From the NCBI GenBank assembly GCA_023144005.1, contig JAGLGN010000005.1, positions 62,001-126,000 on the forward strand: a stretch of 64,000 nucleotides of DNA, written 5' to 3'. A program made the position numbers and the translations under genes. The notes under the pieces were generated by a model. It was not told the origin of the DNA, made no database searches, and saw only the letters and a list, made by a program, of their open reading frames with translations. Below are positions 1 through 64,000 of this stretch, piece by piece (position 1 is the first letter of the stretch; each line of letters opens with the position of its first letter). The DNA is from a bacterium (GTDB lineage Bacteria > AUK180).

Positions 1-229
1 TTGCTTCTTCCGGTACAACGTCGATACTTTTGAAGTTTTTCTTAACGATCGTTCTGACTGAATTCATGATCTTGTCATCACTTGTGTCAAAACCCAATCG
101 GTCTTTCGCTTGTCTGAAGGTCTCCTTTTGTGCCGCAAAAAAACATTGTATCATCAATTCAACAACCTTAGCAGGATTTAAATCTACAAGATCCTCGTCT
201 GAAATCGCCCATCTTTGATTATCTTCCAT
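1..229 (-). CDS. conserved hypothetical protein, N-terminal part (runs off left edge)
   Basis: The reverse strand gives an open frame of 76 codons, uninterrupted to the window edge. It starts at ATG 229 with AGGAGG a few bases upstream and a TTGACC/TATAAT promoter just before that. The visible N-terminus is MEDNQRWAISDED, followed by a mostly helical, charged stretch with NPAKVVELMIQCFFAAQKE. I do not recognise a named domain. Small proteins with this KVVELMxQCFFxAQKETF pattern are, as I recall, annotated only as hypothetical. The C-terminus lies outside the window. The ribosome site, the promoter and the absence of stops make this a real gene; its function is unknown. Confidence 0.75.
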   Translation of the reverse strand, partial: MEDNQRWAISDEDLVDLNPAKVVELMIQCFFAAQKETFRQAKDRLGFDTSDDKIMNSVRTIVKKNFKSIDVVPEEA

Positions 230-247
230 CTCATCCTCCTCTTCTTG

Positions 248-276
248 ATTATAAGAAGAAATTTCGAAAAGGTCAA
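248..276 (-). promoter_or_regulatory. sigma-70-type promoter of the left-edge gene
   Basis: On the minus strand TTGACC (271-276) and TATAAT (248-253) are separated by exactly 17 bp. Transcription would begin near 241, leaving a leader of about 12 bases that contains the AGGAGG site of the gene starting at 229. A second TTGACA-like word lies just upstream. Confidence 0.65.
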
Positions 277-398
277 GTTTTCACTTGTCAATCCGTGCAA
301 GTCTCTTTATTTATTGTACCTGTGATCATGCGGAATACAGCAAAACAACATTCTATAAGAGTAGTGATTAAGCTCTCAAGAGCCCCTTGTAAATATCC

Positions 399-1760
399 TT
401 AAATATGGATTTTTGATGTTTGTTCCGGATCCGTCCCCAGTGCAGCGGCCCGTTTCAGAAGCGCGCGGCCGGCAGGTGCGGTTTCCTTATTCTTTATGTA
501 AACATTTCCCAACGCCCTTAAGATATACCCCATTTCGTTTCTAATATCATTTTCTTCTGCAAGTTTCAGTGCCTTTTCGAATTTGATCGCCGCTTCAGCT
601 GGGTTTTCCTCTGCAAGATGCTCCCCCATCTTATAAAGCGCAAGGTATTGCAATCTTGGCAGAGCGACCTCATTTGCCAGTCTAAGGGCCTTGGAAATCG
701 TTTTATCTCTATCTATATATTTGCCGATGAGGTGGTAATAATCGGAAAGATGGCGTAATACTTCATTGAGATGTCGATGATCCTTCATCGTGCTGAACAA
801 AGACCGGGCTTCTTCTAAATACGGCAACACTCTATCATAATCTGCCATCTCCACATAAGTGCTGGCAAAATTGATCAGATTGATACCGATCATTCTGAGG
901 AATTTGCGTTTTCTCGCTATCTTGAGACTTTTTGCAAATAATGACAGTCCCTTCTCATATTCCTTTGTTTTCGCATAGACATTTCCCATATTCATATAAG
1001 CATTCCCTATCCCTTTCTGGTCGTCAAGCTGCAGAACTATTTCAAGGTATTTCTCAAAATAGTGAAGGGATTTCTTTAAATCTCCCCGTGCCGCGTTCAT
1101 TCCACCCAGGTCATTATAAACCCCTGCGATCCCATGAGTATAAGAAGTCTGTTTCGCGATCTCCAGAAATTCCAGAAGTTTCTTCTCTGATTCAGCATAT
1201 CTTCCGGTATGATAATATATGATCCCTATGTTTTTTGTTGCCATCCCCAGAACTCTACGATCGTCTATCTTGGCAAAGGATTTCGCCGCTCTGCGGTAAT
1301 AGGTCAAAGCTTTTTCATAAAAACCCTGATGATAGTAAATGGCACCAAGATTATTATTCAATGCACCTTGATAGAATTCATCTCGGATAATTTTATTCAA
1401 CTCCAAGGCCTTAACAAAATAATCAGCCGCCGGCTCATATTCGCCTAAATACATATTGCAGATCCCCATAAGGTTCATTGCGTCAAAACGCAAATCTTCC
1501 TCGCCGGAAGATTCCAATTCGGCAAGAACTTCCTCTACGATCCGTATTACTTCGGGATATTTGTTTCGTTTTCTTTGGATGTGCGCGGACATTAATTTCA
1601 TCTTCTTCCGGTCCCATGGCAGGACGCTGATCTCAAATCCTTTTTTCGCGTCACTCATCGCTAAAGCGTATTTTCCCATAATATTGAGTAGCTCAGCGCG
1701 AAGGCGCAGCGCCAGACAATAGAGTTCTTTGGAATTGCGTTCGGAAGAAGGCTTATCCAT
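399..1760 (-). CDS. TPR protein; C-terminal TPR half of the cyclase, separated by one TGA
   Basis: The 453-residue protein consists almost entirely of tetratricopeptide repeats, about ten units, with typical consensus such as LGAIYYHQGFYEKALTYYRRA and LGNVYIKNKE. There is no signal peptide. Its ATG (1760) lies in the same frame as the cyclase gene upstream: the cyclase stop TGA (1766-1764), one CCT codon, then this ATG. No good ribosome site precedes the ATG; a GAGGAG lies about 24 bases away. In sAC-like proteins of this architecture the TPR array normally continues on the same chain, so this may be made by stop-codon readthrough, by termination-reinitiation, or as a separate subunit. Stand-alone TPR relatives occur at 5873-7279 and at the right edge. 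Confidence 0.85.
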   Translation of the reverse strand: MDKPSSERNSKELYCLALRLRAELLNIMGKYALAMSDAKKGFEISVLPWDRKKMKLMSAHIQRKRNKYPEVIRIVEEVLAELESSGEEDLRFDAMNLMGICNMYLGEYEPAADYFVKALELNKIIRDEFYQGALNNNLGAIYYHQGFYEKALTYYRRAAKSFAKIDDRRVLGMATKNIGIIYYHTGRYAESEKKLLEFLEIAKQTSYTHGIAGVYNDLGGMNAARGDLKKSLHYFEKYLEIVLQLDDQKGIGNAYMNMGNVYAKTKEYEKGLSLFAKSLKIARKRKFLRMIGINLINFASTYVEMADYDRVLPYLEEARSLFSTMKDHRHLNEVLRHLSDYYHLIGKYIDRDKTISKALRLANEVALPRLQYLALYKMGEHLAEENPAEAAIKFEKALKLAEENDIRNEMGYILRALGNVYIKNKETAPAGRALLKRAAALGTDPEQTSKIHI

Positions 1761-1763
1761 AGG

Positions 1764-4475
1764 TCACTGCTGGTCGGTCATCTCCTCATACGACTCGATA
1801 GCACGAGTAAAAAACTGTACTGCTTCTTCATTGGCATAAACGGCTTTCGCCTTTTCACCGGCAAGGACAGAATATAAAAGGCTGCGGTCATAATCCTTGG
1901 CAGAATGAAAATGATAAGACATTATCCCCAGATATTCATCGCGCCTTTTTGAGAATTTATCCTCAATGTAAATCCCCACCTTGGAGTGCAATTCACGGCG
2001 CTTTGCGAAGGAAATGGTCCCATAGGAAACCTCTTGAGTAAAAATATGTTTGAAGATATACTTATTGGATTCGCTTTGCTCCCCCTTGAGAATAATATCA
2101 AGTTTTCCCAGATTGTCAAGGATTTTGCTAAGGTCCATATCAGCCGAATAAAGCCCTGTTAGTATCTCCTCGTCAAATTCCCTTCCAAGTACCGAGGCCG
2201 TTTGTATTACATCCCTCTCCAAGAGGTCCAGTCTATCAATACGCGTAAGAATAACTCCTTCGATCGTATCGGGGATATCAATTTTATTCGCATCTCCGGT
2301 GAACTCCCACTTACCCGGAAGCTTCTCTTTGATGAACCCCTGTTCAACCAGGGACTTAACGATTTCTTCCGCATAAAAGGGATTTCCCTGTGACCGCTTT
2401 ATGATCAATTTCTTGAAGTCACCGGGTAATTTATCGACATTCAGAAGATTACCAACAAGCTCCTCAACGCCTTTATTATCAAGCTCGGCGACCGGTATTT
2501 CAGCATAATTAGAACGCTTTCTGAACTCAAAATCACCTTGCAGTGGCCGGAACACAAGCAAGAGCAATACTCTGTCGGCATCGATATTGGCGGAAACATG
2601 TTCGATCAATTCCATTGACACCGAATCTATCCAGTGAATATCGTCAATAATAATAGTTAACGGGGCTATCTTCGCCTGATCCTTGACCAATCTAAGAACG
2701 ATATCAAAAAATCTTTGTTTTCTTATCTTGGGACCGATATGTTTGGATATTTCATTTTCCGGAAAGTCAATCCCCATAGCTTCTCCAACGATAGGAAGAA
2801 GTTTCACATATTCGGTTCCCAATGCCCTCAAGGCCGTTTGGAGTTTTTTCTTTTTTGCGGCTTTTGTTTCATTCGCCTCAATTTTGAGAAGTGAGTTCAT
2901 TACCGAGATCCAGGGATAATAAGATAGATTTGCTCCATATGAAAGGCAAGCGCCCTCTTTGATCGAGAAATTCAATTTATTCAGGCGCTTCACTACTTCT
3001 TTTGTAAAACGGGATTTACCCATACCGGCCTCACCCGTAATGCCAAGTATCCTTCCTTTTGTGGAAGAAGCGGATTTCAAATTTCTATAGGCCTTGGCCA
3101 ATTCCTTGCCCCTGCCTACGATCTTAGAACTCTCGGAAAGCCACTTTGAAACATTCGCTGCGGAAGTTTCGGCTTTGTCCTGCAATCGAAATATGGGGAT
3201 CCCCTTGGTTTTGCCTTTAAATTTCTTCTCTCCCAAAGCTTTGTATTTAAAGAGCGACGAAGTGGAGTCGAAGATAGCTTTGGAGACTTCTATCATTCCA
3301 TGTGATGCGCCCGATGCCAAACGAGCGGTAAGGTTGACGGTATCGCCCATAACGGTGTACTCGCGTCTGTGATCGGTACCAACAGGAGTAGCGAAAGCAA
3401 ATCCACCATTTATTCCAATAGATACTTCCAGTTTTTCACTTGCCTTTGAATTCTTCAATTCATAGGCCAGCTGAACCGCTCTCTTATTGATATCCTCATG
3501 TGCATTCGGGAAGCCGATGACAAGAAGAATACGGACTGATCTTTCATATATATCGATCTTGTTTAAAAACCCGTCATATTTATTACTTAGATTATCCAGT
3601 GTTTTGTAAAAATCCTTTAGAAGTTTTGAGGATTCTTTGGGTGTATTATCAAAATCAAAGCCCTTGAAGTGAATAAAAAGTACCGCGATATTTCTGTGCT
3701 CTCCATCCTTTGGAGCAAAGAAAGGATTCAGGTCGATACGGCGCTTCAGCCACACTGGAATATATCCTTCCATTTTTCCCCGGATTACAGCATAATCCCC
3801 TGTTTCCGTGACCTTGGTCTTGGCAGGAACGAGGGTCTTTGCTTTCACGAAGGGAGGGCTCAGCAGCCATGTTCCGCGCTGCGGAGAGGTGAACTTTAAC
3901 TCCTTGGCAAATTTTTTGATCGCGGAATTAACAGCAATTTCACCCGCCTTTGCCAGATCAACCATTTTCATAAGGTCGTAAGAGGCTTTGCCGCCGAGAA
4001 AATAATCACTGCCCAGGTCTTGGAAGTAGATATTTCCATGGGTCAGCCCGATGTGCATTCGGATCGGAAATGTACTTTTGCCTATTTTTATCTTGTTCTT
4101 GCCTTTGATAAAGGAAATTGCCTCCATCGAAGCTTTCAATGCATGCTTAACCGAAGAACCCGCCTGCTTCCCATCGGGAAAAAATCCGAAGATCGCATCA
4201 CCGCCGAAACGATATATGTCTCCTCCGTTATCAGCAAATAAATAGATCAATGTCTCGAAATACTCATTAATGATACCGGTCAGAGTTTCTGCACCTTCTC
4301 TCCCTATCTTTGCCAGATCTTCACTCAATTTTGTAAAACCTGAAATGTCCGCGTAGAAAAGGGTTCCCGTAAAAGTAGTATTGCCCTTAACTTTCCCTCC
4401 CTTTTTCAAAGAATTCACAACATACGCAGGAAGAAAACTGCCCACAGTTAGTGTTTTTTGAAGTTCCTTATTCAT
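1764..4475 (-). CDS. soluble adenylyl cyclase-like protein: tandem class III cyclase domains plus AAA-type ATPase
   Basis: The 903-residue cytosolic protein is built like human soluble adenylyl cyclase (ADCY10). C1 (about 36-190) carries both metal aspartates, D43 in FYADISGF and D93 in RFGGDAIFGFF. C2 (about 258-430) has lost them (H269 and R315) but keeps K306, T374, N381 and R385 (YTVMGDTVNLTAR), the substrate and transition-state residues. A pseudo-heterodimeric active site that makes cAMP from ATP is therefore expected. An ATPase module follows, with an entry motif VGRGKEL at about 453, Walker A GEAGMGKS at 481-488 and Walker B IIIDDIHW at about 608-615, then helical repeats. R89 occupies the place of human K95. 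The gene has its own promoter and a GAGGA ribosome site. The chain ends at a TGA directly before, and in frame with, the TPR gene. Confidence 0.9.
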   Translation of the reverse strand: MNKELQKTLTVGSFLPAYVVNSLKKGGKVKGNTTFTGTLFYADISGFTKLSEDLAKIGREGAETLTGIINEYFETLIYLFADNGGDIYRFGGDAIFGFFPDGKQAGSSVKHALKASMEAISFIKGKNKIKIGKSTFPIRMHIGLTHGNIYFQDLGSDYFLGGKASYDLMKMVDLAKAGEIAVNSAIKKFAKELKFTSPQRGTWLLSPPFVKAKTLVPAKTKVTETGDYAVIRGKMEGYIPVWLKRRIDLNPFFAPKDGEHRNIAVLFIHFKGFDFDNTPKESSKLLKDFYKTLDNLSNKYDGFLNKIDIYERSVRILLVIGFPNAHEDINKRAVQLAYELKNSKASEKLEVSIGINGGFAFATPVGTDHRREYTVMGDTVNLTARLASGASHGMIEVSKAIFDSTSSLFKYKALGEKKFKGKTKGIPIFRLQDKAETSAANVSKWLSESSKIVGRGKELAKAYRNLKSASSTKGRILGITGEAGMGKSRFTKEVVKRLNKLNFSIKEGACLSYGANLSYYPWISVMNSLLKIEANETKAAKKKKLQTALRALGTEYVKLLPIVGEAMGIDFPENEISKHIGPKIRKQRFFDIVLRLVKDQAKIAPLTIIIDDIHWIDSVSMELIEHVSANIDADRVLLLLVFRPLQGDFEFRKRSNYAEIPVAELDNKGVEELVGNLLNVDKLPGDFKKLIIKRSQGNPFYAEEIVKSLVEQGFIKEKLPGKWEFTGDANKIDIPDTIEGVILTRIDRLDLLERDVIQTASVLGREFDEEILTGLYSADMDLSKILDNLGKLDIILKGEQSESNKYIFKHIFTQEVSYGTISFAKRRELHSKVGIYIEDKFSKRRDEYLGIMSYHFHSAKDYDRSLLYSVLAGEKAKAVYANEEAVQFFTRAIESYEEMTDQQ

Positions 4476-4508
4476 AAATCCTCACTTTCTTTTGATGCAC
4501 CATTGTTT

Positions 4509-4537
4509 ATTATACTTCAAAGATGGTGTATTTCCAA
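4509..4537 (-). promoter_or_regulatory. promoter of the cyclase/TPR gene pair
   Basis: On the minus strand TTGGAA (4532-4537) and TATAAT (4509-4514) are spaced by 17 bp. The predicted start near 4502 gives a leader of about 27 bases with GTGAGGAT before ATG 4475. The 129-base divergent spacer also serves the plus-strand gene. Confidence 0.65.
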
Positions 4538-4575
4538 AATTTGTTAATGAGTATTATTTTGATTCTTCCGAAAAA

Positions 4576-4581
4576 TATAAT
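4576..4581 (+). promoter_or_regulatory. -10 element for the small membrane protein gene
   Basis: A consensus TATAAT lies 24 bases before ATG 4605, with the AGGAG ribosome site in between. No convincing -35 hexamer is seen at 16-18 bp; only AT-rich sequence is present there. Confidence 0.4.
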
Positions 4582-4604
4582 AAACTGTAGTATAGGAGAT
4601 GATT

Positions 4605-4961
4605 ATGGGAGATTTTGAGAAATTTTTCTACCTGCTTGGTGGGATCTTGGTATTTAGCCTGGTCTATTATTTCTTCGCATTGATCTTTATGAGAAAGAAC
4701 AAAGTCCATGTCAAAATGCTGTTTTCTATCGGCATTGCCTTTGGTACGGCATTTATCACGAGATTTATTACCAACCCCTATTCAATCGGATTGAAGGTAA
4801 AGATGGGAATCCCGATCCCGTTCTACTTCCCGAATGCGGAGATACTTGCCAAACTCACTGGGGAATCGGCATTTGCCCTGGATCAATTTTTCTTGAACGC
4901 TGCCGCGTGGACGGCTATTTACTTCTTCCTCGCATTCTTTTTCACCGGGAAAAAACGATAA
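4605..4961 (+). CDS. small membrane protein of unknown function
   Basis: The predicted protein has 118 residues with three or four hydrophobic stretches (roughly 6-28, 36-54 and 94-113) and a basic C-terminus (FTGKKR), consistent with an inner-membrane protein. ATG 4605 is preferred because AGGAG (4594-4598) lies 6 bases upstream; the in-frame ATG at 4599 would overlap that site. I recognise no family. It is transcribed divergently from the cyclase gene and ends four bases before the convergent EEP-family gene, so it is probably monocistronic. The promoter, the ribosome site and the membrane-protein composition support it as genuine. Confidence 0.7.
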   Translation: MGDFEKFFYLLGGILVFSLVYYFFALIFMRKNKVHVKMLFSIGIAFGTAFITRFITNPYSIGLKVKMGIPIPFYFPNAEILAKLTGESAFALDQFFLNAAAWTAIYFFLAFFFTGKKR

Positions 4962-4965
4962 TCGC

Positions 4966-5868
4966 TTATTGAGCAATTGTAAAAATAAGCATTCGGTGAT
5001 CGCTGCCCGGAAGATCAGCATATCCCATTTTATGAATTACATCGCCTTTGGCAGCAAATAACTGGTCAAGCGGCATTGAAAATAGCGGGTTACCGGTATT
5101 CCAGGAGGGCTGCGGAAATCCCATTCTTTTCATTCCGGTTAAAACCTGAAAATCTACAGAGCACTTGGCCCATGGAACAGAGTTCAGGTCCCCGAAAATA
5201 CAGAGTCGGCCCTCTTGTATCTTAACGGCTTCCTCTATAATAATGTCCATCTGATGATTTCTTTCAAGAAACATATGCTTGTCAATTGGTGGAAACGGAT
5301 GCACCCCTATAAAGGATGTCTTATTAGAGGAGAATGTAATAAAATACTTAGGACCCGATTCGGGAATACTTATCGCATCCAGGGGAACACGGCTGATAAT
5401 ACCAATACCGAAACAATCCTTTCTTGGATACAATATCTTCACCGTATGATCCGGAAACTCATTTTGTAAAAGGGCAGCCCACTCATTATTTATTTCATAA
5501 AGTACAATAATATCTGCTTCTACATTTAACAAAGCTGTTATCGCTTCAGAACGCTTTTCATTTTCAACATACAAATTCGCGGATACGATTTTCAGCTCGG
5601 CTTCTAGTCCGCTGGGAAATGTAATATTAAAAAGGAAAAATACGGATTGAATTAGAATTATCAGCACAAGGGAAAGCAACAACAAAAATTTTCTTTTATA
5701 GAAAAAGCAGAAGACCAATCCCAAAATATTGACAATTAGCAGTTTTGGAAGAAAGCTGATCATTAAATCCCCGACGAATGAGAAGTAGAAAAGCAAAGCT
5801 ATATATGAAATCATAAGGTTTAGAAAAAACAGGGCTCGGATGAGGGATTTCAAGGAAATATTTCTCAT
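4966..5868 (-). CDS. membrane-anchored endonuclease/exonuclease/phosphatase (EEP) family protein
   Basis: The 300-residue protein begins with three hydrophobic segments (about 8-30, 36-55 and 62-83), followed by an outward-facing EEP domain of the DNase I/inositol-phosphatase fold. The family signatures appear in order: VSANLYVEN (Asn), VLYEINNEW (metal-binding Glu), GVHPFPP, the catalytic GDLNSVPW (Asp/Asn), PLDQLF, and the terminal GSDHRM (Asp-His). The substrate cannot be read from sequence; DNA, phospholipid or another phosphodiester are all possible. It starts four bases after the TPR stop codon, so it is the last gene of the lipoprotein-TPR-EEP operon. Confidence 0.85.
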   Translation of the reverse strand: MRNISLKSLIRALFFLNLMISYIALLFYFSFVGDLMISFLPKLLIVNILGLVFCFFYKRKFLLLLSLVLIILIQSVFFLFNITFPSGLEAELKIVSANLYVENEKRSEAITALLNVEADIIVLYEINNEWAALLQNEFPDHTVKILYPRKDCFGIGIISRVPLDAISIPESGPKYFITFSSNKTSFIGVHPFPPIDKHMFLERNHQMDIIIEEAVKIQEGRLCIFGDLNSVPWAKCSVDFQVLTGMKRMGFPQPSWNTGNPLFSMPLDQLFAAKGDVIHKMGYADLPGSDHRMLIFTIAQ

Positions 5869-5872
5869 ATCA

Positions 5873-7279
5873 TCATTGAGCAGTACCGGAAAGGATCCGT
5901 TTGATCTCTCTGATCCGGAATTTCAAATTTAATTTTGAAAATATATACGTCGCTTCAGAGAAGATTTGCTTTGCGGAATTTTCATCAATAGATAAGGTAG
6001 CCCTGCCGAGGTCGGTCAATATCCTCGCTTCCTCATATTTCATTCCGAACTTATGCGCGATAGCGCGGGCTTTCTGTAGGGTATTTATCCCTCTTTTAAT
6101 ATCATTTCGGCAATATATCCTTCCCAGAATGTGATAGACGGCGTGCTTCTGTTCCACCAATTCTAATTCATCGGCACATTCAAGAGCCTTCTCAGCGGAT
6201 TTCAGAGCATTGGGCTGGTCATCCAGCAAAAAATATGCTCCGGCAGAAGAAATATAAACATCAAATAATGTTAATCTGTCGTTGATATCCGAAAGTATTT
6301 TATGGGCTCTCTTTGCATGGCGCAATGCACTTTTCCCATCCCCCTGATCCAGGCACACATTACATATATTCACAAGAGCAGCTCCCATACCAGCCCTATA
6401 CCCGACTTCCCTCGCTATCTTCAAGTATTTTCTGAATTTTTTGAGGGATTCTTCATACTTTCCCTGATATTGCAGAATAATCCCAATATTATTGGAAGAG
6501 ATGCCAATACCTTTCAAATGATCCATTTCCTCGCACAGATAGAGATACTCACTGTAATATCTCAAAGCTCTTTCTACATTTCCGAAAACAAGATGAACAT
6601 TGCCCAGATTATTGGCATTCATGGCAATGCCACGCTTAAAGTCTATTGCTTTTGCAGAATTGTAACTTCGCGTATAATATTCCAACGCTTTTTTATTTTC
6701 GCTCATATCCTCAAAGATATTTCCCAGATTCATCGAGGCAACGCATTCTGCTCTTTTGTCATTAAGCTTTTCAAAGATCTGAAGACAGCGTTCAAGGTAT
6801 AAAGATGCCTCAGAAAAATGCCCTTGCTCTACCAATATGGTACCTAAATTATTACAGATATTCCCCACTCCCAGGGTATCATTATATTTTTCAAAGATTT
6901 TCAGCGTTGTTTTTAAAGCCTTAACAGCCGCTTTGTAATCATTATCCTGCCAATAAATTATTCCAAGAATATTCTGAGCATTCGCAAAGAGTAATTCATC
7001 CACTTTTGGATCGATCTTCTTCAATACTTCAAGAATTAGCTCTTTTGATTTATTGTGATCATGTTCTACGCGAAGATACATATCGGCAAGATCGATCTGA
7101 ATGGATACCCATTTTTCTTTTTCTTTGCGTAGATCACTCAACTCTTCGGCTCGATTCAAGTCTTTTATGCCTTTTGAATATTTTCCCTGATGATCAAAAA
7201 TCAGGGCTCGATTCTTTAGAGCACGGAATAAGAGGTCATCCCTGTACTTATTATCTAAAAGCCCCATATCGATCGTCAA
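5873..7279 (-). CDS. stand-alone TPR protein related to the cyclase TPR domain
   Basis: The protein has about 468 residues and some ten tetratricopeptide repeats (for example LGTILVEQGHFSEASLYLERCL and GNIFEDMSENKKALEYYTRS), with no signal peptide and no cyclase or ATPase domain. Its layout resembles the TPR half at 399-1760 from the first repeat onward, so the two look like paralogues. It is translationally coupled: a TTG start at 7279 overlaps the TGA of the lipoprotein gene, and ATG 7267 (MGLLDNKY) is an alternative; neither has a clear ribosome site. Such LGN/Rap-like arrays usually bind peptides or partner proteins. A scaffold or signalling role is inference. Confidence 0.85.
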   Translation of the reverse strand: MTIDMGLLDNKYRDDLLFRALKNRALIFDHQGKYSKGIKDLNRAEELSDLRKEKEKWVSIQIDLADMYLRVEHDHNKSKELILEVLKKIDPKVDELLFANAQNILGIIYWQDNDYKAAVKALKTTLKIFEKYNDTLGVGNICNNLGTILVEQGHFSEASLYLERCLQIFEKLNDKRAECVASMNLGNIFEDMSENKKALEYYTRSYNSAKAIDFKRGIAMNANNLGNVHLVFGNVERALRYYSEYLYLCEEMDHLKGIGISSNNIGIILQYQGKYEESLKKFRKYLKIAREVGYRAGMGAALVNICNVCLDQGDGKSALRHAKRAHKILSDINDRLTLFDVYISSAGAYFLLDDQPNALKSAEKALECADELELVEQKHAVYHILGRIYCRNDIKRGINTLQKARAIAHKFGMKYEEARILTDLGRATLSIDENSAKQIFSEATYIFSKLNLKFRIREIKRILSGTAQ

Positions 7280-8172
7280 GGAATAGGCTTGAACTCGGAT
7301 AATTTGATCTTGATCTCACTTACCACTTCATTATCAAAACCCGGATAATATCTTAGCAAGAGAGCGGATTCCGATGGTAACGGCGTAATATCTATTGGGA
7401 TCCTTATCTGTCCGGAAGGGTCGGAATAATAACCGTTTTTGCCGTCCTTCATAGAGATGATCGTAAGAGGGGCAGTACCGAAAATATAGTATTCTCCTCC
7501 GCTGCATACTGTTCTTCCATAATTTGGAATAGTGGATATATCGGGCAATTGAACGCGTTCTTTTAATTCAGACATCGTCTGGGCAAGTCCTTCTCCCAGT
7601 AATTTTATATCTTCCCAGGGAAGGTCGTCGAAGCGGAATTTGCCATCGTCTTTATCCCATTTTCCCGCTTCTGACCTGACAAAGTTCACATTTCCGTTTT
7701 TCTCTTCAAATGAGATCCGGATGATCCTTTCTTCGAACTCGCCAATAAAAAAGGAGTAGAGCTTTGTCTGGCTCTTGGCTATATAAAATCCGTTTCCTTC
7801 GGAGAGAATATCCCACTTTCCCGAAGAGAGGTTCAACCTGATGACATTGCCGGGATAAGCCTTGTTATGAAAAATGATATTCTGCCCTACAACGACCTGC
7901 GCGTCAAAGAATTGAAACCAATCTTTCATATTCGCGGCAGCGGGAGGATTTTCGGTCAATAACTCCGCTTTTGAAGCTCCCTTTTCTATCTTCCATATTT
8001 CGGGAGCATAGAAGCAATTTACCACATACATCATACCGTCCCGCTCGAAATACGCTTGAGAACGACTCACTAATATTTCGATGGGATCAGGTATCGGCGC
8101 GACATTGCCGCAAGATAAAAGGAGAACAACCGTAAGAAGAAACAGACAGAGTGAAATAAGCCTCGTTTTCAT
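7276..8172 (-). CDS. predicted lipoprotein of unknown function
   Basis: The frame is open much further upstream, but the start is placed at ATG 8172: GAGGA lies just before it, a TTGACA/TAGAAT promoter lies at 8198-8226, and the N-terminus MKTRLISLCLFLL...LLSCGN is a lipoprotein signal with the lipobox Cys at about residue 22. The mature part (about 275 residues) has short beta-rich segments such as RSQAYFERDGMMYVV and KLYSFFIGEFEERII, reminiscent of a WD/propeller-like or WG-repeat periplasmic protein, but I recognise no family. It heads the operon with the TPR and EEP genes. The extra upstream 117 codons are intergenic repeat sequence read by chance. Confidence 0.75.
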   Translation of the reverse strand: MKTRLISLCLFLLTVVLLLSCGNVAPIPDPIEILVSRSQAYFERDGMMYVVNCFYAPEIWKIEKGASKAELLTENPPAAANMKDWFQFFDAQVVVGQNIIFHNKAYPGNVIRLNLSSGKWDILSEGNGFYIAKSQTKLYSFFIGEFEERIIRISFEEKNGNVNFVRSEAGKWDKDDGKFRFDDLPWEDIKLLGEGLAQTMSELKERVQLPDISTIPNYGRTVCSGGEYYIFGTAPLTIISMKDGKNGYYSDPSGQIRIPIDITPLPSESALLLRYYPGFDNEVVSEIKIKLSEFKPIP

Positions 8173-8197
8173 AAATTCCTCACTAGTGATCTGATTC

Positions 8198-8226
8198 ATT
8201 CTACCAATTACAGAGGCACATGTCAA
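8198..8226 (-). promoter_or_regulatory. promoter of the lipoprotein-TPR-EEP operon
   Basis: On the minus strand a consensus TTGACA (8221-8226) and TAGAAT (8198-8203) are 17 bp apart. The predicted RNA start near 8191 gives an 18-base leader with GAGGA. This supports the short start of the lipoprotein. Confidence 0.7.
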
Positions 8227-8523
8227 AAAGAAGTACGAGGTACTAGGTCTATAGAGACATGAACAATTAACACGCTCCGCAGAGGTTGGAGGCTTGAGGT
8301 TAGAGGTTAGCGCAGAGGGGAATAAATACAATTGGTGATTATAACGAAGGAAACGAAATAACGATTTTCCGGCTACGGATATGGATATTGGTTTCGTTTT
8401 CACCTCGTACATCGCACCCCGACTGGTACTGTTTTTATCACCTCTGACCTTATATTTGTTATTTCTCAACGTGCAACCTTGAACTTTTGAACCTTTGAAC
8501 GCTTCGGCACCGCGAAGCATCAC
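8227..8523 (-). repeat. intergenic spacer with dispersed repeat words
   Basis: No gene is credible here. The spacer holds a GCTTCG...CGAAGC hairpin just after the queA stop (8503-8520), a TTGAAC-type word cluster (8479-8500) also found at 22882-22902, and a 38-base segment (8354-8391, beginning CGAAATAA and containing TTTTCCGG) that recurs with mainly transition differences at 48282-48319. The same kinds of words fill the spacers at 22.9 kb and 48.2 kb. Confidence 0.6.
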
Positions 8524-9561
8524 TTAGATGATCAGCATACTGTCGCCATATGAATAGAATCTGAATCTATTTTCGATGGCCCACTTATATGCATTCATAG
8601 TATTGTCATGCCCTGCGAAAGCGGAAACAAGAAGTATCAAAGAGGTTTTAGGTAAATGAAAATTTGTTAGAAGCCGGTCGACAACTTCGAATTTATATCC
8701 CGGATAAATATACAGGTCACATTTTCCCTCAAGCACCTTACACTTATTTTTGAATACATACTCAACTGTCCGGGTAGTGGTGGTGCCGACGGAAAAGACC
8801 TTACCTCCTGCTTTTTTCGTCTCCCGTATCAGATCAACGGTCGAGCTTGATATCTTGAAATATTCTGAATGTATCTTGAAATCACGGATGTCTTCGACCT
8901 CCATAGGAGCAAAGGTGCCATACCCTGTGTGTAATGTAATATACGCGCTATTTACGCCCTTCTCTTTAAGCGCTTTCAAAGTATCAAGGGTGAAATGAAG
9001 CCCTGCTGTCGGTGCGGCGACCGCGCCTTTGTTCAATGCGTAAACGGTTTGATAGCGCTCTTTGTCACTCTCCTCATCTGCTCTTTTCAAATACGGCGGC
9101 AGAGGTACATGCCCATAATCTTCCGCCTGAGCAAAGAATTCGCGCGCCTCATTAAAGCGTACCCACACCTTTCCCTCTCCTAATTTTTCAATGATCTCAC
9201 AGTTGAAGTTTTCTGAGAAGTTGATCACGGCACCTTCTTTTAATCTTTTGTACGGCCTGGAAAGTGCGGTCCAATCCCTTTCACTTCCAAGATTATCTAT
9301 CACCATGATCTCTATTTTCGCGCCGGTTTCCTTTTTGCCGAAGAATCTTGAGGGAAAGACCTTGGTATCATTTAAGAGCAGAAGGTCGCCCTTTGAGAAA
9401 TAATCAGTGATCTGATGGAATTTTCTTTTATCGATGTTGCCGGTATTTTTATCAAGAACAAGGAGATTCGACCCGCTTCTTTCTTCCGAAGGATATTTCG
9501 CGATAAGTTCCTGCGGCAATTTATAGATATATGAAGATAGTTTAAAAAGATCTTTTTCCAG
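8524..9561 (-). CDS. queA: S-adenosylmethionine:tRNA ribosyltransferase-isomerase QueA
   Basis: QueA transfers and isomerises the ribosyl part of SAM onto preQ1-tRNA to make epoxyqueuosine at the wobble position. Family landmarks are present throughout: LPQELIAKYP near the N-terminus, LLLLNDTKVFPSR, the AAPTAGLHFT signature, LHTGYGTFAPM, and the C-terminal TNFHLPKTSLILLVSAFAG. The frame contains no ATG upstream of LPQELIAKYP. I place the start at CTG 9561, which gives 345 residues, the family length, and has AGG seven bases upstream; TTG 9519 would cut the N-terminal strand. It begins four bases after the stop of the preceding gene, so it is co-transcribed with the helicase operon. Confidence 0.93.
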   Translation of the reverse strand: MEKDLFKLSSYIYKLPQELIAKYPSEERSGSNLLVLDKNTGNIDKRKFHQITDYFSKGDLLLLNDTKVFPSRFFGKKETGAKIEIMVIDNLGSERDWTALSRPYKRLKEGAVINFSENFNCEIIEKLGEGKVWVRFNEAREFFAQAEDYGHVPLPPYLKRADEESDKERYQTVYALNKGAVAAPTAGLHFTLDTLKALKEKGVNSAYITLHTGYGTFAPMEVEDIRDFKIHSEYFKISSSTVDLIRETKKAGGKVFSVGTTTTRTVEYVFKNKCKVLEGKCDLYIYPGYKFEVVDRLLTNFHLPKTSLILLVSAFAGHDNTMNAYKWAIENRFRFYSYGDSMLII

Positions 9562-9565
9562 AAGA

Positions 9566-10210
9566 TTACCTGCTTAGCATTTTACCAAGTTGCTCAGCTA
9601 TATTTACAACACTGTCAACATGTTTACTGCTGTTTATGGTTTCAGTTCGCTGAACAATAACAAATGGCGACAATTCAAAACCAGTCAATTCAGAAAGATC
9701 GGAAAAATTTACCGGAATCCTTTTCACCTGATGTATTATGGTACCTTTTGGCATCATTTCAGCGATTTGCCTTAATAATCCCTCTGAAAAATATATGGGA
9801 AACCAATCCTTATCCTTGCATTTTACGGTGATCATTTTATCCAGTTCAAAATCATTGAATTTGACACGGCCGCCGTCAAATATCCATGGCTTTCTTTTCG
9901 AAATGGAAAATTTAGGGAAATCGATCTGCCTTAGAAGGATGGCCACTCCCCAATAAGGGATCGTTGTCTTTCCGGTGCTTACGACCCAATTCGCTCCCAC
10001 CAGACAATACTTGTCCGAGGACTTCACAGCGACAATATTTTTCGTATTGAATCCCAATACCTTTTTCTCGCTTATATGAGCAAAAAATCCCTTGTTGCCC
10101 CACAATTGCTCAATATCTATTTTCTGCTTGCTTTCATACTTCGACGCAAGTGCCACTAATACAATTATTCCCGCGATTACAAAAATAATGATGGAAATGA
10201 TCGGTATCAT
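9566..10210 (-). CDS. membrane-anchored protein of unknown function
   Basis: The 214-residue protein starts at ATG 10210, which overlaps the TGA of the helicase gene (ATGA) and is preceded by AGGAG at a good distance. An upstream in-frame start at 10243 lies inside the helicase frame and is less likely. It has a single N-terminal membrane segment (MIPIISIIIFVIAGIIVLVAL) followed by a soluble beta-rich domain with KYCLVGANWVVSTGKT and IPYWGVAILL. I know no domain for it. It sits between the helicase and queA in one tightly packed operon. Confidence 0.75.
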   Translation of the reverse strand: MIPIISIIIFVIAGIIVLVALASKYESKQKIDIEQLWGNKGFFAHISEKKVLGFNTKNIVAVKSSDKYCLVGANWVVSTGKTTIPYWGVAILLRQIDFPKFSISKRKPWIFDGGRVKFNDFELDKMITVKCKDKDWFPIYFSEGLLRQIAEMMPKGTIIHQVKRIPVNFSDLSELTGFELSPFVIVQRTETINSSKHVDSVVNIAEQLGKMLSR

Positions 10211-12381
10211 AAATACTCCTTTCTCAATCCGACTTCTTTGCACAAACGATCAAAGATCTCCTTGTCACCAACCACGATCAGTTTTTTTGCCGCCCTCGAA
10301 AAGGCGACATTGATCCGTCGGCGGTCTTTCAAGAAACCCGTATCATTTCTTTCATTTGACCTTGTGATCGAAAATATTATAACATCTTTTTCACTTCCCT
10401 GAAACCCGTCAACCGTATCAACCGTGATCCTGTCAGAATATTCAGACAGAACAGATCTTAATAATTGCTTTTGAGCGCTGTATCCCGAAATAATCCCCAA
10501 GGTACCGGAAAATCCATTTGCGTAAAGTTCTGATACTATCTCCCCTATGATCTCGGCTTCCTTGCGGTTCATATAGGATTTAGAATCCTTCATCTGTTCT
10601 TCCACGCCCTTCACTTCGTAGAGAGAAAATGATTTGGCGTAAAATATTTCTCGATATTTGTCACTTATCCCCAGAGCTATATCCAAATAATTAGACCTGA
10701 CCTCAGCCGCTGTTTTCAATTTTCCACTATAAAATGAGTGGGAAATGAGCTCACAAAGCTTTTCGTTCATCCGATATTGAATTAGGAGCAATTCCGAATT
10801 ATTCGGATAATACTTTATCAACCGCTCAAAAAGAGAAATGGAATACCCCGCTTTAGAAGCCCCTTTCGAAAGTACGGTAGGAGGTAGCTGACGATGATCA
10901 CCGGCGAGTACAAATCGCTTCCCCATTGAGATCGGTATCAAGGAGGATGTTTCTGTGGCTTGTGTCGCTTCATCGTGTACTACAAGATCAAAGAACAATC
11001 CTCTCATGATCTGAGAAGCACAATTGGAATTAGTGGTCGCGATCACCGCGCTTTGCCCCAGTATCTCGCCTATGATCGCTTGCCTGATAAAGACAAGTTC
11101 ATTCAGAATGCCGCTGATTCGTGAGCTACATTCCGCCCAAGCGGCCATTTTATTCAGCTCAGCAAAAGCTATTCCCCTTATGGTCCGTTTCTTTTTTATA
11201 GCTTTGAGAATATCATCGGAAGTAAGCCCTCTTCTTAATGCCTGCGAAGGGCGGCGGATTTCCGATAACTTACTTTTCAGCCCACTGAGTTCCTCTTCAA
11301 GCTCCATGATCTTATTATTATCCGTATGCCCTTTTACTCTCATATCGAGTGTGTGCGGAAGTATCACCTTGTTTATTTTAACAGAGACACCAACTCTAAG
11401 GACCTCGATCCCCATTAGGAGTAGTTTTTCCGATAGTACATCGACAGCGGTATTGGAATCCGCAGTTACCAATATCTTAATGCTACCTTTATTTAACTCA
11501 TATTTTATCAGCTTGCTCAAGGTGAGTGTCTTTCCCGTACCGGGAGGGCCGTGAATAAGAAAGAACCTCTTAGCATTCAGGCAGCCTTCTATCGCCTTTG
11601 TTTGAGAATCATTCAACTCATCTTTCCTTTTAATTGAGTTCGTCGAGTCTACGGAATCTCTTATTTTCCGGCCAAGCAGAAGATCAGATAAGCCTGAGCC
11701 TTCATTCAGAGCCAGAACGGCATTCTCCATCCTTTCGTATGTGCTCTCATTATAAAATAGATCAATCCTCACATGCCTCAAATAATTTACAGCAGGTTTT
11801 TTCTGGAGAATGATATTTAGAACAAATCTCCTGTTCCCGCTGCAAGTTCCTGAAACATTCTGGAATTGCAAGGGGTTATTTCTTGAAAGCGTGATTACAT
11901 CACCCGGCTTGAACTCCGTCTCAGGAAGCTCCCCATTCTCCTCTTTGCGGAACGCATACTCAAATCCTCCAAGAACATCTCCCTGATATGTGCCTCGCAT
12001 TTCAAATAGACAACGCCCTTTGCTTTGCCGCTCCTCCTTGCTCAATTTCTGTATCTCTTGTGTTATCTGACGGATCTCCTGCTCACGCTCCATTGAAATG
12101 TATCTCAGGAAACGGCCTTTATAGTCATCTAGATCCACGATTTCCTTTCCTTCGCTGAACATGAATGAGCTTATTCTTCTTCCATGCCATTGCCTGCCGG
12201 AGAACCATATCTTTATATTATGGAGAAATCGTTCTGGCCCTGAAATAATGAAATTCCCCTGAGAAATATTTTTTACACGAATGGAGTCAATAAATACACC
12301 TTTGATCTTCTTCTTGATCAATGTCTTGATATTCCTCTCTGTCGCAGCTGCGTGAATATTGAATATTAACACTTCTTTCAT
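10207..12381 (-). CDS. superfamily 1 (Upf1/IGHMBP2/DNA2-type) helicase
   Basis: The 724-residue SF1B nucleic-acid helicase carries Walker A GPPGTGKT (about residues 278-285), DEATQ (motif II, the DEAxQ form typical of Upf1-like enzymes), a QLPPTV motif III, the QYRMNE motif IV, VDTVDGFQGSEKDV (motif V) and RRINVAFSRA (motif VI). The roughly 270-residue N-terminal extension probably forms the beta-barrel/stalk of this family. It should unwind DNA or RNA 5'-to-3'. Its start ATG lies six bases after a consensus -10 with no Shine-Dalgarno, so a leaderless mRNA is likely. The next gene overlaps its stop by ATGA. Confidence 0.92.
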   Translation of the reverse strand: MKEVLIFNIHAAATERNIKTLIKKKIKGVFIDSIRVKNISQGNFIISGPERFLHNIKIWFSGRQWHGRRISSFMFSEGKEIVDLDDYKGRFLRYISMEREQEIRQITQEIQKLSKEERQSKGRCLFEMRGTYQGDVLGGFEYAFRKEENGELPETEFKPGDVITLSRNNPLQFQNVSGTCSGNRRFVLNIILQKKPAVNYLRHVRIDLFYNESTYERMENAVLALNEGSGLSDLLLGRKIRDSVDSTNSIKRKDELNDSQTKAIEGCLNAKRFFLIHGPPGTGKTLTLSKLIKYELNKGSIKILVTADSNTAVDVLSEKLLLMGIEVLRVGVSVKINKVILPHTLDMRVKGHTDNNKIMELEEELSGLKSKLSEIRRPSQALRRGLTSDDILKAIKKKRTIRGIAFAELNKMAAWAECSSRISGILNELVFIRQAIIGEILGQSAVIATTNSNCASQIMRGLFFDLVVHDEATQATETSSLIPISMGKRFVLAGDHRQLPPTVLSKGASKAGYSISLFERLIKYYPNNSELLLIQYRMNEKLCELISHSFYSGKLKTAAEVRSNYLDIALGISDKYREIFYAKSFSLYEVKGVEEQMKDSKSYMNRKEAEIIGEIVSELYANGFSGTLGIISGYSAQKQLLRSVLSEYSDRITVDTVDGFQGSEKDVIIFSITRSNERNDTGFLKDRRRINVAFSRAAKKLIVVGDKEIFDRLCKEVGLRKEYL

Positions 12382-12387
12382 GTTATG

Positions 12388-12416
12388 ATTATATTCTATA
12401 AGTGACAGGAATTCAA
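12388..12416 (-). promoter_or_regulatory. promoter placing the RNA start at the helicase ATG
   Basis: On the minus strand TTGAAT (12411-12416) and TATAAT (12388-12393) are 17 bp apart. Only CATAAC separates the -10 from ATG 12381, so the RNA would begin at or next to the start codon. Confidence 0.65.
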
Positions 12417-12772
12417 GTCATATACACATCTTGCATATACAACTCACAACAGAGCGCCGTAAGCAACGGGAGATTTGCCCTCACAATTACCGTTGCATAT
12501 ACATCTCTTATGTGTCACTTGATATTTTCTCAAATACAGATCTTCTTCTCTTCCGTTGCATACGCATCCTTTTTGCTTTGCTTCATTTTTCGACAGCGAC
12601 TCAGACATCCCCCTCCGTTGCATATACATATTCGCACCAGGCACGACACCTGCTGCAGTTTATTCCGCAAATGCATCTCCTTCACGACCGTCGCGCTTCT
12701 CTTCGCCTTCCCGGCCTTTCTCATTGCCTTTATACTATTTTGTTGCGCTTGCAACTCTTTGAATTGTCTGGC
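12417..12772. repeat. spacer with four 62-63-bp-phased copies of a TTGCATATAC word
   Basis: The 356 bases after mnmG hold no convincing gene. The word ccgTTGCATAtaCatc occurs at 12431 (partial), 12493, 12556 (one change: TTGCATACGC) and 12618, so starts are 62, 63 and 62 bp apart. The sequences between copies are unrelated. A weaker aaaTGCATctcc lies near 12670, and a GTTGC/GCAAC hairpin lies at 12742-12755. The short repeat and long constant spacing suggest phased protein-binding sites or a decayed repeat rather than CRISPR. Confidence 0.55.
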
Positions 12773-14572
12773 CTATTTCCTTTTGATATTTATCAGAATG
12801 ACATCTATATCAGCTGCCGTCACACCCGGTATTTTCTCGGCATCCTCAAGGTTTTCCGGCCTGATTCTCTGAAGCTTCTCCTTAGCCTCTATTTTGAGCC
12901 CTTCGATACCGTAATAGTCAATATCCTTAGGGATATTGGTTTTCAAATATGCTTTTGATGCGATCCTTCTAACTTCTCTTTCTATGTATCCGCTATATTT
13001 ATAGTCGTATGTGACAGTAAATACATCGCGTCTTTTATCGTCATACATTTTCAGATATTCGACAATTGCCTCTTCAGGATCCGCCTTAGCAATTGAAATA
13101 TAATCTCTCTTCTTTTCATCACTTAGAACTCTCTCAGAGAATCGCGCTCTGATCGCCCCGATCGACACCTTATACTTTTCAAACCGCTCCTGCTGAGAGA
13201 TGTCCATCAACCCCAGTTCAACCCCGTATCTACCAAGCCTTAGCATCGCTGTATCCTGACGCAGCATTAACCGGTGCTCTGCCTGAGAGGTAAAGAGTCT
13301 ATAGGGTTCATTAACGCCCTTCAGTACTAGATCATCCAGCAGTACACCTATGTACGCCTCATCCCTATTCAGGATAAAGGCATCTCGACCATCAATTGAT
13401 AGACATGCGTTAATTCCCGCCATCAATCCTTGTGCCGCAGCCTCTTCATAGCCCGATGTGCCGTTCACCTGACCGGCAAAGTAAAGTCCTGGGATTTCTT
13501 TTGTTTCCATTGTCTTTTTCAACTGCGTGGGAAGCACTACATCATATTCTACTGCGTATCCAAATTTGGCGACCCTTGCTCTCTCTAATCCGGGTATGGT
13601 ATGGATGAACTCCTCCTGGACTTCAGGCGATAGCGATGTAGAGATTCCGTTAGGATAAACGAGATCACTGTTTATTCCCTCAGGTTCCAGAAAGATCTGA
13701 TGCGAGTCTCTGTTTGAGAATTTCACTACCTTATCCTCGATCGAAGGGCAATACCGCGGACCTACACCGTCGATCATGCCGGAATATAGCGGAGAGAACT
13801 TCAATCCATTTCTTATGATATCATGTGTCTTGTCTGAAGTGAAGGTAATGTGGCATGAGATCATATTTCTAATAGTTTTATCGCTCCAGAATGAAAATGA
13901 ATAGTCCTCATCATCACCTTTCTGCTCTTCTGTCTTGCTCAGATCAATAGAATCCTTGAATATCCTGGCAGGTGTGCCCGTTTTAAGCCGAGCCGTATTG
14001 AAACCGAGCCTTTGTATAGATAAGGAGAGTTCATTTGAAGGAGGATCGCCCAGCCGTCCGCCGGGAGTAGACGCCAATCCGGTGAATAATCTTCCGCGCA
14101 GGAAGGTTCCCGTGGTTATAATGATCTTCTCTCCGTGAATCTGAGTGCCGTCATCAAGCTTGACACCGACAGCTCTATCGCTTTTTATTATGATCCCTGT
14201 TACTTCCGCCTTAATGAAGTTGATCCCTGATCCCTCTATCTTCTTCACAAAGAACTTCTTATATTCCTCTTTATCGGCCTGAGCTCTTGGGCCCCAAACC
14301 GCGGGTCCCTTCGATTTATTAAGCATTCTGAATTGTATTCCCGTTTCATCAACAGCAATACCCATCATACCGCCCAGGGCATCTATCTCCCTTACCAGAT
14401 GTCCCTTGGCAATGCCTCCAATCGATGGATTGCAGGGCATCTCACCCGCCTGTGAAAGAGACAGCGAGATCAAAGCACAGCTTTTTCCCATTTTTTCCGC
14501 GGCGAAGGCAGCCTCCAGTCCGGCGTGTCCAGCGCCCACTACTATTACTGAGAATTTCTTTTCTTCATCCAT
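12773..14572 (-). CDS. mnmG: tRNA uridine-5-carboxymethylaminomethyl modification enzyme MnmG (GidA)
   Basis: The 599-residue FAD enzyme works with the GTPase MnmE to install the cmnm5 group on U34 of several tRNAs. It opens with the dinucleotide-binding VVGAGHAGLEAA (about 10-21) and has the family signatures MPCNPSIGGIAKGHL, GTFLRGRLFTGLASTPGGR, RYCPSIEDKV and GQVNGTSGYEEAAAQGL. The C-terminal helical domain ends in RPENLEDAEKIPGVTAADIDV, characteristic of MnmG. Length is slightly under the usual 620-630, within the normal range. The first 28 bases overlap the PAP2 gene. mnmE is not in the window. Confidence 0.97.
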   Translation of the reverse strand: MDEEKKFSVIVVGAGHAGLEAAFAAEKMGKSCALISLSLSQAGEMPCNPSIGGIAKGHLVREIDALGGMMGIAVDETGIQFRMLNKSKGPAVWGPRAQADKEEYKKFFVKKIEGSGINFIKAEVTGIIIKSDRAVGVKLDDGTQIHGEKIIITTGTFLRGRLFTGLASTPGGRLGDPPSNELSLSIQRLGFNTARLKTGTPARIFKDSIDLSKTEEQKGDDEDYSFSFWSDKTIRNMISCHITFTSDKTHDIIRNGLKFSPLYSGMIDGVGPRYCPSIEDKVVKFSNRDSHQIFLEPEGINSDLVYPNGISTSLSPEVQEEFIHTIPGLERARVAKFGYAVEYDVVLPTQLKKTMETKEIPGLYFAGQVNGTSGYEEAAAQGLMAGINACLSIDGRDAFILNRDEAYIGVLLDDLVLKGVNEPYRLFTSQAEHRLMLRQDTAMLRLGRYGVELGLMDISQQERFEKYKVSIGAIRARFSERVLSDEKKRDYISIAKADPEEAIVEYLKMYDDKRRDVFTVTYDYKYSGYIEREVRRIASKAYLKTNIPKDIDYYGIEGLKIEAKEKLQRIRPENLEDAEKIPGVTAADIDVILINIKRK

Positions 14573-15444
14573 TTTTCATATACCCTGCCGAAAAGCCTGT
14601 AAAGCAATGCTCCGAAAAGCAGGCCTGCTACCGTATCACTTATATAATGATATCTCAAATAAAATGTTGCAAGCGACATGAGAAAGAGAATTGAAAGATA
14701 TGGTAAAAGGAGTTTCTTGAAATATCGCCCGGCGTTCAAGGTAACCACGAGAGCTACAGCTACATGAGAAGAGGGAAAGCAGCCGCTGTGTACCATTGCG
14801 CCCGCGGCCATTATCTTATTTTGAATGGGCACCAGAATATATCCGTTTATCGGACCAGAAAAATGAGACAGGATAGGAGCATATCTCCATGGTCCGTCCA
14901 CCGGGAACAATACAAAGCACAGAAAGTGAATATAATAACATGCCGCTACAGTAAAGACCAGGTGTCCGAAAGCATATCTATCCTTTTTCCAATAGAAGAG
15001 TATCAATGCCAAGACCGGAAGCATGGCATAATACGACATGTACCCGAAATTCAGAAATTCCGCTAACCACTGATAATTAAGATGCTCTTCAAGCCACCAT
15101 GTAGGGTGTGTTCCGAATATCATGAGTTCAAAATTAGTGATCAAATGATCCTGCAATTCAGGAACTATCATAAATGCAAATTCACCCAGCTCTTTGTAAT
15201 TCGCAGCGAAAAATACAAGCGGGTAGAAATTTCTCAAGAATTTTAAGAAGATATTCTTTCTCTCGGGTGTGAAGAATCTTATAAGTAGATTTGCTGAAAG
15301 CAGAAATACCAGATTGCGGCCCAGATAGAACCAGACGTTATGAACCTTTCCAAACCCAAAGATCAAAAGAAGCAGGATAATAATTATATGATAGAGAGAA
15401 AACGCATAATCAACAGGTCGGTATCTTTTAATTAGCTCTCTCAT
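14545..15444 (-). CDS. PAP2-superfamily membrane phosphatase/transferase (inositol-phosphotransferase-like)
   Basis: The 299-residue multi-spanning membrane protein has at least six hydrophobic segments. The PAP2 motifs sit in the C-terminal half: GCFPSSHVAVAL (the PSSH motif with its catalytic His) and RYHYISDTVAG (the H-x3-D motif). The motif near FPVDGPWR fits the Aur1/Ipt1-like branch. It probably hydrolyses or transfers a lipid phosphate on the outer face of the membrane; the exact lipid cannot be told. It overlaps the helicase gene upstream by four bases and mnmG downstream by 28, so it belongs to the pilT-uvrD-PAP2-mnmG transcription unit. Confidence 0.85.
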   Translation of the reverse strand: MRELIKRYRPVDYAFSLYHIIIILLLLIFGFGKVHNVWFYLGRNLVFLLSANLLIRFFTPERKNIFLKFLRNFYPLVFFAANYKELGEFAFMIVPELQDHLITNFELMIFGTHPTWWLEEHLNYQWLAEFLNFGYMSYYAMLPVLALILFYWKKDRYAFGHLVFTVAACYYIHFLCFVLFPVDGPWRYAPILSHFSGPINGYILVPIQNKIMAAGAMVHSGCFPSSHVAVALVVTLNAGRYFKKLLLPYLSILFLMSLATFYLRYHYISDTVAGLLFGALLYRLFGRVYEKWMKKRNSQ

Positions 15445-17636
15445 CCCACGATCTCCAGAAATTCGCCAATCATAACCTTCTTACCATATTTATAAAATCT
15501 GACATCGACCTTGATCCTGCTGCCAGCGACATGCGAGCTTATCACCATGCCGACACCATAATCCGGATGCCTCACCTTGATCCCCTTTTTGAACGGATTC
15601 CCCGTAGCGGGGGAGAGATCGGGAACATATGTGATCTCTTTGGGCAACGGTGTCGAGGGCCGGGACTTCTCTACCTCCCCTCTGCCTCTGAATAATGATT
15701 CTGTTGTCCATCTCTTGGAATAGGTCTTATCTTCGTATCTCATTTGTTCTCTCGGGATCATTTGAATAAATTCCGATTCTGAATTTTTAACGAATTCACC
15801 GAAACGGAATCTTTCCTTGGCGCGCGTCAGAAACACCCTGTTCTTGCCCCTTGTGATCCCGACATACAGAAGCCGCTGCTCTTCTTTGAACTGCTCCGGG
15901 TGCTGCGAATTTGAATGGGGTAGTATGCCCTGTTCCACGCCGGTAATAAAAACCGTGTCAAACTCAAGCCCTTTTGAAAGATGCAGCGTCATAAGATTCA
16001 CGGCACCCTTCTCCTGCTTCCACGAGTCAACCGAAGAGGATAGTGTCAAAATCTCCATGATCTCATGCAATGTTTCAAAGCCCTCATCTTCCAGATGTTG
16101 TATCTCTCTGATAAGGTAATTAACATTATCTATGCGGTCTTCATATCCCTCGTCATCAAAATCCTTGAGGTAATCGAAGTAGTCAAGCATCTCAACGAGC
16201 CGCATCAGCGCTTCCGACGGGGAAGAGATCATTTCACGGATCTCTTTCATGACATCCAGCAAGGACCTTATCCCTTGAGCCTGACGCGCCGAAAATGCAT
16301 TCTCCGCCAGAAGCTCTTCCGCGGCAGCGGAAAAAGGAAGCTCTCTTCTGCTGATCTCGGCATTGAAGTTATCCACCGTCTTCTTTCCCAAGCCACGGCG
16401 GGGAATGTTTATTACCCTGTTCAAATTGACCGTATCTTTATCATTCAACACCAATTTGATATAGGCAATAATATCCCTTATCTCCTTTCTTTCATAGAAC
16501 TTCTGAGCGCCGACCACAACATATGGTATTCCATGATCACGAAAGTATGTTTCTAAGATACGAACCTGAAAATTCGTTCTGAAAAAAACAGCGATATCCG
16601 AGAAGTCCACTCCTTCCGCATTGACATTCTGCACACGGTCAACGATATACTCCGCTTCGGCGCGGTCATTCTTCAGTATCGCATATCTGACCCTCTCGCC
16701 GCCGCGATGAGGATCGGCGGGCTCCAACTTGCCTGTTTTATAGGGATTATCAAAGGCCAGATGCGCCGCGACATCAAGGATCTGAGCGGTCGAACGATAA
16801 TTCTTCTTCAAGGTGAATATCCTGGACCCTTTGAAGTATTGCGGGAAATTCAGAATATTCTCGACCTTCGCGTTTCGAAATCCGTATATGGACTGATTCT
16901 CATCTCCGACCACAAAGAGCATCGGAGAATTATCATTGAACAGAAGTCCCTTCCAGAGAAGCTTTAGGATCCGAAGTTGAGCAAGATTGGTATCCTGGAA
17001 TTCATCCACGAATACATACTTGATGCTCCTTGTAAATTCATTTAATATACCGGGCTCCTTCTCAAAAAGAACAATGGTCTTCTCTAGAAGATCTGAAAAA
17101 TCCATCGCGTCACTATTGCGGAGCTCTTTCTCATAGGTCCGATAATACTTCTCTATATCACTGTCGATAACCTCGCCCGTTTCATGATAATTTTCTTTGA
17201 AAACGGATATCTTTTTCAATATACGCTCAGGCTTATCTTCCTTCTGTTTATCTTTGGGTATTATGCGTTTTAATAAACGCACAGAATCATCCTCGTCATA
17301 GATCGTGAAGGTCTCGGAGAATCCGAGATGCGATGCGTATTTTCTCAATATCCTCGAACATAATGAGTGAAATGTGCCCAGCCATGGGAAGTAGACCTTC
17401 TCATTCAATTGCTGAGATATCCTTTCCCGCAACTCGCCGGCCGCCTTATTGGTAAAAGTCGTTATGAAGAAATTATGAAATTCCGGCTGATCCTCAATGA
17501 GTAGATAGTAGATCTTGTATAAAAGAGTTCGCGTCTTTCCCGTACCGGCTCCGGCAAAGATCAGATTTATCGGGGAGCGCGCCTTTACAATATCGTATTG
17601 CTCCTGATTGAGGAATTCTTTGAATTTATCGTTCAT
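15441..17636 (-). CDS. UvrD/PcrA-family ATP-dependent DNA helicase
   Basis: The 731-residue SF1A 3'-5' DNA helicase shows the Q motif LNQEQYDIV, Walker A AGAGTGKT (28-35), VDEFQDTN (motif II), GDENQSIYGFR (motif III), KNYRST (motif IV), LMTLHLSKGLEFDTV (motif V) and LLYVGITRGKN (motif VI). It ends with a Tudor-like domain (KVRHPDYGVGMVIS) that in PcrA/UvrD binds RNA polymerase. Roles are nucleotide-excision or mismatch repair and clearing of proteins or R-loops. No clear ribosome site precedes ATG 17636, but the N-terminus fits the family. It starts 18 bases after pilT. Confidence 0.95.
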   Translation of the reverse strand: MNDKFKEFLNQEQYDIVKARSPINLIFAGAGTGKTRTLLYKIYYLLIEDQPEFHNFFITTFTNKAAGELRERISQQLNEKVYFPWLGTFHSLCSRILRKYASHLGFSETFTIYDEDDSVRLLKRIIPKDKQKEDKPERILKKISVFKENYHETGEVIDSDIEKYYRTYEKELRNSDAMDFSDLLEKTIVLFEKEPGILNEFTRSIKYVFVDEFQDTNLAQLRILKLLWKGLLFNDNSPMLFVVGDENQSIYGFRNAKVENILNFPQYFKGSRIFTLKKNYRSTAQILDVAAHLAFDNPYKTGKLEPADPHRGGERVRYAILKNDRAEAEYIVDRVQNVNAEGVDFSDIAVFFRTNFQVRILETYFRDHGIPYVVVGAQKFYERKEIRDIIAYIKLVLNDKDTVNLNRVINIPRRGLGKKTVDNFNAEISRRELPFSAAAEELLAENAFSARQAQGIRSLLDVMKEIREMISSPSEALMRLVEMLDYFDYLKDFDDEGYEDRIDNVNYLIREIQHLEDEGFETLHEIMEILTLSSSVDSWKQEKGAVNLMTLHLSKGLEFDTVFITGVEQGILPHSNSQHPEQFKEEQRLLYVGITRGKNRVFLTRAKERFRFGEFVKNSESEFIQMIPREQMRYEDKTYSKRWTTESLFRGRGEVEKSRPSTPLPKEITYVPDLSPATGNPFKKGIKVRHPDYGVGMVISSHVAGSRIKVDVRFYKYGKKVMIGEFLEIVG

Positions 17637-17654
17637 TTCAGAGAAGGTGCATTC

Positions 17655-18824
17655 TTAAAAATCTGTGAAATCCTTATCGATCTTCTCGACCTCTTCTTCC
17701 TTTGTTTCCGCAACATCTGTGGTGGCTTCTCCCGAAGCGCCCCCTTGGATCGAAAATCCCTTAAGAGCCAGATCAAGATCACTTGCCGAATTGGCGTTCT
17801 GCTTGGCAGCTTCCTGTGAGATCTTGCCCTCATTTACAAGGCGTATAAGATGCTGGTCGAAGGTCTGCATACCATACTGGCCGCCTTCTTTCATCGCATC
17901 CTGGATCTCTCCTACACGATGAGGATCCTGTATGAGCTCCTTGATATTTTCATTTACAACCATCACTTCCAGAGCGGGAATACGGCTCTCCATATCAATT
18001 CGGGACAGGAGCCTTTGAGAAATAACACCCCTTAAAGTAAATGCTAATTGAACCCTGATCTGCTCCTGATGCGCAGGAGGGAAAAAATCAATTATTCTAT
18101 TGATGGTCTGGAGTGCGTTCAATGTATGCAGGGTGCCGAATACCAGATGGCCGGTTTCCGCCGCTGAGATAGCAGCTCCGACGGTCTCTTCATCCCTCAT
18201 TTCTCCGACAAGGATAACATCGGGGTCCTGCCGGAGAACATATTTCAATGCATTGTGGAAATTCTTTGTGTCTATGCCGATCTCCCGCTGAGTGATCGAT
18301 GATAAGGAATCATTGTGGATAAACTCGATCGGATCTTCTATTGTAACGATATGTTTCTTGAAATGATGGTTGATGTAATCGACCATCGCGGCAAGGGTTG
18401 TTGATTTCCCCGAACCTGTGGTTCCCGTAACAAGCACCAATCCTCTTTCGTAAGAAGCGAGTTCTTTCAAGACCGGAGGAAGGTGCAGGGTCTTGAAGGA
18501 GGGTATGCTTATGGGGACATGCCTGATAACCGCGCCGATATTGCCCTTTTCAAAAAATACATTAATACGGAATCTGGCGACATCAGGCTCTTCAAAGGCG
18601 ATATCCATTTCTCTATCTGAGATAAATTTATTATATTTTTCCTCGGTAACAGCAAAATATCTCGCGATCTTGTCCATTCCAGAAGCGGGGATGGCGGGGA
18701 AATTGGAAGTGACCAATTCACCATTGATACGCATGATCGGCGGCTTACCGGTTCGAAAATGCAGATCAGAAGCCTTCTTTTCAACCATTGTTATTAGAAT
18801 ATTTTTGATGGGATTAACAGCCAT
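17655..18824 (-). CDS. pilT: type IV pilus retraction ATPase PilT
   Basis: The 389-residue hexameric secretion ATPase has an N-terminal PAS-like domain (ASDLHFRTGKPP), Walker A GTTGSGKST (about 134-142), Asp box TIEDPIE, Walker B VILVGEMRD and His box TLHTLNA. The absence of zinc-binding cysteines and the order of motifs match PilT rather than PilB. The final 40 residues are an acidic tail beyond the usual family end. It depolymerises type IV pili from the cytoplasmic base. No pilin or pilB genes occur in the window. It has its own promoter and a GAGGTG ribosome site and leads the uvrD-PAP2-mnmG operon. Confidence 0.93.
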   Translation of the reverse strand: MAVNPIKNILITMVEKKASDLHFRTGKPPIMRINGELVTSNFPAIPASGMDKIARYFAVTEEKYNKFISDREMDIAFEEPDVARFRINVFFEKGNIGAVIRHVPISIPSFKTLHLPPVLKELASYERGLVLVTGTTGSGKSTTLAAMVDYINHHFKKHIVTIEDPIEFIHNDSLSSITQREIGIDTKNFHNALKYVLRQDPDVILVGEMRDEETVGAAISAAETGHLVFGTLHTLNALQTINRIIDFFPPAHQEQIRVQLAFTLRGVISQRLLSRIDMESRIPALEVMVVNENIKELIQDPHRVGEIQDAMKEGGQYGMQTFDQHLIRLVNEGKISQEAAKQNANSASDLDLALKGFSIQGGASGEATTDVAETKEEEVEKIDKDFTDF

Positions 18825-18840
18825 AATGCACCTCTTTTAT

Positions 18841-18870
18841 ATTATAATGAATTTTTACAAAAATGTAAAA
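18841..18870 (-). promoter_or_regulatory. pilT operon promoter with an overlapping perfect inverted repeat
   Basis: On the minus strand TTTACA (18864-18869) and TATAAT (18841-18846) are 17 bp apart. A perfect 7-bp inverted repeat, TTTTACA-N4-TGTAAAA (18853-18870), covers the -35 hexamer and the upstream half of the spacer. That placement is typical of a repressor operator; the regulator is unknown. Confidence 0.6.
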
Positions 18871-18908
18871 TCGAATTATAGGGACGGTGCTTTACTTCTT
18901 TCACTTAC

Positions 18909-19469
18909 TTATTGTTCCTCACACGATCCCAGACATATCAGCCGAGCAGCATATTCCAGACGCTCAAGGTTGATATACGCGGACAAGAGGTCTTCGCCGA
19001 AAGCAATGGCTCCATGTCTGCAAAGTATCATCGCCTTGATACCTTCATATGCCGCCGAAGCGGCGGCGGCAGCCAGATCAGCAGAGCCGGCAGGATAATA
19101 CTTCACAGCGGGAACATCACCCAGCATATCGCCGCCCTCCGGAATCTGTGTCAGATCGATCTCTACTCCCTTGAGCGTTAATGCCGTAGTATGAACTGGA
19201 TGCGCGTGGATGATGGCGTTAATATTCGGTAAAGCGGCGTACAGGCCGAGATGCATTGAAGTCTCCATCGAAGGCACTGCCGTACCCTTGATGACCCTCC
19301 CTTTTATATCCACGGTAATGATATTATCCTCAAGCACCATTGATTTCGGAATACCGGAGGGAGTTATTTGAAAATGGCCATCCTGCATCCTTTGCGACAG
19401 GTTTCCCTGATTAGATGTTACATATCCCCTTTCATAGATGAGTTTAGAAAATCGGACAATCGAGCTCAA
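18909..19469 (-). CDS. class II aldolase/adducin-family protein (fuculose-phosphate aldolase-like)
   Basis: The 186-residue protein is the usual size for zinc-dependent class II aldolases or the related sugar-phosphate epimerases. It shows IVRFSKLIYERGYVTSNQGNLS (substrate loop), SMETSMHLGLY (catalytic Glu), the zinc ligands in IIHAHPVHT, and the third His in CRHGAI. The substrate is probably a short sugar phosphate, but cannot be named. The start is TTG 19469, which overlaps the TGA of the DUF3160 gene (TTGA), indicating translational coupling. The chain is a little shorter at the C-terminus than E. coli FucA. Confidence 0.87.
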   Translation of the reverse strand: MSSIVRFSKLIYERGYVTSNQGNLSQRMQDGHFQITPSGIPKSMVLEDNIITVDIKGRVIKGTAVPSMETSMHLGLYAALPNINAIIHAHPVHTTALTLKGVEIDLTQIPEGGDMLGDVPAVKYYPAGSADLAAAAASAAYEGIKAMILCRHGAIAFGEDLLSAYINLERLEYAARLICLGSCEEQ

Positions 19470-21427
19470 TTAAGAAACTCCGGCTTCTCCACCTTGCCGC
19501 TATTGAGAAGTACTTCGAACTCCTCATCTGTGAGGCGTTTATCCATCGGCATTTTGAACTCATAATAATTGAATACCGGTCCGGCAAAAGCCACTTTCTC
19601 ACCTGCCTTCTCCACTGATATCAGGATGGAAAAACCTCCGACACCCTCTTCAAGCACCATTGATGAATTGCCATCGGTGTGAACATCGGCGATCAGAACG
19701 GCTTTTTTTGTTTTCTCATCAATATTTTTAAATATCCGGCCGATAAGATCCGGGAATTTATAAAAATACTCGCCATCATTCTCGCTCAACACTCCTTTGT
19801 TTTCAAGTATTTCAAGCATGCGTGATGACATCTTGGAAAGGATGATGAATTTTTCGTGCATATCGTAGTCATCATTAAAGAATCCGCCCGCCATATCGGT
19901 CAGCTTGAGAAAACGGGTCCAAAATTCAACATTATTCTCCGGAAATCCCGCAAGGAAGTTCTTCCTGGGACCCGGACGGGGACGAAATGATGTCGCTTTC
20001 ATCGTATACGACTGCTTCACATAAAGTATTGTATCATGTCTCAATTCCGCCCAAGAACCAAGAAAGCTCCGCGCCAGACGCTTCTCCCACTTTTTGTTTT
20101 TCGGAATATTGTCCAAAAGAGCGGAGAGTGTATGTATCCATCCGGTATATACCGTGGAATACCACTCATCCTCCTTCATGGAAGAAAAGACTTTTCGCAT
20201 CTTGTCCATCATCTCATCGTAGCCTTCATAATTAGAATCCCCGGTAAGAGAAAGGACAGAGGCAGCGTAATCGAATCCCAGCACATTAAGAAGGTCCAGT
20301 CCGCGAGGCATTCCTCGTACTCCGCCGGATAAAGTGAACGGAGCGGGGGATTTTCCCTCATATTTGTCCACCCACGGAAAAACAAGGCGTGAGAATAAAT
20401 AGGAATCCAGTACAAAGCGCTGGCCGAAAAAGCGCAGGCCTATTGTTGCCTTGAGGTTTTCCTCTCCTTCCGCTGTATTCTCGGCACTAAGGTCACCAAG
20501 GCCGGAGTAGATCATCGGCGCGGGAAGCTTAGCTACACCATTTCGGAAATTTACGATTTCGCTTTCCGATAAGGAATTGAAGCCGTTTACGCCGGGGTGC
20601 TGAAAACGCAAAGCGTCATAATGGATCAGGATCAGATCATCACTGCGGCCGATCAAAAAAGAAATGGGATCAAAGATCTGATGCCATTTTTCATTTAATA
20701 CGGTATTGCCGACCACATTTACTGTCAGGATGATCGCGGCGGCGGTCTGCCGGTTCAATTCCGCCTCGCTCACCTTATTATTCTGAGCAAGAAATGTCAT
20801 TCTTCCCATATACATCATCGCCTTAAAATAATTCTTCAACTCCTGCGTTCTCGTATAATGCCCGCGGGGTTTATATTGGGAATAATCCTCATTGTATTTA
20901 AAGAGATGGCTTTCCTCAAAGCCGCTTGCTCCCGTAATAAGTTTCAACTCGCTTTTTTCTTTATTGTTCAGAACTATCGAAGAAGGCCCGTTGAGCAGGG
21001 CATATGACACCTTCAGATATGATATCAGGAGTTCAAGGCCGTCTCTTGATAGCTGAGAATGATACTCATGTTTTTCCACTGTCCTGATCGTACTTTTTAA
21101 AAGCTCCGACAGCGCAGGAATGAATTCATTGGTCTCCTTTCTCTGCAGCGACTTGTCAAAAAGGACATGGAAGATGTGTGTAACCGCATCAGAAGTGATG
21201 AGGATCGGTGTTTTCCTGTTTCTCAGATTACGGTAAAATTTCTCCAGATCTGGTTCATACCCCTCAACGATAGCCCACCCTTCGATGCGTATGTCCTGAG
21301 GAAGCGCAAATGATTCTTCTATTTGTTTAAGGTTTACGGGTTCGAAACCTTTTTTTGCCTTGCGCATGCCAAACGGCACGCTAAGCAGCAGAGTCACCAT
21401 TATCAATACTAATATACTCTTTCTCAC
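19466..21427 (-). CDS. secreted DUF3160-family protein
   Basis: The 653-residue protein starts at GTG 21427 with AGGAGAG upstream. An N-terminal hydrophobic signal (MRKSILVLIMVTLLLSVPFG) implies export. The family-typical segment RKTPILITSDAVTHIFHVLFDKSL follows at about residue 75, and the rest matches the long helical DUF3160 pattern (QRFVLDSYLFSRLVFP, PRGLDLLNVLGFDYAA, ADVHTD). DUF3160 proteins are extracytoplasmic and uncharacterised; no catalytic assignment is justified. Its coupling to a cytosolic aldolase is odd, since the two act in different compartments. Confidence 0.85.
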   Translation of the reverse strand: MRKSILVLIMVTLLLSVPFGMRKAKKGFEPVNLKQIEESFALPQDIRIEGWAIVEGYEPDLEKFYRNLRNRKTPILITSDAVTHIFHVLFDKSLQRKETNEFIPALSELLKSTIRTVEKHEYHSQLSRDGLELLISYLKVSYALLNGPSSIVLNNKEKSELKLITGASGFEESHLFKYNEDYSQYKPRGHYTRTQELKNYFKAMMYMGRMTFLAQNNKVSEAELNRQTAAAIILTVNVVGNTVLNEKWHQIFDPISFLIGRSDDLILIHYDALRFQHPGVNGFNSLSESEIVNFRNGVAKLPAPMIYSGLGDLSAENTAEGEENLKATIGLRFFGQRFVLDSYLFSRLVFPWVDKYEGKSPAPFTLSGGVRGMPRGLDLLNVLGFDYAASVLSLTGDSNYEGYDEMMDKMRKVFSSMKEDEWYSTVYTGWIHTLSALLDNIPKNKKWEKRLARSFLGSWAELRHDTILYVKQSYTMKATSFRPRPGPRKNFLAGFPENNVEFWTRFLKLTDMAGGFFNDDYDMHEKFIILSKMSSRMLEILENKGVLSENDGEYFYKFPDLIGRIFKNIDEKTKKAVLIADVHTDGNSSMVLEEGVGGFSILISVEKAGEKVAFAGPVFNYYEFKMPMDKRLTDEEFEVLLNSGKVEKPEFLN

Positions 21428-21447
21428 AGTACTCTCCTATATGGAAT

Positions 21448-21476
21448 ATCATATAATTTTTCTTCGGGAAAAGCAA
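21448..21476 (-). promoter_or_regulatory. promoter of the DUF3160-aldolase pair
   Basis: On the minus strand TTGCTT (21471-21476) and TATGAT (21448-21453) are separated by 17 bp. The leader is about 14 bases and holds AGGAGAG before GTG 21427. Confidence 0.55.
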
Positions 21477-21524
21477 TTTCTTAGTGCTTGATTCATAAAA
21501 ACGAGGACAATGGAATGCTTAGAT

Positions 21525-21553
21525 TTGAAAAAGAACAGCGCTTATTCTATAAT
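21525..21553 (+). promoter_or_regulatory. promoter directly abutting the IMPACT-family start codon
   Basis: TTGAAA (21525-21530), a 17-bp spacer and a consensus TATAAT (21548-21553) are followed after five bases by ATG 21559. RNA would start at or within a base or two of the ATG, and no ribosome site is present. Confidence 0.65.
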
Positions 21554-21558
21554 ACACC

Positions 21559-21927
21559 ATGGGACACAATATGAAAGGCCGAAGTATCGTTTTGGAAGAG
21601 AAAGGCTCGAAATTTCTCGGAGTAACTTTTACTATTAATTCAAAGGAGGATATCTCGGGGCTTTTGAAGATGTTGAAAAAAACAAAACCGTATTCGAAAG
21701 GGACGCATTATATGTACGCCTATCGGATTGAGACGGGCAGCGGCATTGATGAGGGTAAAAGCGATGATGGAGAGGCCGGTAGCGGAATAAACATACTTCA
21801 GGTATTGAAAACAAAAAATGCAAGCAATGTTATAACCTTTGTTATACGCTGGTACGGCGGCAAGCACCTGGGCGGGAAACGCTTCCGTCTGATCAAAAAA
21901 GCGGCTGTCCTTTCGCTAGTGTTATGA
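21559..21927 (+). CDS. short IMPACT/YigZ (UPF0029)-family protein
   Basis: The 122-residue protein consists only of the IMPACT fold. It matches the family core: KGSKFLGVTF near the start, HYMYAYRIE, the SDDGEAGSGINILQVL signature and NVITFVIRWYGGKHLGGKR. Bacterial YigZ proteins are usually about 200 residues with a second C-terminal domain, which is missing here, so this resembles the minimal form. Eukaryotic IMPACT modulates GCN2; the bacterial role is not settled. The gene appears leaderless. A second ATG at 21571 is possible but has no better signal. Confidence 0.8.
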   Translation: MGHNMKGRSIVLEEKGSKFLGVTFTINSKEDISGLLKMLKKTKPYSKGTHYMYAYRIETGSGIDEGKSDDGEAGSGINILQVLKTKNASNVITFVIRWYGGKHLGGKRFRLIKKAAVLSLVL

Positions 21928-21955
21928 TTCATAAATACTAAATTAAGGCGGTCAA

Positions 21956-21985
21956 TTGGACATTTTCCATTTAATCAATTATAAT
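21956..21985 (+). promoter_or_regulatory. promoter six bases upstream of the next secreted-protein gene
   Basis: TTGGAC (21956-21961), an 18-bp spacer and TATAAT (21980-21985) lie six bases before ATG 21992, again pointing to an RNA that starts at the codon. Confidence 0.55.
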
Positions 21986-21991
21986 TTTCAT

Positions 21992-22840
21992 ATGAGGTAC
22001 CGGATGAAAAAGTATATTATTTCTATAATATTGATATTCTTTGCTGTTAATGGGAGCTCCAGCGAATTACAGATGGATGTATTTGACCTTGACAATAATT
22101 ATCTGGGCTGGGATCAATATGCCATTCATAAAAAGGCAAGCTACAGCTCAGGCAAAGATAATTCTCCGATCACATATTATATTTTTTCTGCTGGGCGCTA
22201 TCTGGAAAAACAGATCGTTTCAAAAAGCAAGATCTCATCCAAGGACGAAGGGGGCTCTAAATTTATCAGCGGACATTCCCAGGATTCGGATTTTGAAGCG
22301 GATAATTATAAGACCAAAGAGAAAGCCGCGTATTCCGAACCCGACCATCTCTATCAGGGAATGATCGTGATAGATGATAAGGGGAATTGTGTTTATTTCA
22401 GGTCAGAAGAGGCGTTACCGGATAATCCCGAACAAAAAAGAGAAGTAAAGGTACAATGGGTACCCGAAAAAAAGGGGTATATATTTTCCATTTGGGACCC
22501 TAGCGCATTGGAAAGCGAGCAGGTCGAGAACGGTTTTCTGAACACCGGGCATATGATGCCGGTTCTATCTACATTCCCCTTTCTTTTTGATATCTTCAGC
22601 ATCGCATCAGAGGCAAAAGAGGGAGACAAACTGGAATTCATTGATCCATATCACCTGAAGATGATCATCATAACGAAAAGTATGGCGACCCGGGATTCAT
22701 TGACCCTTGATCAGGAGACCGTACAGGAGCCCAAAGGGAATACGCGCTTCTATCCAATTGAGGTGAAGGTTCTGGATACCGTACTGGATAAGGGAAATCC
22801 CACCGATAGCCGTTTCATGCTCAAGTATAAGTTTAAATAA
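21992..22840 (+). CDS. predicted secreted protein of unknown function
   Basis: The protein has 282 residues with a cleavable signal peptide (KKYIISIILIFFAVNGSSS) and a mature domain rich in charged beta-strand segments (DLDNNYLGWDQY, GMIVIDDKGNCVYFR, QWVPEKKGYIFSIWDPS). I recognise no family. Two starts compete: ATG 21992, which sits six bases after the -10 and fits leaderless expression, and ATG 22004, which has GAGG at 21994-21997 but only about five bases of leader before that site. Both give the same mature protein. It is followed by a repeat-bearing spacer. Confidence 0.7.
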   Translation: MRYRMKKYIISIILIFFAVNGSSSELQMDVFDLDNNYLGWDQYAIHKKASYSSGKDNSPITYYIFSAGRYLEKQIVSKSKISSKDEGGSKFISGHSQDSDFEADNYKTKEKAAYSEPDHLYQGMIVIDDKGNCVYFRSEEALPDNPEQKREVKVQWVPEKKGYIFSIWDPSALESEQVENGFLNTGHMMPVLSTFPFLFDIFSIASEAKEGDKLEFIDPYHLKMIIITKSMATRDSLTLDQETVQEPKGNTRFYPIEVKVLDTVLDKGNPTDSRFMLKYKFK

Positions 22841-23013
22841 GGCATAAAAACGGTACACAAGTGCACAAGGCATAGAAGATTGTTCAAAAGTTCAAAGGTT
22901 CATCATTCCCACGCCGTCATCCTGAGCTTCTTGCGAAGGATCCCCCCTTTCTTTATGTTACACCTTCCACACCACACATCACACGCCTCAGTTTATTAAC
23001 ACTCGAGTGTTTC
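22841..23013. repeat. short spacer with three dispersed repeat words
   Basis: The spacer contains ACAAGTGCACAAGG (22857-22870), identical over 14 bases to the reverse complement of 48378-48391. It also contains a TTCAAAGGTTCA-type word (22882-22902) matching 8479-8500, and a TCATCCTGAG...CGAAGGATC imperfect palindrome (about 22917-22942). That palindrome resembles the GTCATTCTGAGCGAAG-type element I recall as scattered through many bacterial genomes. Confidence 0.55.
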
Positions 23014-23042
23014 TTTGTTTTTTCGTAAATATTTGGTAAAAT
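23014..23042 (+). promoter_or_regulatory. candidate promoter of the polysaccharide cluster
   Basis: TAAAAT (23037-23042) lies nine bases before ATG 23052, with a weak TTTGTT (23014-23019) 17 bp upstream. A palindrome ACTCGAGT lies just before it. No ribosome site is seen before the ATG. Confidence 0.4.
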
Positions 23043-23051
23043 CTTTAGACA

Positions 23052-24149
23052 ATGAGCAGATACTTTTTTAAACGGCTGAAGGATGAGTTCAGAAGACGCC
23101 TGCCCTTTGACCGTGCCTTATTAAATGGCTACTCACTTCCTCCACTTAGAATTGATATTGAGCTTACGCACAATTGCAATTTAAAGTGCACGATGTGCTC
23201 ATTTGTGGATGGAAATGAGATCAATAAATATTTCTCAAATCCCAAGAGGTCAAAGCATGAATCAGCGGAGGAATACCCCTCTATTGAAAGGTGGAAAAGG
23301 TTCATAAACGATATCTCTTCTTTCAAGCCGACGATCAATCTTTCAGGCGGAGAGCCCCTGATCTTCCCCCATCTATGGGAATTGCTGGATCTTTTGAAGG
23401 AAAAAAGATTTATTACCACGATGACCACCAATGCCTCGCTGATAAACGAGGAGATCGCGGAGAAGTTGGTCCGCTCAGATATCGATGCTTTGGTCATTTC
23501 CATCGACGGCGATCGCGGGACACATGACAGGATAAGGGGTGTTAACGGAAGTTTTGACAAAGCCTTGCAGGGTATCAAAAATATTAAAGCGGTAAAGACA
23601 GCGCTTGGTGCCAAAACTCCACGGCTTGTCATCAATACTACTATCTCATGGGAGAATTACTCCGACCTATCCTTTGTAAAGAAGCTTTTTCCTGAAATAC
23701 TGCCCTATAAATGGAACATATCTCATTTATTCCTGGGTAATGGCGATATTGCTTTGAAAGACCTTTCGGTCTTATACAATGAGCGCGATGACATCAAGCC
23801 CTTAAAAGTTATCTACGGCAGAATAGATACCGCTACGCTTGGCAAAGAGATACGGGAGCTAAGGTCATCGTCCCTGCCCATCTCATTTCTTCCATCTATT
23901 GATGGAGAGAAATTGAAAGCCTTCTATGAGGACCCCGCGAAGACCCTGCGGAATAAATGCTCATATCCGTATTTCTCGGTGGGGGTACAGGGTGACGGGA
24001 CCATTATCACTTGTATGTACACACCGATGGGAACAATAGATGATGATTTCCGAAGTATTTGGAATTCCGACCGTTATAAGGAATTCCGGCAAATGCTGAA
24101 CGAAAGGATTTTTTCAAAATGTTCGAGGTGCTGCGGGCTATATGAATAA
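23052..24149 (+). CDS. radical SAM/SPASM-type protein at the head of the polysaccharide cluster
   Basis: The 365-residue protein has the radical SAM cluster motif CNLKCTMC (about 43-50), which binds a [4Fe-4S] cluster and SAM, followed by NLSGGEPLIF, MTTNASL and VISIDGDRGTHDRIRG. The C-terminal region has additional cysteines (NKCSYPY, TCMYTP, FSKCSRCCG), consistent with a SPASM-like auxiliary cluster domain. Such enzymes inside O-antigen or exopolysaccharide loci are common, but their substrates are mostly unknown. The gene overlaps the sugar transferase by eight bases, so it is translated with the cluster. Confidence 0.9.
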   Translation: MSRYFFKRLKDEFRRRLPFDRALLNGYSLPPLRIDIELTHNCNLKCTMCSFVDGNEINKYFSNPKRSKHESAEEYPSIERWKRFINDISSFKPTINLSGGEPLIFPHLWELLDLLKEKRFITTMTTNASLINEEIAEKLVRSDIDALVISIDGDRGTHDRIRGVNGSFDKALQGIKNIKAVKTALGAKTPRLVINTTISWENYSDLSFVKKLFPEILPYKWNISHLFLGNGDIALKDLSVLYNERDDIKPLKVIYGRIDTATLGKEIRELRSSSLPISFLPSIDGEKLKAFYEDPAKTLRNKCSYPYFSVGVQGDGTIITCMYTPMGTIDDDFRSIWNSDRYKEFRQMLNERIFSKCSRCCGLYE

Positions 24150-25473
24150 GCGGAACATTTTCCTTTTATTTCTCGATCTCGTGACCGCGTTCCTGATAGT
24201 ATTCTTCATTTACCGCATCAGATTCGGATTTGAGATACCCGCTTCACATAAGCTGACATTCATCCTTCTTATCACATCACCTATTCTATTGATCACCTTC
24301 GGTCTGCTGATGGGGAATTACACAAAGAAGAACAGTATTGATCTTGAGATCGCGGGAAACCTTTTTCTTTCAGGGTTAATAACTTATTTCATCTTTTTCC
24401 TGGCGTTAATGATCATCAGGATCTATCTGAAGAGCCTGGAATTTTCCGCACCGGTACTTATTCTATTTTCTCTGGCGATACCATTTGTGCTCTTGATACT
24501 CCATATATTGGCGGGACGATTCGCATCGAGAGCCAAACATAAAGAAACGCTGCTAATAGTCGGCTACAAAAAAAGCGATCGCAACACATTGGACAAGTAC
24601 CTTAATGATATCATGGACATTTACAATATAGTCGGCACGGTCGGGGATGAACTTCGGGGAATGCCTGCTTTTACAGAGGACAGAGATATCTTCTCGCTCA
24701 TAGAGCAGTACGATGTCAGTAATATATTATTTGCCCGCTCTGTAGATCATTCACTTATTGAAAAGTTGGTGCTTTCCGGATCACTCTTTACGACATCTTT
24801 GCTCTTCACACCGGAACTATACGAGGAATTCAACCGCTGGGGCAAGGTGCGGCCATATCCCCGATTGCCGCTTTTTGAACTTGATATTAATCCCATACGG
24901 GGAGGAAACCAATTATTTAAAAGGATCTTTGATATTCTTTTCAGCATTGTAGGGCTCGTTGTCTTCCTTCCATTCGGAATGATAATTGCCCTGCTAATAT
25001 TGGCTGATTCGCCGGGGAAGGTATTCTTCACACAGATAAGGCTGGGGATCTATGCGAAACCGTTCAAGGTGATTAAATTCAGGACCATGTTCAGGAACGC
25101 GGAAAAGGAGTCCGGCCCTAAGTGGACGGAGCCCAATGATACCCGAATCACCAAGACCGGAAGGATATTAAGGCGCTTGAGCCTGGACGAGATCCCGCAA
25201 TTAATGAATATCCTGGCGGGGCAGATGTCACTTGTGGGGCCGAGGCCTGAAAGGCCGTTCTTCGTGGAGAAACACTCTGCTCTCAAGGGGATAAGGATGC
25301 TGGTTAAACCGGGCCTGACAGGGCTGGCACAGATCAATGGGAGATATGAACTAACTCCTGAAGAGAAGGCGGCATTCGATCTGCAATTTATTAATAATTT
25401 TTCTCTTTCCATGTACTTTTCCATAATTATACGCACGGTAATCATTATTATTGGCGGTAAAGGGGTAAGATAA
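24142..25473 (+). CDS. polyprenyl-phosphate sugar-1-phosphate transferase (initiating glycosyltransferase)
   Basis: The 443-residue membrane enzyme has four or five N-terminal membrane segments (to about residue 125), a CoA-binding-like cytosolic domain, one more hydrophobic segment (about 268-290), and a C-terminal bacterial sugar transferase domain with KVIKFRTMFRNAE, RITKTGRILRRLSLDEIPQL, SLVGPRPERP and KPGLTGLAQINGR. It should load the first sugar phosphate onto undecaprenyl phosphate to begin repeat-unit assembly, like WbaP/WcaJ. The sugar cannot be inferred. It is coupled by overlap to the radical SAM gene upstream and the Wzz-like gene downstream. Confidence 0.95.
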   Translation: MNKRNIFLLFLDLVTAFLIVFFIYRIRFGFEIPASHKLTFILLITSPILLITFGLLMGNYTKKNSIDLEIAGNLFLSGLITYFIFFLALMIIRIYLKSLEFSAPVLILFSLAIPFVLLILHILAGRFASRAKHKETLLIVGYKKSDRNTLDKYLNDIMDIYNIVGTVGDELRGMPAFTEDRDIFSLIEQYDVSNILFARSVDHSLIEKLVLSGSLFTTSLLFTPELYEEFNRWGKVRPYPRLPLFELDINPIRGGNQLFKRIFDILFSIVGLVVFLPFGMIIALLILADSPGKVFFTQIRLGIYAKPFKVIKFRTMFRNAEKESGPKWTEPNDTRITKTGRILRRLSLDEIPQLMNILAGQMSLVGPRPERPFFVEKHSALKGIRMLVKPGLTGLAQINGRYELTPEEKAAFDLQFINNFSLSMYFSIIIRTVIIIIGGKGVR

Positions 25474-26375
25474 TGAAAAAAATAACGGTCATTTCCTTGG
25501 TTATTGCTATTGCATTTGCTATGATTTTCATGCTCATTACGGGAGCAAAGGACATGAAACTGCAGATACGCTCCACCTTTATTCCCCAACTCTCGATCTC
25601 CTATTTAAAAACCCTGAACGGGTCGCAATTCTACGGCCAGAAGGATTTCAATATTCAGACCTACGGTGAGATACTCACGAGAGGTACCGTATTGGAAGAT
25701 ATCAATAAGGCCTTGCCCGGGATACAGGCGACCGGCATATCCTATGACCGCAGAGAGGATTCCAAGATACTCGATATCACGATAGTCGTATCGGCGAAGG
25801 ATGTCGAGAACCCGGAATTGGTCGGAGTTGTGATCGAGAATTATTTTGAGATTCTACTGTCAAAAATGAGCGAAAGATCACATCTGATGATCAAAGAGCA
25901 GATGGGAATTCTCATGGCTAAATTAGACGAACTGGAGAAGGGGCTGAAGAGCGATATCGAAAAGGGTACTCATGAAAAATTCGGCCGTTTCTTCAGAAAA
26001 TACAGGGTGAATTACGGCAATGCGCCCATACCCGGGGATGTGATGCTGCATGGTCAGGGATATTCCGCTTCTACCCTCATACTTGATCAACTTAAAACCA
26101 TCGACCCCGGCAAAGGCCCTGCATTTGATACGGAATTAACGGATTATATCAAGAGATTGAACCGATACAATCAATCCTTCTCGGACGCGATGAGATTGGA
26201 GAGTATAGAGAATGAGATCGCATTTTTATCCATAGCGAAGATCTCGCCCTTGTATCATATCGGGTCACATAAGATCACCGGATCGTGGAAAAGGATATTA
26301 ATTAAGGCATTTGCTGTCTTTCTCGCCCTGTTTCTGATAATTTTTACAATACTCTATGTCGCAAAAAAAGATTGA
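25473..26375 (+). CDS. Wzz/PCP-like membrane protein (chain-length or export co-polymerase)
   Basis: The 300-residue protein has the layout of polysaccharide co-polymerases: one membrane segment at each end (about 5-22 and 274-296) and a large extracytoplasmic part with a helical middle (about 120-200, EQMGILMAKLDELEKGLK). No tyrosine-kinase domain is attached. Sequence similarity to Wzz is too weak to see by eye, so the call rests on topology and on its position between the initiating transferase and the polymerase gene. It overlaps both neighbours, the next by 20 bases. Confidence 0.6.
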   Translation: MKKITVISLVIAIAFAMIFMLITGAKDMKLQIRSTFIPQLSISYLKTLNGSQFYGQKDFNIQTYGEILTRGTVLEDINKALPGIQATGISYDRREDSKILDITIVVSAKDVENPELVGVVIENYFEILLSKMSERSHLMIKEQMGILMAKLDELEKGLKSDIEKGTHEKFGRFFRKYRVNYGNAPIPGDVMLHGQGYSASTLILDQLKTIDPGKGPAFDTELTDYIKRLNRYNQSFSDAMRLESIENEIAFLSIAKISPLYHIGSHKITGSWKRILIKAFAVFLALFLIIFTILYVAKKD

Positions 26376-27636
26376 AGGAGCCCTGCCCTTACTGATATTA
26401 CCACTTCTGATACTGGATGACAGAATATTTCTCCTTGCCTGTATTGCCGTCTTCGTCTATCTAATGATAAGAAATAACAACGCGGTCATGCTGATACCCC
26501 TTCTGCTTATATTTACAGAATCCAATCCAATCGCATTACCCGGGCTAGACCTGACGCTCTCTAAATGGGGCTTTGCCTTCCTGCTTCTGATATATCTAAG
26601 GAAACGGCCGAAATTCTCTTTTTCCCCCGTCTTCATTCCCATCTCTGTTTTTCTGGGCGGATTCCTCTTGTGGACGGCAGTCGCCGCTGACGCGGTGATA
26701 CTGAGATGGACAGTGACCATGACAGCGAATATTCTTTTTTTCTTCCTGGTGTTCCAACTTCTCAAGGATAAGCAGATGCAAAAACAAATAGTCAGAGGAC
26801 TCCTTTTCGCTCTTGTAATTAACGCATCTTTAGGAATATTTCAATTTATCTCTGGTGGACGGACGCTTCTGTATTTCGGCATGAACAATGAGAAAATGTG
26901 TTTTGAACATTGGGGGGATTTCGTTCGGAGTTCCGGATTATTTCAGAACACAAACCTTTTTGTTTCCTTTTTAATACCGCTTTGCCTGATCCTATTCCCC
27001 CTGATAAAGAAAAAACACCGATATCTGTTCATCCCTGTTATATTCGGTGTTCTATTCACCTTTTCGCGCGGGGCTTGGGTAGCGGTGATCGCGGCTTTGA
27101 TGATCTTTCTTCTGCGCAGGGGAAAGAAATATTTCCCTCTGCTGATACCCATTATCCTTCTTATCCTTTTCACGCCATTTGGACAACGGTTCTATAGAAA
27201 AGCTCAGGACCATTCAGTATACTATTCCGATATGGGAAGAAAGGCATCATTTGAGGTGGGCGCGGAATTCATCTCCAGGAATGTTTACACAGGGATCGGG
27301 CCGGGAAAATTCTATACGGAGTTCGCCAGATATGCGCCCGATAATCTTCCTTGGTCCAACTTCTATCCGCACAATGCCTTTATTGCCGCTCTTGGGGAGA
27401 CCGGGATCACAGGGTTCTTCTCCTTACTCGCGATCTTCTATATTCTTCTTGCCGCTCTTGCCAAAGAAAAAAGAAGGCCCGGACTGCATTGGATGATGGG
27501 AAGCATCTTCTCTTTATTCATACTTTCTAATTTCTACGATCTTCATACCGAACCGCAATTCTGGATAATCGTTGCCATTGCCGCGGGAATTCAGCATTTC
27601 GAGCCCGGGAGGAAAATATCCGTTTTTCCATTATAA
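26356..27636 (+). CDS. O-antigen polymerase/ligase (Wzy/WaaL-type) membrane protein
   Basis: The 426-residue protein has about ten to twelve membrane segments. It carries the Wzy_C-like signatures FTFSRGAWVAV in a membrane helix and, in the large periplasmic loop, NVYTGIGPGKF and FYPHNAFIAALGETGI, characteristic of polymerases and ligases. It would polymerise lipid-linked repeats or transfer glycan to lipid A core. Which of the two cannot be decided from sequence, but the Wzz-like neighbour favours a polymerase. Its 3' end carries the ribosome site of the following glycosyltransferase. Confidence 0.88.
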   Translation: MSQKKIEGALPLLILPLLILDDRIFLLACIAVFVYLMIRNNNAVMLIPLLLIFTESNPIALPGLDLTLSKWGFAFLLLIYLRKRPKFSFSPVFIPISVFLGGFLLWTAVAADAVILRWTVTMTANILFFFLVFQLLKDKQMQKQIVRGLLFALVINASLGIFQFISGGRTLLYFGMNNEKMCFEHWGDFVRSSGLFQNTNLFVSFLIPLCLILFPLIKKKHRYLFIPVIFGVLFTFSRGAWVAVIAALMIFLLRRGKKYFPLLIPIILLILFTPFGQRFYRKAQDHSVYYSDMGRKASFEVGAEFISRNVYTGIGPGKFYTEFARYAPDNLPWSNFYPHNAFIAALGETGITGFFSLLAIFYILLAALAKEKRRPGLHWMMGSIFSLFILSNFYDLHTEPQFWIIVAIAAGIQHFEPGRKISVFPL

Positions 27637-28493
27637 TTCCTTATTTTTCACACTTTGAAGTTCTTTCTGACTATCTTGATACATTGCAGGAGCAGTCATT
27701 CTCTGATTTTGAGGTCATAATCGTAAACGATGGAGAAAAGAGCATACCACAAAAAGACAGCAAGCTCTCTCTGACATATCTCAACAATAAACTAAATTCC
27801 GGGTATTCCGCCTCATTGAATAACGGGACTGCGCTTGCCAAGGGAGAATGGCTGATACTTTCCAATACGGATATACTCTTGCAGCGCAATGCCCTGAAGG
27901 ATTTAGACCATTTGATCCGAAACCGGGACAGCCAAATGATACAGCCCCTGCTTATTGACCGCAAAGGCAGTCCCGATCCTTTCAGCGCAAGGGCACTGCC
28001 TCCTTCATGGGGCTTTTTTTACTGGCCCCTCCGTTCTCAAAATTTCAATTTTCCCGCAAAATACCTGCTCAAAGGTACAAGTAGCGGAAGCATTAATTGC
28101 GCAAAAGGGGCATTTCTCGCTATCAAAAAAGACATATTCATAGAACTCGGTGGAATGGATGAGCAATTCTGGATGTTCTGGGAGGATGTGGACCTCAGTA
28201 AACGTTTGACCGCCAAAGGGTACAGCATTTATTTTGCATCCTCACTCAGAATAACTCATTTGGGCTCACAGACCACAAGGCATATTTCCGTGAAAGCCGA
28301 TCTTGGGGAAATTGATTCACGCGCCGCCTACTTTCGCAAACATCACAGAATTCCCGTAATTTTGACAGTATTCTTTGAGCTGAAAGGCGCTATGCTAAGA
28401 TATTTTACCGCCTTGTTCCTCGGAAAACCCTCAGCGAAGAACTATTATCCCGATTACCTTCGAGGCCTGAAGGCCAGGTTATTCAGATGTTGA
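27618..28493 (+). CDS. GT2 family glycosyltransferase with a probable ATC start
   Basis: Starting at the first usual codon (TTG 27684) would remove the first beta strand of the GT-A fold. The frame upstream reads RFSIIIPYFSHFEVL, the expected GT2 N-terminus, back to an ATC codon at 27618 preceded at five bases by GGGAGG (27607-27612). No ATG, GTG or TTG lies between. From there the protein has 291 residues, with FEVIIVNDG, NTDILLQRNAL (DXD-like region), GAFLAIKKDIF and EQFWMFWEDVDLSKRL (the ED-type acceptor motif common in rhamnosyltransferases). It overlaps the polymerase gene by 19 bases and the next gene by seven. Confidence 0.85.
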   Translation: MRFSIIIPYFSHFEVLSDYLDTLQEQSFSDFEVIIVNDGEKSIPQKDSKLSLTYLNNKLNSGYSASLNNGTALAKGEWLILSNTDILLQRNALKDLDHLIRNRDSQMIQPLLIDRKGSPDPFSARALPPSWGFFYWPLRSQNFNFPAKYLLKGTSSGSINCAKGAFLAIKKDIFIELGGMDEQFWMFWEDVDLSKRLTAKGYSIYFASSLRITHLGSQTTRHISVKADLGEIDSRAAYFRKHHRIPVILTVFFELKGAMLRYFTALFLGKPSAKNYYPDYLRGLKARLFRC

Positions 28494-29548
28494 TATATGT
28501 TCTCAACCGATACCCGTATTATTCCCAGACATTCATAAGAGATGAAATAGAGTATTTCAAACGCTTAACAAAGACCGTCGTCTTTTCTCTAAATGATTTC
28601 CGGCATCTGCCGGAGATGGTCCCGTCCTCATCCAGAGAACTCTCTGTTCTGCTTAAGCTGGGGATGAGAGCCATCACAGGATCTGTATCCCTGCGTGAAC
28701 TCCTGCTCTCTCTCTACTCCATATTTTTTGGGATCTATCTCTCAAAGAATATAAGCGAAGATGATATTCTGCGGGTTCACCTGCCTAAGTTCAACGGATT
28801 GGCCGCATTGACCGCTATTATGATAAAGAAATCCTCAATGATCCCTGTATTTCATTCCTTTGCTCTATTTACACATAACACTTTTATCAAAGAGATATGT
28901 GAGAAGAGTAAAAGCGTTGAGACCATTTCAAAGTACAATGTGAAGAAGCTCACAATGTTCACAAAAAGGAAGATCGCCCTGAGACGCTGCGGGATCGATA
29001 CGGAAAAAATAGTACCCGTAAAAACGATAAAAAGAGATTATCTTATATTTGTCGGAAGAATGCACCCCACGAAAGGGATCGTACGGCTATTTCGTATGCT
29101 CTCAGACACGGCGATACCCATCAAATTGGTGGGCGGTGGAAATATCAGAAAATATAAAAAGCTAGCGGAGAAATTAAATGTCTCCGCTGAATTTACAGGA
29201 ATATTGCCCCATGAGGATGTACTCAAATTAATTAAGGGGTCCGCCGGATTGATCCTGCCCGCGCAAATTGCTCCCGACGGCGACAGGGACGGGATACCGA
29301 TAGTGTTGATGGAAGCGATGGCAATGGGAATCCCCGTTATTGCAACCGCTCTTTCGGGGATCCCCGAATTGGTGGAAAAGGGTGTTTCCGGATTCCTTTT
29401 TAATACTGTTGAAGAAGGAAGGAAGGTATGCCTGAATGTTTTTAACAACGGTGTGCCGAACAGCATCATATCCAATGCGAGAGAAAGGGTCTTGAGTGAT
29501 TTTCACGCTATGGCTAATTTGAAGAAGAAGGAGAGGGATCTGCTGTGA
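28487..29548 (+). CDS. GT4 family glycosyltransferase
   Basis: The 353-residue GT-B glycosyltransferase has a short N-terminal domain (MLIYVLNRYPYYSQTFIRDEI, an acceptor-site pattern common in this family) and a C-terminal donor domain with LIFVGRMHPTKGI, FTGILPHEDV and DGIPIVLMEAMAMGIPVIAT, the E-x7-E motif that contacts the nucleotide sugar. It is retaining and cytosolic or membrane-associated. It adds one sugar of the repeat unit; donor and acceptor are unknown. It overlaps the genes on both sides by a few bases. Confidence 0.92.
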   Translation: MLIYVLNRYPYYSQTFIRDEIEYFKRLTKTVVFSLNDFRHLPEMVPSSSRELSVLLKLGMRAITGSVSLRELLLSLYSIFFGIYLSKNISEDDILRVHLPKFNGLAALTAIMIKKSSMIPVFHSFALFTHNTFIKEICEKSKSVETISKYNVKKLTMFTKRKIALRRCGIDTEKIVPVKTIKRDYLIFVGRMHPTKGIVRLFRMLSDTAIPIKLVGGGNIRKYKKLAEKLNVSAEFTGILPHEDVLKLIKGSAGLILPAQIAPDGDRDGIPIVLMEAMAMGIPVIATALSGIPELVEKGVSGFLFNTVEEGRKVCLNVFNNGVPNSIISNARERVLSDFHAMANLKKKERDLL

Positions 29549-30567
29549 AAGTACTTTTTATTATTGACTCATTATCCATCGGCGGCGCGGAAAGAGTCGT
29601 TATCAATCTCGCTCAACATTTCAGAAAGAAAGGCGACGAGCCCATTATAATCACATTAAGGCCAGAGAATCACTTCTCCCGGGAATTGGGTGATATTCGT
29701 GTTTATTGCTTGAATAAAAAACACAGGATCGATATTGCCTTCTTTTTTCAACTCAAGAAACTCATAAAGGAACTCGCGCCTGATATCATCAACGCTCACC
29801 TCTTTACCTCCGCATTGTGGACCAGAGCGGCCATCACAGGGATGAAAAATGCGCCGCCGGTCTTCGTTACATATCATAATGTCCTGTGGAATGAAAAATG
29901 GTACACGCCGATCCATAAAGCCGTAAATAAATTTCTTCATAGAAAAACAAGGGAACATATATTCGTTTCCGAGGATGTCCGATCATTTTACCGGAAGGCC
30001 GAAGGGCTGGAAGGAAAAGTAATATATAATGGAATAGATACCGATAAATACTCTTTCACCTCGGATGCGAAGTCCGGGAAAAAATTACTCTTTGTCGGAA
30101 GACTGATCGAGCGAAAAGGGGTGAGAGACCTCTTTGAGATATTCCATCAACTGCCGGAGGAATATTCACTCACCATATGCGGCGTAGGGCCCATGGAAGA
30201 ATTCGTGCGGGACAATACCCGCGGCAGGATCGTTTTTTTCTCAACTCAAGAAACAGCAAGGCTTTATCATGAACATGATATGCTCCTTCTGCCGTCGTAC
30301 TGGGAAGGATTTGCCCTGGTCGTGCTTGAGGCCATTTCTTCCGGGCTGCCGGTAACCGCATATCACGCTCCGGGGCTTATCGACCATCCCCTGAAAGAGT
30401 TCATCTCTTTTGTGGAAGTGGGAGACATTGATGGATTTGTTGAAAATATCCTTCGTTTCGGGTACAATAAAGAACTTGCAGAGAGGGGAAGGGAATTGAT
30501 ATCACGGGATTTTTCGATCGATGCAATGGGAAAGAATTATCGGGAGTTGTTTATATATAGATGTTGA
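29545..30567 (+). CDS. GT4 family glycosyltransferase
   Basis: The 340-residue GT-B glycosyltransferase starts with IDSLSIGGAERVVINLA, the glycine-rich acceptor loop of GT4 enzymes. It continues with NAHLFTSALWTRAA and LFVGRLIERKGVRDLF, and the donor site PSYWEGFALVVLEAISSGLPV (E-x7-E). It belongs to the same class as its upstream neighbour but is not a close copy. The GTGA overlap with the previous gene (start GTG 29545) and a seven-base overlap with the next indicate coupled translation. The transferred sugar is unknown. Confidence 0.92.
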   Translation: MKVLFIIDSLSIGGAERVVINLAQHFRKKGDEPIIITLRPENHFSRELGDIRVYCLNKKHRIDIAFFFQLKKLIKELAPDIINAHLFTSALWTRAAITGMKNAPPVFVTYHNVLWNEKWYTPIHKAVNKFLHRKTREHIFVSEDVRSFYRKAEGLEGKVIYNGIDTDKYSFTSDAKSGKKLLFVGRLIERKGVRDLFEIFHQLPEEYSLTICGVGPMEEFVRDNTRGRIVFFSTQETARLYHEHDMLLLPSYWEGFALVVLEAISSGLPVTAYHAPGLIDHPLKEFISFVEVGDIDGFVENILRFGYNKELAERGRELISRDFSIDAMGKNYRELFIYRC

Positions 30568-31655
30568 CCATACTGTTTTTCGTCTTTCTTTTTCCTGTTT
30601 TTCACCATTTTGGGGGATTCCCGCTCTCTATGCTGATCCTGAACATACTGAAGAGAGAAAAGAACTGGAAAAAGCTTAATTATGTTCCAAGTGTTTCTGT
30701 CATCGTGGTTACAAGAAATGGTGAGGCATCTATCGGTCTGAGAATAGAAAATATTTTAGCATCAGATTATCCTGAGGATAAAATAGAGCTGATCATCATG
30801 TCGGACAACTCCGAAGATAATACCGTTGAGATATTGAAAAAATACCCAAAGGTCAGAAGCTTCCAGTCAGACAAACGGGTCGGCAAAGCGGCATTACTGA
30901 ACAAGGCCGTCAAGACAGCAACGGGAAAGATCCTGATATTCACGGATGACAATACTGAGTTTGACAAAGAGAACATCAGAGAGCTGGTCAAACCTTTTTA
31001 TTACCATGACATCAGCGCAGTATGCGGAAAACTTATTCTGAAGGGCAATAATCACCTTGAGGCGCTCTATTGGAACATGGAATCATTTTACAAATCCGTT
31101 GAAGGCAAGTTCAACTGCGTTATCGGAGCCAACGGCGCGAATTATGCCGTCAGAAGAGAGATCTACGCCCCGCTTCCGGAAGACCGCCTCATCATGGATG
31201 ATTTTATCAATACCATGAATATTCTTTCCCACGCCGGGAACATGGTATATAACAGGGCTGCTTTTGCTTTCGAAGAGCACGGTACTGGGCTGGCGAGGGA
31301 ATTTGAACGAAAAGCCCGAATAGGGCGCGGAAATGCCAATGCATTGCCATATATATGGAAGATGTTGCGGGGAAGTAAAAAGATACTATCGGCGTATTTC
31401 ATGATCTCTCATAAGCTACTGCGCTGGTTTATGCCTCCAATTCTCATTATTCTCTTTATTATCAGCGGACTGTTCTCCATGGAAGAGTTTGATCTGATCA
31501 CACTCTTTTTCCTACTCCAGGCAACTGCTTATATATTTGGAGGTGTCGTTTACTTCATGAAGAAGCCTATATCTATTGTTTTCTGGAGCAGCTTCGCTTT
31601 GTTTTTTGGAATGGTCGTAAATCCGAAAACGAAAGTTCCCTATTGGGATGTGTGA
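30561..31655 (+). CDS. membrane GT2 glycosyltransferase
   Basis: The 364-residue protein has an N-terminal membrane segment (about 2-18), a GT2 catalytic domain with VSVIVVTRNGEASI, IIMSDNSEDNT, ILIFTDDNTEFD (the DXD-type metal motif) and GANGANYAVRREI, and three C-terminal membrane segments (about 278-297, 304-325 and 331-352). The architecture matches processive or hyaluronan/cellulose-synthase-like GT2 enzymes, but the usual QxxRW becomes RKARIGRGN, so processivity is uncertain. It is the last gene of the cluster; its TGA abuts the stop codon of the convergent gene. Confidence 0.9.
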   Translation: MLTILFFVFLFPVFHHFGGFPLSMLILNILKREKNWKKLNYVPSVSVIVVTRNGEASIGLRIENILASDYPEDKIELIIMSDNSEDNTVEILKKYPKVRSFQSDKRVGKAALLNKAVKTATGKILIFTDDNTEFDKENIRELVKPFYYHDISAVCGKLILKGNNHLEALYWNMESFYKSVEGKFNCVIGANGANYAVRREIYAPLPEDRLIMDDFINTMNILSHAGNMVYNRAAFAFEEHGTGLAREFERKARIGRGNANALPYIWKMLRGSKKILSAYFMISHKLLRWFMPPILIILFIISGLFSMEEFDLITLFFLLQATAYIFGGVVYFMKKPISIVFWSSFALFFGMVVNPKTKVPYWDV

Positions 31656-32963
31656 TCATTTCTCTGAAATAGTACTTTTGACCCCTTTTGCGCTGAGCTC
31701 TTCTTTAAGTTGAGTGGCTGGCTTCTTATCTTCAAAATTAAAGGTCATTTTGTATCCGGCAGGTGTTTCAAGAATATTTCCGCCATGTTTTTCCATAAGA
31801 GGCTCGATAACTCCCAATTGATCATCATTCAGGACAGCGGTCTCAACCACAAATTGCTTTTTTGTCATATCTCCGAGAATATCATCCTTATCGGTTGAGA
31901 AAAGATCGTCAAGATCAATATCTTCTTCATCGGTTTCTTTTCCTTTCTCTATTTCTTTTTCTTTTTTAGGAACCTTATCATCACCCGCCGCCGGTTTTTT
32001 GTAAATGAAGAAATAATATGAAGCAGCGGCGACAACGATAACGATGGAAATTATCAATATCGCGGCAAGAGGTGATCTTTTCTTCTTAATTTGATCGATT
32101 TCGTCATATTCCTCTTCTATCTCTTCCTCTAGCTCTTCTTCAAGATCAGCGTCTTCCAATACTTCTTTCTCATATTCTTCGGTGAGGGTAGGCGTAAGTT
32201 CTTGATTCGCCGTCGACAAGCCGTCCTCAATAGCGGAAGGAGGCGGCTCTATCTCTCCCGTCTCTTCCTGTGGAATGGGTTGTGGGGCGGGAGTGTTCTC
32301 CATATGTGCCATTTCATCTTCAAAACTCGAAGCTATCGTATCCTCTTCTTCCTTAGACTCTTCCGGAGGCTCAGGAGGTAGGTCGGATTCCACGGTTGCC
32401 TCATAGAGGTCTTCTTGGCCATCCTCAATGAGAACGCCCCACGAAGAGGTTACACCCTGGGCATCTCCATCAGGGGAGTCTTCCAGGATCGCTGTGGGTT
32501 CATTGCCGGTTTTTGCGACATCCACGGGGTCGGGGTCTTCCTCAGCACCCGCGGGAGCCATCACTTCGGTCTGAGTATCTTCTTCAACATCAAATTCTGT
32601 CTCATAGGGCTTGGTCTCGCCCCCGGCTCCACCATCGCCTTCAGCCCCTTCAATAAGATCATACCATTTGGATTCCGTGGCGACCTTCCCGCCGATCTGA
32701 ACGACGATGCGGATCTCACAGGGGAAATCACCGCCGATGGGAACCTCCAATGGAATAATAAATTCATTCTCTTTATTTGCCCCGATAAATAATTCGAAGT
32801 CCTGCGTTAGAAGGTTCTGCCCATCCTTCTCGCGGAAGATCAGGGAGACGGTGGCGTCCTGGCCCTTTTTATCCTTGTTTTTCAGTGTAACACCCACCTT
32901 ATCCACTTCCAGGACTTCCTGATTGGAATAAATGGGATTAACCTTCAGAACTTCTATCATCAT
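31656..32963 (-). CDS. acidic single-pass membrane protein of unknown function
   Basis: The protein has 435 residues in three parts: an N-terminal beta-rich domain (about 1-105, resembling an Ig-like fold, TVSLIFREKDGQ, FIIPLEVPIGGDFPCEIRIVV); a long disordered, very acidic and proline-rich linker (about 106-290); and one membrane segment (about 297-320, AAILIISIVIVVAAASYYFF) followed by a 115-residue SPOR/FAD-like small domain. There is no N-terminal signal, so the beta domain is probably cytosolic and the short C-terminal part outside. I recognise no family. A TTGATT/TAAAAT promoter and AGAGG precede ATG 32963 or 32960. Confidence 0.75.
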   Translation of the reverse strand: MMIEVLKVNPIYSNQEVLEVDKVGVTLKNKDKKGQDATVSLIFREKDGQNLLTQDFELFIGANKENEFIIPLEVPIGGDFPCEIRIVVQIGGKVATESKWYDLIEGAEGDGGAGGETKPYETEFDVEEDTQTEVMAPAGAEEDPDPVDVAKTGNEPTAILEDSPDGDAQGVTSSWGVLIEDGQEDLYEATVESDLPPEPPEESKEEEDTIASSFEDEMAHMENTPAPQPIPQEETGEIEPPPSAIEDGLSTANQELTPTLTEEYEKEVLEDADLEEELEEEIEEEYDEIDQIKKKRSPLAAILIISIVIVVAAASYYFFIYKKPAAGDDKVPKKEKEIEKGKETDEEDIDLDDLFSTDKDDILGDMTKKQFVVETAVLNDDQLGVIEPLMEKHGGNILETPAGYKMTFNFEDKKPATQLKEELSAKGVKSTISEK

Positions 32964-32976
32964 ACCTCTATTTTAC

Positions 32977-33005
32977 ATTTTATCAAATTTCAATACACTA
33001 ATCAA
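32977..33005 (-). promoter_or_regulatory. promoter of the acidic membrane protein gene
   Basis: On the minus strand TTGATT (33000-33005) and TAAAAT (32977-32982) are 17 bp apart, in the short gap after ptsI. The -35 overlaps the ptsI stop codon. The leader is about a dozen bases and includes AGAGG. Confidence 0.55.
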
Positions 33006-34777
33006 AAAACAAAGTCTTTTATGGAAGAGAGTTCGTCCTTGAACGAATTGACAATGTATTCCCTTACATCAAGGGAAGACTCTAATTCCAGGATCAATGG
33101 AAGATGGTCAGCTATATTCTTCAATTCCATCGATGAGATCAATTTTTTGATCACCGGGATCTTCCAGGGCACCATGGAGAATATCCGCATGCCCAGGATC
33201 AGAAGAACGATGAACTCGATTGGGTTCGATGCCATTTCCCCGCAGACAGAGACCTCGACATCTTTGTTTTCAACATTGTCTGCAAGAAGCTTCAGGATTT
33301 TCAAGACTGACGGTTCTAATCCGGAATACAAATAGCTTACCTTCTCATTTCCCCTGTCCACCGCCAATGTGTACTGTATCAGGTCATTTGTCCCAACAGA
33401 GAAAAAATCAACATATTTGGCCATTTTATCCGCAAGAAGTACCGCGGAAGGGATCTCTATCATAATGCCGAATCTATATTTCTTCAGTTCGAGGCCTTCG
33501 TCAATTAATTCCTTTTCGAGATCTTTCAGAATTTCCTTGATCCTCTTTATCTCATCAATATTTGTGATCATAGGGATCAGAATGGAAAGATTTCCACTGC
33601 AATTCGCCTTCAACGCTGCTTTCAATTGAATGCGAAGCAAGGATTCATTAGCCAGCTGGAAACGTATAGCGCGCCATCCCAGAAATGGATTATCCTCCTT
33701 CCTCAATTCGATCTCATTTATCATTTTGTCGCCGCCGACATCAAATGTTCGAACGGTCACCGGTAAATTCTCATTTGCCGACAGTACCTTTCTATAGTAA
33801 TTGAATTGCTTCTTTTCCGTTGGAAATGCAGCGGACGTATCTACTAAGAACTCGGTTCTGAAAAGTCCGATCCCCTCGGCATTGTATTTTTTCACAAGAG
33901 GAAGTTCTTCCACTATCTCTATATTGGCTTGTATCCCGATCTTGACCCCGTCCTTTGAGATCGGCTTACATTCATTTAATTTGTCAAGGAGTTTAAGGCG
34001 GTGTTGAAAAAGCTTGTACTCCTCCTCGTAGATCTTCCTGATCTTATTGGAGGGAGAGAATATGCAGTACCCGCGGAGGCCGTCTAATATAAGCAGATCA
34101 CTGCTCTTTATCCGATTATGTGCATCCGTTACCATACTGACCGCGGGAATATTCAATGATCTTGCGACGATCGCCGCATGTGATGTATATCCGCTTCGGG
34201 ATATGACAAACCCGAGAACCTTCTCTTTATCAAGTCGGGCCAGATCGGTGAGTGTTAGAAATTCAGCCACTATGATAACCGGATCCAAAAGGCAAAATTC
34301 TTCGCCGGAACCCAGTTCGGCCAAGCCGTCTATTATTAGATGCGCGGCCTCATAGATATCATTTGCGCGCTCTGAAATATACAAATTGCGGATCTTTGAG
34401 AGTTTGATCTTCCAATTATTCGCGGTAACCTTGATGGAATATTCTGCATTTACCTTTTTCAATTTTATATTATCCACTATTTCTCCGATAAAGAGCGGAT
34501 CGGTAAGCAGAGCGGATTGTGCGTCAAATATCTGTAATGTTTCCATATCTAGATTTTCATTGAGATTTTCTTTCATTTCCACGACCTTTTTCTTGGCATT
34601 ATCCAGGGCGTGGTAGAATCTGTCGATCTCGTCTGATATTTCCTCATAATTAAGCTTCCGGGCAAAGTTGTTTTCTTCCGATTTGACCAGTACATATGCT
34701 CTTCCCGTAGATATACCCGGAGATATTGCAAGGCCTTTTATTACTTGCTCTGTTTTCAAGTGCTCATCAATATTCAT
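33002..34777 (-). CDS. ptsI: phosphoenolpyruvate-protein phosphotransferase (PTS enzyme I)
   Basis: Enzyme I of the phosphotransferase system autophosphorylates from PEP and passes the phosphate to HPr. The 591 residues contain the active His loop SGYTSHAAIVARS, the PEP/Mg site SVGTNDLIQYTLAVDR and the C-terminal SVCGEMASNP with its catalytic Cys. ATG 34777 is chosen because AGGAG lies five bases upstream; the longer frame from 34795 would overlap the HPr gene. It is the last gene of the super-operon and starts one base after the HPr stop, the classical ptsH-ptsI pairing. Confidence 0.96.
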   Translation of the reverse strand: MNIDEHLKTEQVIKGLAISPGISTGRAYVLVKSEENNFARKLNYEEISDEIDRFYHALDNAKKKVVEMKENLNENLDMETLQIFDAQSALLTDPLFIGEIVDNIKLKKVNAEYSIKVTANNWKIKLSKIRNLYISERANDIYEAAHLIIDGLAELGSGEEFCLLDPVIIVAEFLTLTDLARLDKEKVLGFVISRSGYTSHAAIVARSLNIPAVSMVTDAHNRIKSSDLLILDGLRGYCIFSPSNKIRKIYEEEYKLFQHRLKLLDKLNECKPISKDGVKIGIQANIEIVEELPLVKKYNAEGIGLFRTEFLVDTSAAFPTEKKQFNYYRKVLSANENLPVTVRTFDVGGDKMINEIELRKEDNPFLGWRAIRFQLANESLLRIQLKAALKANCSGNLSILIPMITNIDEIKRIKEILKDLEKELIDEGLELKKYRFGIMIEIPSAVLLADKMAKYVDFFSVGTNDLIQYTLAVDRGNEKVSYLYSGLEPSVLKILKLLADNVENKDVEVSVCGEMASNPIEFIVLLILGMRIFSMVPWKIPVIKKLISSMELKNIADHLPLILELESSLDVREYIVNSFKDELSSIKDFVF

Positions 34778-34778
34778 T

Positions 34779-35036
34779 CTACTCCTCTTTAGCAAAGAAT
34801 TCTTCCAATTGTTCGAAAAATTTCTCCTCGTCGATCCCGGAAAGACGGATCTTTACCCTGGCGCCGCTTTCGATTCCCAGGGACAGCAATCCCAGAATTG
34901 ACTTCGCGTTGACCTCAATATCATCTTTTACCAGGAGGACCTCGCCTTTAAATACACTGGTCAATTTGACAAATTCGGTGGCTGGCCGAAGATGAAGACC
35001 GTGTTGATTCATTACAGTGAACATTCTTTCATTCAT
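34779..35036 (-). CDS. ptsH: PTS phosphocarrier protein HPr
   Basis: The protein has 85 residues. The enzyme-I target histidine is in NQHGLHLRPATEF (H15), and the regulatory serine site is conserved in VNAKSILGLLSLGI, equivalent to Ser46 of Gram-positive HPr. Because hprK is encoded in the same operon, ATP-dependent serine phosphorylation is expected to control PTS flux or sugar regulation. It overlaps the EIID stop by ATGA and ends one base before ptsI. Confidence 0.96.
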   Translation of the reverse strand: MNERMFTVMNQHGLHLRPATEFVKLTSVFKGEVLLVKDDIEVNAKSILGLLSLGIESGARVKIRLSGIDEEKFFEQLEEFFAKEE

Positions 35037-35794
35037 ATTATTCCCCAGGTTACTAGCAATACCGCGACGGCCAGGTTAAACAGAAATACCGCCCATTCCC
35101 TTTTTATGTATTTGATCACAAGGTAATCCGTGATCATAAAAAATATAAAGATATAGAACCAGATAGATGTTTTGACATCGGTCATCTCAAATACCTTGGA
35201 AAGAACAAGTGAAAAGGACACAACAAAGAGCAAATATGACGAGTAATTAAGTGTTTTCTCGAAAAAATAGAACTTTTTTGTAAATTTGAACGCCAGTCGG
35301 CCATGGCGAAAAGTTCTTTTGAATCCGCCCATTCTATAATAAAAGTGTACATAATTGAAGAATGCCAATGCGATGGCCAGAGCGACAAAGACCGTCCCTT
35401 CAAAACCCTCGACTAAGAGCGCTACAGATAGCGTGCAGAATGCAATAAGGAATGTTCGGAGATTGAACCAGAAAAAGGAATCCCCTATGGAAGCGAGAGG
35501 GGCCATCAGTGAATTTCTCATTGAAACGATCTTTGCTTCATCCTCATTGAGAAGAAGCATTTTTGAGTGAAGAGCCAATATATACGAACTCATATAGGGC
35601 TGAGTGTTGAAATAGCTCCATTCCTTTATCAATCTTTGTTTCATTTCTTCCTTGCCGTAGAGGAATCTATATACAGGTATAATCGCATAAAGGTAACCGT
35701 ATAATTGCATGTATTTGTAGCTCCAGAGATTTTGGACGGAAAGCATTCTCCTCACAACCTTTCTCAATACACGGTTGAGCCCGATCTTACCCAT
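35033..35794 (-). CDS. mannose-family PTS EIID component
   Basis: The 253-residue membrane subunit works with EIIC to form the sugar channel of mannose/fructose/sorbose-type PTS systems. Family hallmarks are MQLYGYLYAIIPVYRFLYG, EWSYFNTQPYMSSYILA and the conserved LMAPLASIGDSFFWF, followed by C-terminal membrane segments. Sugar specificity cannot be predicted. It overlaps EIIC by eight bases and HPr by four. Confidence 0.92.
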   Translation of the reverse strand: MGKIGLNRVLRKVVRRMLSVQNLWSYKYMQLYGYLYAIIPVYRFLYGKEEMKQRLIKEWSYFNTQPYMSSYILALHSKMLLLNEDEAKIVSMRNSLMAPLASIGDSFFWFNLRTFLIAFCTLSVALLVEGFEGTVFVALAIALAFFNYVHFYYRMGGFKRTFRHGRLAFKFTKKFYFFEKTLNYSSYLLFVVSFSLVLSKVFEMTDVKTSIWFYIFIFFMITDYLVIKYIKREWAVFLFNLAVAVLLVTWGII

Positions 35795-36593
35795 TCCTCA
35801 CTCCTTTGCCTTCTTTTATTAAAAACACAATAAATAAGAGGACTGTCAATAGATTCCAAAGAGGACTTATCCCGGACAATAGTGTTAATATTATGAGAAG
35901 CAGAGCCGGATATATGGGTAGATCGTTCCTTCTCAATTTTCTGAAAATATTCAAAGCTATCTTCGCGACAAAGCCCACGATGAAGATAACAAATATCAGA
36001 TTCAACTCACTTCCGGGTTCAATAAAAGATAGTATTTGTTTAGAAAACAGCATCATCAGAAAAAAGTAGAAATAAAGCTGAATAAAATTTAGCGAGAAAA
36101 AGAGAATGAAGCCCCATTTGGCCACGGATTCAAAGGTCTTGAACTCCCCTGACAATATATACCTCTTACTATATTCAACAAGGTAAGAATTGAACTGCCG
36201 CAAGAGAATGTCAAAATATGCGCTTACGAACGATACCAGGATAGCAAGTAATAGAAGCAATACCAAAGAGGTTGCCCAGTTATTTCCATTTATTTCGAAA
36301 CCCTGTTTTTTAAGAAAGAGAAGCGCAACGATAAGGAAGTTACCCGAAAGCACTTGATTAGGGACATAGCTGCTTCCGATCGGAAGGGAGAAAAGATAGA
36401 AAAGTTCTAAAACGACAGCGCCGGTAAGGAGGAAGTATCTGAATTCGGGCGGAAGATCAAAGAAAATGGTCAAGATCAGGACGGCAAGGGGAATAAAGAT
36501 AATTGGACGGGACAGCATGAATTGCCCCCATATCAAATTCTCTATTGCCAACAGGCCGGAAATCAGGGAAAAGACTGTTAATGTGATTATCAT
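35787..36593 (-). CDS. mannose-family PTS EIIC component
   Basis: The 268-residue multi-spanning protein matches EIIC of the mannose family, with GQFMLSRPIIFIPLAV near the N-terminus and LELFYLFSLPIGSSYVPN, the usual start of the substrate pocket. About seven hydrophobic segments are visible. Many residues of the classical E. coli ManY sequence differ, so the substrate may not be a hexose. It overlaps the GH57 gene stop by ATGA, so it is coupled to that enzyme even though GH57 is not a PTS part. Confidence 0.88.
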   Translation of the reverse strand: MIITLTVFSLISGLLAIENLIWGQFMLSRPIIFIPLAVLILTIFFDLPPEFRYFLLTGAVVLELFYLFSLPIGSSYVPNQVLSGNFLIVALLFLKKQGFEINGNNWATSLVLLLLLAILVSFVSAYFDILLRQFNSYLVEYSKRYILSGEFKTFESVAKWGFILFFSLNFIQLYFYFFLMMLFSKQILSFIEPGSELNLIFVIFIVGFVAKIALNIFRKLRRNDLPIYPALLLIILTLLSGISPLWNLLTVLLFIVFLIKEGKGVRNG

Positions 36594-38500
36594 ATATTAA
36601 TTTCGTACTCTCCCTCATTTATGAAAATATTCACAGAAATCCCCTGAAGGATCTCTTCCACACCGGATTCGGAATTAGAAACCGTGCGTATGGGGTAAGT
36701 GATCACCCGCCAATCTTCGGGAAATGTAAATTTCAGTGACATGTCAAACGGCTTGTCAAAAAGAATGAGTTCATTGGTGAATAGGTCAGATGTGGCTCCG
36801 CAACAATACACTTCATTCGAAGGAAGAACTCTGATCTTCTCGTCTTCCGAAGATATCGCTACATTCCATTGCTGTACCAATTCCTTACTTTTATCGAGTA
36901 TCTCATTATTTATTTTAAAGCCATCGGATGATACCTTTACTGTTTTTCTTAAAATATCCTCAAGGAAAAACACCAATTCCGAATCATCGATAATTGAACT
37001 TCCATATTTCTCCGAGCCGTAATTGCTTAATATCTTCTCATTTCGATACATTTCAGCCGCGGTTATACCCGGCGTCACCGATAGATCCAAGAGAGAGAAG
37101 CGTGGATGGTCGTCATATAGCAATTCTACTTTTTTATCCTTGAGGTAATACCCGTCATGTATCGTTTTCACGCCGGAGGTATCTGACATATCTATTCGTT
37201 TGTGATAATATTCCTCTTTTCTTGTCATCACAGAAAGAATATTTCTGTTCATCTTGGAGATATCCCATTCATAAATGGTTCCTCCTGATATTGAGAAATA
37301 TGCGGCGGATCCGACTTTTTCACAGATGATGTCCTTTTCCCCCGGGTTCAGATGTGTTCGCTGATAAATAGTATCTCCAAACTCGGATTGCTTTATAAGG
37401 TGCTCAAAGATCGCATGCCGCAGATGAGGGATGTAAACTCCTCCGAAAACGCCGTGCCAATATGAGCAATTACACTGAGCTCGAAACAGGTCCATCTTTT
37501 CTTCAGGCGGATACTCCTTAAACTTTCGGCTAATTTGCAGCATTCTTCTGAGCATGATATTGATCTCAGGGTACTTCACCGAGAAATTTGACCAGAAGCC
37601 GCCCTTGATGTAGACCTTCTGCTCTTCACCAACATGGTCTTTGAGCTCTCCTAATGCATCCTGGCCCGAAGGGGAAAGGACCCACTCCATCATTTCCGGA
37701 TAGGAACAGGCGGGAATATTTATCCTTCCCATATTATCCGTATCATTGCTTTGCCCAAAATGGACGGTCTCCAGATCATCAGATTCACGCAAGGCCGTCA
37801 AGAAATTCCGGAGCCACCCCTTATCGTAGACGAGTTCATGCGTCCCGGGCCAAAGTCCGAACTTCTCACCATCATCCGCCATCGTAATGAGTTTCCCTGG
37901 GAAACGCTTCAGAAACTCCATGACTTCTTCTACCGGGTGAAACGGCATCAGATACCGCAGGGTTTTTGAAATAGGGAATGACTCCACATTTGAATCCAGA
38001 TGTTCCGCATAGAATTTTCCGGAAAGGTCCACCCTGTCAAGGCCTGCGTATTGGAAATGGTACTCATCCAAAGGGATTTGTTTTATTCCTGCAGCCGAAA
38101 GTATTTCAGGGAAATGTGGTTCCCAAACCCTTTCAGCAAGCCAGGCGGCGGATGATACCTTTCCGAAAGTATCTTCCAGTTTTTTACGGTAAAGTGTTAT
38201 TTGATCGATCGCATCCTGCCTGGGTATATTTGAAATTATGGGTTCGTAGTAGGCACCGTTAATGATCTCGACATTTCCTGAATCAACCAGTGCGCGTATA
38301 TCTGAAATATATGACGGCACATGCTTTTCCAGCCATTCGAGCAAGTATCCGCTGAAGTGAAGTGAAAATTTGATTTCCGGAAAGCTGCCCAAGACCTCGA
38401 CCAACGGACCATAGCTTTTCTCAAAAGCTTCTTTCAGCACAAAGCCGAAATTACCCACCGGCTGATGATTATGAAAGCAAAGGATCAGACGGGTCTTCAT
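36590..38500 (-). CDS. glycoside hydrolase family 57 enzyme (4-alpha-glucanotransferase/alpha-amylase type)
   Basis: The 636-residue protein acts on alpha-1,4-glucans. The GH57 conserved regions are FHNHQPVGNF (I), GAYYEPI (II), WLAERVWEPHFPE (III, with the nucleophile Glu of the 4-alpha-glucanotransferase subgroup), ITMADDGEKFG (IV, acid/base Asp) and the C-terminal domain with EYYHKRIDMSD. No signal peptide is present, so the substrate is intracellular, presumably glycogen or maltodextrin. It starts at ATG 38500, overlapping the EIIB stop (ATGA), and its own stop overlaps EIIC. It is an unusual insertion inside a PTS operon. Confidence 0.9.
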   Translation of the reverse strand: MKTRLILCFHNHQPVGNFGFVLKEAFEKSYGPLVEVLGSFPEIKFSLHFSGYLLEWLEKHVPSYISDIRALVDSGNVEIINGAYYEPIISNIPRQDAIDQITLYRKKLEDTFGKVSSAAWLAERVWEPHFPEILSAAGIKQIPLDEYHFQYAGLDRVDLSGKFYAEHLDSNVESFPISKTLRYLMPFHPVEEVMEFLKRFPGKLITMADDGEKFGLWPGTHELVYDKGWLRNFLTALRESDDLETVHFGQSNDTDNMGRINIPACSYPEMMEWVLSPSGQDALGELKDHVGEEQKVYIKGGFWSNFSVKYPEINIMLRRMLQISRKFKEYPPEEKMDLFRAQCNCSYWHGVFGGVYIPHLRHAIFEHLIKQSEFGDTIYQRTHLNPGEKDIICEKVGSAAYFSISGGTIYEWDISKMNRNILSVMTRKEEYYHKRIDMSDTSGVKTIHDGYYLKDKKVELLYDDHPRFSLLDLSVTPGITAAEMYRNEKILSNYGSEKYGSSIIDDSELVFFLEDILRKTVKVSSDGFKINNEILDKSKELVQQWNVAISSEDEKIRVLPSNEVYCCGATSDLFTNELILFDKPFDMSLKFTFPEDWRVITYPIRTVSNSESGVEEILQGISVNIFINEGEYEINI

Positions 38501-39000
38501 GTGCAACTGCCTTTGACTTTTTCAATAAACTCCGTATCGATCATGATCTTCGCGGAATTACAGGTCAATTGAAGACACAATTTGATCCCCCTGTCTATCA
38601 TCTTTTCAAATATCTGTATATCCGAAGTTGATAAGAAGAGATAAGGAAATATCTCCCTTGAATCCTCGCTATAATGAAGGCCGCCGACATTGATCTTTGA
38701 AAAGCACATTCCACACCCGCTTAAGAGAGCGAAACAATCTTCAACCGAACGGACAAGAAGCATCGAATCGTTCAGATCCAACGAGGGAAGTTTGCTTCTG
38801 AATTGTTCGTGAGAGAATATATTCAGATGTGTTCCCGGCGGAATAGACATATCCCACAATGATTTTGTAAGAAAATCATTATTTGAGCGATCATCCACAA
38901 TGTACACATTCTTTTTATTAAGCGGCTGCAACCAACCGACATTAACCTGCCCGTGGATCAGTCTGTCGTCAATTCGCAGAGTAAAATTCTTTAATTCCAT
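38497..39000 (-). CDS. mannose-family PTS EIIB component
   Basis: The 167-residue cytosolic EIIB receives phosphate from EIIA on a histidine in RIDDRLIHGQVNVGWL (about residues 9-24) and transfers it to the incoming sugar. Other family features are VYIVDDRSNND and INVGGLHYSE. It overlaps EIIA by 32 bases, and GH57 overlaps its stop codon. Confidence 0.92.
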   Translation of the reverse strand: MELKNFTLRIDDRLIHGQVNVGWLQPLNKKNVYIVDDRSNNDFLTKSLWDMSIPPGTHLNIFSHEQFRSKLPSLDLNDSMLLVRSVEDCFALLSGCGMCFSKINVGGLHYSEDSREIFPYLFLSTSDIQIFEKMIDRGIKLCLQLTCNSAKIMIDTEFIEKVKGSCT

Positions 39001-39367
39001 CTTTCCCCGCTATAATAAGATTTTTCACAAGCACCTCAAATCCATCATCATTCAGCGATGCCGCAAGTATTTTTATGACCATAGGGACATTTACTCCAGA
39101 GACACAGGCACCTTTAATATCCTGCATAAGAAGTGTTCGAGCTGTATTATCGGGCGTTCCGCCGGCGATATCCGTAAGAAAAAGACAGGTGTTGCCTTCT
39201 GCAATATCTTTTACAGATCGCAGATAATCTTTCGGATTCATACTCGGACTAAGCTGCACCGCCTCCATTCGAACAGGCGGGTCTCCGGCAAGATAAAGAA
39301 AGAACTCCTTGAGTTTTTCACAAAGCTCACCGTGAGTTAAGATCAACACAAGCACGTCTTTATTCAT
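38969..39367 (-). CDS. mannose-family PTS EIIA component
   Basis: The 132-residue EIIA has its phosphorylated histidine in LILTHGELCEKL (about residue 11) and the family motif LTDIAGGTPDNTA. The start is put at ATG 39367, inside the last codons of hprK, because the longer frame from 39394 adds only a hydrophobic stretch read from the hprK end. Co-translation with hprK and EIIB is likely. This small one-domain form is typical of the PTS found near rpoN in Gram-negative bacteria. Confidence 0.9.
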   Translation of the reverse strand: MNKDVLVLILTHGELCEKLKEFFLYLAGDPPVRMEAVQLSPSMNPKDYLRSVKDIAEGNTCLFLTDIAGGTPDNTARTLLMQDIKGACVSGVNVPMVIKILAASLNDDGFEVLVKNLIIAGKDGIKEFYSAN

Positions 39368-40373
39368 TATCAGCAATAAAATAAAAAGAATCAATATAAC
39401 TGAGATCCTTTTTCCCCTGTTTTTTCTTCATCGACAATTTTTCATTGATGGTATTAATGGGATTCTCCCCCATAATGTTCGCAACATGAGATAGGCCTAT
39501 CAGCTCTATTATATTCGCTAAATTCTTTGATGAGGTAACAGGGATCGTGTATTTCGGTATCTTTATTCCGAGAAGTCTCTCAAATTGTATATCCATTCTC
39601 AATCTGTCGAATTTCTGATAATCTATATCTTCTCCCTTAACGAATTCCACAATTATTTCTACCCTCTTCTTATGTCGGATAGATTGAACGCCAAAGAGGG
39701 TTTTAACATCTATCAATCCTACTCCTCGAGCTTCAACATGATAGGAAAACGGACTGTTCATCCCATAACCGATCAAGAATTCATATTGTTTGTGGATCAC
39801 AACAAGGTCATCGGCGACTAGTCGATGGGAATCTGCTAAAAGCTCCAGAGCAACTTCACTTTTTCCGATGCCGCTTTCACCCTTGATAAGGATCCCAACA
39901 CCGTAAATATCCATTAAAACACCATGGACATGCGCCTTTGCTGCAAAAACGAAGTTGAGATACCTTTCAACCTTCTGAATGGTCTCCCTGCGGGAAGCAG
40001 CAGAATAGAGTAAGGTTATATGGTATTTTTTAAAGAGGTCGATCTCTCTTTTCGGGAGCCTTTTGCCGCAGATGATAATTGCGGGAATACGTAGGTCCTG
40101 CACCGATGCCAAGAACTTATCCTTTTCGGGAAATGACAAATTGGAATAGTAGGATCTCCTGTCATTTTCAATAATATACATCTGGCCTTTCTGCACATTC
40201 TTAAAATATTTCAGAAAAAGCAGGCCCAATTGACCGAATTCTGAAACCCGGATCTTTCTACTCAACCCGTGCGGAGTTTTTGCAAGATCTTCTAAAAGAA
40301 GAAAGCCCTGAAGGTCCTTTAAGAAGGTTTTTACTGTTATTCCTTCATTTGTTCTTTTTGATGTAGAGGCCAT
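39360..40373 (-). CDS. hprK: HPr kinase/phosphorylase
   Basis: The 337-residue bifunctional enzyme phosphorylates HPr on the regulatory serine and reverses this with inorganic phosphate. The catalytic C-terminal half begins at AHVHGVLMDIYGVG, followed by the P-loop KGESGIGKSE, RLVADD, and the signature ARGVGLIDVKTLFG with its acid residue. The N-terminal domain (about 1-145) is present. It overlaps hpf by 29 bases. The order rpoN-hpf-hprK-EIIA is widely conserved in Gram-negative bacteria, but rapZ, which often sits here, is missing. Confidence 0.95.
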   Translation of the reverse strand: MASTSKRTNEGITVKTFLKDLQGFLLLEDLAKTPHGLSRKIRVSEFGQLGLLFLKYFKNVQKGQMYIIENDRRSYYSNLSFPEKDKFLASVQDLRIPAIIICGKRLPKREIDLFKKYHITLLYSAASRRETIQKVERYLNFVFAAKAHVHGVLMDIYGVGILIKGESGIGKSEVALELLADSHRLVADDLVVIHKQYEFLIGYGMNSPFSYHVEARGVGLIDVKTLFGVQSIRHKKRVEIIVEFVKGEDIDYQKFDRLRMDIQFERLLGIKIPKYTIPVTSSKNLANIIELIGLSHVANIMGENPINTINEKLSMKKKQGKKDLSYIDSFYFIADNE

Positions 40374-40860
40374 AATTCCCGTCTTTTCTCTTGAATATCA
40401 CATTAACCTCTCCCCTGTCTTCATTAAGGAAAGGATAGAAGTCAAGATCCTCTTCTTCAAGGATCAGGATCGCTTCATCAGCGGTGAGGGGCTTAATGTT
40501 GATGTGAAAAAGAAAGATCTCCTTTGCGTCTTTGTCATTTTCCTCTATGATCTGGCCTTTTACACTGGAAAAACCCTTTTTCCCTTTTACGATATTTTTG
40601 TGTTTCACGATCTTTCTCTCGAGTTTATCGATCAAAAGGTCGATCACTTCAAGCGGTTGGGCTCCCCGTTCTTTCAAGTGGAAGGTTTTTTTCCCTGAAA
40701 ATAAAGTAAGCTCAATGGAGTATCCGTTCCCCTCATGAGTGATGTTTGCCTGAGAAGAGGAAGGGGGATCGATCACTTTATCGATCTTCTCCATCTTTTT
40801 TTCAAGATAGTTCTTGATGTGATTTGTTACATGAAAATTTCCAACGATCTTTAGTTCCAT
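40345..40860 (-). CDS. hpf: ribosome hibernation-promoting factor, long form
   Basis: The 171-residue long-form HPF dimerises 70S ribosomes into inactive 100S particles in stationary phase. The N-terminal YfiA-like domain (MELKIVGNFHVTNHIKNYLE...) is followed by the C-terminal dimerisation domain KPLTADEAILILEEED...VIFKRKDGNYGLY. AGGAGG lies five bases before the ATG. It sits nine bases after rpoN, the usual neighbour. Confidence 0.95.
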   Translation of the reverse strand: MELKIVGNFHVTNHIKNYLEKKMEKIDKVIDPPSSSQANITHEGNGYSIELTLFSGKKTFHLKERGAQPLEVIDLLIDKLERKIVKHKNIVKGKKGFSSVKGQIIEENDKDAKEIFLFHINIKPLTADEAILILEEEDLDFYPFLNEDRGEVNVIFKRKDGNYGLYIKKNK

Positions 40861-40869
40861 ACGAACCTC

Positions 40870-42294
40870 CTATGACATCCTTTTTCTAATAGAGGCGGTT
40901 GGGATGTTCAAAACGCCCCTATACTTGGCAACAGTTCTTCTTGCTACAGCAATATTATATTTTTTTGTTATCAAATCGGATATTACCTGATCGCTCAAGG
41001 GCTTATCGGCAGGTTCATTATCGATCAATTCCTTGATATATTCTTTTACCACCTTTGATGAAACACTTTCTGAATCATCGTAAGTATCGAGCTTTGAAGA
41101 GAAGAAATATTTAAGCTGAAAGATCCCGTCGGAAGTCTGAATATATTTATTTCTAGTTATTCTGCTTATTGTGGATTCATGCATTTCTACTTTCTCCGCA
41201 ATCTCTTTCAATGTGAGGGGTTTCAGTCCCAGGATCCCTTGAATCAGAAATGCTTTCTGAACTTGAAAGATCGATTTTGTTATCAAATATATGCTTCTTC
41301 TGCGCTGATAAATACCCTTGATAAGGAACATCGCATTCTCGTATTTTGACTTCATCCTTCTGATCTCTTTGTCAGTAAATAGTTTTTCATTATTAACTTC
41401 TTCGTAATAACCGGTATTTAATTTGTACTTAGAGATTCCCATGTCATTTAAAACGATGATCACTTCCTGTTTCTCATTTAAGAATACGATCGCGTCGGGA
41501 ACGATCGAGGTATTCCCTGATTCCTTGTACTGACGGCCCGGGTATAACTCCAGGGTCTTGATAAATTCTACCGCTTCCTTTATTTCCTCAAAGGAAATAT
41601 CCTCTTCCTTTGCGATCTCCTCATACCTCAATTTCAGGAAATCACTCCAGTACTTCTCGATTATTCGGCATGCCAAAGACGACTGTCCCATCTGCTGCTG
41701 GATCTGGACTTGAAGCACTTCCTGTATGGAGTAAGCCCCGACACCGATCGGGTCAAGCAGCATGAATCTTCTTCGGATCGCTTCTATCCGTTTCAGATCT
41801 ATATGAGTAAATTCTTTTTTAATAGTCAGCTCTATATCAAAGGAGGATAATTGAAGGAATCCGTCTTCGTCCAGATTGCCGGCCATATATGTCGCAAGCC
41901 ATCGTTCGTCACTCTCTTCAAAAAGGATTTGTATCTGTTTCACTAAATGCTCTTCAAGAGTTTCAGGATAGGTCAGGGTATTTTCTATTACATTATCCTC
42001 GTTACGTTCCGGCCTGCTCATCTCATCACCGAACATATTATCAACATAATAGTCAATATCTACATCGGGAGCATCCTTATCCTTGCGTTCAACGGTCTCC
42101 TCTTTGTTCTGATACTGCTCTTCCGATTTGAGAAAAGGATTCGTGCTCCACTCTTCCTCTAATTTTTCCTTCAATTCCAATGTGGATAGTTCCATGAGCT
42201 TCATGGTCTGTATAAGTGCGGGTGTAAGCCTCAATTCCTGCCTTAACTTATTCTTTAATTGGAGATTCAGGCTTAAATTCTTATCTGCACTCAT
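40870..42294 (-). CDS. rpoN: RNA polymerase sigma-54 factor RpoN
   Basis: The 474-residue sigma-54 factor begins with a region I rich in Q and L (LQLKNKLRQELRLTPALIQTMKLMEL), then an acidic region II (about 50-100), the core-binding domain, a helix-turn-helix (LKEIAEKVEMHESTISRITRNKY) and the C-terminal RpoN box ARRTVAKYR that contacts the -24 element. It needs AAA+ activators. It overlaps lptB by ATGA, a common arrangement. Confidence 0.97.
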   Translation of the reverse strand: MSADKNLSLNLQLKNKLRQELRLTPALIQTMKLMELSTLELKEKLEEEWSTNPFLKSEEQYQNKEETVERKDKDAPDVDIDYYVDNMFGDEMSRPERNEDNVIENTLTYPETLEEHLVKQIQILFEESDERWLATYMAGNLDEDGFLQLSSFDIELTIKKEFTHIDLKRIEAIRRRFMLLDPIGVGAYSIQEVLQVQIQQQMGQSSLACRIIEKYWSDFLKLRYEEIAKEEDISFEEIKEAVEFIKTLELYPGRQYKESGNTSIVPDAIVFLNEKQEVIIVLNDMGISKYKLNTGYYEEVNNEKLFTDKEIRRMKSKYENAMFLIKGIYQRRRSIYLITKSIFQVQKAFLIQGILGLKPLTLKEIAEKVEMHESTISRITRNKYIQTSDGIFQLKYFFSSKLDTYDDSESVSSKVVKEYIKELIDNEPADKPLSDQVISDLITKKYNIAVARRTVAKYRGVLNIPTASIRKRMS

Positions 42295-43034
42295 ATATCA
42301 AACGCGCTGCCCAGATAGGTACTTTTAACCGCTTCATTGTTTATCAGCTCATCGCAAGTTCCCCGGGTAAGTATCGCCCCATCGAACATTATATACGAAT
42401 ATTCTGTAATTTTCAATGTTTCCCTGACATTGTGATCTGTTATGAGTATTCCAATATTTCTATCTTTAAGCTGTACTATTATCTCTTGCAAGTCCTCTAT
42501 GGACTTCGGATCTACACCAGTAAAAGGTTCATCTAAAAGGATGAAGGCCGGATCTGAAGCGAGAGCACGGGCAATCTCAACCCTCCGGGTTTCGCCTCCG
42601 GAAAGCTGATACCCTTGATTATTGCGAACCTTGGTCAGGCCGAATTCCTCAAGTAGTCGGTCCGTCTCTTCGCTCATTTTCACCTTAGATGCCAACTTAT
42701 ATTGGAGAATGGAGAGAATATTTTCGGAAACAGTAAGGTTTCGGAAAATGGATTTTTCTTGGGGAAGATATGTTATTCCAAGGCGGCCCCGTACATGCAT
42801 CGGGAGATTTGAAATATCGCGGTCATCAATAAATATCCTGCCTGAGCGAGGGCGGATCATGCCGACTATCATATAAAAACTAGTGGTCTTGCCTGCACCG
42901 TTCGGGCCTAAGAGTCCTACTATACTCCCCCTTTTGACCTCGATCGATACGTCTTTGACAACTTCTCTCTTCTTATAGACCTTCTTCAGATGCTCTGCTT
43001 TCAGTATCAAAGAATCTCTATCTGAATAACTCAC
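42291..43034 (-). CDS. lptB: lipopolysaccharide export ATP-binding protein LptB
   Basis: The 247-residue ABC ATPase powers LPS extraction from the inner membrane with LptFG. It shows GPNGAGKTT (Walker A), the Q-loop YLPQE, YQLSGGETRRVEIARAL (signature) and ILLDEPFTGVDP (Walker B), with the LptB-specific SEET...LLEEFGL region. GTG 43034 is preferred because GGAGG (43044-43048) lies nine bases upstream; the TTG at 43043 is directly next to it. lptF/lptG and lptA are not found nearby. Confidence 0.94.
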   Translation of the reverse strand: MSYSDRDSLILKAEHLKKVYKKREVVKDVSIEVKRGSIVGLLGPNGAGKTTSFYMIVGMIRPRSGRIFIDDRDISNLPMHVRGRLGITYLPQEKSIFRNLTVSENILSILQYKLASKVKMSEETDRLLEEFGLTKVRNNQGYQLSGGETRRVEIARALASDPAFILLDEPFTGVDPKSIEDLQEIIVQLKDRNIGILITDHNVRETLKITEYSYIMFDGAILTRGTCDELINNEAVKSTYLGSAFDI

Positions 43035-43542
43035 TGTTATCAACCTCCAAAGACATCTTGTCTATCCTCTCTATATAAATGTTAATGAAATTATTTTCGC
43101 TTGTCAAATAATGACCCTCAATTGTCCTTCCCTCCTCGATAATAATGAACTTAAAGTCCCCGGGTACAAGTATCTTATCCCCGGGAATATCGTAATACAG
43201 CCGGGAACACATGAGAAGATGATCCCCATCCTCATACTTCACATTACCCGATAGGATCATCGACACATCCATGGTGAGGGTTCCCGAATCTCCGGTAACA
43301 CGACTCCGGCCGGAAGCCAACTGGAATTCCACATCACAATGCTTACCCGAGATATCATTGCCTGCTATCAGTATATCCTTGCCTTTGAAATGCCAAAGAT
43401 ATTCACCAGAACTGCTGGAGTGCAAGGATAATGTTTTGATCGAGTAATCCCCCTGAAAGTCCCGAAATACCGACTTTCCGCCCTTGGCGCAACCGGGTAG
43501 GATGATCAATAACAGAAGAAATATTAAGTTAAATCTACTCAT
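43018..43542 (-). CDS. lptC: LptC-like LPS-transport lipoprotein
   Basis: The 174-residue protein has a lipoprotein-type signal (LIFLLLLIILPGCAKG, lipobox Cys about residue 18) and a beta-jellyroll LptC/OstA-like domain (SLHSSSSGEYLWHFKGKDI, LSGNVKYEDGDHLLMCSRLYYD). LptC normally bridges LptBFG and the LptA chain in the periplasm, and is usually anchored by a membrane helix rather than lipid, so the lipobox is a variation. It lies between kdsC and lptB, where lptA would be expected after it. Confidence 0.8.
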   Translation of the reverse strand: MSRFNLIFLLLLIILPGCAKGGKSVFRDFQGDYSIKTLSLHSSSSGEYLWHFKGKDILIAGNDISGKHCDVEFQLASGRSRVTGDSGTLTMDVSMILSGNVKYEDGDHLLMCSRLYYDIPGDKILVPGDFKFIIIEEGRTIEGHYLTSENNFINIYIERIDKMSLEVDNSELFR

Positions 43543-44005
43543 CCAAGATAATATCTATCAGTTCTCTTACCGCCCCGGCGCCACCGGGCTTAGACATGAC
43601 CATATGGGCCTTTTCCTTAACCTTGTAATGAGCATCCCTGGGGACAGTAAAATAGCCCACATAGGGCAGGACGGAAAGGTCGGGAATATCATCCCCGATA
43701 AATACAGAATTCTCCTTGGAAATATTCAACTCTGCCAATATTTTCTGAACCGCGACGCTCTTATCTTCGCCGTCAACAAAGCTCACGGGACATCCTAATT
43801 CCTTTGCGCGCTTTTGCGTGGCGGGATCTCTTCGTCCGGTAATCCAGTAGATATGAATTCCCGCCTGAATGGCTTTGATGATACCGTATCCATCCTTTGT
43901 ATTAAAACTCTTGGAGTAACTTCCGTCATTTGAAATAAGTAGATTGCCGTCGGTCAATACACCGTCAACATCGCAGAAAATTATCTCGATGGTCTTTGGG
44001 ATCAT
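43535..44005 (-). CDS. kdsC: 3-deoxy-D-manno-octulosonate 8-phosphate phosphatase KdsC
   Basis: The 156-residue tetrameric HAD-superfamily phosphatase makes KDO for LPS inner core. The motifs are [11 protein letters not shown] (nucleophile Asp), [13 protein letters not shown], the Lys in [10 protein letters not shown] and [12 protein letters not shown]. There is no cap domain, as expected for KdsC. It overlaps lptC by eight bases and the ABC ATPase gene by ATGA. Confidence 0.95.
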
Positions 44006-45108
44006 ACAATGGTTTCCTCGGTATCGATGTCAAAGAAGTGTATCGATTCCATATCGACAACTACATCGATCTTGTCTCCTATTTTGACCCTGAGCTTGGG
44101 AGAAAATCTTCCGGTAAAGGTCGTATTCTCAACCTTGAAATATATATATATTTCGGATCCCATCGGTTCGATGACATCGGCGGTCGATTTCAATGTAGTG
44201 AAGGGTTTTGCATCCGATACAAAGATCTTGTCCTCAACATGTTCGGGCCGAAACCCCAGGACAACATTCTTATCGACGTACTTTTCCATTGTCTTCTGAT
44301 GTTCCTTGAAAACAACTAATTTCACCGATTTGCCGTAAACAAAGTAAAGATTGCTTCCCTCGGAAACTATCTTTCCTTCTAAGAAGTTCATCGAGGGAGA
44401 ACCTATGAAACCCGCGACGAACTTATTCACGGGATGATTATACATGCGTATCGGTGAATCCACCTGCACGATATCGCCATCCTTCATAATTACGATACGA
44501 TCACCCATCGTCATGGCTTCCATTTGGTCATGTGTAACATATATCATCGTTGTTTTGAGCCGATTATGGAGTTTCTGAAGCTCAGCACGCATCTGTACAC
44601 GGAGTTTTGCGTCAAGATTGGAAAGGGGTTCGTCAAAAAGGAACACCGTGGGCTTTCTGACAATGGCGCGGCCTACTGCCACACGCTGACGCTGGCCTCC
44701 GGAAAGCATACTTGGCTTCCTATCCAAAAGATCTGTAATCCCCAGTATCTCGGAAGCGTCCGCTACACGCTCTTCGATCGCCTTCTTCGGGTATTTTCTA
44801 AGTTTCAAACCGAATGACATATTATCATATACTGTCATATGAGGGTACAATGCGTAGTTCTGAAATACCATGGCAATATCGCGGTCTTTTGGAGAAACAT
44901 GGTTTATGACCTTGTCCCCAATGAAGATCTTGCCTTCCGTGATATCTTCAAGCCCCGCGATCATCCTGAGAGTGGTGGTCTTTCCGCAGCCGGACGGGCC
45001 AACTATAACAGTAAATTCCTTGTCCGGAATAGTAAGATTCACCTTCTTAACTGCAACAAAGCCATTATCGTATTGTTTAACAACATCTTTTAAGATAACT
45101 TCAGCCAT
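44002..45108 (-). CDS. MsmX/UgpC-type ABC sugar importer ATPase
   Basis: The 368-residue ATPase has GPSGCGKTT (Walker A), [17 protein letters not shown], the signature [15 protein letters not shown] and [15 protein letters not shown], followed by a C-terminal TOBE/OB regulatory domain. This family serves disaccharide, maltodextrin or glycerol-phosphate importers. No permease or binding protein is encoded in the window, so it may be a shared ATPase like MsmX. GGAG precedes ATG 45108; it overlaps folC by 19 bases. Confidence 0.93.
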
Positions 45109-46370
45109 ATTTTCTCCTTCAAAAAATCGCCTAACAGGTATAAAGAACCTGTGACCATCAGCATATCACCCTTTTTAAGATGAATACTTTGCACTATCGC
45201 TTCAGGTCTTATTATTATTGTATATTTTTTTGCATATTTTTCCAAATATTTGACGTATGAATCTACACTTCTCGCGCGCACAGAATCAAATCCCGTAACG
45301 ACAACATGATCAAAGAGCGGAAATAATATTTGAGATACGTGGTAAAGGGGTTTTTTCTTGACCATGCCGAAGAGAAGAACCCTCTCCCCTTTTACCGAGT
45401 TCAGTTTTTCCCTCAATGTTTCTTTAAGCCCCAGGGCACCGCTTTTATTGTGGCAGCCGTCGATCACTACATAGGGAGCGCGGGAAAGAACGGAAAGCCG
45501 ACCAAGCCAATTCACCTTTGATAATCCTTCTCTTAAAATACTCTCATCGGGAGCACCGAAAAGTAATGTGTCCGCCCGCAATGCCAAATGCAGATTGGCC
45601 AATTGATGACTGCCTCCCAATGAGAACGCCAGGCGTGAATACCTTTGGCCCTTCAAAGTTATTGACACCACTGATCCGCCAAGCTCCATGGTATCGGGCT
45701 CTATCTGTATTTTGTCTTCTATCGGGCAAATACCATGTCTCTTCTTTCCTTCCTCCATTATCACTTTCCTGATCCTCGGTGAAGGTTCTTCTGTCAGAAA
45801 AGGCCGGCCGCTCTTAATAATAGCGGCTTTCTCTTTAGCGATCTGCGTTTTACTCTTTCCCAGAAGGCGGCGGTGATCATAATCGATCATCGTGATCAGA
45901 GACAATTCCGGTATCACAATATTAGTAGCGTCCAGCCGACCGCCGAGCCCGACCTCCAGAATGGCCCAATCAACCTTCTGATCCCGGAAATATAAGAAGG
46001 CGGCCATTGCGGATATCTCAAAGAATGACGGATCTATCCCCGCCTTTTTTGAGCGGCGGACAATTGTTCTTAAATAACGCTTAAGGGGTTTGTCAGCGAT
46101 CTCTGCTTTATTTATACGAAAGCGCTCATTATAATTCACAAGGTGAGGTGATGTGAACAATCCTGTTTTCAATCCCCTGGCGCACATCAGCGACTCCAAT
46201 ATGGCGCAGGTCGAACCTTTGCCGTTGGTTCCTGTAACATGTACGATCTTTAATTCTTTTTCAGGATTATCAAAAAGATCTGCAAGGGCGGTAATATTGT
46301 TAAGGTCGTATTTGATTTCATTTTGTTTTTTTTTGTAGATCGATTCCAAAAAGGCGGAATCAATTGCCAT
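45090..46370 (-). CDS. folC: folylpolyglutamate/dihydrofolate synthase
   Basis: The 426-residue Mur-ligase-family enzyme adds glutamate to folates and may also make dihydrofolate. The P-loop is [11 protein letters not shown], with [14 protein letters not shown] and a second-domain [17 protein letters not shown] that binds the amino acid. It overlaps accD by 11 bases, a common accD-folC pairing. Confidence 0.95.
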
Positions 46371-47205
46371 CTACATATCCGAGTATCTTAAATAGTGTAT
46401 CTTTGAAATCCTTTCTTTTGACGATCGCATCAACCATCCCGTGCTCCATTAAGAATTCCGATTTCTGAAAACCCTCGGGGAGTTCCTGTTTTATCGTCTG
46501 CTGTATCACTCGCGCACCCGCGAAGCCTACCAATGCATTCGGTTCAGCGATATTAATATCACCGAGCATTGCAAATGATGCCGTCACGCCGCCGGTCGTA
46601 GGGTCAAGGAGAACGCTGATATACGGCAGACCCTCTTTTTCCAATTGAGCGAGCATCGCCGAAGTTTTTGCCATCTGCATCAGGGAATAGATCGACTCCT
46701 GCATCCGGGCGCCCCCGGAAGATGAAACTATGATAAGGGGCAATTTATTTTCTATGGCATGTTCAATAAGGCGGGCTATCTTCTCGCCTTCTGCGGAGCC
46801 GAGCGAACCACCCATGAACTCAAAATTGAGAAATCCGATAGCGACAGATAAACCGTTGATCATTGCGGAACCACAGATAAAAGCCGATTTCTGAGATGTC
46901 TTGCTGATGGCTTTCTGAATGCGTTTTTTATAGGGCAAAGAATCTTTGAAATCCAGGGGGTCAAGGCACGATATGTCAGGAAATATCTCCGAAAAGGAAT
47001 TCTCGTCAGTGAAGAATCTTAACTTCTCAGCAAAATTCAACCGGAAGTGATAGCCGCAGCTGGTGCAAACATAATCCACTTCGATAAGATTCTTCTTCCA
47101 GATTATCTCACCGCATTGGGGGCACTTACTCCATACTTCTTTCTTAATATCTACCGGACTGTTCTTGGCTTTGTTCGGCTTACTTTTTCTTGAAAACCAC
47201 CCCAT
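46360..47205 (-). CDS. accD: acetyl-CoA carboxylase carboxyltransferase subunit beta
   Basis: The 281-residue beta subunit of the carboxyltransferase makes malonyl-CoA for fatty-acid synthesis. A four-cysteine zinc ribbon lies at about 29-51 (CPQCG...CTSCG), followed by the crotonase-like domain with GGARMQESIYSLMQMAKT, DPTTGGVTASFAMLGD and GFAGARVIQQT. GAGGTGG precedes ATG 47205. The alpha subunit gene accA is not in the window. Confidence 0.96.
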   Translation of the reverse strand: MGWFSRKSKPNKAKNSPVDIKKEVWSKCPQCGEIIWKKNLIEVDYVCTSCGYHFRLNFAEKLRFFTDENSFSEIFPDISCLDPLDFKDSLPYKKRIQKAISKTSQKSAFICGSAMINGLSVAIGFLNFEFMGGSLGSAEGEKIARLIEHAIENKLPLIIVSSSGGARMQESIYSLMQMAKTSAMLAQLEKEGLPYISVLLDPTTGGVTASFAMLGDINIAEPNALVGFAGARVIQQTIKQELPEGFQKSEFLMEHGMVDAIVKRKDFKDTLFKILGYVDGN

Positions 47206-47216
47206 GGTCCACCTCT

Positions 47217-47981
47217 TTAAATCTCAATTATCTCATCTTCATACAGCAGCTGCAAAGCAAGGTCAACATCTTTGGGAAAAAGATCCTGAACGATGTCATC
47301 AATGAACATCGGTTTGATGTGATATATATAGATCTCCGTCTCCTGATGCTTGAGTTTCTTTAGTTCCTCACGCAATAACGAGGGACAAAGATGTTTGGAT
47401 ACCTTAGCGATATTCAGCAAGCGGTCAGGGAAAGATACCTCAATTATCATTGCGTCAAGACGATCAAGTTTATTTACATAGTCCCACATTTCCGGCGCTT
47501 CTATCATATCGCCCGTATAGAGGAAATTCTTTCCATCCTGCTTGATATGAAATCCTGATGACGGCACGATATGATCCGTTGGCAACGGAGTGATCTCAAC
47601 TCCATCAACATCGATCGTCTCATAATATTCGATAGTGGCGAAATCGATCCGCGGTGTTCCGGAATCTGGCAATTTCGTAAAATCCACCCATACATCCGAA
47701 TTGAAAAGATGGTCCCTAATGGCTTTGATGACAGGGGGTATCGCGTGCAAATGAATGGTCTTATCCGTCAATGAAAATATATTGTCAATGAAGAACGCTA
47801 TTCCGGTTATGTGGTCAAGGTGCGCATGTGTGATAAATATATGATCAATATTCAGCTGCTCTTCGAGATCCATTCTGTTCAAGGACCCCGCATCAAGAGC
47901 GATATTATCGTTCAATATGAAAGTTGTCAGATGATATCCGCTAAGCGCAGCGCCGTATGCACCCACTACCTTTATTTTCAT
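47217..47981 (-). CDS. metallo-beta-lactamase-fold hydrolase resembling class II cyclic-nucleotide phosphodiesterases
   Basis: The 254-residue protein has the metal motif THAHLDHITG, further ligands in TDH, TGDM and the C-terminal YIYHIKP, and the N-terminal GAYGAALSGYHLTTFILND, together resembling class II cAMP phosphodiesterases (PDE1/CpdP). Similarity to RNase Z-type hydrolases means this is not certain. A cAMP-degrading role would fit the cyclase in this window. The promoter lies six bases before its ATG and no ribosome site is visible, so the super-operon may begin as a leaderless mRNA. Confidence 0.78.
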   Translation of the reverse strand: MKIKVVGAYGAALSGYHLTTFILNDNIALDAGSLNRMDLEEQLNIDHIFITHAHLDHITGIAFFIDNIFSLTDKTIHLHAIPPVIKAIRDHLFNSDVWVDFTKLPDSGTPRIDFATIEYYETIDVDGVEITPLPTDHIVPSSGFHIKQDGKNFLYTGDMIEAPEMWDYVNKLDRLDAMIIEVSFPDRLLNIAKVSKHLCPSLLREELKKLKHQETEIYIYHIKPMFIDDIVQDLFPKDVDLALQLLYEDEIIEI

Positions 47982-47987
47982 AGTTTG

Positions 47988-48016
47988 ATTTTACTATAAA
48001 GAAGAGCAAAAATCAA
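47988..48016 (-). promoter_or_regulatory. promoter of the 15-kb super-operon
   Basis: On the minus strand TTGATT (48011-48016) and TAAAAT (47988-47993) are 17 bp apart; six bases (CAAACT) separate the -10 from ATG 47981. Confidence 0.6.
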
Positions 48017-48431
48017 GGTAAATCCGTGCGATGCATGATGCGAGAAAACAGTGAGTGCTGAACAAGGAAAAGTAAAGAGAAAAGTGTAAATAATTTTCAC
48101 GTGTGATTCTATACCCATTCTCCCGCCACCCTCCCTAATTCTCCAGGGACGGAGGTTGTGAATTTTTCAACCCACTTATTTATCTAAATTGGATGTATCA
48201 AGTTAAAATATTCAACCTTCCGTCCCGTAGGCTGATAGCTCCGGTGTTCTATATTTGTTACGGGTAAATTAACGATAGATGCGAAATAATGGTTTTCCGG
48301 TTACGGATGTGAATAATGTGTGACGTTCATTTGAAAATATCAGATATCAATTTCTCTTATTCCACTCTCCACTTGTACCTTGTGCACTTGTCCCTGGGAC
48401 ACTGGGTCCATTGGTGCACTGCGAAGCAGCG
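48017..48431. repeat. 415-base non-coding spacer with an inverted repeat and dispersed repeats
   Basis: No gene is credible. The spacer contains an imperfect inverted repeat whose arms begin GGGACGGAGGTTG (48146-48163) and end CAACCTTCCGTCCC (48210-48226), with 46 bases between; a smaller GGTTG...CAACC hairpin overlaps the left arm. It also contains the 38-base CGAAATAA/TTTTCCGG word (48282-48319, copy at 8354), the CCTTGTGCACTTGT word (48378-48391, copy at 22857) and a CTGCTTCGCAG hairpin next to the dapF stop (about 48420-48430). Confidence 0.6.
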
Positions 48432-49241
48432 TCACACATCTCTTCCGATTTCTGCAGAATATATTTCGCGGGCATCCCCGATAAGATAAATTTCGTTCAC
48501 AATACCATTTGAGGTATCAATCTCTATTGTCAAGATAATTCCGCTTTTTGTTGTAACCTGGACCGGAGATTTCACCTCTTCATCTTGTATAGCGATAAGG
48601 GCACACGCTACCGCCCCTGTACCGCAAGCGAGAGTTTCATTTTCCACTCCCCTTTCATATGTTCTGATCTTAATCGAATTTTTTCCCGTTGCTTCATACC
48701 AGTCAACATTTGTTCCCTGCGGTGCGAATGTCTCATGATGTCGAAAGAAATTCCCGGCACTTATGATCTCTCCTTTGGGTAATCCCTTGATAACATAATG
48801 AGGTACTCCTGTGTTTATATACTCTCCGGAAACATTTACATTTTTATACATTATCGTATACCCCTCCGACGCCGCCGCCGTGACAAGTTTCAATCGCACC
48901 TGGTCACCCTGAATAACTGAATAGTACTTTCCGGAAGCCGTGACAAAGGACATATCCTTTCCTGCAATGCCCTCACGGTAGGCAAACATTGACACACATC
49001 TCCCGCCATTACCGCACATATCCGCAGTACTCCCGTCCGCATTGAAGTAAAGCATTTCAAAATCCGCATCGGGCGACGGCTGAATAACGATCACCCCGTC
49101 CGCACCCGCAGATAGCGCGCGCGGACAAAGGACCCTAGCCAACCCTCCCCAATTCTCTTTATACTGCTTGGTATAATTATTTATCATTATAAAATCATTG
49201 CCCGCACCTGAATACTTAGTAAATTTCACTGCTTTTCCCAT
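48432..49241 (-). CDS. dapF: diaminopimelate epimerase
   Basis: The 269-residue PLP-independent epimerase turns LL- into meso-diaminopimelate for peptidoglycan and lysine. The two catalytic cysteines are in MCGNGGRC and ETLACGTGAVA. The N-terminus KFTKYSGAGNDF sets ATG 49241, with GGAG eight bases upstream. The longer frame from 49319 overlaps the trmH-like gene. It is the last gene of the lysS-TPR-mrdA-rodA-trmH-dapF operon. Confidence 0.96.
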   Translation of the reverse strand: MGKAVKFTKYSGAGNDFIMINNYTKQYKENWGGLARVLCPRALSAGADGVIVIQPSPDADFEMLYFNADGSTADMCGNGGRCVSMFAYREGIAGKDMSFVTASGKYYSVIQGDQVRLKLVTAAASEGYTIMYKNVNVSGEYINTGVPHYVIKGLPKGEIISAGNFFRHHETFAPQGTNVDWYEATGKNSIKIRTYERGVENETLACGTGAVACALIAIQDEEVKSPVQVTTKSGIILTIEIDTSNGIVNEIYLIGDAREIYSAEIGRDV

Positions 49242-49243
49242 TC

Positions 49244-49822
49244 TTATAACTCCATCCACTTTTTCAATAGGGATTCTTTCACGCTCGCGCTCAATGGACA
49301 CGCCTTTCGCCGGGAGCATATCTCCGTGAGCATCATCCCCACTGACACTGAAACATTTAGCGATTGTGAGAATCCCATCGGATCTATGATCACATTTCCG
49401 GAAGCGGCAGCGATAATGTCTTTTTCCTTAAATCCCAGGCCTTCGCTGCCGAAGCCAAATATCAATTTCCCATCAACCGGGGTCGTTCTAAAGGAATGAG
49501 CGTCCTCGGACAACATAGTCAGATAGAGTTTATAGCCACTCTCTTTCACCCAGTTCAAGTATTCTTCGGTCTGTTCATAGAATGAAATATCCATCCACTT
49601 TTCTACGCCTTTTGTGATCTGCTTATTGAAAGGAAAGTCTTCGCTCAAAAATTTTTCGGTGATAATGTCTATATATTGAATCCCCATAAAATCACAGCTT
49701 CTCAATATTGCGGAGATATTGTGTTCATTTCTAAGATTACAAAGCAGCACGCGTATATCCGCCTTTCTATTCTCCAAGACCTTGAGCATCCGTTCTCGCC
49801 TTTCCTGTGTTCTCTCTTTCAT
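49244..49822 (-). CDS. TrmH/SpoU-family tRNA or rRNA 2'-O-methyltransferase
   Basis: The 192-residue SPOUT enzyme carries the three motifs in NEHNISAILRSCDFMGI, FGSEGLGF and the knot MGFSQSLNVSVSVGMML. It 2'-O-methylates ribose, and the small size and motifs fit tRNA Gm18 methyltransferase TrmH. ATG 49822 overlaps the rodA stop by ATGA; a TTG two codons earlier is unlikely. Confidence 0.9.
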   Translation of the reverse strand: MKERTQERRERMLKVLENRKADIRVLLCNLRNEHNISAILRSCDFMGIQYIDIITEKFLSEDFPFNKQITKGVEKWMDISFYEQTEEYLNWVKESGYKLYLTMLSEDAHSFRTTPVDGKLIFGFGSEGLGFKEKDIIAAASGNVIIDPMGFSQSLNVSVSVGMMLTEICSRRKACPLSASVKESLLKKWMEL

Positions 49823-51159
49823 TTCCAATATGCCCCAACACTTTTTATAGTCGCTCCCTGGGAATGTATATTTAGATTAATACCTATCAGAATACACCCG
49901 CTTATAAAGAACGAACCTCCATACGAAACAAATGGCAATGGAATTCCTGTTACAGGCAGGATACCCATATTCATTCCCACGTTCATAAAAGCATGAAATA
50001 ATAGAACAAGGAAAATGCTTAAGGAAAGGTAAAAGCCATAAACATCTGTTGCCCTCAATGCGGTTATACTGATAAAGAACAATATGATCCCTTGAAGAAG
50101 CAGAACAAAGAAGGATCCCCGGAATCCCCATTCCTCCGAGATCAGAGAAAAGATAAAATCCGTATGTCTTTCGGGAAGAAAATTTAATCTGTTCTGAGTT
50201 CCTTTGGTCAGCCCTTTTCCGGAGAATCCGCCTGAACCGATGGATATCTTGGATTGGATAACATTCCAGCCGCTACCGCGGATATCACTGTAGGGATCAA
50301 TAAATGTGCGTATACGGTTTTTCTGATACGGCTTTATTACCGATACTACCGCTCCGGATATATATATCCCCGAGAAGAACAATATAAACATTATCCACAC
50401 CGTAAGAACGCTCAAGGTCGAGCCGGTTAAAAATCTCATCAGAAGAAAGAGGAACATTGTCAGGAGAATTGAAGCGAATACAAAAAGGAGAACAGTCCAT
50501 AGTCCGCTTCCCAGAAAAATGTTACCCCATATCCCCGAGATAGATCCTTCCATAGCAATGCGCAGGAACATTCCTCCGGCAGAACTCAACAAAAAGAGGA
50601 GTAGTCCGCCGATCAACCGTTGACCGGTTCCTAAAAATATCATAAGCACCAGCCAGATCCCGGGAAATACCATCGCAGTTCCAAGGTCCGGCTGAGAAAA
50701 GACGAGATAGAACGGGATCAATGTAACCATGCCCGTTTTCAGGATAAATAAAGTAAGGTTAATAATGTATCCCTTCGACCTGTCCATAAAATAATTACGG
50801 AAGAGATTTGAAATATAAATGATAAATGCGATCTTCGCGAATTCCGATGGCTGAACAGATAGAAAGCCGATCCTGATCCATCTGCCCTTTACAGTTGGAA
50901 ATACATATGCTGTGCCAAGTAATAAGAGTATAGAGAATAAGTAAACGAAAACCGCCATCCGCCGATAAAGCGAGTAATCTATATGAGAGAAAATGGCAAC
51001 CAATGTTATACCGATAAGTATAAATATTATTTGTTTCACCACCATTGGGTTCTCGAGAAAGGCAGAGTGCTCGGTACTAAAAGCGCTGTAAATAAAAAGA
51101 ACTCCTACCGTTCCCAATACAAGGATCAGACAGATCATAAAAAGCCCTTCTCTTCTCAT
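49819..51159 (-). CDS. rodA: SEDS glycosyltransferase RodA
   Basis: The 446-residue membrane peptidoglycan polymerase works with PBP2 in cell elongation. Ten or more membrane segments are visible; the SEDS signature regions are GRWIRIGFLSVQPSEFAKIAFI, FSQPDLGTAMVF, NFLPERHTDFIFSLISEEWGF and GMNMGILPVTGIPLPFVSYGGS. ATG 51159 overlaps the PBP2 stop (TAATG). The protein is about 70 residues longer than E. coli RodA, the extra being a hydrophobic section at about 200-270. Confidence 0.95.
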   Translation of the reverse strand: MRREGLFMICLILVLGTVGVLFIYSAFSTEHSAFLENPMVVKQIIFILIGITLVAIFSHIDYSLYRRMAVFVYLFSILLLLGTAYVFPTVKGRWIRIGFLSVQPSEFAKIAFIIYISNLFRNYFMDRSKGYIINLTLFILKTGMVTLIPFYLVFSQPDLGTAMVFPGIWLVLMIFLGTGQRLIGGLLLFLLSSAGGMFLRIAMEGSISGIWGNIFLGSGLWTVLLFVFASILLTMFLFLLMRFLTGSTLSVLTVWIMFILFFSGIYISGAVVSVIKPYQKNRIRTFIDPYSDIRGSGWNVIQSKISIGSGGFSGKGLTKGTQNRLNFLPERHTDFIFSLISEEWGFRGSFFVLLLQGIILFFISITALRATDVYGFYLSLSIFLVLLFHAFMNVGMNMGILPVTGIPLPFVSYGGSFFISGCILIGINLNIHSQGATIKSVGAYWK

Positions 51160-53003
51160 TAGTCGAAATACCCCATTTCCTTCATGCGCTCCCAGATCTT
51201 CTTTGTCAAAATAGCGGGCAGATATGCGCCTGAACCCTGATGTTCCATAAATACTACCGCGGCATATCGGGGAGATCCGGCGGGTGCAAAGGATGCAAAC
51301 CATGGATTATCCCTTTCTTTATAGGGGATCTCATTCTGATCCGGCGACAATTCTTTAAAATATTCCGTGATGCGCTTTGACTGCATTGTTCCCGTTTTTC
51401 CTGATATCTTTACCTTCAAGGAGCGAGCGCGCCATCCTGTTCCACCCCAAGATGTTACCATCTCAAGTCCTTTATTTATCCGGGCAATCTGTTCTTGCCC
51501 TCCTTCAAAGGCCACGGTCGGAAAGAAAACCTCTTCGTTGCCGATACGCTTTAGTAAATGCGGGGTCAGCATTTTTCCGTAGCTCGCAAAAAACCCATAT
51601 AATTGAAGTACCTTAACCGGAGAAAGTGAAACAAAGCCCTGTCCGATCGAAACATCCAAGGTTTCAGGCGGATACCAGCGGCCGTCAGCTATTTTATTGC
51701 GGAATTTAAATTCAAGATCGGGAATGACGGGTGTCTTCTCACCTAAAAGATCAATACCTGAAGGACGGGAAAGGTGTATCTTGTCTGCATATTCCTTGAA
51801 CTTATTGATGCCCAGAAGATCTCCCAATTGATAGAAGTAGATATTACATGAATCACGGATCGCTTCCTCCAGAGTCTCCCTCCCATGACCGCGTTTCTTC
51901 CAGCAATGCTTCTTGATATTGTAGAACCTCATTACCCCCCTGCACGGCTTAATACTTCTTTCTTCGGTGAGATCCTCCATCAAGGCGCAATATGCGGCAA
52001 ACGGTTTAAAGGTAGATGCCGGATTAAAATTTTCGATTCCCTTATCCAGAAGGGGGTGCCGGACATCTGATCTGATCTTCTCCCACACCTCGGTCGCGAT
52101 CCCCTGCAGAAAGATATTGGGATCAACGCTCGGGGAAGATATGTATGAGAGTAATTCGCCGGTATTGACATCCATTACCATCACCGAAGCCGAAATATCT
52201 TTTATTTCTTCATAGATGAACTGTTGAAGGAGTATATCCAGCGTTAAAATAATATCTTTACCGTCCTTAGGCTCCTTTTCGCCGGCATGGAGTTTTTTAT
52301 AAAGTGATTCCGAGCCCAGATTCCCCGAGGACAGGACCATTTTCTTCCCGTATGTATCCTTGAGCAAGATTCTCAGCCCATCAGTTCCCTTCAGAAGGCC
52401 TTCATACTTTTTTTCAAGGCCCGATTTGCCTATGTAATCGTTATCATCGTAATTCGCGTACTCTTTTGAGTTCAGATATTCCGGACTTATCAAGGAAACA
52501 TATCCAACCGGATGATAAAAGATCTCCTTGTAATAGTAGTCCCGGAGAGGGATCTCCTCCACATAAATATACGGATACTTCTCCGAATTAATGGTCAGTT
52601 CTAAATACAACGGGTATCCCAGATACCTCTTCACAAGGTTGGAGCGATTTGTCTTGTATTTCCGGGAATCCCACTTGATCCCAAGTGAGCCCAGTGAAGT
52701 GATCGCCTTTAATCTCTCTTTTTTGGAAAGTCCTGATGCGACATAAAGATTGTAGCCCATTCGATTACCCGCAATAAGTTTCCCGTTCCTGTCCAGTATC
52801 TTGCCTCTGCGGGCTTTTACCTTTTCCCTATGGATCAGATTCTTTGTCGATAGAGCATAGTACTTATCTCTTTCTATTATCTGCAGGTAAAACAATTGGA
52901 CGGAAAGGAGCAATACTCCGAAAGATGCGAGATACGGAATTATTTTAGCATGGGACCGCAGGGATTCCAGCCCGGGTTCCTGCTCTGACGGGAAATATGC
53001 CAT
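51159..53003 (-). CDS. mrdA: penicillin-binding protein 2 (elongation transpeptidase)
   Basis: The 614-residue class B PBP has an N-terminal membrane anchor (about 22-42), a dimerisation/pedestal domain, and a transpeptidase domain with the serine motif PASTFKP (S-x-x-K), RDSCN (S-x-N) and KISGKTGTM (K-T-G). RodA follows with a one-base overlap, as expected for the elongasome pair. It overlaps the TPR gene upstream by one base (TAATG). Confidence 0.96.
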   Translation of the reverse strand: MAYFPSEQEPGLESLRSHAKIIPYLASFGVLLLSVQLFYLQIIERDKYYALSTKNLIHREKVKARRGKILDRNGKLIAGNRMGYNLYVASGLSKKERLKAITSLGSLGIKWDSRKYKTNRSNLVKRYLGYPLYLELTINSEKYPYIYVEEIPLRDYYYKEIFYHPVGYVSLISPEYLNSKEYANYDDNDYIGKSGLEKKYEGLLKGTDGLRILLKDTYGKKMVLSSGNLGSESLYKKLHAGEKEPKDGKDIILTLDILLQQFIYEEIKDISASVMVMDVNTGELLSYISSPSVDPNIFLQGIATEVWEKIRSDVRHPLLDKGIENFNPASTFKPFAAYCALMEDLTEERSIKPCRGVMRFYNIKKHCWKKRGHGRETLEEAIRDSCNIYFYQLGDLLGINKFKEYADKIHLSRPSGIDLLGEKTPVIPDLEFKFRNKIADGRWYPPETLDVSIGQGFVSLSPVKVLQLYGFFASYGKMLTPHLLKRIGNEEVFFPTVAFEGGQEQIARINKGLEMVTSWGGTGWRARSLKVKISGKTGTMQSKRITEYFKELSPDQNEIPYKERDNPWFASFAPAGSPRYAAVVFMEHQGSGAYLPAILTKKIWERMKEMGYFD

Positions 53004-54085
53004 TACCCTTCAAGCTCATTCAGCTTTAACTTGGCTATAATATAATTGGGCTCTAATTCCAATACTTTATTGAGCGCCACAATCGCCCTTTCCTTCTGGT
53101 TCTGCTTTAAAAGGAATTCCGCAAATTTAAAATGGGAATACGGATCATCAGAATTCTTAACAATGGCCATCTCATAATATTCCTGAGCATTTTCAATATC
53201 ATCCAGAATAGTATAGACCTGAGCGATCTTATTTATAGAATAGATATCTTCGCTATTCAACTCATAGGCCTTAAGAAAATATTCCAATCCCTTCTCGTAC
53301 TTCTTCTGTTCCAGCAGAACCAGGCCCATGTCGTAGAAGGTCATAAAATCCATCGGAAATCTTTCGATCGCGCTATTGAACATCTCCTCCGCCTTATCAT
53401 ACATTTTTTTAAAGCGGTAAACCTCACCCAAGTTCACATATATCAGATAATTCTCGGAATTTATCTCCTGAGCCTTCTCGAAGTAGGTAATGGCCTTGTC
53501 ATAATCGCCTTTGAATTTATGCAGATAGCCGATATTGAAAATATAGGTTTCATTCTGATCGTCCAGTTCATGCAATTTCAGAAAGACATCAATACCCTTG
53601 TCTGCCATTTTCAGGTCAAAGTACACATAGCCCAAGCTTTCAAGGGTCTTCTTGTCATCCGGATATTTCTTTAATATTTCCTGAAATTCATCTATCGCAC
53701 CCTTATAATTTCCTGATTTCGAGAATATCTGACCAAGATAATATAATGCGAATTTATTATTCTTCTCGATCAGTCTTACTTTTGAAAAAGCTTCCAACGC
53801 CTCGCTGATCATATTCCGTTTATAGAAAATGACTCCCGAATTAAAGTACATATTCTTCAGCATTCCCCCGGCGATCTCGTCGGCCTTTTGGAAATACTTA
53901 GAGGCATCATCTTCTTTGCTCTCTTTCAGGCAGAGAAGCCCCATATACTCATAAGCATCAGAAACATTGCTTTTTTTCTTCATCGCTCGTGATAAAAGCG
54001 TCCTCGCTTTTGGATACTCCTTCAGCTGTATATATCCAACAGCTTCAACAACAAGATCCTCATATGTTTTTGAAAATAATATCAT
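53003..54085 (-). CDS. TPR-repeat protein in the elongasome operon
   Basis: The 360-residue protein has roughly nine or ten consecutive tetratricopeptide repeats (for example GVIFYKRNMISEALEAFSKV, NLGEVYRFKKMYDKAEEMF). There is no signal or membrane segment, so it is cytosolic. Position between lysS and mrdA, with overlaps on both sides (ATGA and TAATG), suggests it assists the cell-wall or translation genes, but the function is unknown. Repeat spacing is closer to classical 34-residue TPR than the cyclase-linked family, so it appears to be a different subgroup. Confidence 0.88.
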   Translation of the reverse strand: MILFSKTYEDLVVEAVGYIQLKEYPKARTLLSRAMKKKSNVSDAYEYMGLLCLKESKEDDASKYFQKADEIAGGMLKNMYFNSGVIFYKRNMISEALEAFSKVRLIEKNNKFALYYLGQIFSKSGNYKGAIDEFQEILKKYPDDKKTLESLGYVYFDLKMADKGIDVFLKLHELDDQNETYIFNIGYLHKFKGDYDKAITYFEKAQEINSENYLIYVNLGEVYRFKKMYDKAEEMFNSAIERFPMDFMTFYDMGLVLLEQKKYEKGLEYFLKAYELNSEDIYSINKIAQVYTILDDIENAQEYYEMAIVKNSDDPYSHFKFAEFLLKQNQKERAIVALNKVLELEPNYIIAKLKLNELEG

Positions 54086-55563
54086 TCCTTTTCCCTCCTC
54101 ATTGTCGGAAACAAGATAACATCTCTCAATGTATTCTGATTAGTTAGTATCATGACCAGACGATCTATGCCGATGCCAAGGCCGCCAGTCGGGGGCATGC
54201 CGTATTCAAGCGCTTCAATGAAATCCTCATCGAGCCGCTGTGCCTCGTCATCTCCCTTCTGCCTGAAATTCTCCTGCATCTCAAATCGGTTTTTTTGCTC
54301 AACAGGGTCATTAAGCTCTGAGTAAGCATTCGCTAATTCCATTCCCGCCATGAAAAGTTCGAAGCGCTCTACACAATCCTTTTTTGAACGATGATCCTTC
54401 GTCAATGGAGAGGACTCCTTGGGAAAATCAATAACAAATGTCGGCTCAAATATATTCGGTTCAACAAAGTGTTCAAAAAGCTTCTCGATCGCTTTTCCTC
54501 TTGAAACAGGCCTTTCTTTCCCTAGCTTACTTACCATATCTATCAATTGACTTCCTTCCATGGAGTCAATATCTATTGATGCGGCTTCATTGACCGCATC
54601 TATCATGCAAAGGCGCTTGAACGGAAATGTAAATGTAAATTCTTTTCCATCTCTAATGATCTTATGGTCCTTGCCGAAGACACTTTCTGTAACATATTTG
54701 ATCAGCCTTTCGGTAAAATCCATAACATCATTGTAATCCCAATATGCCGCATACGTCTCCAGCATAGTAAACTCAGGGTTATGATTGCGGTCCATTCCTT
54801 CGTTACGAAAATTACGATTCATGTCATAGACCTTATTAAAGCCGCCGATAATCAATCTTTTTAAGAATAACTCAGGAGCGATACGCAAAAAGAGATCCAT
54901 ATCCAGCGTATTGTGATGGGTTACGAACGGCCTCGCGTCAGCGCCGCCGGGGATGGTCTGTAAAAGAGGGGTTTCGACTTCTATAAATTCTTCCTTCGCA
55001 AGGAAATTTCTGAGCTCAGAGATGATACGGGATCTCTTCACAAATACTTCCATGCTTTCCGGATTGGAAAGAAGATCCAGGTATCTCTTTCTATACCTGG
55101 TCTCAACATCCTTCAAGCCATGAAATTTCTCAGGAAGCGGGCGAAGGGACTTTGATAGTATCGTCAGCTCTGAAACCAGTATGGATAATTCTCCGGTCCG
55201 TGTTTTGAATACCTTTCCGATCACACCGACATAATCTCCGATATCGGCTTTCTTATAGAGATAGTACTGATCCTCTCCCAGAATGTCCTGTCTCAGATAT
55301 AATTGCATGCGGAAGCCCATATCCTGAATATGAGCGAACCCCGCCTTGCCCTGACGGCGCTTGGCAACCATTCTTCCTGCAAGGGAAGCGATATGCTCTG
55401 TTTCTTCTTCCGCCTTGATATGATCGTATTCTTTCCTCAAGGCCTCTATATTATCCTTGCTCTCCCATTTATATGGATATGGGTTGATCCCCTTTTCTCT
55501 CAATTCGCTGATCTTATCCAGCCGGATCTTCATTAATCCTCTTTCTTGGGACTCTAAACTCAT
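54082..55563 (-). CDS. lysS: lysyl-tRNA synthetase, class II
   Basis: The 493-residue protein has the N-terminal anticodon-binding OB domain (SLAGRMVAKRRQGKAGFAHIQD) and the class II catalytic core with motif 1 (SRIISELRNFL...ETPLLQTIPGGADARPF), motif 2 (YDMNRNFRNEGMDRNHNPEFTMLE) and motif 3 (GLGIGIDRLVMILTN). ATG 55563 has AGGAG six bases upstream. It leads the operon from a TTGAAA/TAAAAT promoter. Confidence 0.98.
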   Translation of the reverse strand: MSLESQERGLMKIRLDKISELREKGINPYPYKWESKDNIEALRKEYDHIKAEEETEHIASLAGRMVAKRRQGKAGFAHIQDMGFRMQLYLRQDILGEDQYYLYKKADIGDYVGVIGKVFKTRTGELSILVSELTILSKSLRPLPEKFHGLKDVETRYRKRYLDLLSNPESMEVFVKRSRIISELRNFLAKEEFIEVETPLLQTIPGGADARPFVTHHNTLDMDLFLRIAPELFLKRLIIGGFNKVYDMNRNFRNEGMDRNHNPEFTMLETYAAYWDYNDVMDFTERLIKYVTESVFGKDHKIIRDGKEFTFTFPFKRLCMIDAVNEAASIDIDSMEGSQLIDMVSKLGKERPVSRGKAIEKLFEHFVEPNIFEPTFVIDFPKESSPLTKDHRSKKDCVERFELFMAGMELANAYSELNDPVEQKNRFEMQENFRQKGDDEAQRLDEDFIEALEYGMPPTGGLGIGIDRLVMILTNQNTLRDVILFPTMRREKE

Positions 55564-55582
55564 TACTTACTCCTGCAATATG

Positions 55583-55611
55583 ATTTTACCCCAAAACACT
55601 GATAATTTCAA
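55583..55611 (-). promoter_or_regulatory. promoter of the lysS operon
   Basis: On the minus strand TTGAAA (55606-55611) and TAAAAT (55583-55588) are 17 bp apart; the leader is about 13 bases and holds AGGAG. Confidence 0.65.
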
Positions 55612-55691
55612 GGTTCGGCATATAAAGACAATTATTTTTTCACTCTTAAAAAATTAACTAACTCTCTGTGAAAAAAATACATCCTTATCAC

Positions 55692-55720
55692 TTGACATAT
55701 ATTAACATTGTTGATATAAT
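55692..55720 (+). promoter_or_regulatory. full-consensus sigma-70 promoter of the TetR redox operon
   Basis: TTGACA (55692-55697), a 17-bp spacer and TATAAT (55715-55720) match the consensus at all twelve positions. A promoter this strong would normally need repression, which the overlapping palindromes can provide. Confidence 0.85.
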
Positions 55721-55732
55721 TAACAGCGTTAA
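55702..55732 (+). promoter_or_regulatory. two palindromic operators for the TetR regulator
   Basis: TTAACATTGTTGA (55702-55714, one mismatch) fills the -35/-10 spacer, and the perfect palindrome TTAACAGCGTTAA (55720-55732) starts on the last base of the -10 and covers the RNA start. Both fit TTAAC-N3-GTTRA; their centres are 18 bp apart. They are the obvious autoregulatory sites of the TetR protein encoded 26 bases downstream. Confidence 0.7.
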
Positions 55733-55757
55733 CCACATTAGAGCCATGGAGGACGAA

Positions 55758-56378
55758 ATGGGAATCAAGGAACGGAAAGAACGACAAAAAGAGCAATTGC
55801 GGAAAGAGATTATACAAGCTGCTATATCAATGCTCCTCAAGGATGGCTACGAAAAACTTTCTATGAGAAGACTTGCCGAGAGAATAGAGTACTCTCCTAC
55901 CACGATCTATCACTATTTTCGTGATAAAGCCGATCTCGTCTTCAATGTTATCGAGTTTGCCTTCTCAATATTTGTTGAAAGATTTGCGAAGATCAATCTG
56001 CTGGAAGACAAGGATCCCCGTGAAATGTTGAGGATCGGATTAAGAACTTATATAGAAACGGCACTGGAATATCCCAAGGTTTATAAGGTAATGCTCCTGA
56101 TCGATTACAATATGAAGACCGAGGTGTGTCAAGGCCTGCAAAAAGGCACAATGAGTGAAAAAGCATTCGCCTTTCTTCATAACTCTATTCGAGAATGCGT
56201 CAAAGAGAATGATTTCTCAGAGGAGGAGATCGCGATGAACAGCCAGACTATCTGGGCGGCTATTCATGGATTGTCATCCCTTTTGATCACTCAGCCGTGT
56301 TTTCCCTGGGCTCCCAAAGACAAATTAATCGATCATACGATTGATACTCTTATGAAAGCTTTAGAAAAAAGGAGATAG
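55758..56378 (+). CDS. TetR-family transcriptional repressor
   Basis: The 206-residue regulator has an N-terminal helix-turn-helix (about 14-60: KEIIQAAISMLL, LSMRRLAERIEYSPTTIYHYFRDKADLV) and a helical ligand domain ending in TIWAAIHGLSSLLI, typical of the WHG-type TetR C-terminus. ATG 55758 is chosen because GGAGG lies five bases upstream; the open frame extends further but runs through the promoter. It should repress its own operon; the inducer is unknown. Confidence 0.92.
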   Translation: MGIKERKERQKEQLRKEIIQAAISMLLKDGYEKLSMRRLAERIEYSPTTIYHYFRDKADLVFNVIEFAFSIFVERFAKINLLEDKDPREMLRIGLRTYIETALEYPKVYKVMLLIDYNMKTEVCQGLQKGTMSEKAFAFLHNSIRECVKENDFSEEEIAMNSQTIWAAIHGLSSLLITQPCFPWAPKDKLIDHTIDTLMKALEKRR

Positions 56379-56382
56379 ATAG

Positions 56383-56835
56383 GTGAAAAAATTAGTACTG
56401 CTACCATTATTACTTATTGTTTTGTATCTGGGCTCAACCTTGCTTTTTGCAGAGTCGGAGAAAGCCGCAGGGACTATGACCGTTTCAATATCTAATTTGA
56501 AAAATACTCGCGGATTCATAATGCTGGCTCTTTGCAGCAATGAAGATCAGTATACCGAGGATTCCGTAAAGCCCTTTAGAACAATAAGACAGAAAATAAA
56601 AGGCAATGTTGAAATTATTATTTTAGAAGATATTCCTTTTGGAACATATGCCATTAAGGTATTCCACGATGAAAATTCAAACAAGAAGCTTGACAGGAAT
56701 TTTTTAAAGATCCCTAAAGAAGGGTACGGATTCTCTAACAATACCAAAGGAAAAGCGGGAGCTTTGAAGTTTGAAAAAGCGTGCTTCAGTTTTAATTCGG
56801 CCAGTGCCGATATAGAGATCAAATTAAAAAATTAA
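56383..56835 (+). CDS. secreted DUF2141-family protein
   Basis: The 150-residue protein begins at GTG 56383, with AGGAG eight bases before it. The N-terminal signal (LVLLPLLLIVLYLGSTLLF) implies export. The DUF2141 signature follows: GFIMLALC, DIPFGTYAIKVFHDENSNKKLDRNFLKIPKEGYGFSNN. DUF2141 proteins are small periplasmic beta-sandwiches of unknown function, often encoded near redox or lipid genes. It lies between the repressor and two flavodoxin-like genes in one operon. Confidence 0.85.
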   Translation: MKKLVLLPLLLIVLYLGSTLLFAESEKAAGTMTVSISNLKNTRGFIMLALCSNEDQYTEDSVKPFRTIRQKIKGNVEIIILEDIPFGTYAIKVFHDENSNKKLDRNFLKIPKEGYGFSNNTKGKAGALKFEKACFSFNSASADIEIKLKN

Positions 56836-56851
56836 ATCCATGGAGGAAATA

Positions 56852-57646
56852 ATGAAAGGGATCATTTACTATTATTCAGGATCGGGGAACACCGAATTAG
56901 CGTGCCGGTATATTGCAGGAAAAGTAAAGAATGCAAGCTTTAAACTGTGCAATATTGCCGGAATTGACAGGCATGATCCGAATAAATACGATATTGTCGG
57001 ATTTGCAACATGGGCGGACTTTATGGGAGCACCTCAACTCTTCCATTCCTTTGTAGGAGAAATAGAAAGCCAAGGTGAGAAACCGGCTTTTATATTCAAT
57101 ACATTTGGGGCGGTATCGGGAAATACGCTTAGAGATATGGAAAATGCGGTAAAGGCAAAAGGGTTTAATGTTATTCGCGGCCATTCTTTACACACCCCCG
57201 AAAACTACCCTCCATCAATAAAGAGGGGTATGGGGTTCGCTAAATCCCCGGGAAAGCGCGATATCAAGAAATTCGATGCGTTCATTGCCGGACTGGAAAC
57301 CGACATCAAGGAACTGCGGGAAAACAGAACCGTGAAACAAACGAAGATCAAATTGGGCCTCTCAAACTCTATCATGCCGAAATTACCCCGCACTCAAGCA
57401 AGGAAAGATATGGGTGAAAAGTTCGTTGATGGAACCCTATGTAACGAATGCGGTATCTGCGTGAAAGTATGTCCGTACAATGCGGTAGAGCTTAGCCCGA
57501 AGCCGGTTTTTGATATGAGTGCGTGCTATGGTTGTTGGGCATGCTACAATCATTGTCCGGAGCAGGCGATCTTTACGAAGAAGATCAGAGGGATAGGTCA
57601 TTATCCCCGGCCTATTGAGCAATTAGCAACAAAACTGAAGCCATGA
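56852..57646 (+). CDS. EFR1-type flavodoxin/ferredoxin fusion protein
   Basis: The 264-residue protein has an N-terminal flavodoxin-like domain (IIYYYSGSGNTELA, the phosphate-binding loop, then FATWADFMGAP and FNTFGAVSGNT) and a C-terminal pair of [4Fe-4S] ferredoxin motifs, CNECGICVKVCP and CYGCWACYNHCP. This is the EFR1 family layout (electron transfer between FMN and two clusters). ATG 56852 is preceded at five bases by GGAGG; the earlier ATG 56840 overlaps that site. It is probably a reductase partner for the next gene. Confidence 0.9.
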   Translation: MKGIIYYYSGSGNTELACRYIAGKVKNASFKLCNIAGIDRHDPNKYDIVGFATWADFMGAPQLFHSFVGEIESQGEKPAFIFNTFGAVSGNTLRDMENAVKAKGFNVIRGHSLHTPENYPPSIKRGMGFAKSPGKRDIKKFDAFIAGLETDIKELRENRTVKQTKIKLGLSNSIMPKLPRTQARKDMGEKFVDGTLCNECGICVKVCPYNAVELSPKPVFDMSACYGCWACYNHCPEQAIFTKKIRGIGHYPRPIEQLATKLKP

Positions 57647-57703
57647 ACCCTATTTCACTGAAGCTTCGCATAAAATATCGAAGATCCTAATATGGAGGAA
57701 ACA

Positions 57704-59080
57704 ATGAAGATCGTTGTTTTGAACGGCAGCCCGAAAGGGAAATTGAGCGTAACACTACAATATATCCACTATATTGAAAAAGCATTTCCGCAACATGAAT
57801 TCAGCATAATTGATGTATCTCAGAAAATGCGGATTATCGAAAAGGACAATAAGGTTTTCCAGAAGATCATCGACGAGGTCGGAGCGGCCGACGGAATTAT
57901 CTGGGCCTTCCCCCTGTATTACTGTCTGGTACATTCAAATTATAAGAAATTTATCGAGCTCATTTTTGAAAGAGATGTTACGGACGCTTTCACTGGGAAA
58001 TATACGGCGGCAATCAGCACTTCTATTCATTTCTATGACCATACCGCTCATAATTATATTAATGCTGTCTGTGATGATCTTAATATGAAGTATGTGGACT
58101 TCTTTTCTGCTGCAATGCAGGATCTCTTAAAATCTTCCGAGCAGAACAAGCTCAAGCTCTTTGCGGAGAATTTCTTTAAAGTGATCGAAAACAAGGAGCC
58201 GACCACTAAGAACTATATGCCGCTAATTCATAGTAACTTCAAGTATCATCAGGGAGATCCGGCTTCTAAGGTAGAGCCTGGCGATAAAAAGGTGATTGTC
58301 ATAACCGACGGGCTAGCTGAACAGAAGAATCTAAATGCGATGGTGGATCGATTCAAACGATCTTTTTCAAAGGACATTGAAGTGGTCAATCTGAATGAAC
58401 TCGACATCAAAGGCGGTTGTCTGGGATGTATCCATTGCGGGTTTGATAACATCTGTGTTTATCAGGATAAGGATGAGTTCGTAGAATTTTTTACAACAAA
58501 AGTGCTCTCGGCTGATATTCTTATCTTTGCGGGAGCGATCAAGGACAGATATCTGTCGTCAAAATGGAAGTTGTTCTTTGACCGCAGTTTTTTCAGAACC
58601 CATCAACCGGGGCTGGGAGGAATACAAGTCGGGTTCATCATATCCGGACCATTAACACAGTTGCCGAATGTCAAGGAGATCTTTAAGTCTTATGTTGAGT
58701 GGCAGAGGGGAAATCTTGTTGATTTCATTACCGATGAATATGAGGAATCCTCACACATAGATGAGCTCCTGCAAAATCTGGCCAAGCGCCTTGTTGATTT
58801 ATCCGACAAGAAATATATTAAGCCCGTAACTTTTCGCGGTGTCGGGGGAATGAAGGTCTTCAGAGATGATATTTGGGGTAATCTTCGTTTTGTATTCCAA
58901 TCCGATCACAAGTTCTACAAAAAGCATGGATTATACGACTTTCCACAGAAAAATAACAAAGTCAAGGCCTTTAATAGAATAATGATGGCCCTGACCACAA
59001 TACCCTTTATACGGAAGGAATTTCCCAAGCGAATAAAAAATGAGATGATCAAGCCGCTTCAGAAGATCCTTAAGGATTAG
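57704..59080 (+). CDS. tandem NADPH-dependent FMN reductase/flavodoxin-fold protein
   Basis: The 458-residue protein has two flavodoxin-like domains. The first starts KIVVLNGSPKGKLS (FMN phosphate loop) with WAFPLYYCLVHSNYKKFIE; the second starts about residue 195 (KKVIVITDGLA) and contains GGCLGCIHCGFDNICVYQDKDE, the cysteine-bearing loop found in iron-sulfur flavoproteins, although there are only three cysteines near it plus one further on, so cluster binding is uncertain. The C-terminal 90 residues are basic and helical. GGAGG lies five bases before ATG 57704. It is the last gene of the TetR operon. Confidence 0.88.
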   Translation: MKIVVLNGSPKGKLSVTLQYIHYIEKAFPQHEFSIIDVSQKMRIIEKDNKVFQKIIDEVGAADGIIWAFPLYYCLVHSNYKKFIELIFERDVTDAFTGKYTAAISTSIHFYDHTAHNYINAVCDDLNMKYVDFFSAAMQDLLKSSEQNKLKLFAENFFKVIENKEPTTKNYMPLIHSNFKYHQGDPASKVEPGDKKVIVITDGLAEQKNLNAMVDRFKRSFSKDIEVVNLNELDIKGGCLGCIHCGFDNICVYQDKDEFVEFFTTKVLSADILIFAGAIKDRYLSSKWKLFFDRSFFRTHQPGLGGIQVGFIISGPLTQLPNVKEIFKSYVEWQRGNLVDFITDEYEESSHIDELLQNLAKRLVDLSDKKYIKPVTFRGVGGMKVFRDDIWGNLRFVFQSDHKFYKKHGLYDFPQKNNKVKAFNRIMMALTTIPFIRKEFPKRIKNEMIKPLQKILKD

Positions 59081-59137
59081 ATAAATGAAGTGAGGAATAT
59101 TTGAAAAACATTTTCTGAGATTGTAAAACCGATTATA

Positions 59138-59165
59138 ATTGCCGGATCATAGCAACAACGGCAAT
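59138..59165. terminator. possible bidirectional stem-loop between convergent genes
   Basis: ATTGCCG (59138-59144) pairs with CGGCAAT (59159-59165) around a 14-base loop. It sits between the end of the FMN reductase gene and the end of the giant beta-helix gene. The following T/A-rich stretch is short, so termination strength is doubtful. Confidence 0.3.
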
Positions 59166-59198
59166 AAATTATCAATGGCCGGTCGTACGCCTTCTACC

Positions 59199-62100
59199 CT
59201 ACTTGATGACAGCGACCTTGAATATCTGTGTTTCACCCGCGTCATTCGTGATATAGCAAAAATACATGCCCGCGGCGACTTCTTCACCATCTTCATTTGT
59301 CAGGTCCCATTGCCATTCGGATTGCCCGTCCGCATCTGTTTCCAACACTAATTCTCCGGCAACAGTATATATCCTAATGGTCACATCTTCTGTGAGCTGG
59401 CTGAAAATAATATATTCGCCGGAAAGTTCTTTATTCCAAGGATTCGGATATATTACCGTATCTTCAAGTGAGTCAGCATAGTTCTTGATAATTGTAAGCC
59501 CCGATTCAAACGGAAGATTCGCTTCCGAAACAGTATCGGGAGAGATCACCGTAAAATATGTCGTATCCCCGCATGAAATGCCTATCGTATGTCCATTTAC
59601 GGCATCAGCAGCAATATCAAGACAGAGAAAATATGTCTTTGTGGTAGTACCGATGATCTGATCCGCAATATTAATATCTGCTGTTCCACTTGTAAATGTT
59701 CCGGTTCCTATCAAAGTATCATCAACGATGGAAAAACTGTCATCGCCGTTATCAAGATATACCTTCGCTGCGGAAACATCATTGTCATCAGCAGTGCCTA
59801 TCAGATCTGTCTTTATTACGGATAATACCGCGGTTTCAATTGCCGTTGATAATGTGAGCTGTTCAAATACAAGATCCTGCACGCTCACCTTCGTCGTCGC
59901 GGTCGCAAGATCAAGAGGCAGAACGGTTATCGGATCAGGGCCGTCCGTGATGGTAACCGAGCCGGAAAGAAACGGCGGGAATACTGCCATCTGATCAGGG
60001 GACATAATAGTGAAATTAGAACTGTCAGACATGCTTATGGTGAATGTATTTCCAATATCTACCGCGGAACCAAGGCCGAGCACGATAAAATACACAGAAC
60101 TTGCTGTGGTAATATTCTGATCAATGATATCAATATCCACAAGTCCTGATACAAAGGTCCCGTTGCCAAGTAATGTATCTTCCGCAGAAGAAAAAGTGGT
60201 ATTGCCGTTATCCGCATAGATCATGACCGAACTTACATCCGAATCTGCATTTGTCCCATCGCCTTCCACCTTAATATCTATCCAGATAGCATTGTCCGCG
60301 TCCGTTGACAATGTAATGTCCGCCATTAAAACCTCTGCGCCCTGCATTGCGGTTGTCGGTGCGTCATCATTTATTACGGATGTCAGATCATTTAAGATCG
60401 CTCTGTTAGCTCCAAATTCAGATGTATTCCCTGTCCCGTCGATCGCAAGCGAGGTCAATATTACATCCCCCGAGAGCGACTCGCCCGCCAGTGAAAAGTT
60501 TCCGCTCCCGTCGGTGTTCAGAGTTGTGTAATAGTGATATCCTTCACCATATCCCGTGGGGTCAGCGTTTACACCGGCAGTAGAATTACTTACAATATAG
60601 AGTTCAACCTCAATACTTGCCGCAGCAGTTCCATTAATTGTATAGGTATCGATCCCAGTCTGAACGATATCTGTTATTACAGGGAAATTCAAATTCTCAT
60701 TCGGGCCGGCATCAACATCACCTATATCATTCAGTGTTACCCCATCAGCCGCAAGATCAATTCCTAACTGTGTATTTGAAAATATGGAATTCCCGGAAAT
60801 ACGGTTATTGTCAGTAGCACTATCCGCGACATGTACCCCGTCCCAGCCATTGAAAGCAATGATATTAGCCATACCAGAAATTGTTCCTCCGACAGTATTT
60901 GAATGAGCTCCCCCATAGATATATACACCATTCTGAGAATTACCCAAATCTCCGGTTCCGTCCGCATCGGTGCCGATGTAATTACCAAGTACCTGATTAT
61001 CCGTTGAATTCGTACCGCTTATGTTAATGCCACTGCCGCTATTTCCGGAAAGTACATTTCCGGAGCCGCTTTCAACTCCACCGATAAAATTCGACTTGGA
61101 GCCCTCCAAGATATGTACACCGTAATTTGAATTGCCAAGATCGGCCGTGCCGTTTACATCCGTTCCGATATAATTGCCGATAACCTTATTATTATCCGTG
61201 CCGCTGCCATAGATATTAATTCCGCCGTTGTTCCCGGATATAATATTTCTCGCACCCGCAACAGCACCGCCAATGGTATTTGATGCTGGGCCATTATACA
61301 ATTGTATTCCAGACCAGGTATTACCGAGGTCAACAGTACCAGTCACATCGGTACCGACATAATTGCCGAGTATCTGATTGTTATCCGTACCGGCACCGGT
61401 AATATAGATTCCATATTGACCGTTACCCGAAATAATATTTCTTGCAGCCGCAACGGTTCCACCGATCGTATTTGATAGGGCACTACCTGCAATTTCGATA
61501 CCGTGCTCTGAATTACCCCGGTCCGCTGTACCGTTACAATCCGTTCCTATATAATTACCAATAATTGTGTTATTTGTCGTACTTCCAGTTAAGAAAATAC
61601 CTGAGTCGTTATTACCGGAGATTACATTTCCTGACCCGGCAATTGTACCCCCAATCGTATTTCCCTGGGCACTGTTAGTAATAATTACGCCATGAGAATT
61701 ATTACCCAGGTCAGAAGTACCATTAACATCGGTGCCAATATAATTTCCGATTACGACATTATTATCCGAACCGGAGATTAAAATACCTCCAAAATTACCT
61801 GATATGATATTCCTTTCTCCAGCTGTGGTGCCGCCAATTATATTTGACGCTGGTCCATTAGTTATAAAAATTCCCTGGTTGGTATTGCCGATAGCTCCAG
61901 TGCCATTTACATTAGTTCCTATATAATTACCAATAATTACATTATTATCTGTGCCACTGTTAATAATATAAATACCACGATCGTCATTGCCTGATATTAA
62001 ATTCATGGTACCAGCTATCGTTCCACCAATGGTATTTGATTGTGCGCCATTACCGATTTGTATACCATATACTGAATTGCCTAAGTCACTGGTTCCATTC

Positions 62101-63680
62101 ACATCCGTACCTATGTAATTGCCGAGGATGACATTGTTAATCGTTCCACTGTCCCAGAGTACTACACCACTCGTGTTATTTCCTGAAATAATATTTCTAG
62201 CACCTGCAACTGTTCCACCAATTATATTTGATTGAGCACCACCCCAGATGGCTATACCCTCATTTGTATTAGCTATATCAACAGTACCGGTTACATCGGT
62301 CCCGATATAATTACCAAGAACTATATTATTATCACTGTTGCTTATCAGAATACCAATGTTGTTATTACCTGATATGATATTTCCTGATCCTGCTATTGTC
62401 CCACCTATGGTATTCGATTGAGCATCACTAGTTAAATATACACCATCATTTGAATTGCCTAGATCCACTGTCCCGGTCACATCTGTGCCGATGAAATTGC
62501 CAAGAACAACATTGTTATCAGTACCGGTGTTGGCGATTAAGATACCATGGCTATTATTACCGGAGATAATATTTCTCGCCGCCGTATCTGTTCCACCGAT
62601 CGTATTTAATTGAGCGCCGCCCGCAATATATACTCCGCAAGCGGTATTGCCCAGATCGACCAGGCCGGAGGCATCGGTTCCGATAAAATTACCGATCACT
62701 GTATTGTTCTCCACACCATTGCTGCCATTAATCACAACACCATACTGATTACCACTCAATACATTGCCGCCGCCGGCAATTGTCGAGCCGACAGTATTGA
62801 AAGTTGACATATTCGTAATATACACTCCGCATTGTGTGTTTCCCAATGCGGAAGTTCCGCTGATATCGGTACCGAAATAATTGCCCTGGATCTGATTGCC
62901 GGTACTGGCATCCACAAAAATACCGTGTTCTCCGTTCCCGGAGATTACGTTTCTTTCTGCAGCTGTTGTCCCCCCGATGATATTGTAATTCGAATAGGAT
63001 ATATTTATTCCTGAGTAATCTGCACCCAGTGCGGAAGTTCCATTGACATCGGTACCTATCATATTCCCCAGAATATAATTCCCATCACACTGACGCAAAA
63101 CGATATTTGCAATATAACTTCCAGAGATAAGATTACCCATCCCCGCGATGCTACCTCCGATAGTGTTGCCTGAAGCATGGTCGGTAAGATATATACCGGC
63201 ATACGAATTTCCCAGATCAACCGTTCCAGTAGTATCAGTGCCCATATAATTATTTGTGATTATATTTCCGGTGGCACTCGCGCCGGTGATTATTATGCTT
63301 GAAGTTCTAAAACCCAATGCTCCCGTAAAATTATTGATAACCAGGCCGGAAACTACATTATTTGCAGAACTTATTATAAGACCAGAAACATCTGATATAT
63401 TACTACCATCTATCTCAACATCATGATTCAAACCGCCGAATATTTTCGTGCCGCCTGTCGCGTCATTTAGCGTTGGCAATACACTGGCGGGTTGGATCGT
63501 TCCACTGATAGAAAATATGATCGTGTCCGCACCAGCATTGCTGTTGGCGTCAGTAATTGCCTGCCTCAATGATCCCGCACCCGTATCATTGACATTCACA
63601 ACCGTAATAGTTGCAGCAAAAACAGTTGCGGAAAACAATAAAAGAGAAAGTATAAATGAGAATTTTACACGCTTATTCAT
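59199..63680 (-). CDS. giant secreted parallel beta-helix protein with FlgD/T9SS-like C-terminal domain
   Basis: The 1,493-residue protein has an N-terminal signal (FSFILSLLLFSATVFA) and a CSLREA-like start (TVVNVNDTGAGSLRQAITDAN). It continues with about 13 copies of a 58-62-residue unit whose core is GNYIGTDVNGTADLGN...NTIGG...ISGNN, right-handed beta-helix repeats probably on the cell surface. Two related ~135-residue modules follow (about 1130-1390, each with DADNAI/ETAVLS-type strands). The last ~90 residues match FlgD-like or type IX sorting domains (VIYPNPWN, VTIRIYTVAGELV, AAGMYFCYITNDAG). GGAGG lies five bases before ATG 63680; the frame upstream of that is not needed. Adhesion or polysaccharide binding is inference. 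Confidence 0.92.
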   Translation of the reverse strand: MNKRVKFSFILSLLLFSATVFAATITVVNVNDTGAGSLRQAITDANSNAGADTIIFSISGTIQPASVLPTLNDATGGTKIFGGLNHDVEIDGSNISDVSGLIISSANNVVSGLVINNFTGALGFRTSSIIITGASATGNIITNNYMGTDTTGTVDLGNSYAGIYLTDHASGNTIGGSIAGMGNLISGSYIANIVLRQCDGNYILGNMIGTDVNGTSALGADYSGINISYSNYNIIGGTTAAERNVISGNGEHGIFVDASTGNQIQGNYFGTDISGTSALGNTQCGVYITNMSTFNTVGSTIAGGGNVLSGNQYGVVINGSNGVENNTVIGNFIGTDASGLVDLGNTACGVYIAGGAQLNTIGGTDTAARNIISGNNSHGILIANTGTDNNVVLGNFIGTDVTGTVDLGNSNDGVYLTSDAQSNTIGGTIAGSGNIISGNNNIGILISNSDNNIVLGNYIGTDVTGTVDIANTNEGIAIWGGAQSNIIGGTVAGARNIISGNNTSGVVLWDSGTINNVILGNYIGTDVNGTSDLGNSVYGIQIGNGAQSNTIGGTIAGTMNLISGNDDRGIYIINSGTDNNVIIGNYIGTNVNGTGAIGNTNQGIFITNGPASNIIGGTTAGERNIISGNFGGILISGSDNNVVIGNYIGTDVNGTSDLGNNSHGVIITNSAQGNTIGGTIAGSGNVISGNNDSGIFLTGSTTNNTIIGNYIGTDCNGTADRGNSEHGIEIAGSALSNTIGGTVAAARNIISGNGQYGIYITGAGTDNNQILGNYVGTDVTGTVDLGNTWSGIQLYNGPASNTIGGAVAGARNIISGNNGGINIYGSGTDNNKVIGNYIGTDVNGTADLGNSNYGVHILEGSKSNFIGGVESGSGNVLSGNSGSGINISGTNSTDNQVLGNYIGTDADGTGDLGNSQNGVYIYGGAHSNTVGGTISGMANIIAFNGWDGVHVADSATDNNRISGNSIFSNTQLGIDLAADGVTLNDIGDVDAGPNENLNFPVITDIVQTGIDTYTINGTAAASIEVELYIVSNSTAGVNADPTGYGEGYHYYTTLNTDGSGNFSLAGESLSGDVILTSLAIDGTGNTSEFGANRAILNDLTSVINDDAPTTAMQGAEVLMADITLSTDADNAIWIDIKVEGDGTNADSDVSSVMIYADNGNTTFSSAEDTLLGNGTFVSGLVDIDIIDQNITTASSVYFIVLGLGSAVDIGNTFTISMSDSSNFTIMSPDQMAVFPPFLSGSVTITDGPDPITVLPLDLATATTKVSVQDLVFEQLTLSTAIETAVLSVIKTDLIGTADDNDVSAAKVYLDNGDDSFSIVDDTLIGTGTFTSGTADINIADQIIGTTTKTYFLCLDIAADAVNGHTIGISCGDTTYFTVISPDTVSEANLPFESGLTIIKNYADSLEDTVIYPNPWNKELSGEYIIFSQLTEDVTIRIYTVAGELVLETDADGQSEWQWDLTNEDGEEVAAGMYFCYITNDAGETQIFKVAVIK
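60780..63270 (-). repeat. tandem ~180-bp DNA repeat inside the beta-helix gene
   Basis: The coding repeats are also visible in DNA: words such as ATAATTACC and ACATCGGT recur about every 175-186 bp. Copies have diverged mostly at third positions and in surface-loop codons. Length variation by recombination is plausible. Confidence 0.75.
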
Positions 63681-63698
63681 AAAAACCTCCGAACTATT

Positions 63699-63726
63699 TT
63701 TTACCATAATATCGGGATTTTATCAA
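63699..63726 (-). promoter_or_regulatory. weak promoter candidate of the beta-helix protein gene
   Basis: On the minus strand TTGATA (63721-63726) and TAAAAA (63699-63704) are 16 bp apart, leaving a leader of about 12 bases with GGAGG. Confidence 0.4.
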
Positions 63727-63774
63727 TAAATATGTGTAGACAGTAGCAGCAATGGATCGCAATCATATATTCAT

Positions 63775-63803
63775 TTGGAGAATTACCTTATTTATAATAA
63801 AAT
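63775..63803 (+). promoter_or_regulatory. promoter of the right-edge TPR gene
   Basis: TTGGAG (63775-63780), a 17-bp spacer and TAAAAT (63798-63803) precede ATG 63868 by a leader of about 58 bases, longer than most leaders in this window. Confidence 0.45.
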
Positions 63804-63867
63804 ATGTATATGAACTCCGAAATGGTCATCACGGCACCTTTATGCGGATCAAAGGATCAAGCCAGGG

Positions 63868-64000
63868 ATGGATAAAAGAATTGAAAGGCAGAATCTATTT
63901 TTCACCGCCATTGCCGGCCGTGCGCAGATATATCTTTTTTTAGGCAAAAACGATGAGGCCCTTGCCGATATTGCTCATGCCTTATCCAAGGATCTGCCGT
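63868..64000 (+). CDS. TPR protein, N-terminal part (runs off right edge)
   Basis: The frame is open from ATG 63868 to the window end (44 codons). It reads MDKRIERQNLF, then a helical pair AIAGRAQIYLFLGKNDEALADIAHAL, a clear tetratricopeptide repeat. The N-terminus lines up with that of the TPR gene at 399-1760 (MDKPSSER... AELLNIMGKYALAMSDA), so this looks like another stand-alone member of the cyclase-linked TPR family. AAGGA lies about eleven bases upstream, a weak ribosome site. The C-terminus is outside the window. Confidence 0.6.
   Translation, partial: MDKRIERQNLFFTAIAGRAQIYLFLGKNDEALADIAHALSKDLP

Follow-up and report, generated by a model that had tools for sequence, protein, structure and literature searches.

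The window, as we call the whole stretch of 64,000 nucleotides that was analysed, belongs to a bacterial genome of 2.67 Mb in 38 contigs. Near its beginning, two genes on the minus strand encode a class III cyclase resembling the soluble adenylyl cyclase (sAC) and a TPR protein (Table 1).

Table 1. Features of the cyclase-TPR locus (positions in the window)
Feature	Position	Strand	Evidence or remark
TPR protein, 453 aa	399..1760	-	Pfam TPR repeats; alignment to G087/G297
CCT codon and TPR start ATG	1758..1763	-	Same frame, 3 nt past the stop
TGA stop of the cyclase	1764..1766	-	Context TGAC; identical in G001
sAC-like class III cyclase, 903 aa, stop TGA	1764..4475	-	Pfam; alignment to human sAC
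GAGGAG, sole SD-like motif near the TPR start	1782..1787	-	Ends 21 nt before the ATG, farther away than normal
GAGGA ribosome-binding site of the cyclase ATG	4479..4483	-	dG -7.2 kcal/mol

The cyclase comprises a C1 domain (about residues 35-180), a C2 domain (about 257-434) and an AAA_16/STAND-type ATPase (452-638), followed by a C-terminal helical part that finishes in half a TPR. Pfam recognised Guanylate_cyc in two stretches and AAA_16 at residues 452-638 (E = 1.2e-19), and the best solved match is the human soluble adenylyl cyclase (ADCY10, PDB 4clf; E = 4e-23). The residues D43, D93, N381 and R385 are aligned with D47, D99, N412 and R416 of human sAC, whose C1 contributes the metal aspartates and whose C2 the Asn/Arg pair; its adenine-site Lys95 is aligned to Arg89 here. 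The window cyclase thus matches human sAC in its C1-C2 pair, with a single set of metal aspartates and this division of the catalytic residues, and in the NTPase that follows, but its TPR region is a gene of its own. Because all the aligned catalytic residues are present, the 903-aa product looks, on its face, catalytically complete without the TPR protein.

On the minus strand, the junction between the two genes reads GAG GAG ATG ACC GAC CAG CAG TGA CCT ATG GAT AAG, with the stop at 1766..1764, the CCT codon at 1763..1761 and the TPR ATG at 1760..1758. The sequence-only reading had placed TGA, CCT and ATG in a single frame and had seen no ribosome site within normal reach of the TPR ATG, and both points are borne out. 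The TPR frame is open upstream as far as the cyclase TGA, which keeps the C-terminal TPR region out of the cyclase chain, and within the normal distance of the TPR ATG the SD duplex reaches -1.2 kcal/mol at best, against -7.2 kcal/mol at the cyclase ATG. The stop-to-start distance is +3 nt on one strand, and this gap leaves no intergenic room for a promoter before the TPR gene.

In a genome of the same genus (G001; contig C97, JAGLWT010000039.1), the junction is letter-for-letter identical (TGACCTATG), so that the intervening TGA and the +3 nt spacing are found there too. A scan of genome contigs gave a single true ortholog, the remaining matches being distant ATPases. Between the window and G001, dS is 0.20 for the cyclase and 0.35 for the TPR gene, and dN is 0.012 and 0.074, respectively; the two parts therefore evolve at different rates.

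We also looked at how common such junctions are in a 464 kb sample of the window's own genome, in which 284-298 genes were called by codon usage. This sample contains 25 contiguous in-frame gene pairs and 162 close gene pairs, 24 of which (15%) have no SD, i.e. nothing better than -3 kcal/mol, and 10 of its 115 TGA stops are TGAC. Close spacing of genes is thus the norm in this genome. Taken singly, neither the shared frame, nor the missing SD, nor the TGAC context is rare in this genome.

Then, we compared the locus with three further genera of the family (G002, G003 and G004) and two more genomes of the class (G005 and G006). The cyclases of G002 (51% identity) and G003 (45%) stop at the same domain joint, with TAA and TAG, respectively, and in both the TPR then follows in the -1 frame. 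In G004 (45%) and in G005 and G006 (34-38%), the cyclase also stops at the joint, with no TPR behind it. In the phylum of G272, an ortholog was present in 9 out of 10 genomes, and none of the nine had a TPR behind it (for G307, this covers about 140 nt beyond the stop). These unfused orthologs end at nearly the same residue as the window cyclase but, unlike it, are not followed by a TPR ORF. In a third phylum (G087 and G297; 39%), cyclase and TPR are joined in one chain. The sequence-only reading had looked to a conserved TGA in relatives: G001 does have it, but G002 and G003 differ in both codon and frame. A sense codon at this place was found in no close relative, as every family member seen stops at the joint. 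What is conserved in the family is therefore the position of the stop at the joint, neither the TGA nor the frame.

Fused forms are also frequent within the window's own genome. The paralogs there are mostly fused, with open frames of 1113-1457 aa, and only one other, of 865 aa, is unfused. The fused paralogs and the G087/G297 proteins have the same domains in the same order as here, and G087 aligns across the joint, but in these cyclase-AAA-TPR proteins the joint contains no stop, unlike in the window pair. The sequence-only reading, according to which cyclase, ATPase and TPR usually form one chain, thus holds for most paralogs in this genome, but unfused relatives are common as well. The class III cyclase domain family has 27 matches in this genome (G000), a striking number of such sensors for 2.67 Mb, and many of them sit in cyclase-ATPase-TPR proteins of more than 1100 aa.

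A tree of 35 cyclases unites the genera of the family with G087/G297 in a single clade (SH-aLRT 100), with G002 as the sister group of the window's genus (97); the deeper branch order is not resolved. As the fused form of G087/G297 lies within the same clade as split forms, we regard the joint between cyclase and TPR as labile, opening and closing in evolution. The nesting of this fused ortholog of another phylum (L111 = G087:C5 and L116 = G297:C267) inside the clade of the window's family also suggests a transfer of the cyclase between phyla.

The position of the break was examined by alignment to the fused orthologs. The first repeat of the 453-aa TPR protein corresponds to the one with which the chain runs on in G087/G297, and in the alignment to G087 the break falls between two repeats (FTRAIESYEEM before it, ...LALRLRAELLNIMGKYALAMSDA after it). 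Because the break is set between repeats, the TPR protein could extend the cyclase's repeat stack in trans. In an AlphaFold prediction from a single sequence, with the C-terminal half of the cyclase joined to the TPR protein and the TGA read as W, pLDDT was below 50 up to residue 338 and the joint was unreadable.

The window junction is best explained by an ordinary, tightly packed gene pair, either separated or not yet joined between two repeats, rather than by programmed readthrough. We consider it likely that the two genes form an operon for a split sAC-like cyclase, in which the TPR protein is made by termination-reinitiation and probably bound in trans. The first gene would give the cyclase-ATPase with all aligned catalytic residues, and the second a protein of its own, the C-terminal TPR superhelix. 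After terminating at the TGA, some ribosomes would restart at the ATG 3 nt further on, which would tie the amount of TPR subunit to that of the cyclase. This subunit would then probably bind the C-terminal half repeat left behind the ATPase, with a putative role in sensing. Stop-start spacings of -8 to +10 nt are taken as a predictor of termination-reinitiation, which is almost lost at about 20 nt (PMC10666635). The window pair resembles known coupled pairs in this spacing, in lying on one strand and in encoding probable subunits, but those pairs mostly overlap by 4 or 1 nt, whereas here the spacing is +3 nt without an SD (PMC10666635, PMC6728339). The SD is often important for reinitiation, although not always required: in E. 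coli, its removal decreased reinitiation by 60-90% in three out of five pairs and eliminated it in another (PMC6728339). Because the SD is missing at the TPR ATG, the output of TPR protein could be low. Of the interpretations offered by the sequence-only reading, the coupling of two subunits by reinitiation thus survives.

A loose end concerns the joints of G002 and G003, where a slippery heptamer, GAAAAAA, directly precedes the stop (GAAAAAA-TAR). Both G_AAA_AAA and AAA_AAA_T are listed among the consensus frameshift heptamers (PMC3711429). In G002, the earliest possible start of the TPR, a TTG, lies 10 nt beyond the stop and has no SD. The G003 TPR runs for some 50 codons without any ATG, GTG or TTG, although it already shows the repeats and a coding-like codon usage from near the stop onwards, which counts against plain reinitiation at a standard start in that genome. 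These features could be explained by recoding as a family trait: -1 slippage on GAAAAAA-TAR in G002 and G003 and, in the window's genus, readthrough of the stop would yield short and long cyclases throughout. However, among gene ends with AAAAAA before the stop and the next gene open across it, AAAAAATGA was found in 9 out of 16 cases in the G003 sample and in all three in the window's own genome. This AAAAAATGA is an ATGA-type start-stop overlap, the usual coupled junction in these genomes; GAAAAAATAA/TAG may therefore be the same coupled junction with ATA replacing ATG as the start. The presence of ATA proves nothing by itself, since ATA occurs at the overlap in 26 of the 215 G003 pairs whose -1 frame is open. 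Moreover, a run of six A is short for transcriptional slippage, the structure z scores at the G002 and G003 joints (-0.8 and -1.0) give no sign of a 3' structure beyond chance, and a family trait would require two different mechanisms. We thus find a recoding trait of the whole family unlikely, and rate the prospect of real recoding at the G002 and G003 joints as low. These two joints fit an ATA start, a -1 slippage or, mainly for G003, an assembly error. Such an error is possible in G003 because a few other genes there also lack a start, one of which, at a ten-A run, appears to be frame-broken.

Two of these G003 genes can be described. A mobA-like gene (L100:9596-9640, G003:C10) lacks ATG, GTG and TTG, and ATA AGT TAC GCC GTA stands where its start is expected (M S Y A V LTGGKSS). 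It may be initiated at ATA or contain a wrong base, and an apparent second ATA start is a further point against recoding in the family. In a patatin-like gene (G003:C11, assembled from L101 and L127-L136, offset about 194124, minus strand), the ten-A run parts an ATG GGT CTT TTT start from the body and breaks the frame; this may reflect transcriptional slippage or a homopolymer error. In addition, a second TPR gene (L053:8956-10374) follows the first in G003. As it is closer to the TPR of the window (26% identity vs. 22% for the first), either of them could be the ortholog.

An independent, uncoupled start of the TPR gene at its own weak site is improbable as well. The gene does have its own ATG, and starts without SD occur in this genome, but no SD is present at the normal distance and the 3-nt gap has no room for a promoter.

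That some ribosomes read through the TGAC, giving a full-length cyclase-ATPase-TPR protein beside the short cyclase, is very unlikely. This proposal of the sequence-only reading agrees with the shared frame of TGA, CCT and ATG in both species of the genus, the intact frame past the stop, the TPR start without SD and the existence of the fused orthologs in G087/G297. However, the stop codon and the frame vary in the two nearest genera that carry the TPR (G002 and G003), so that the TGA with its in-frame extension is conserved in the window's genus only, whereas a readthrough gene would be expected to keep both across relatives. TGAC is an ordinary context in this genome and the junction is one of many contiguous in-frame pairs. 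The run of 16 identical codons around the stop between the window and G001 is unexceptional, and there is no sign of a special signal there because longer runs are common elsewhere in the cyclase gene; no unusual synonymous conservation that would betray recoding was found near the stop in this comparison. No stimulatory RNA structure above shuffles was detected at any of the four junctions (z = -0.8 and -0.4 for the window's genus). Insertion of selenocysteine at the TGA was rejected: no tRNA-Sec was recognised, the sole match above the cut-off being a tRNA-Ser according to ARAGORN. The -1 frame with TAA or TAG in the relatives, the ordinary TGAC and the lack of unusual synonymous conservation, of structure beyond chance and of a recognised tRNA-Sec thus leave readthrough unsupported.

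Finally, a recent nonsense mutation or a sequencing error in a fused gene, the dull alternative of the sequence-only reading, would suit the mostly fused paralogs of the genome but is ruled out because a second species, in a separate assembly, has the identical stop and start despite many differing sites, and every other family member seen also stops at the joint.

Should the two genes indeed encode a split enzyme whose parts are made in a coupled way, the ATPase-cyclase and the repeat domain are separate subunits, and assays of the catalytic core with and without its presumed sensor become feasible, which is less simple in a fused sAC-like enzyme. If, on the other hand, recoding were a family trait after all, each cell would hold a short and a full-length, TPR-bearing cyclase, comparable to the alternative splicing of mammalian sAC. 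The window junction does not speak for a new decoding mechanism. The finding is a modest one and concerns the lability of a domain joint in sAC-like cyclases; with a single joint found fused, interrupted in frame, interrupted with a change to the -1 frame or without its TPR, it offers a compact case of gene fission and fusion. In the literature, we found nothing on point about split bacterial sAC-like cyclases or about readthrough in such cyclases.

A second stand-alone TPR gene of the window (5873..7279, minus strand) has 25% identity to the cyclase-associated one. It lies behind a lipoprotein-like gene (7276..8523, minus strand) with a 4-nt TTGA overlap. This pair was considered as a second split cyclase and rejected, the upstream gene being lipoprotein-like and no cyclase. 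Its neighbours are the same in G001.
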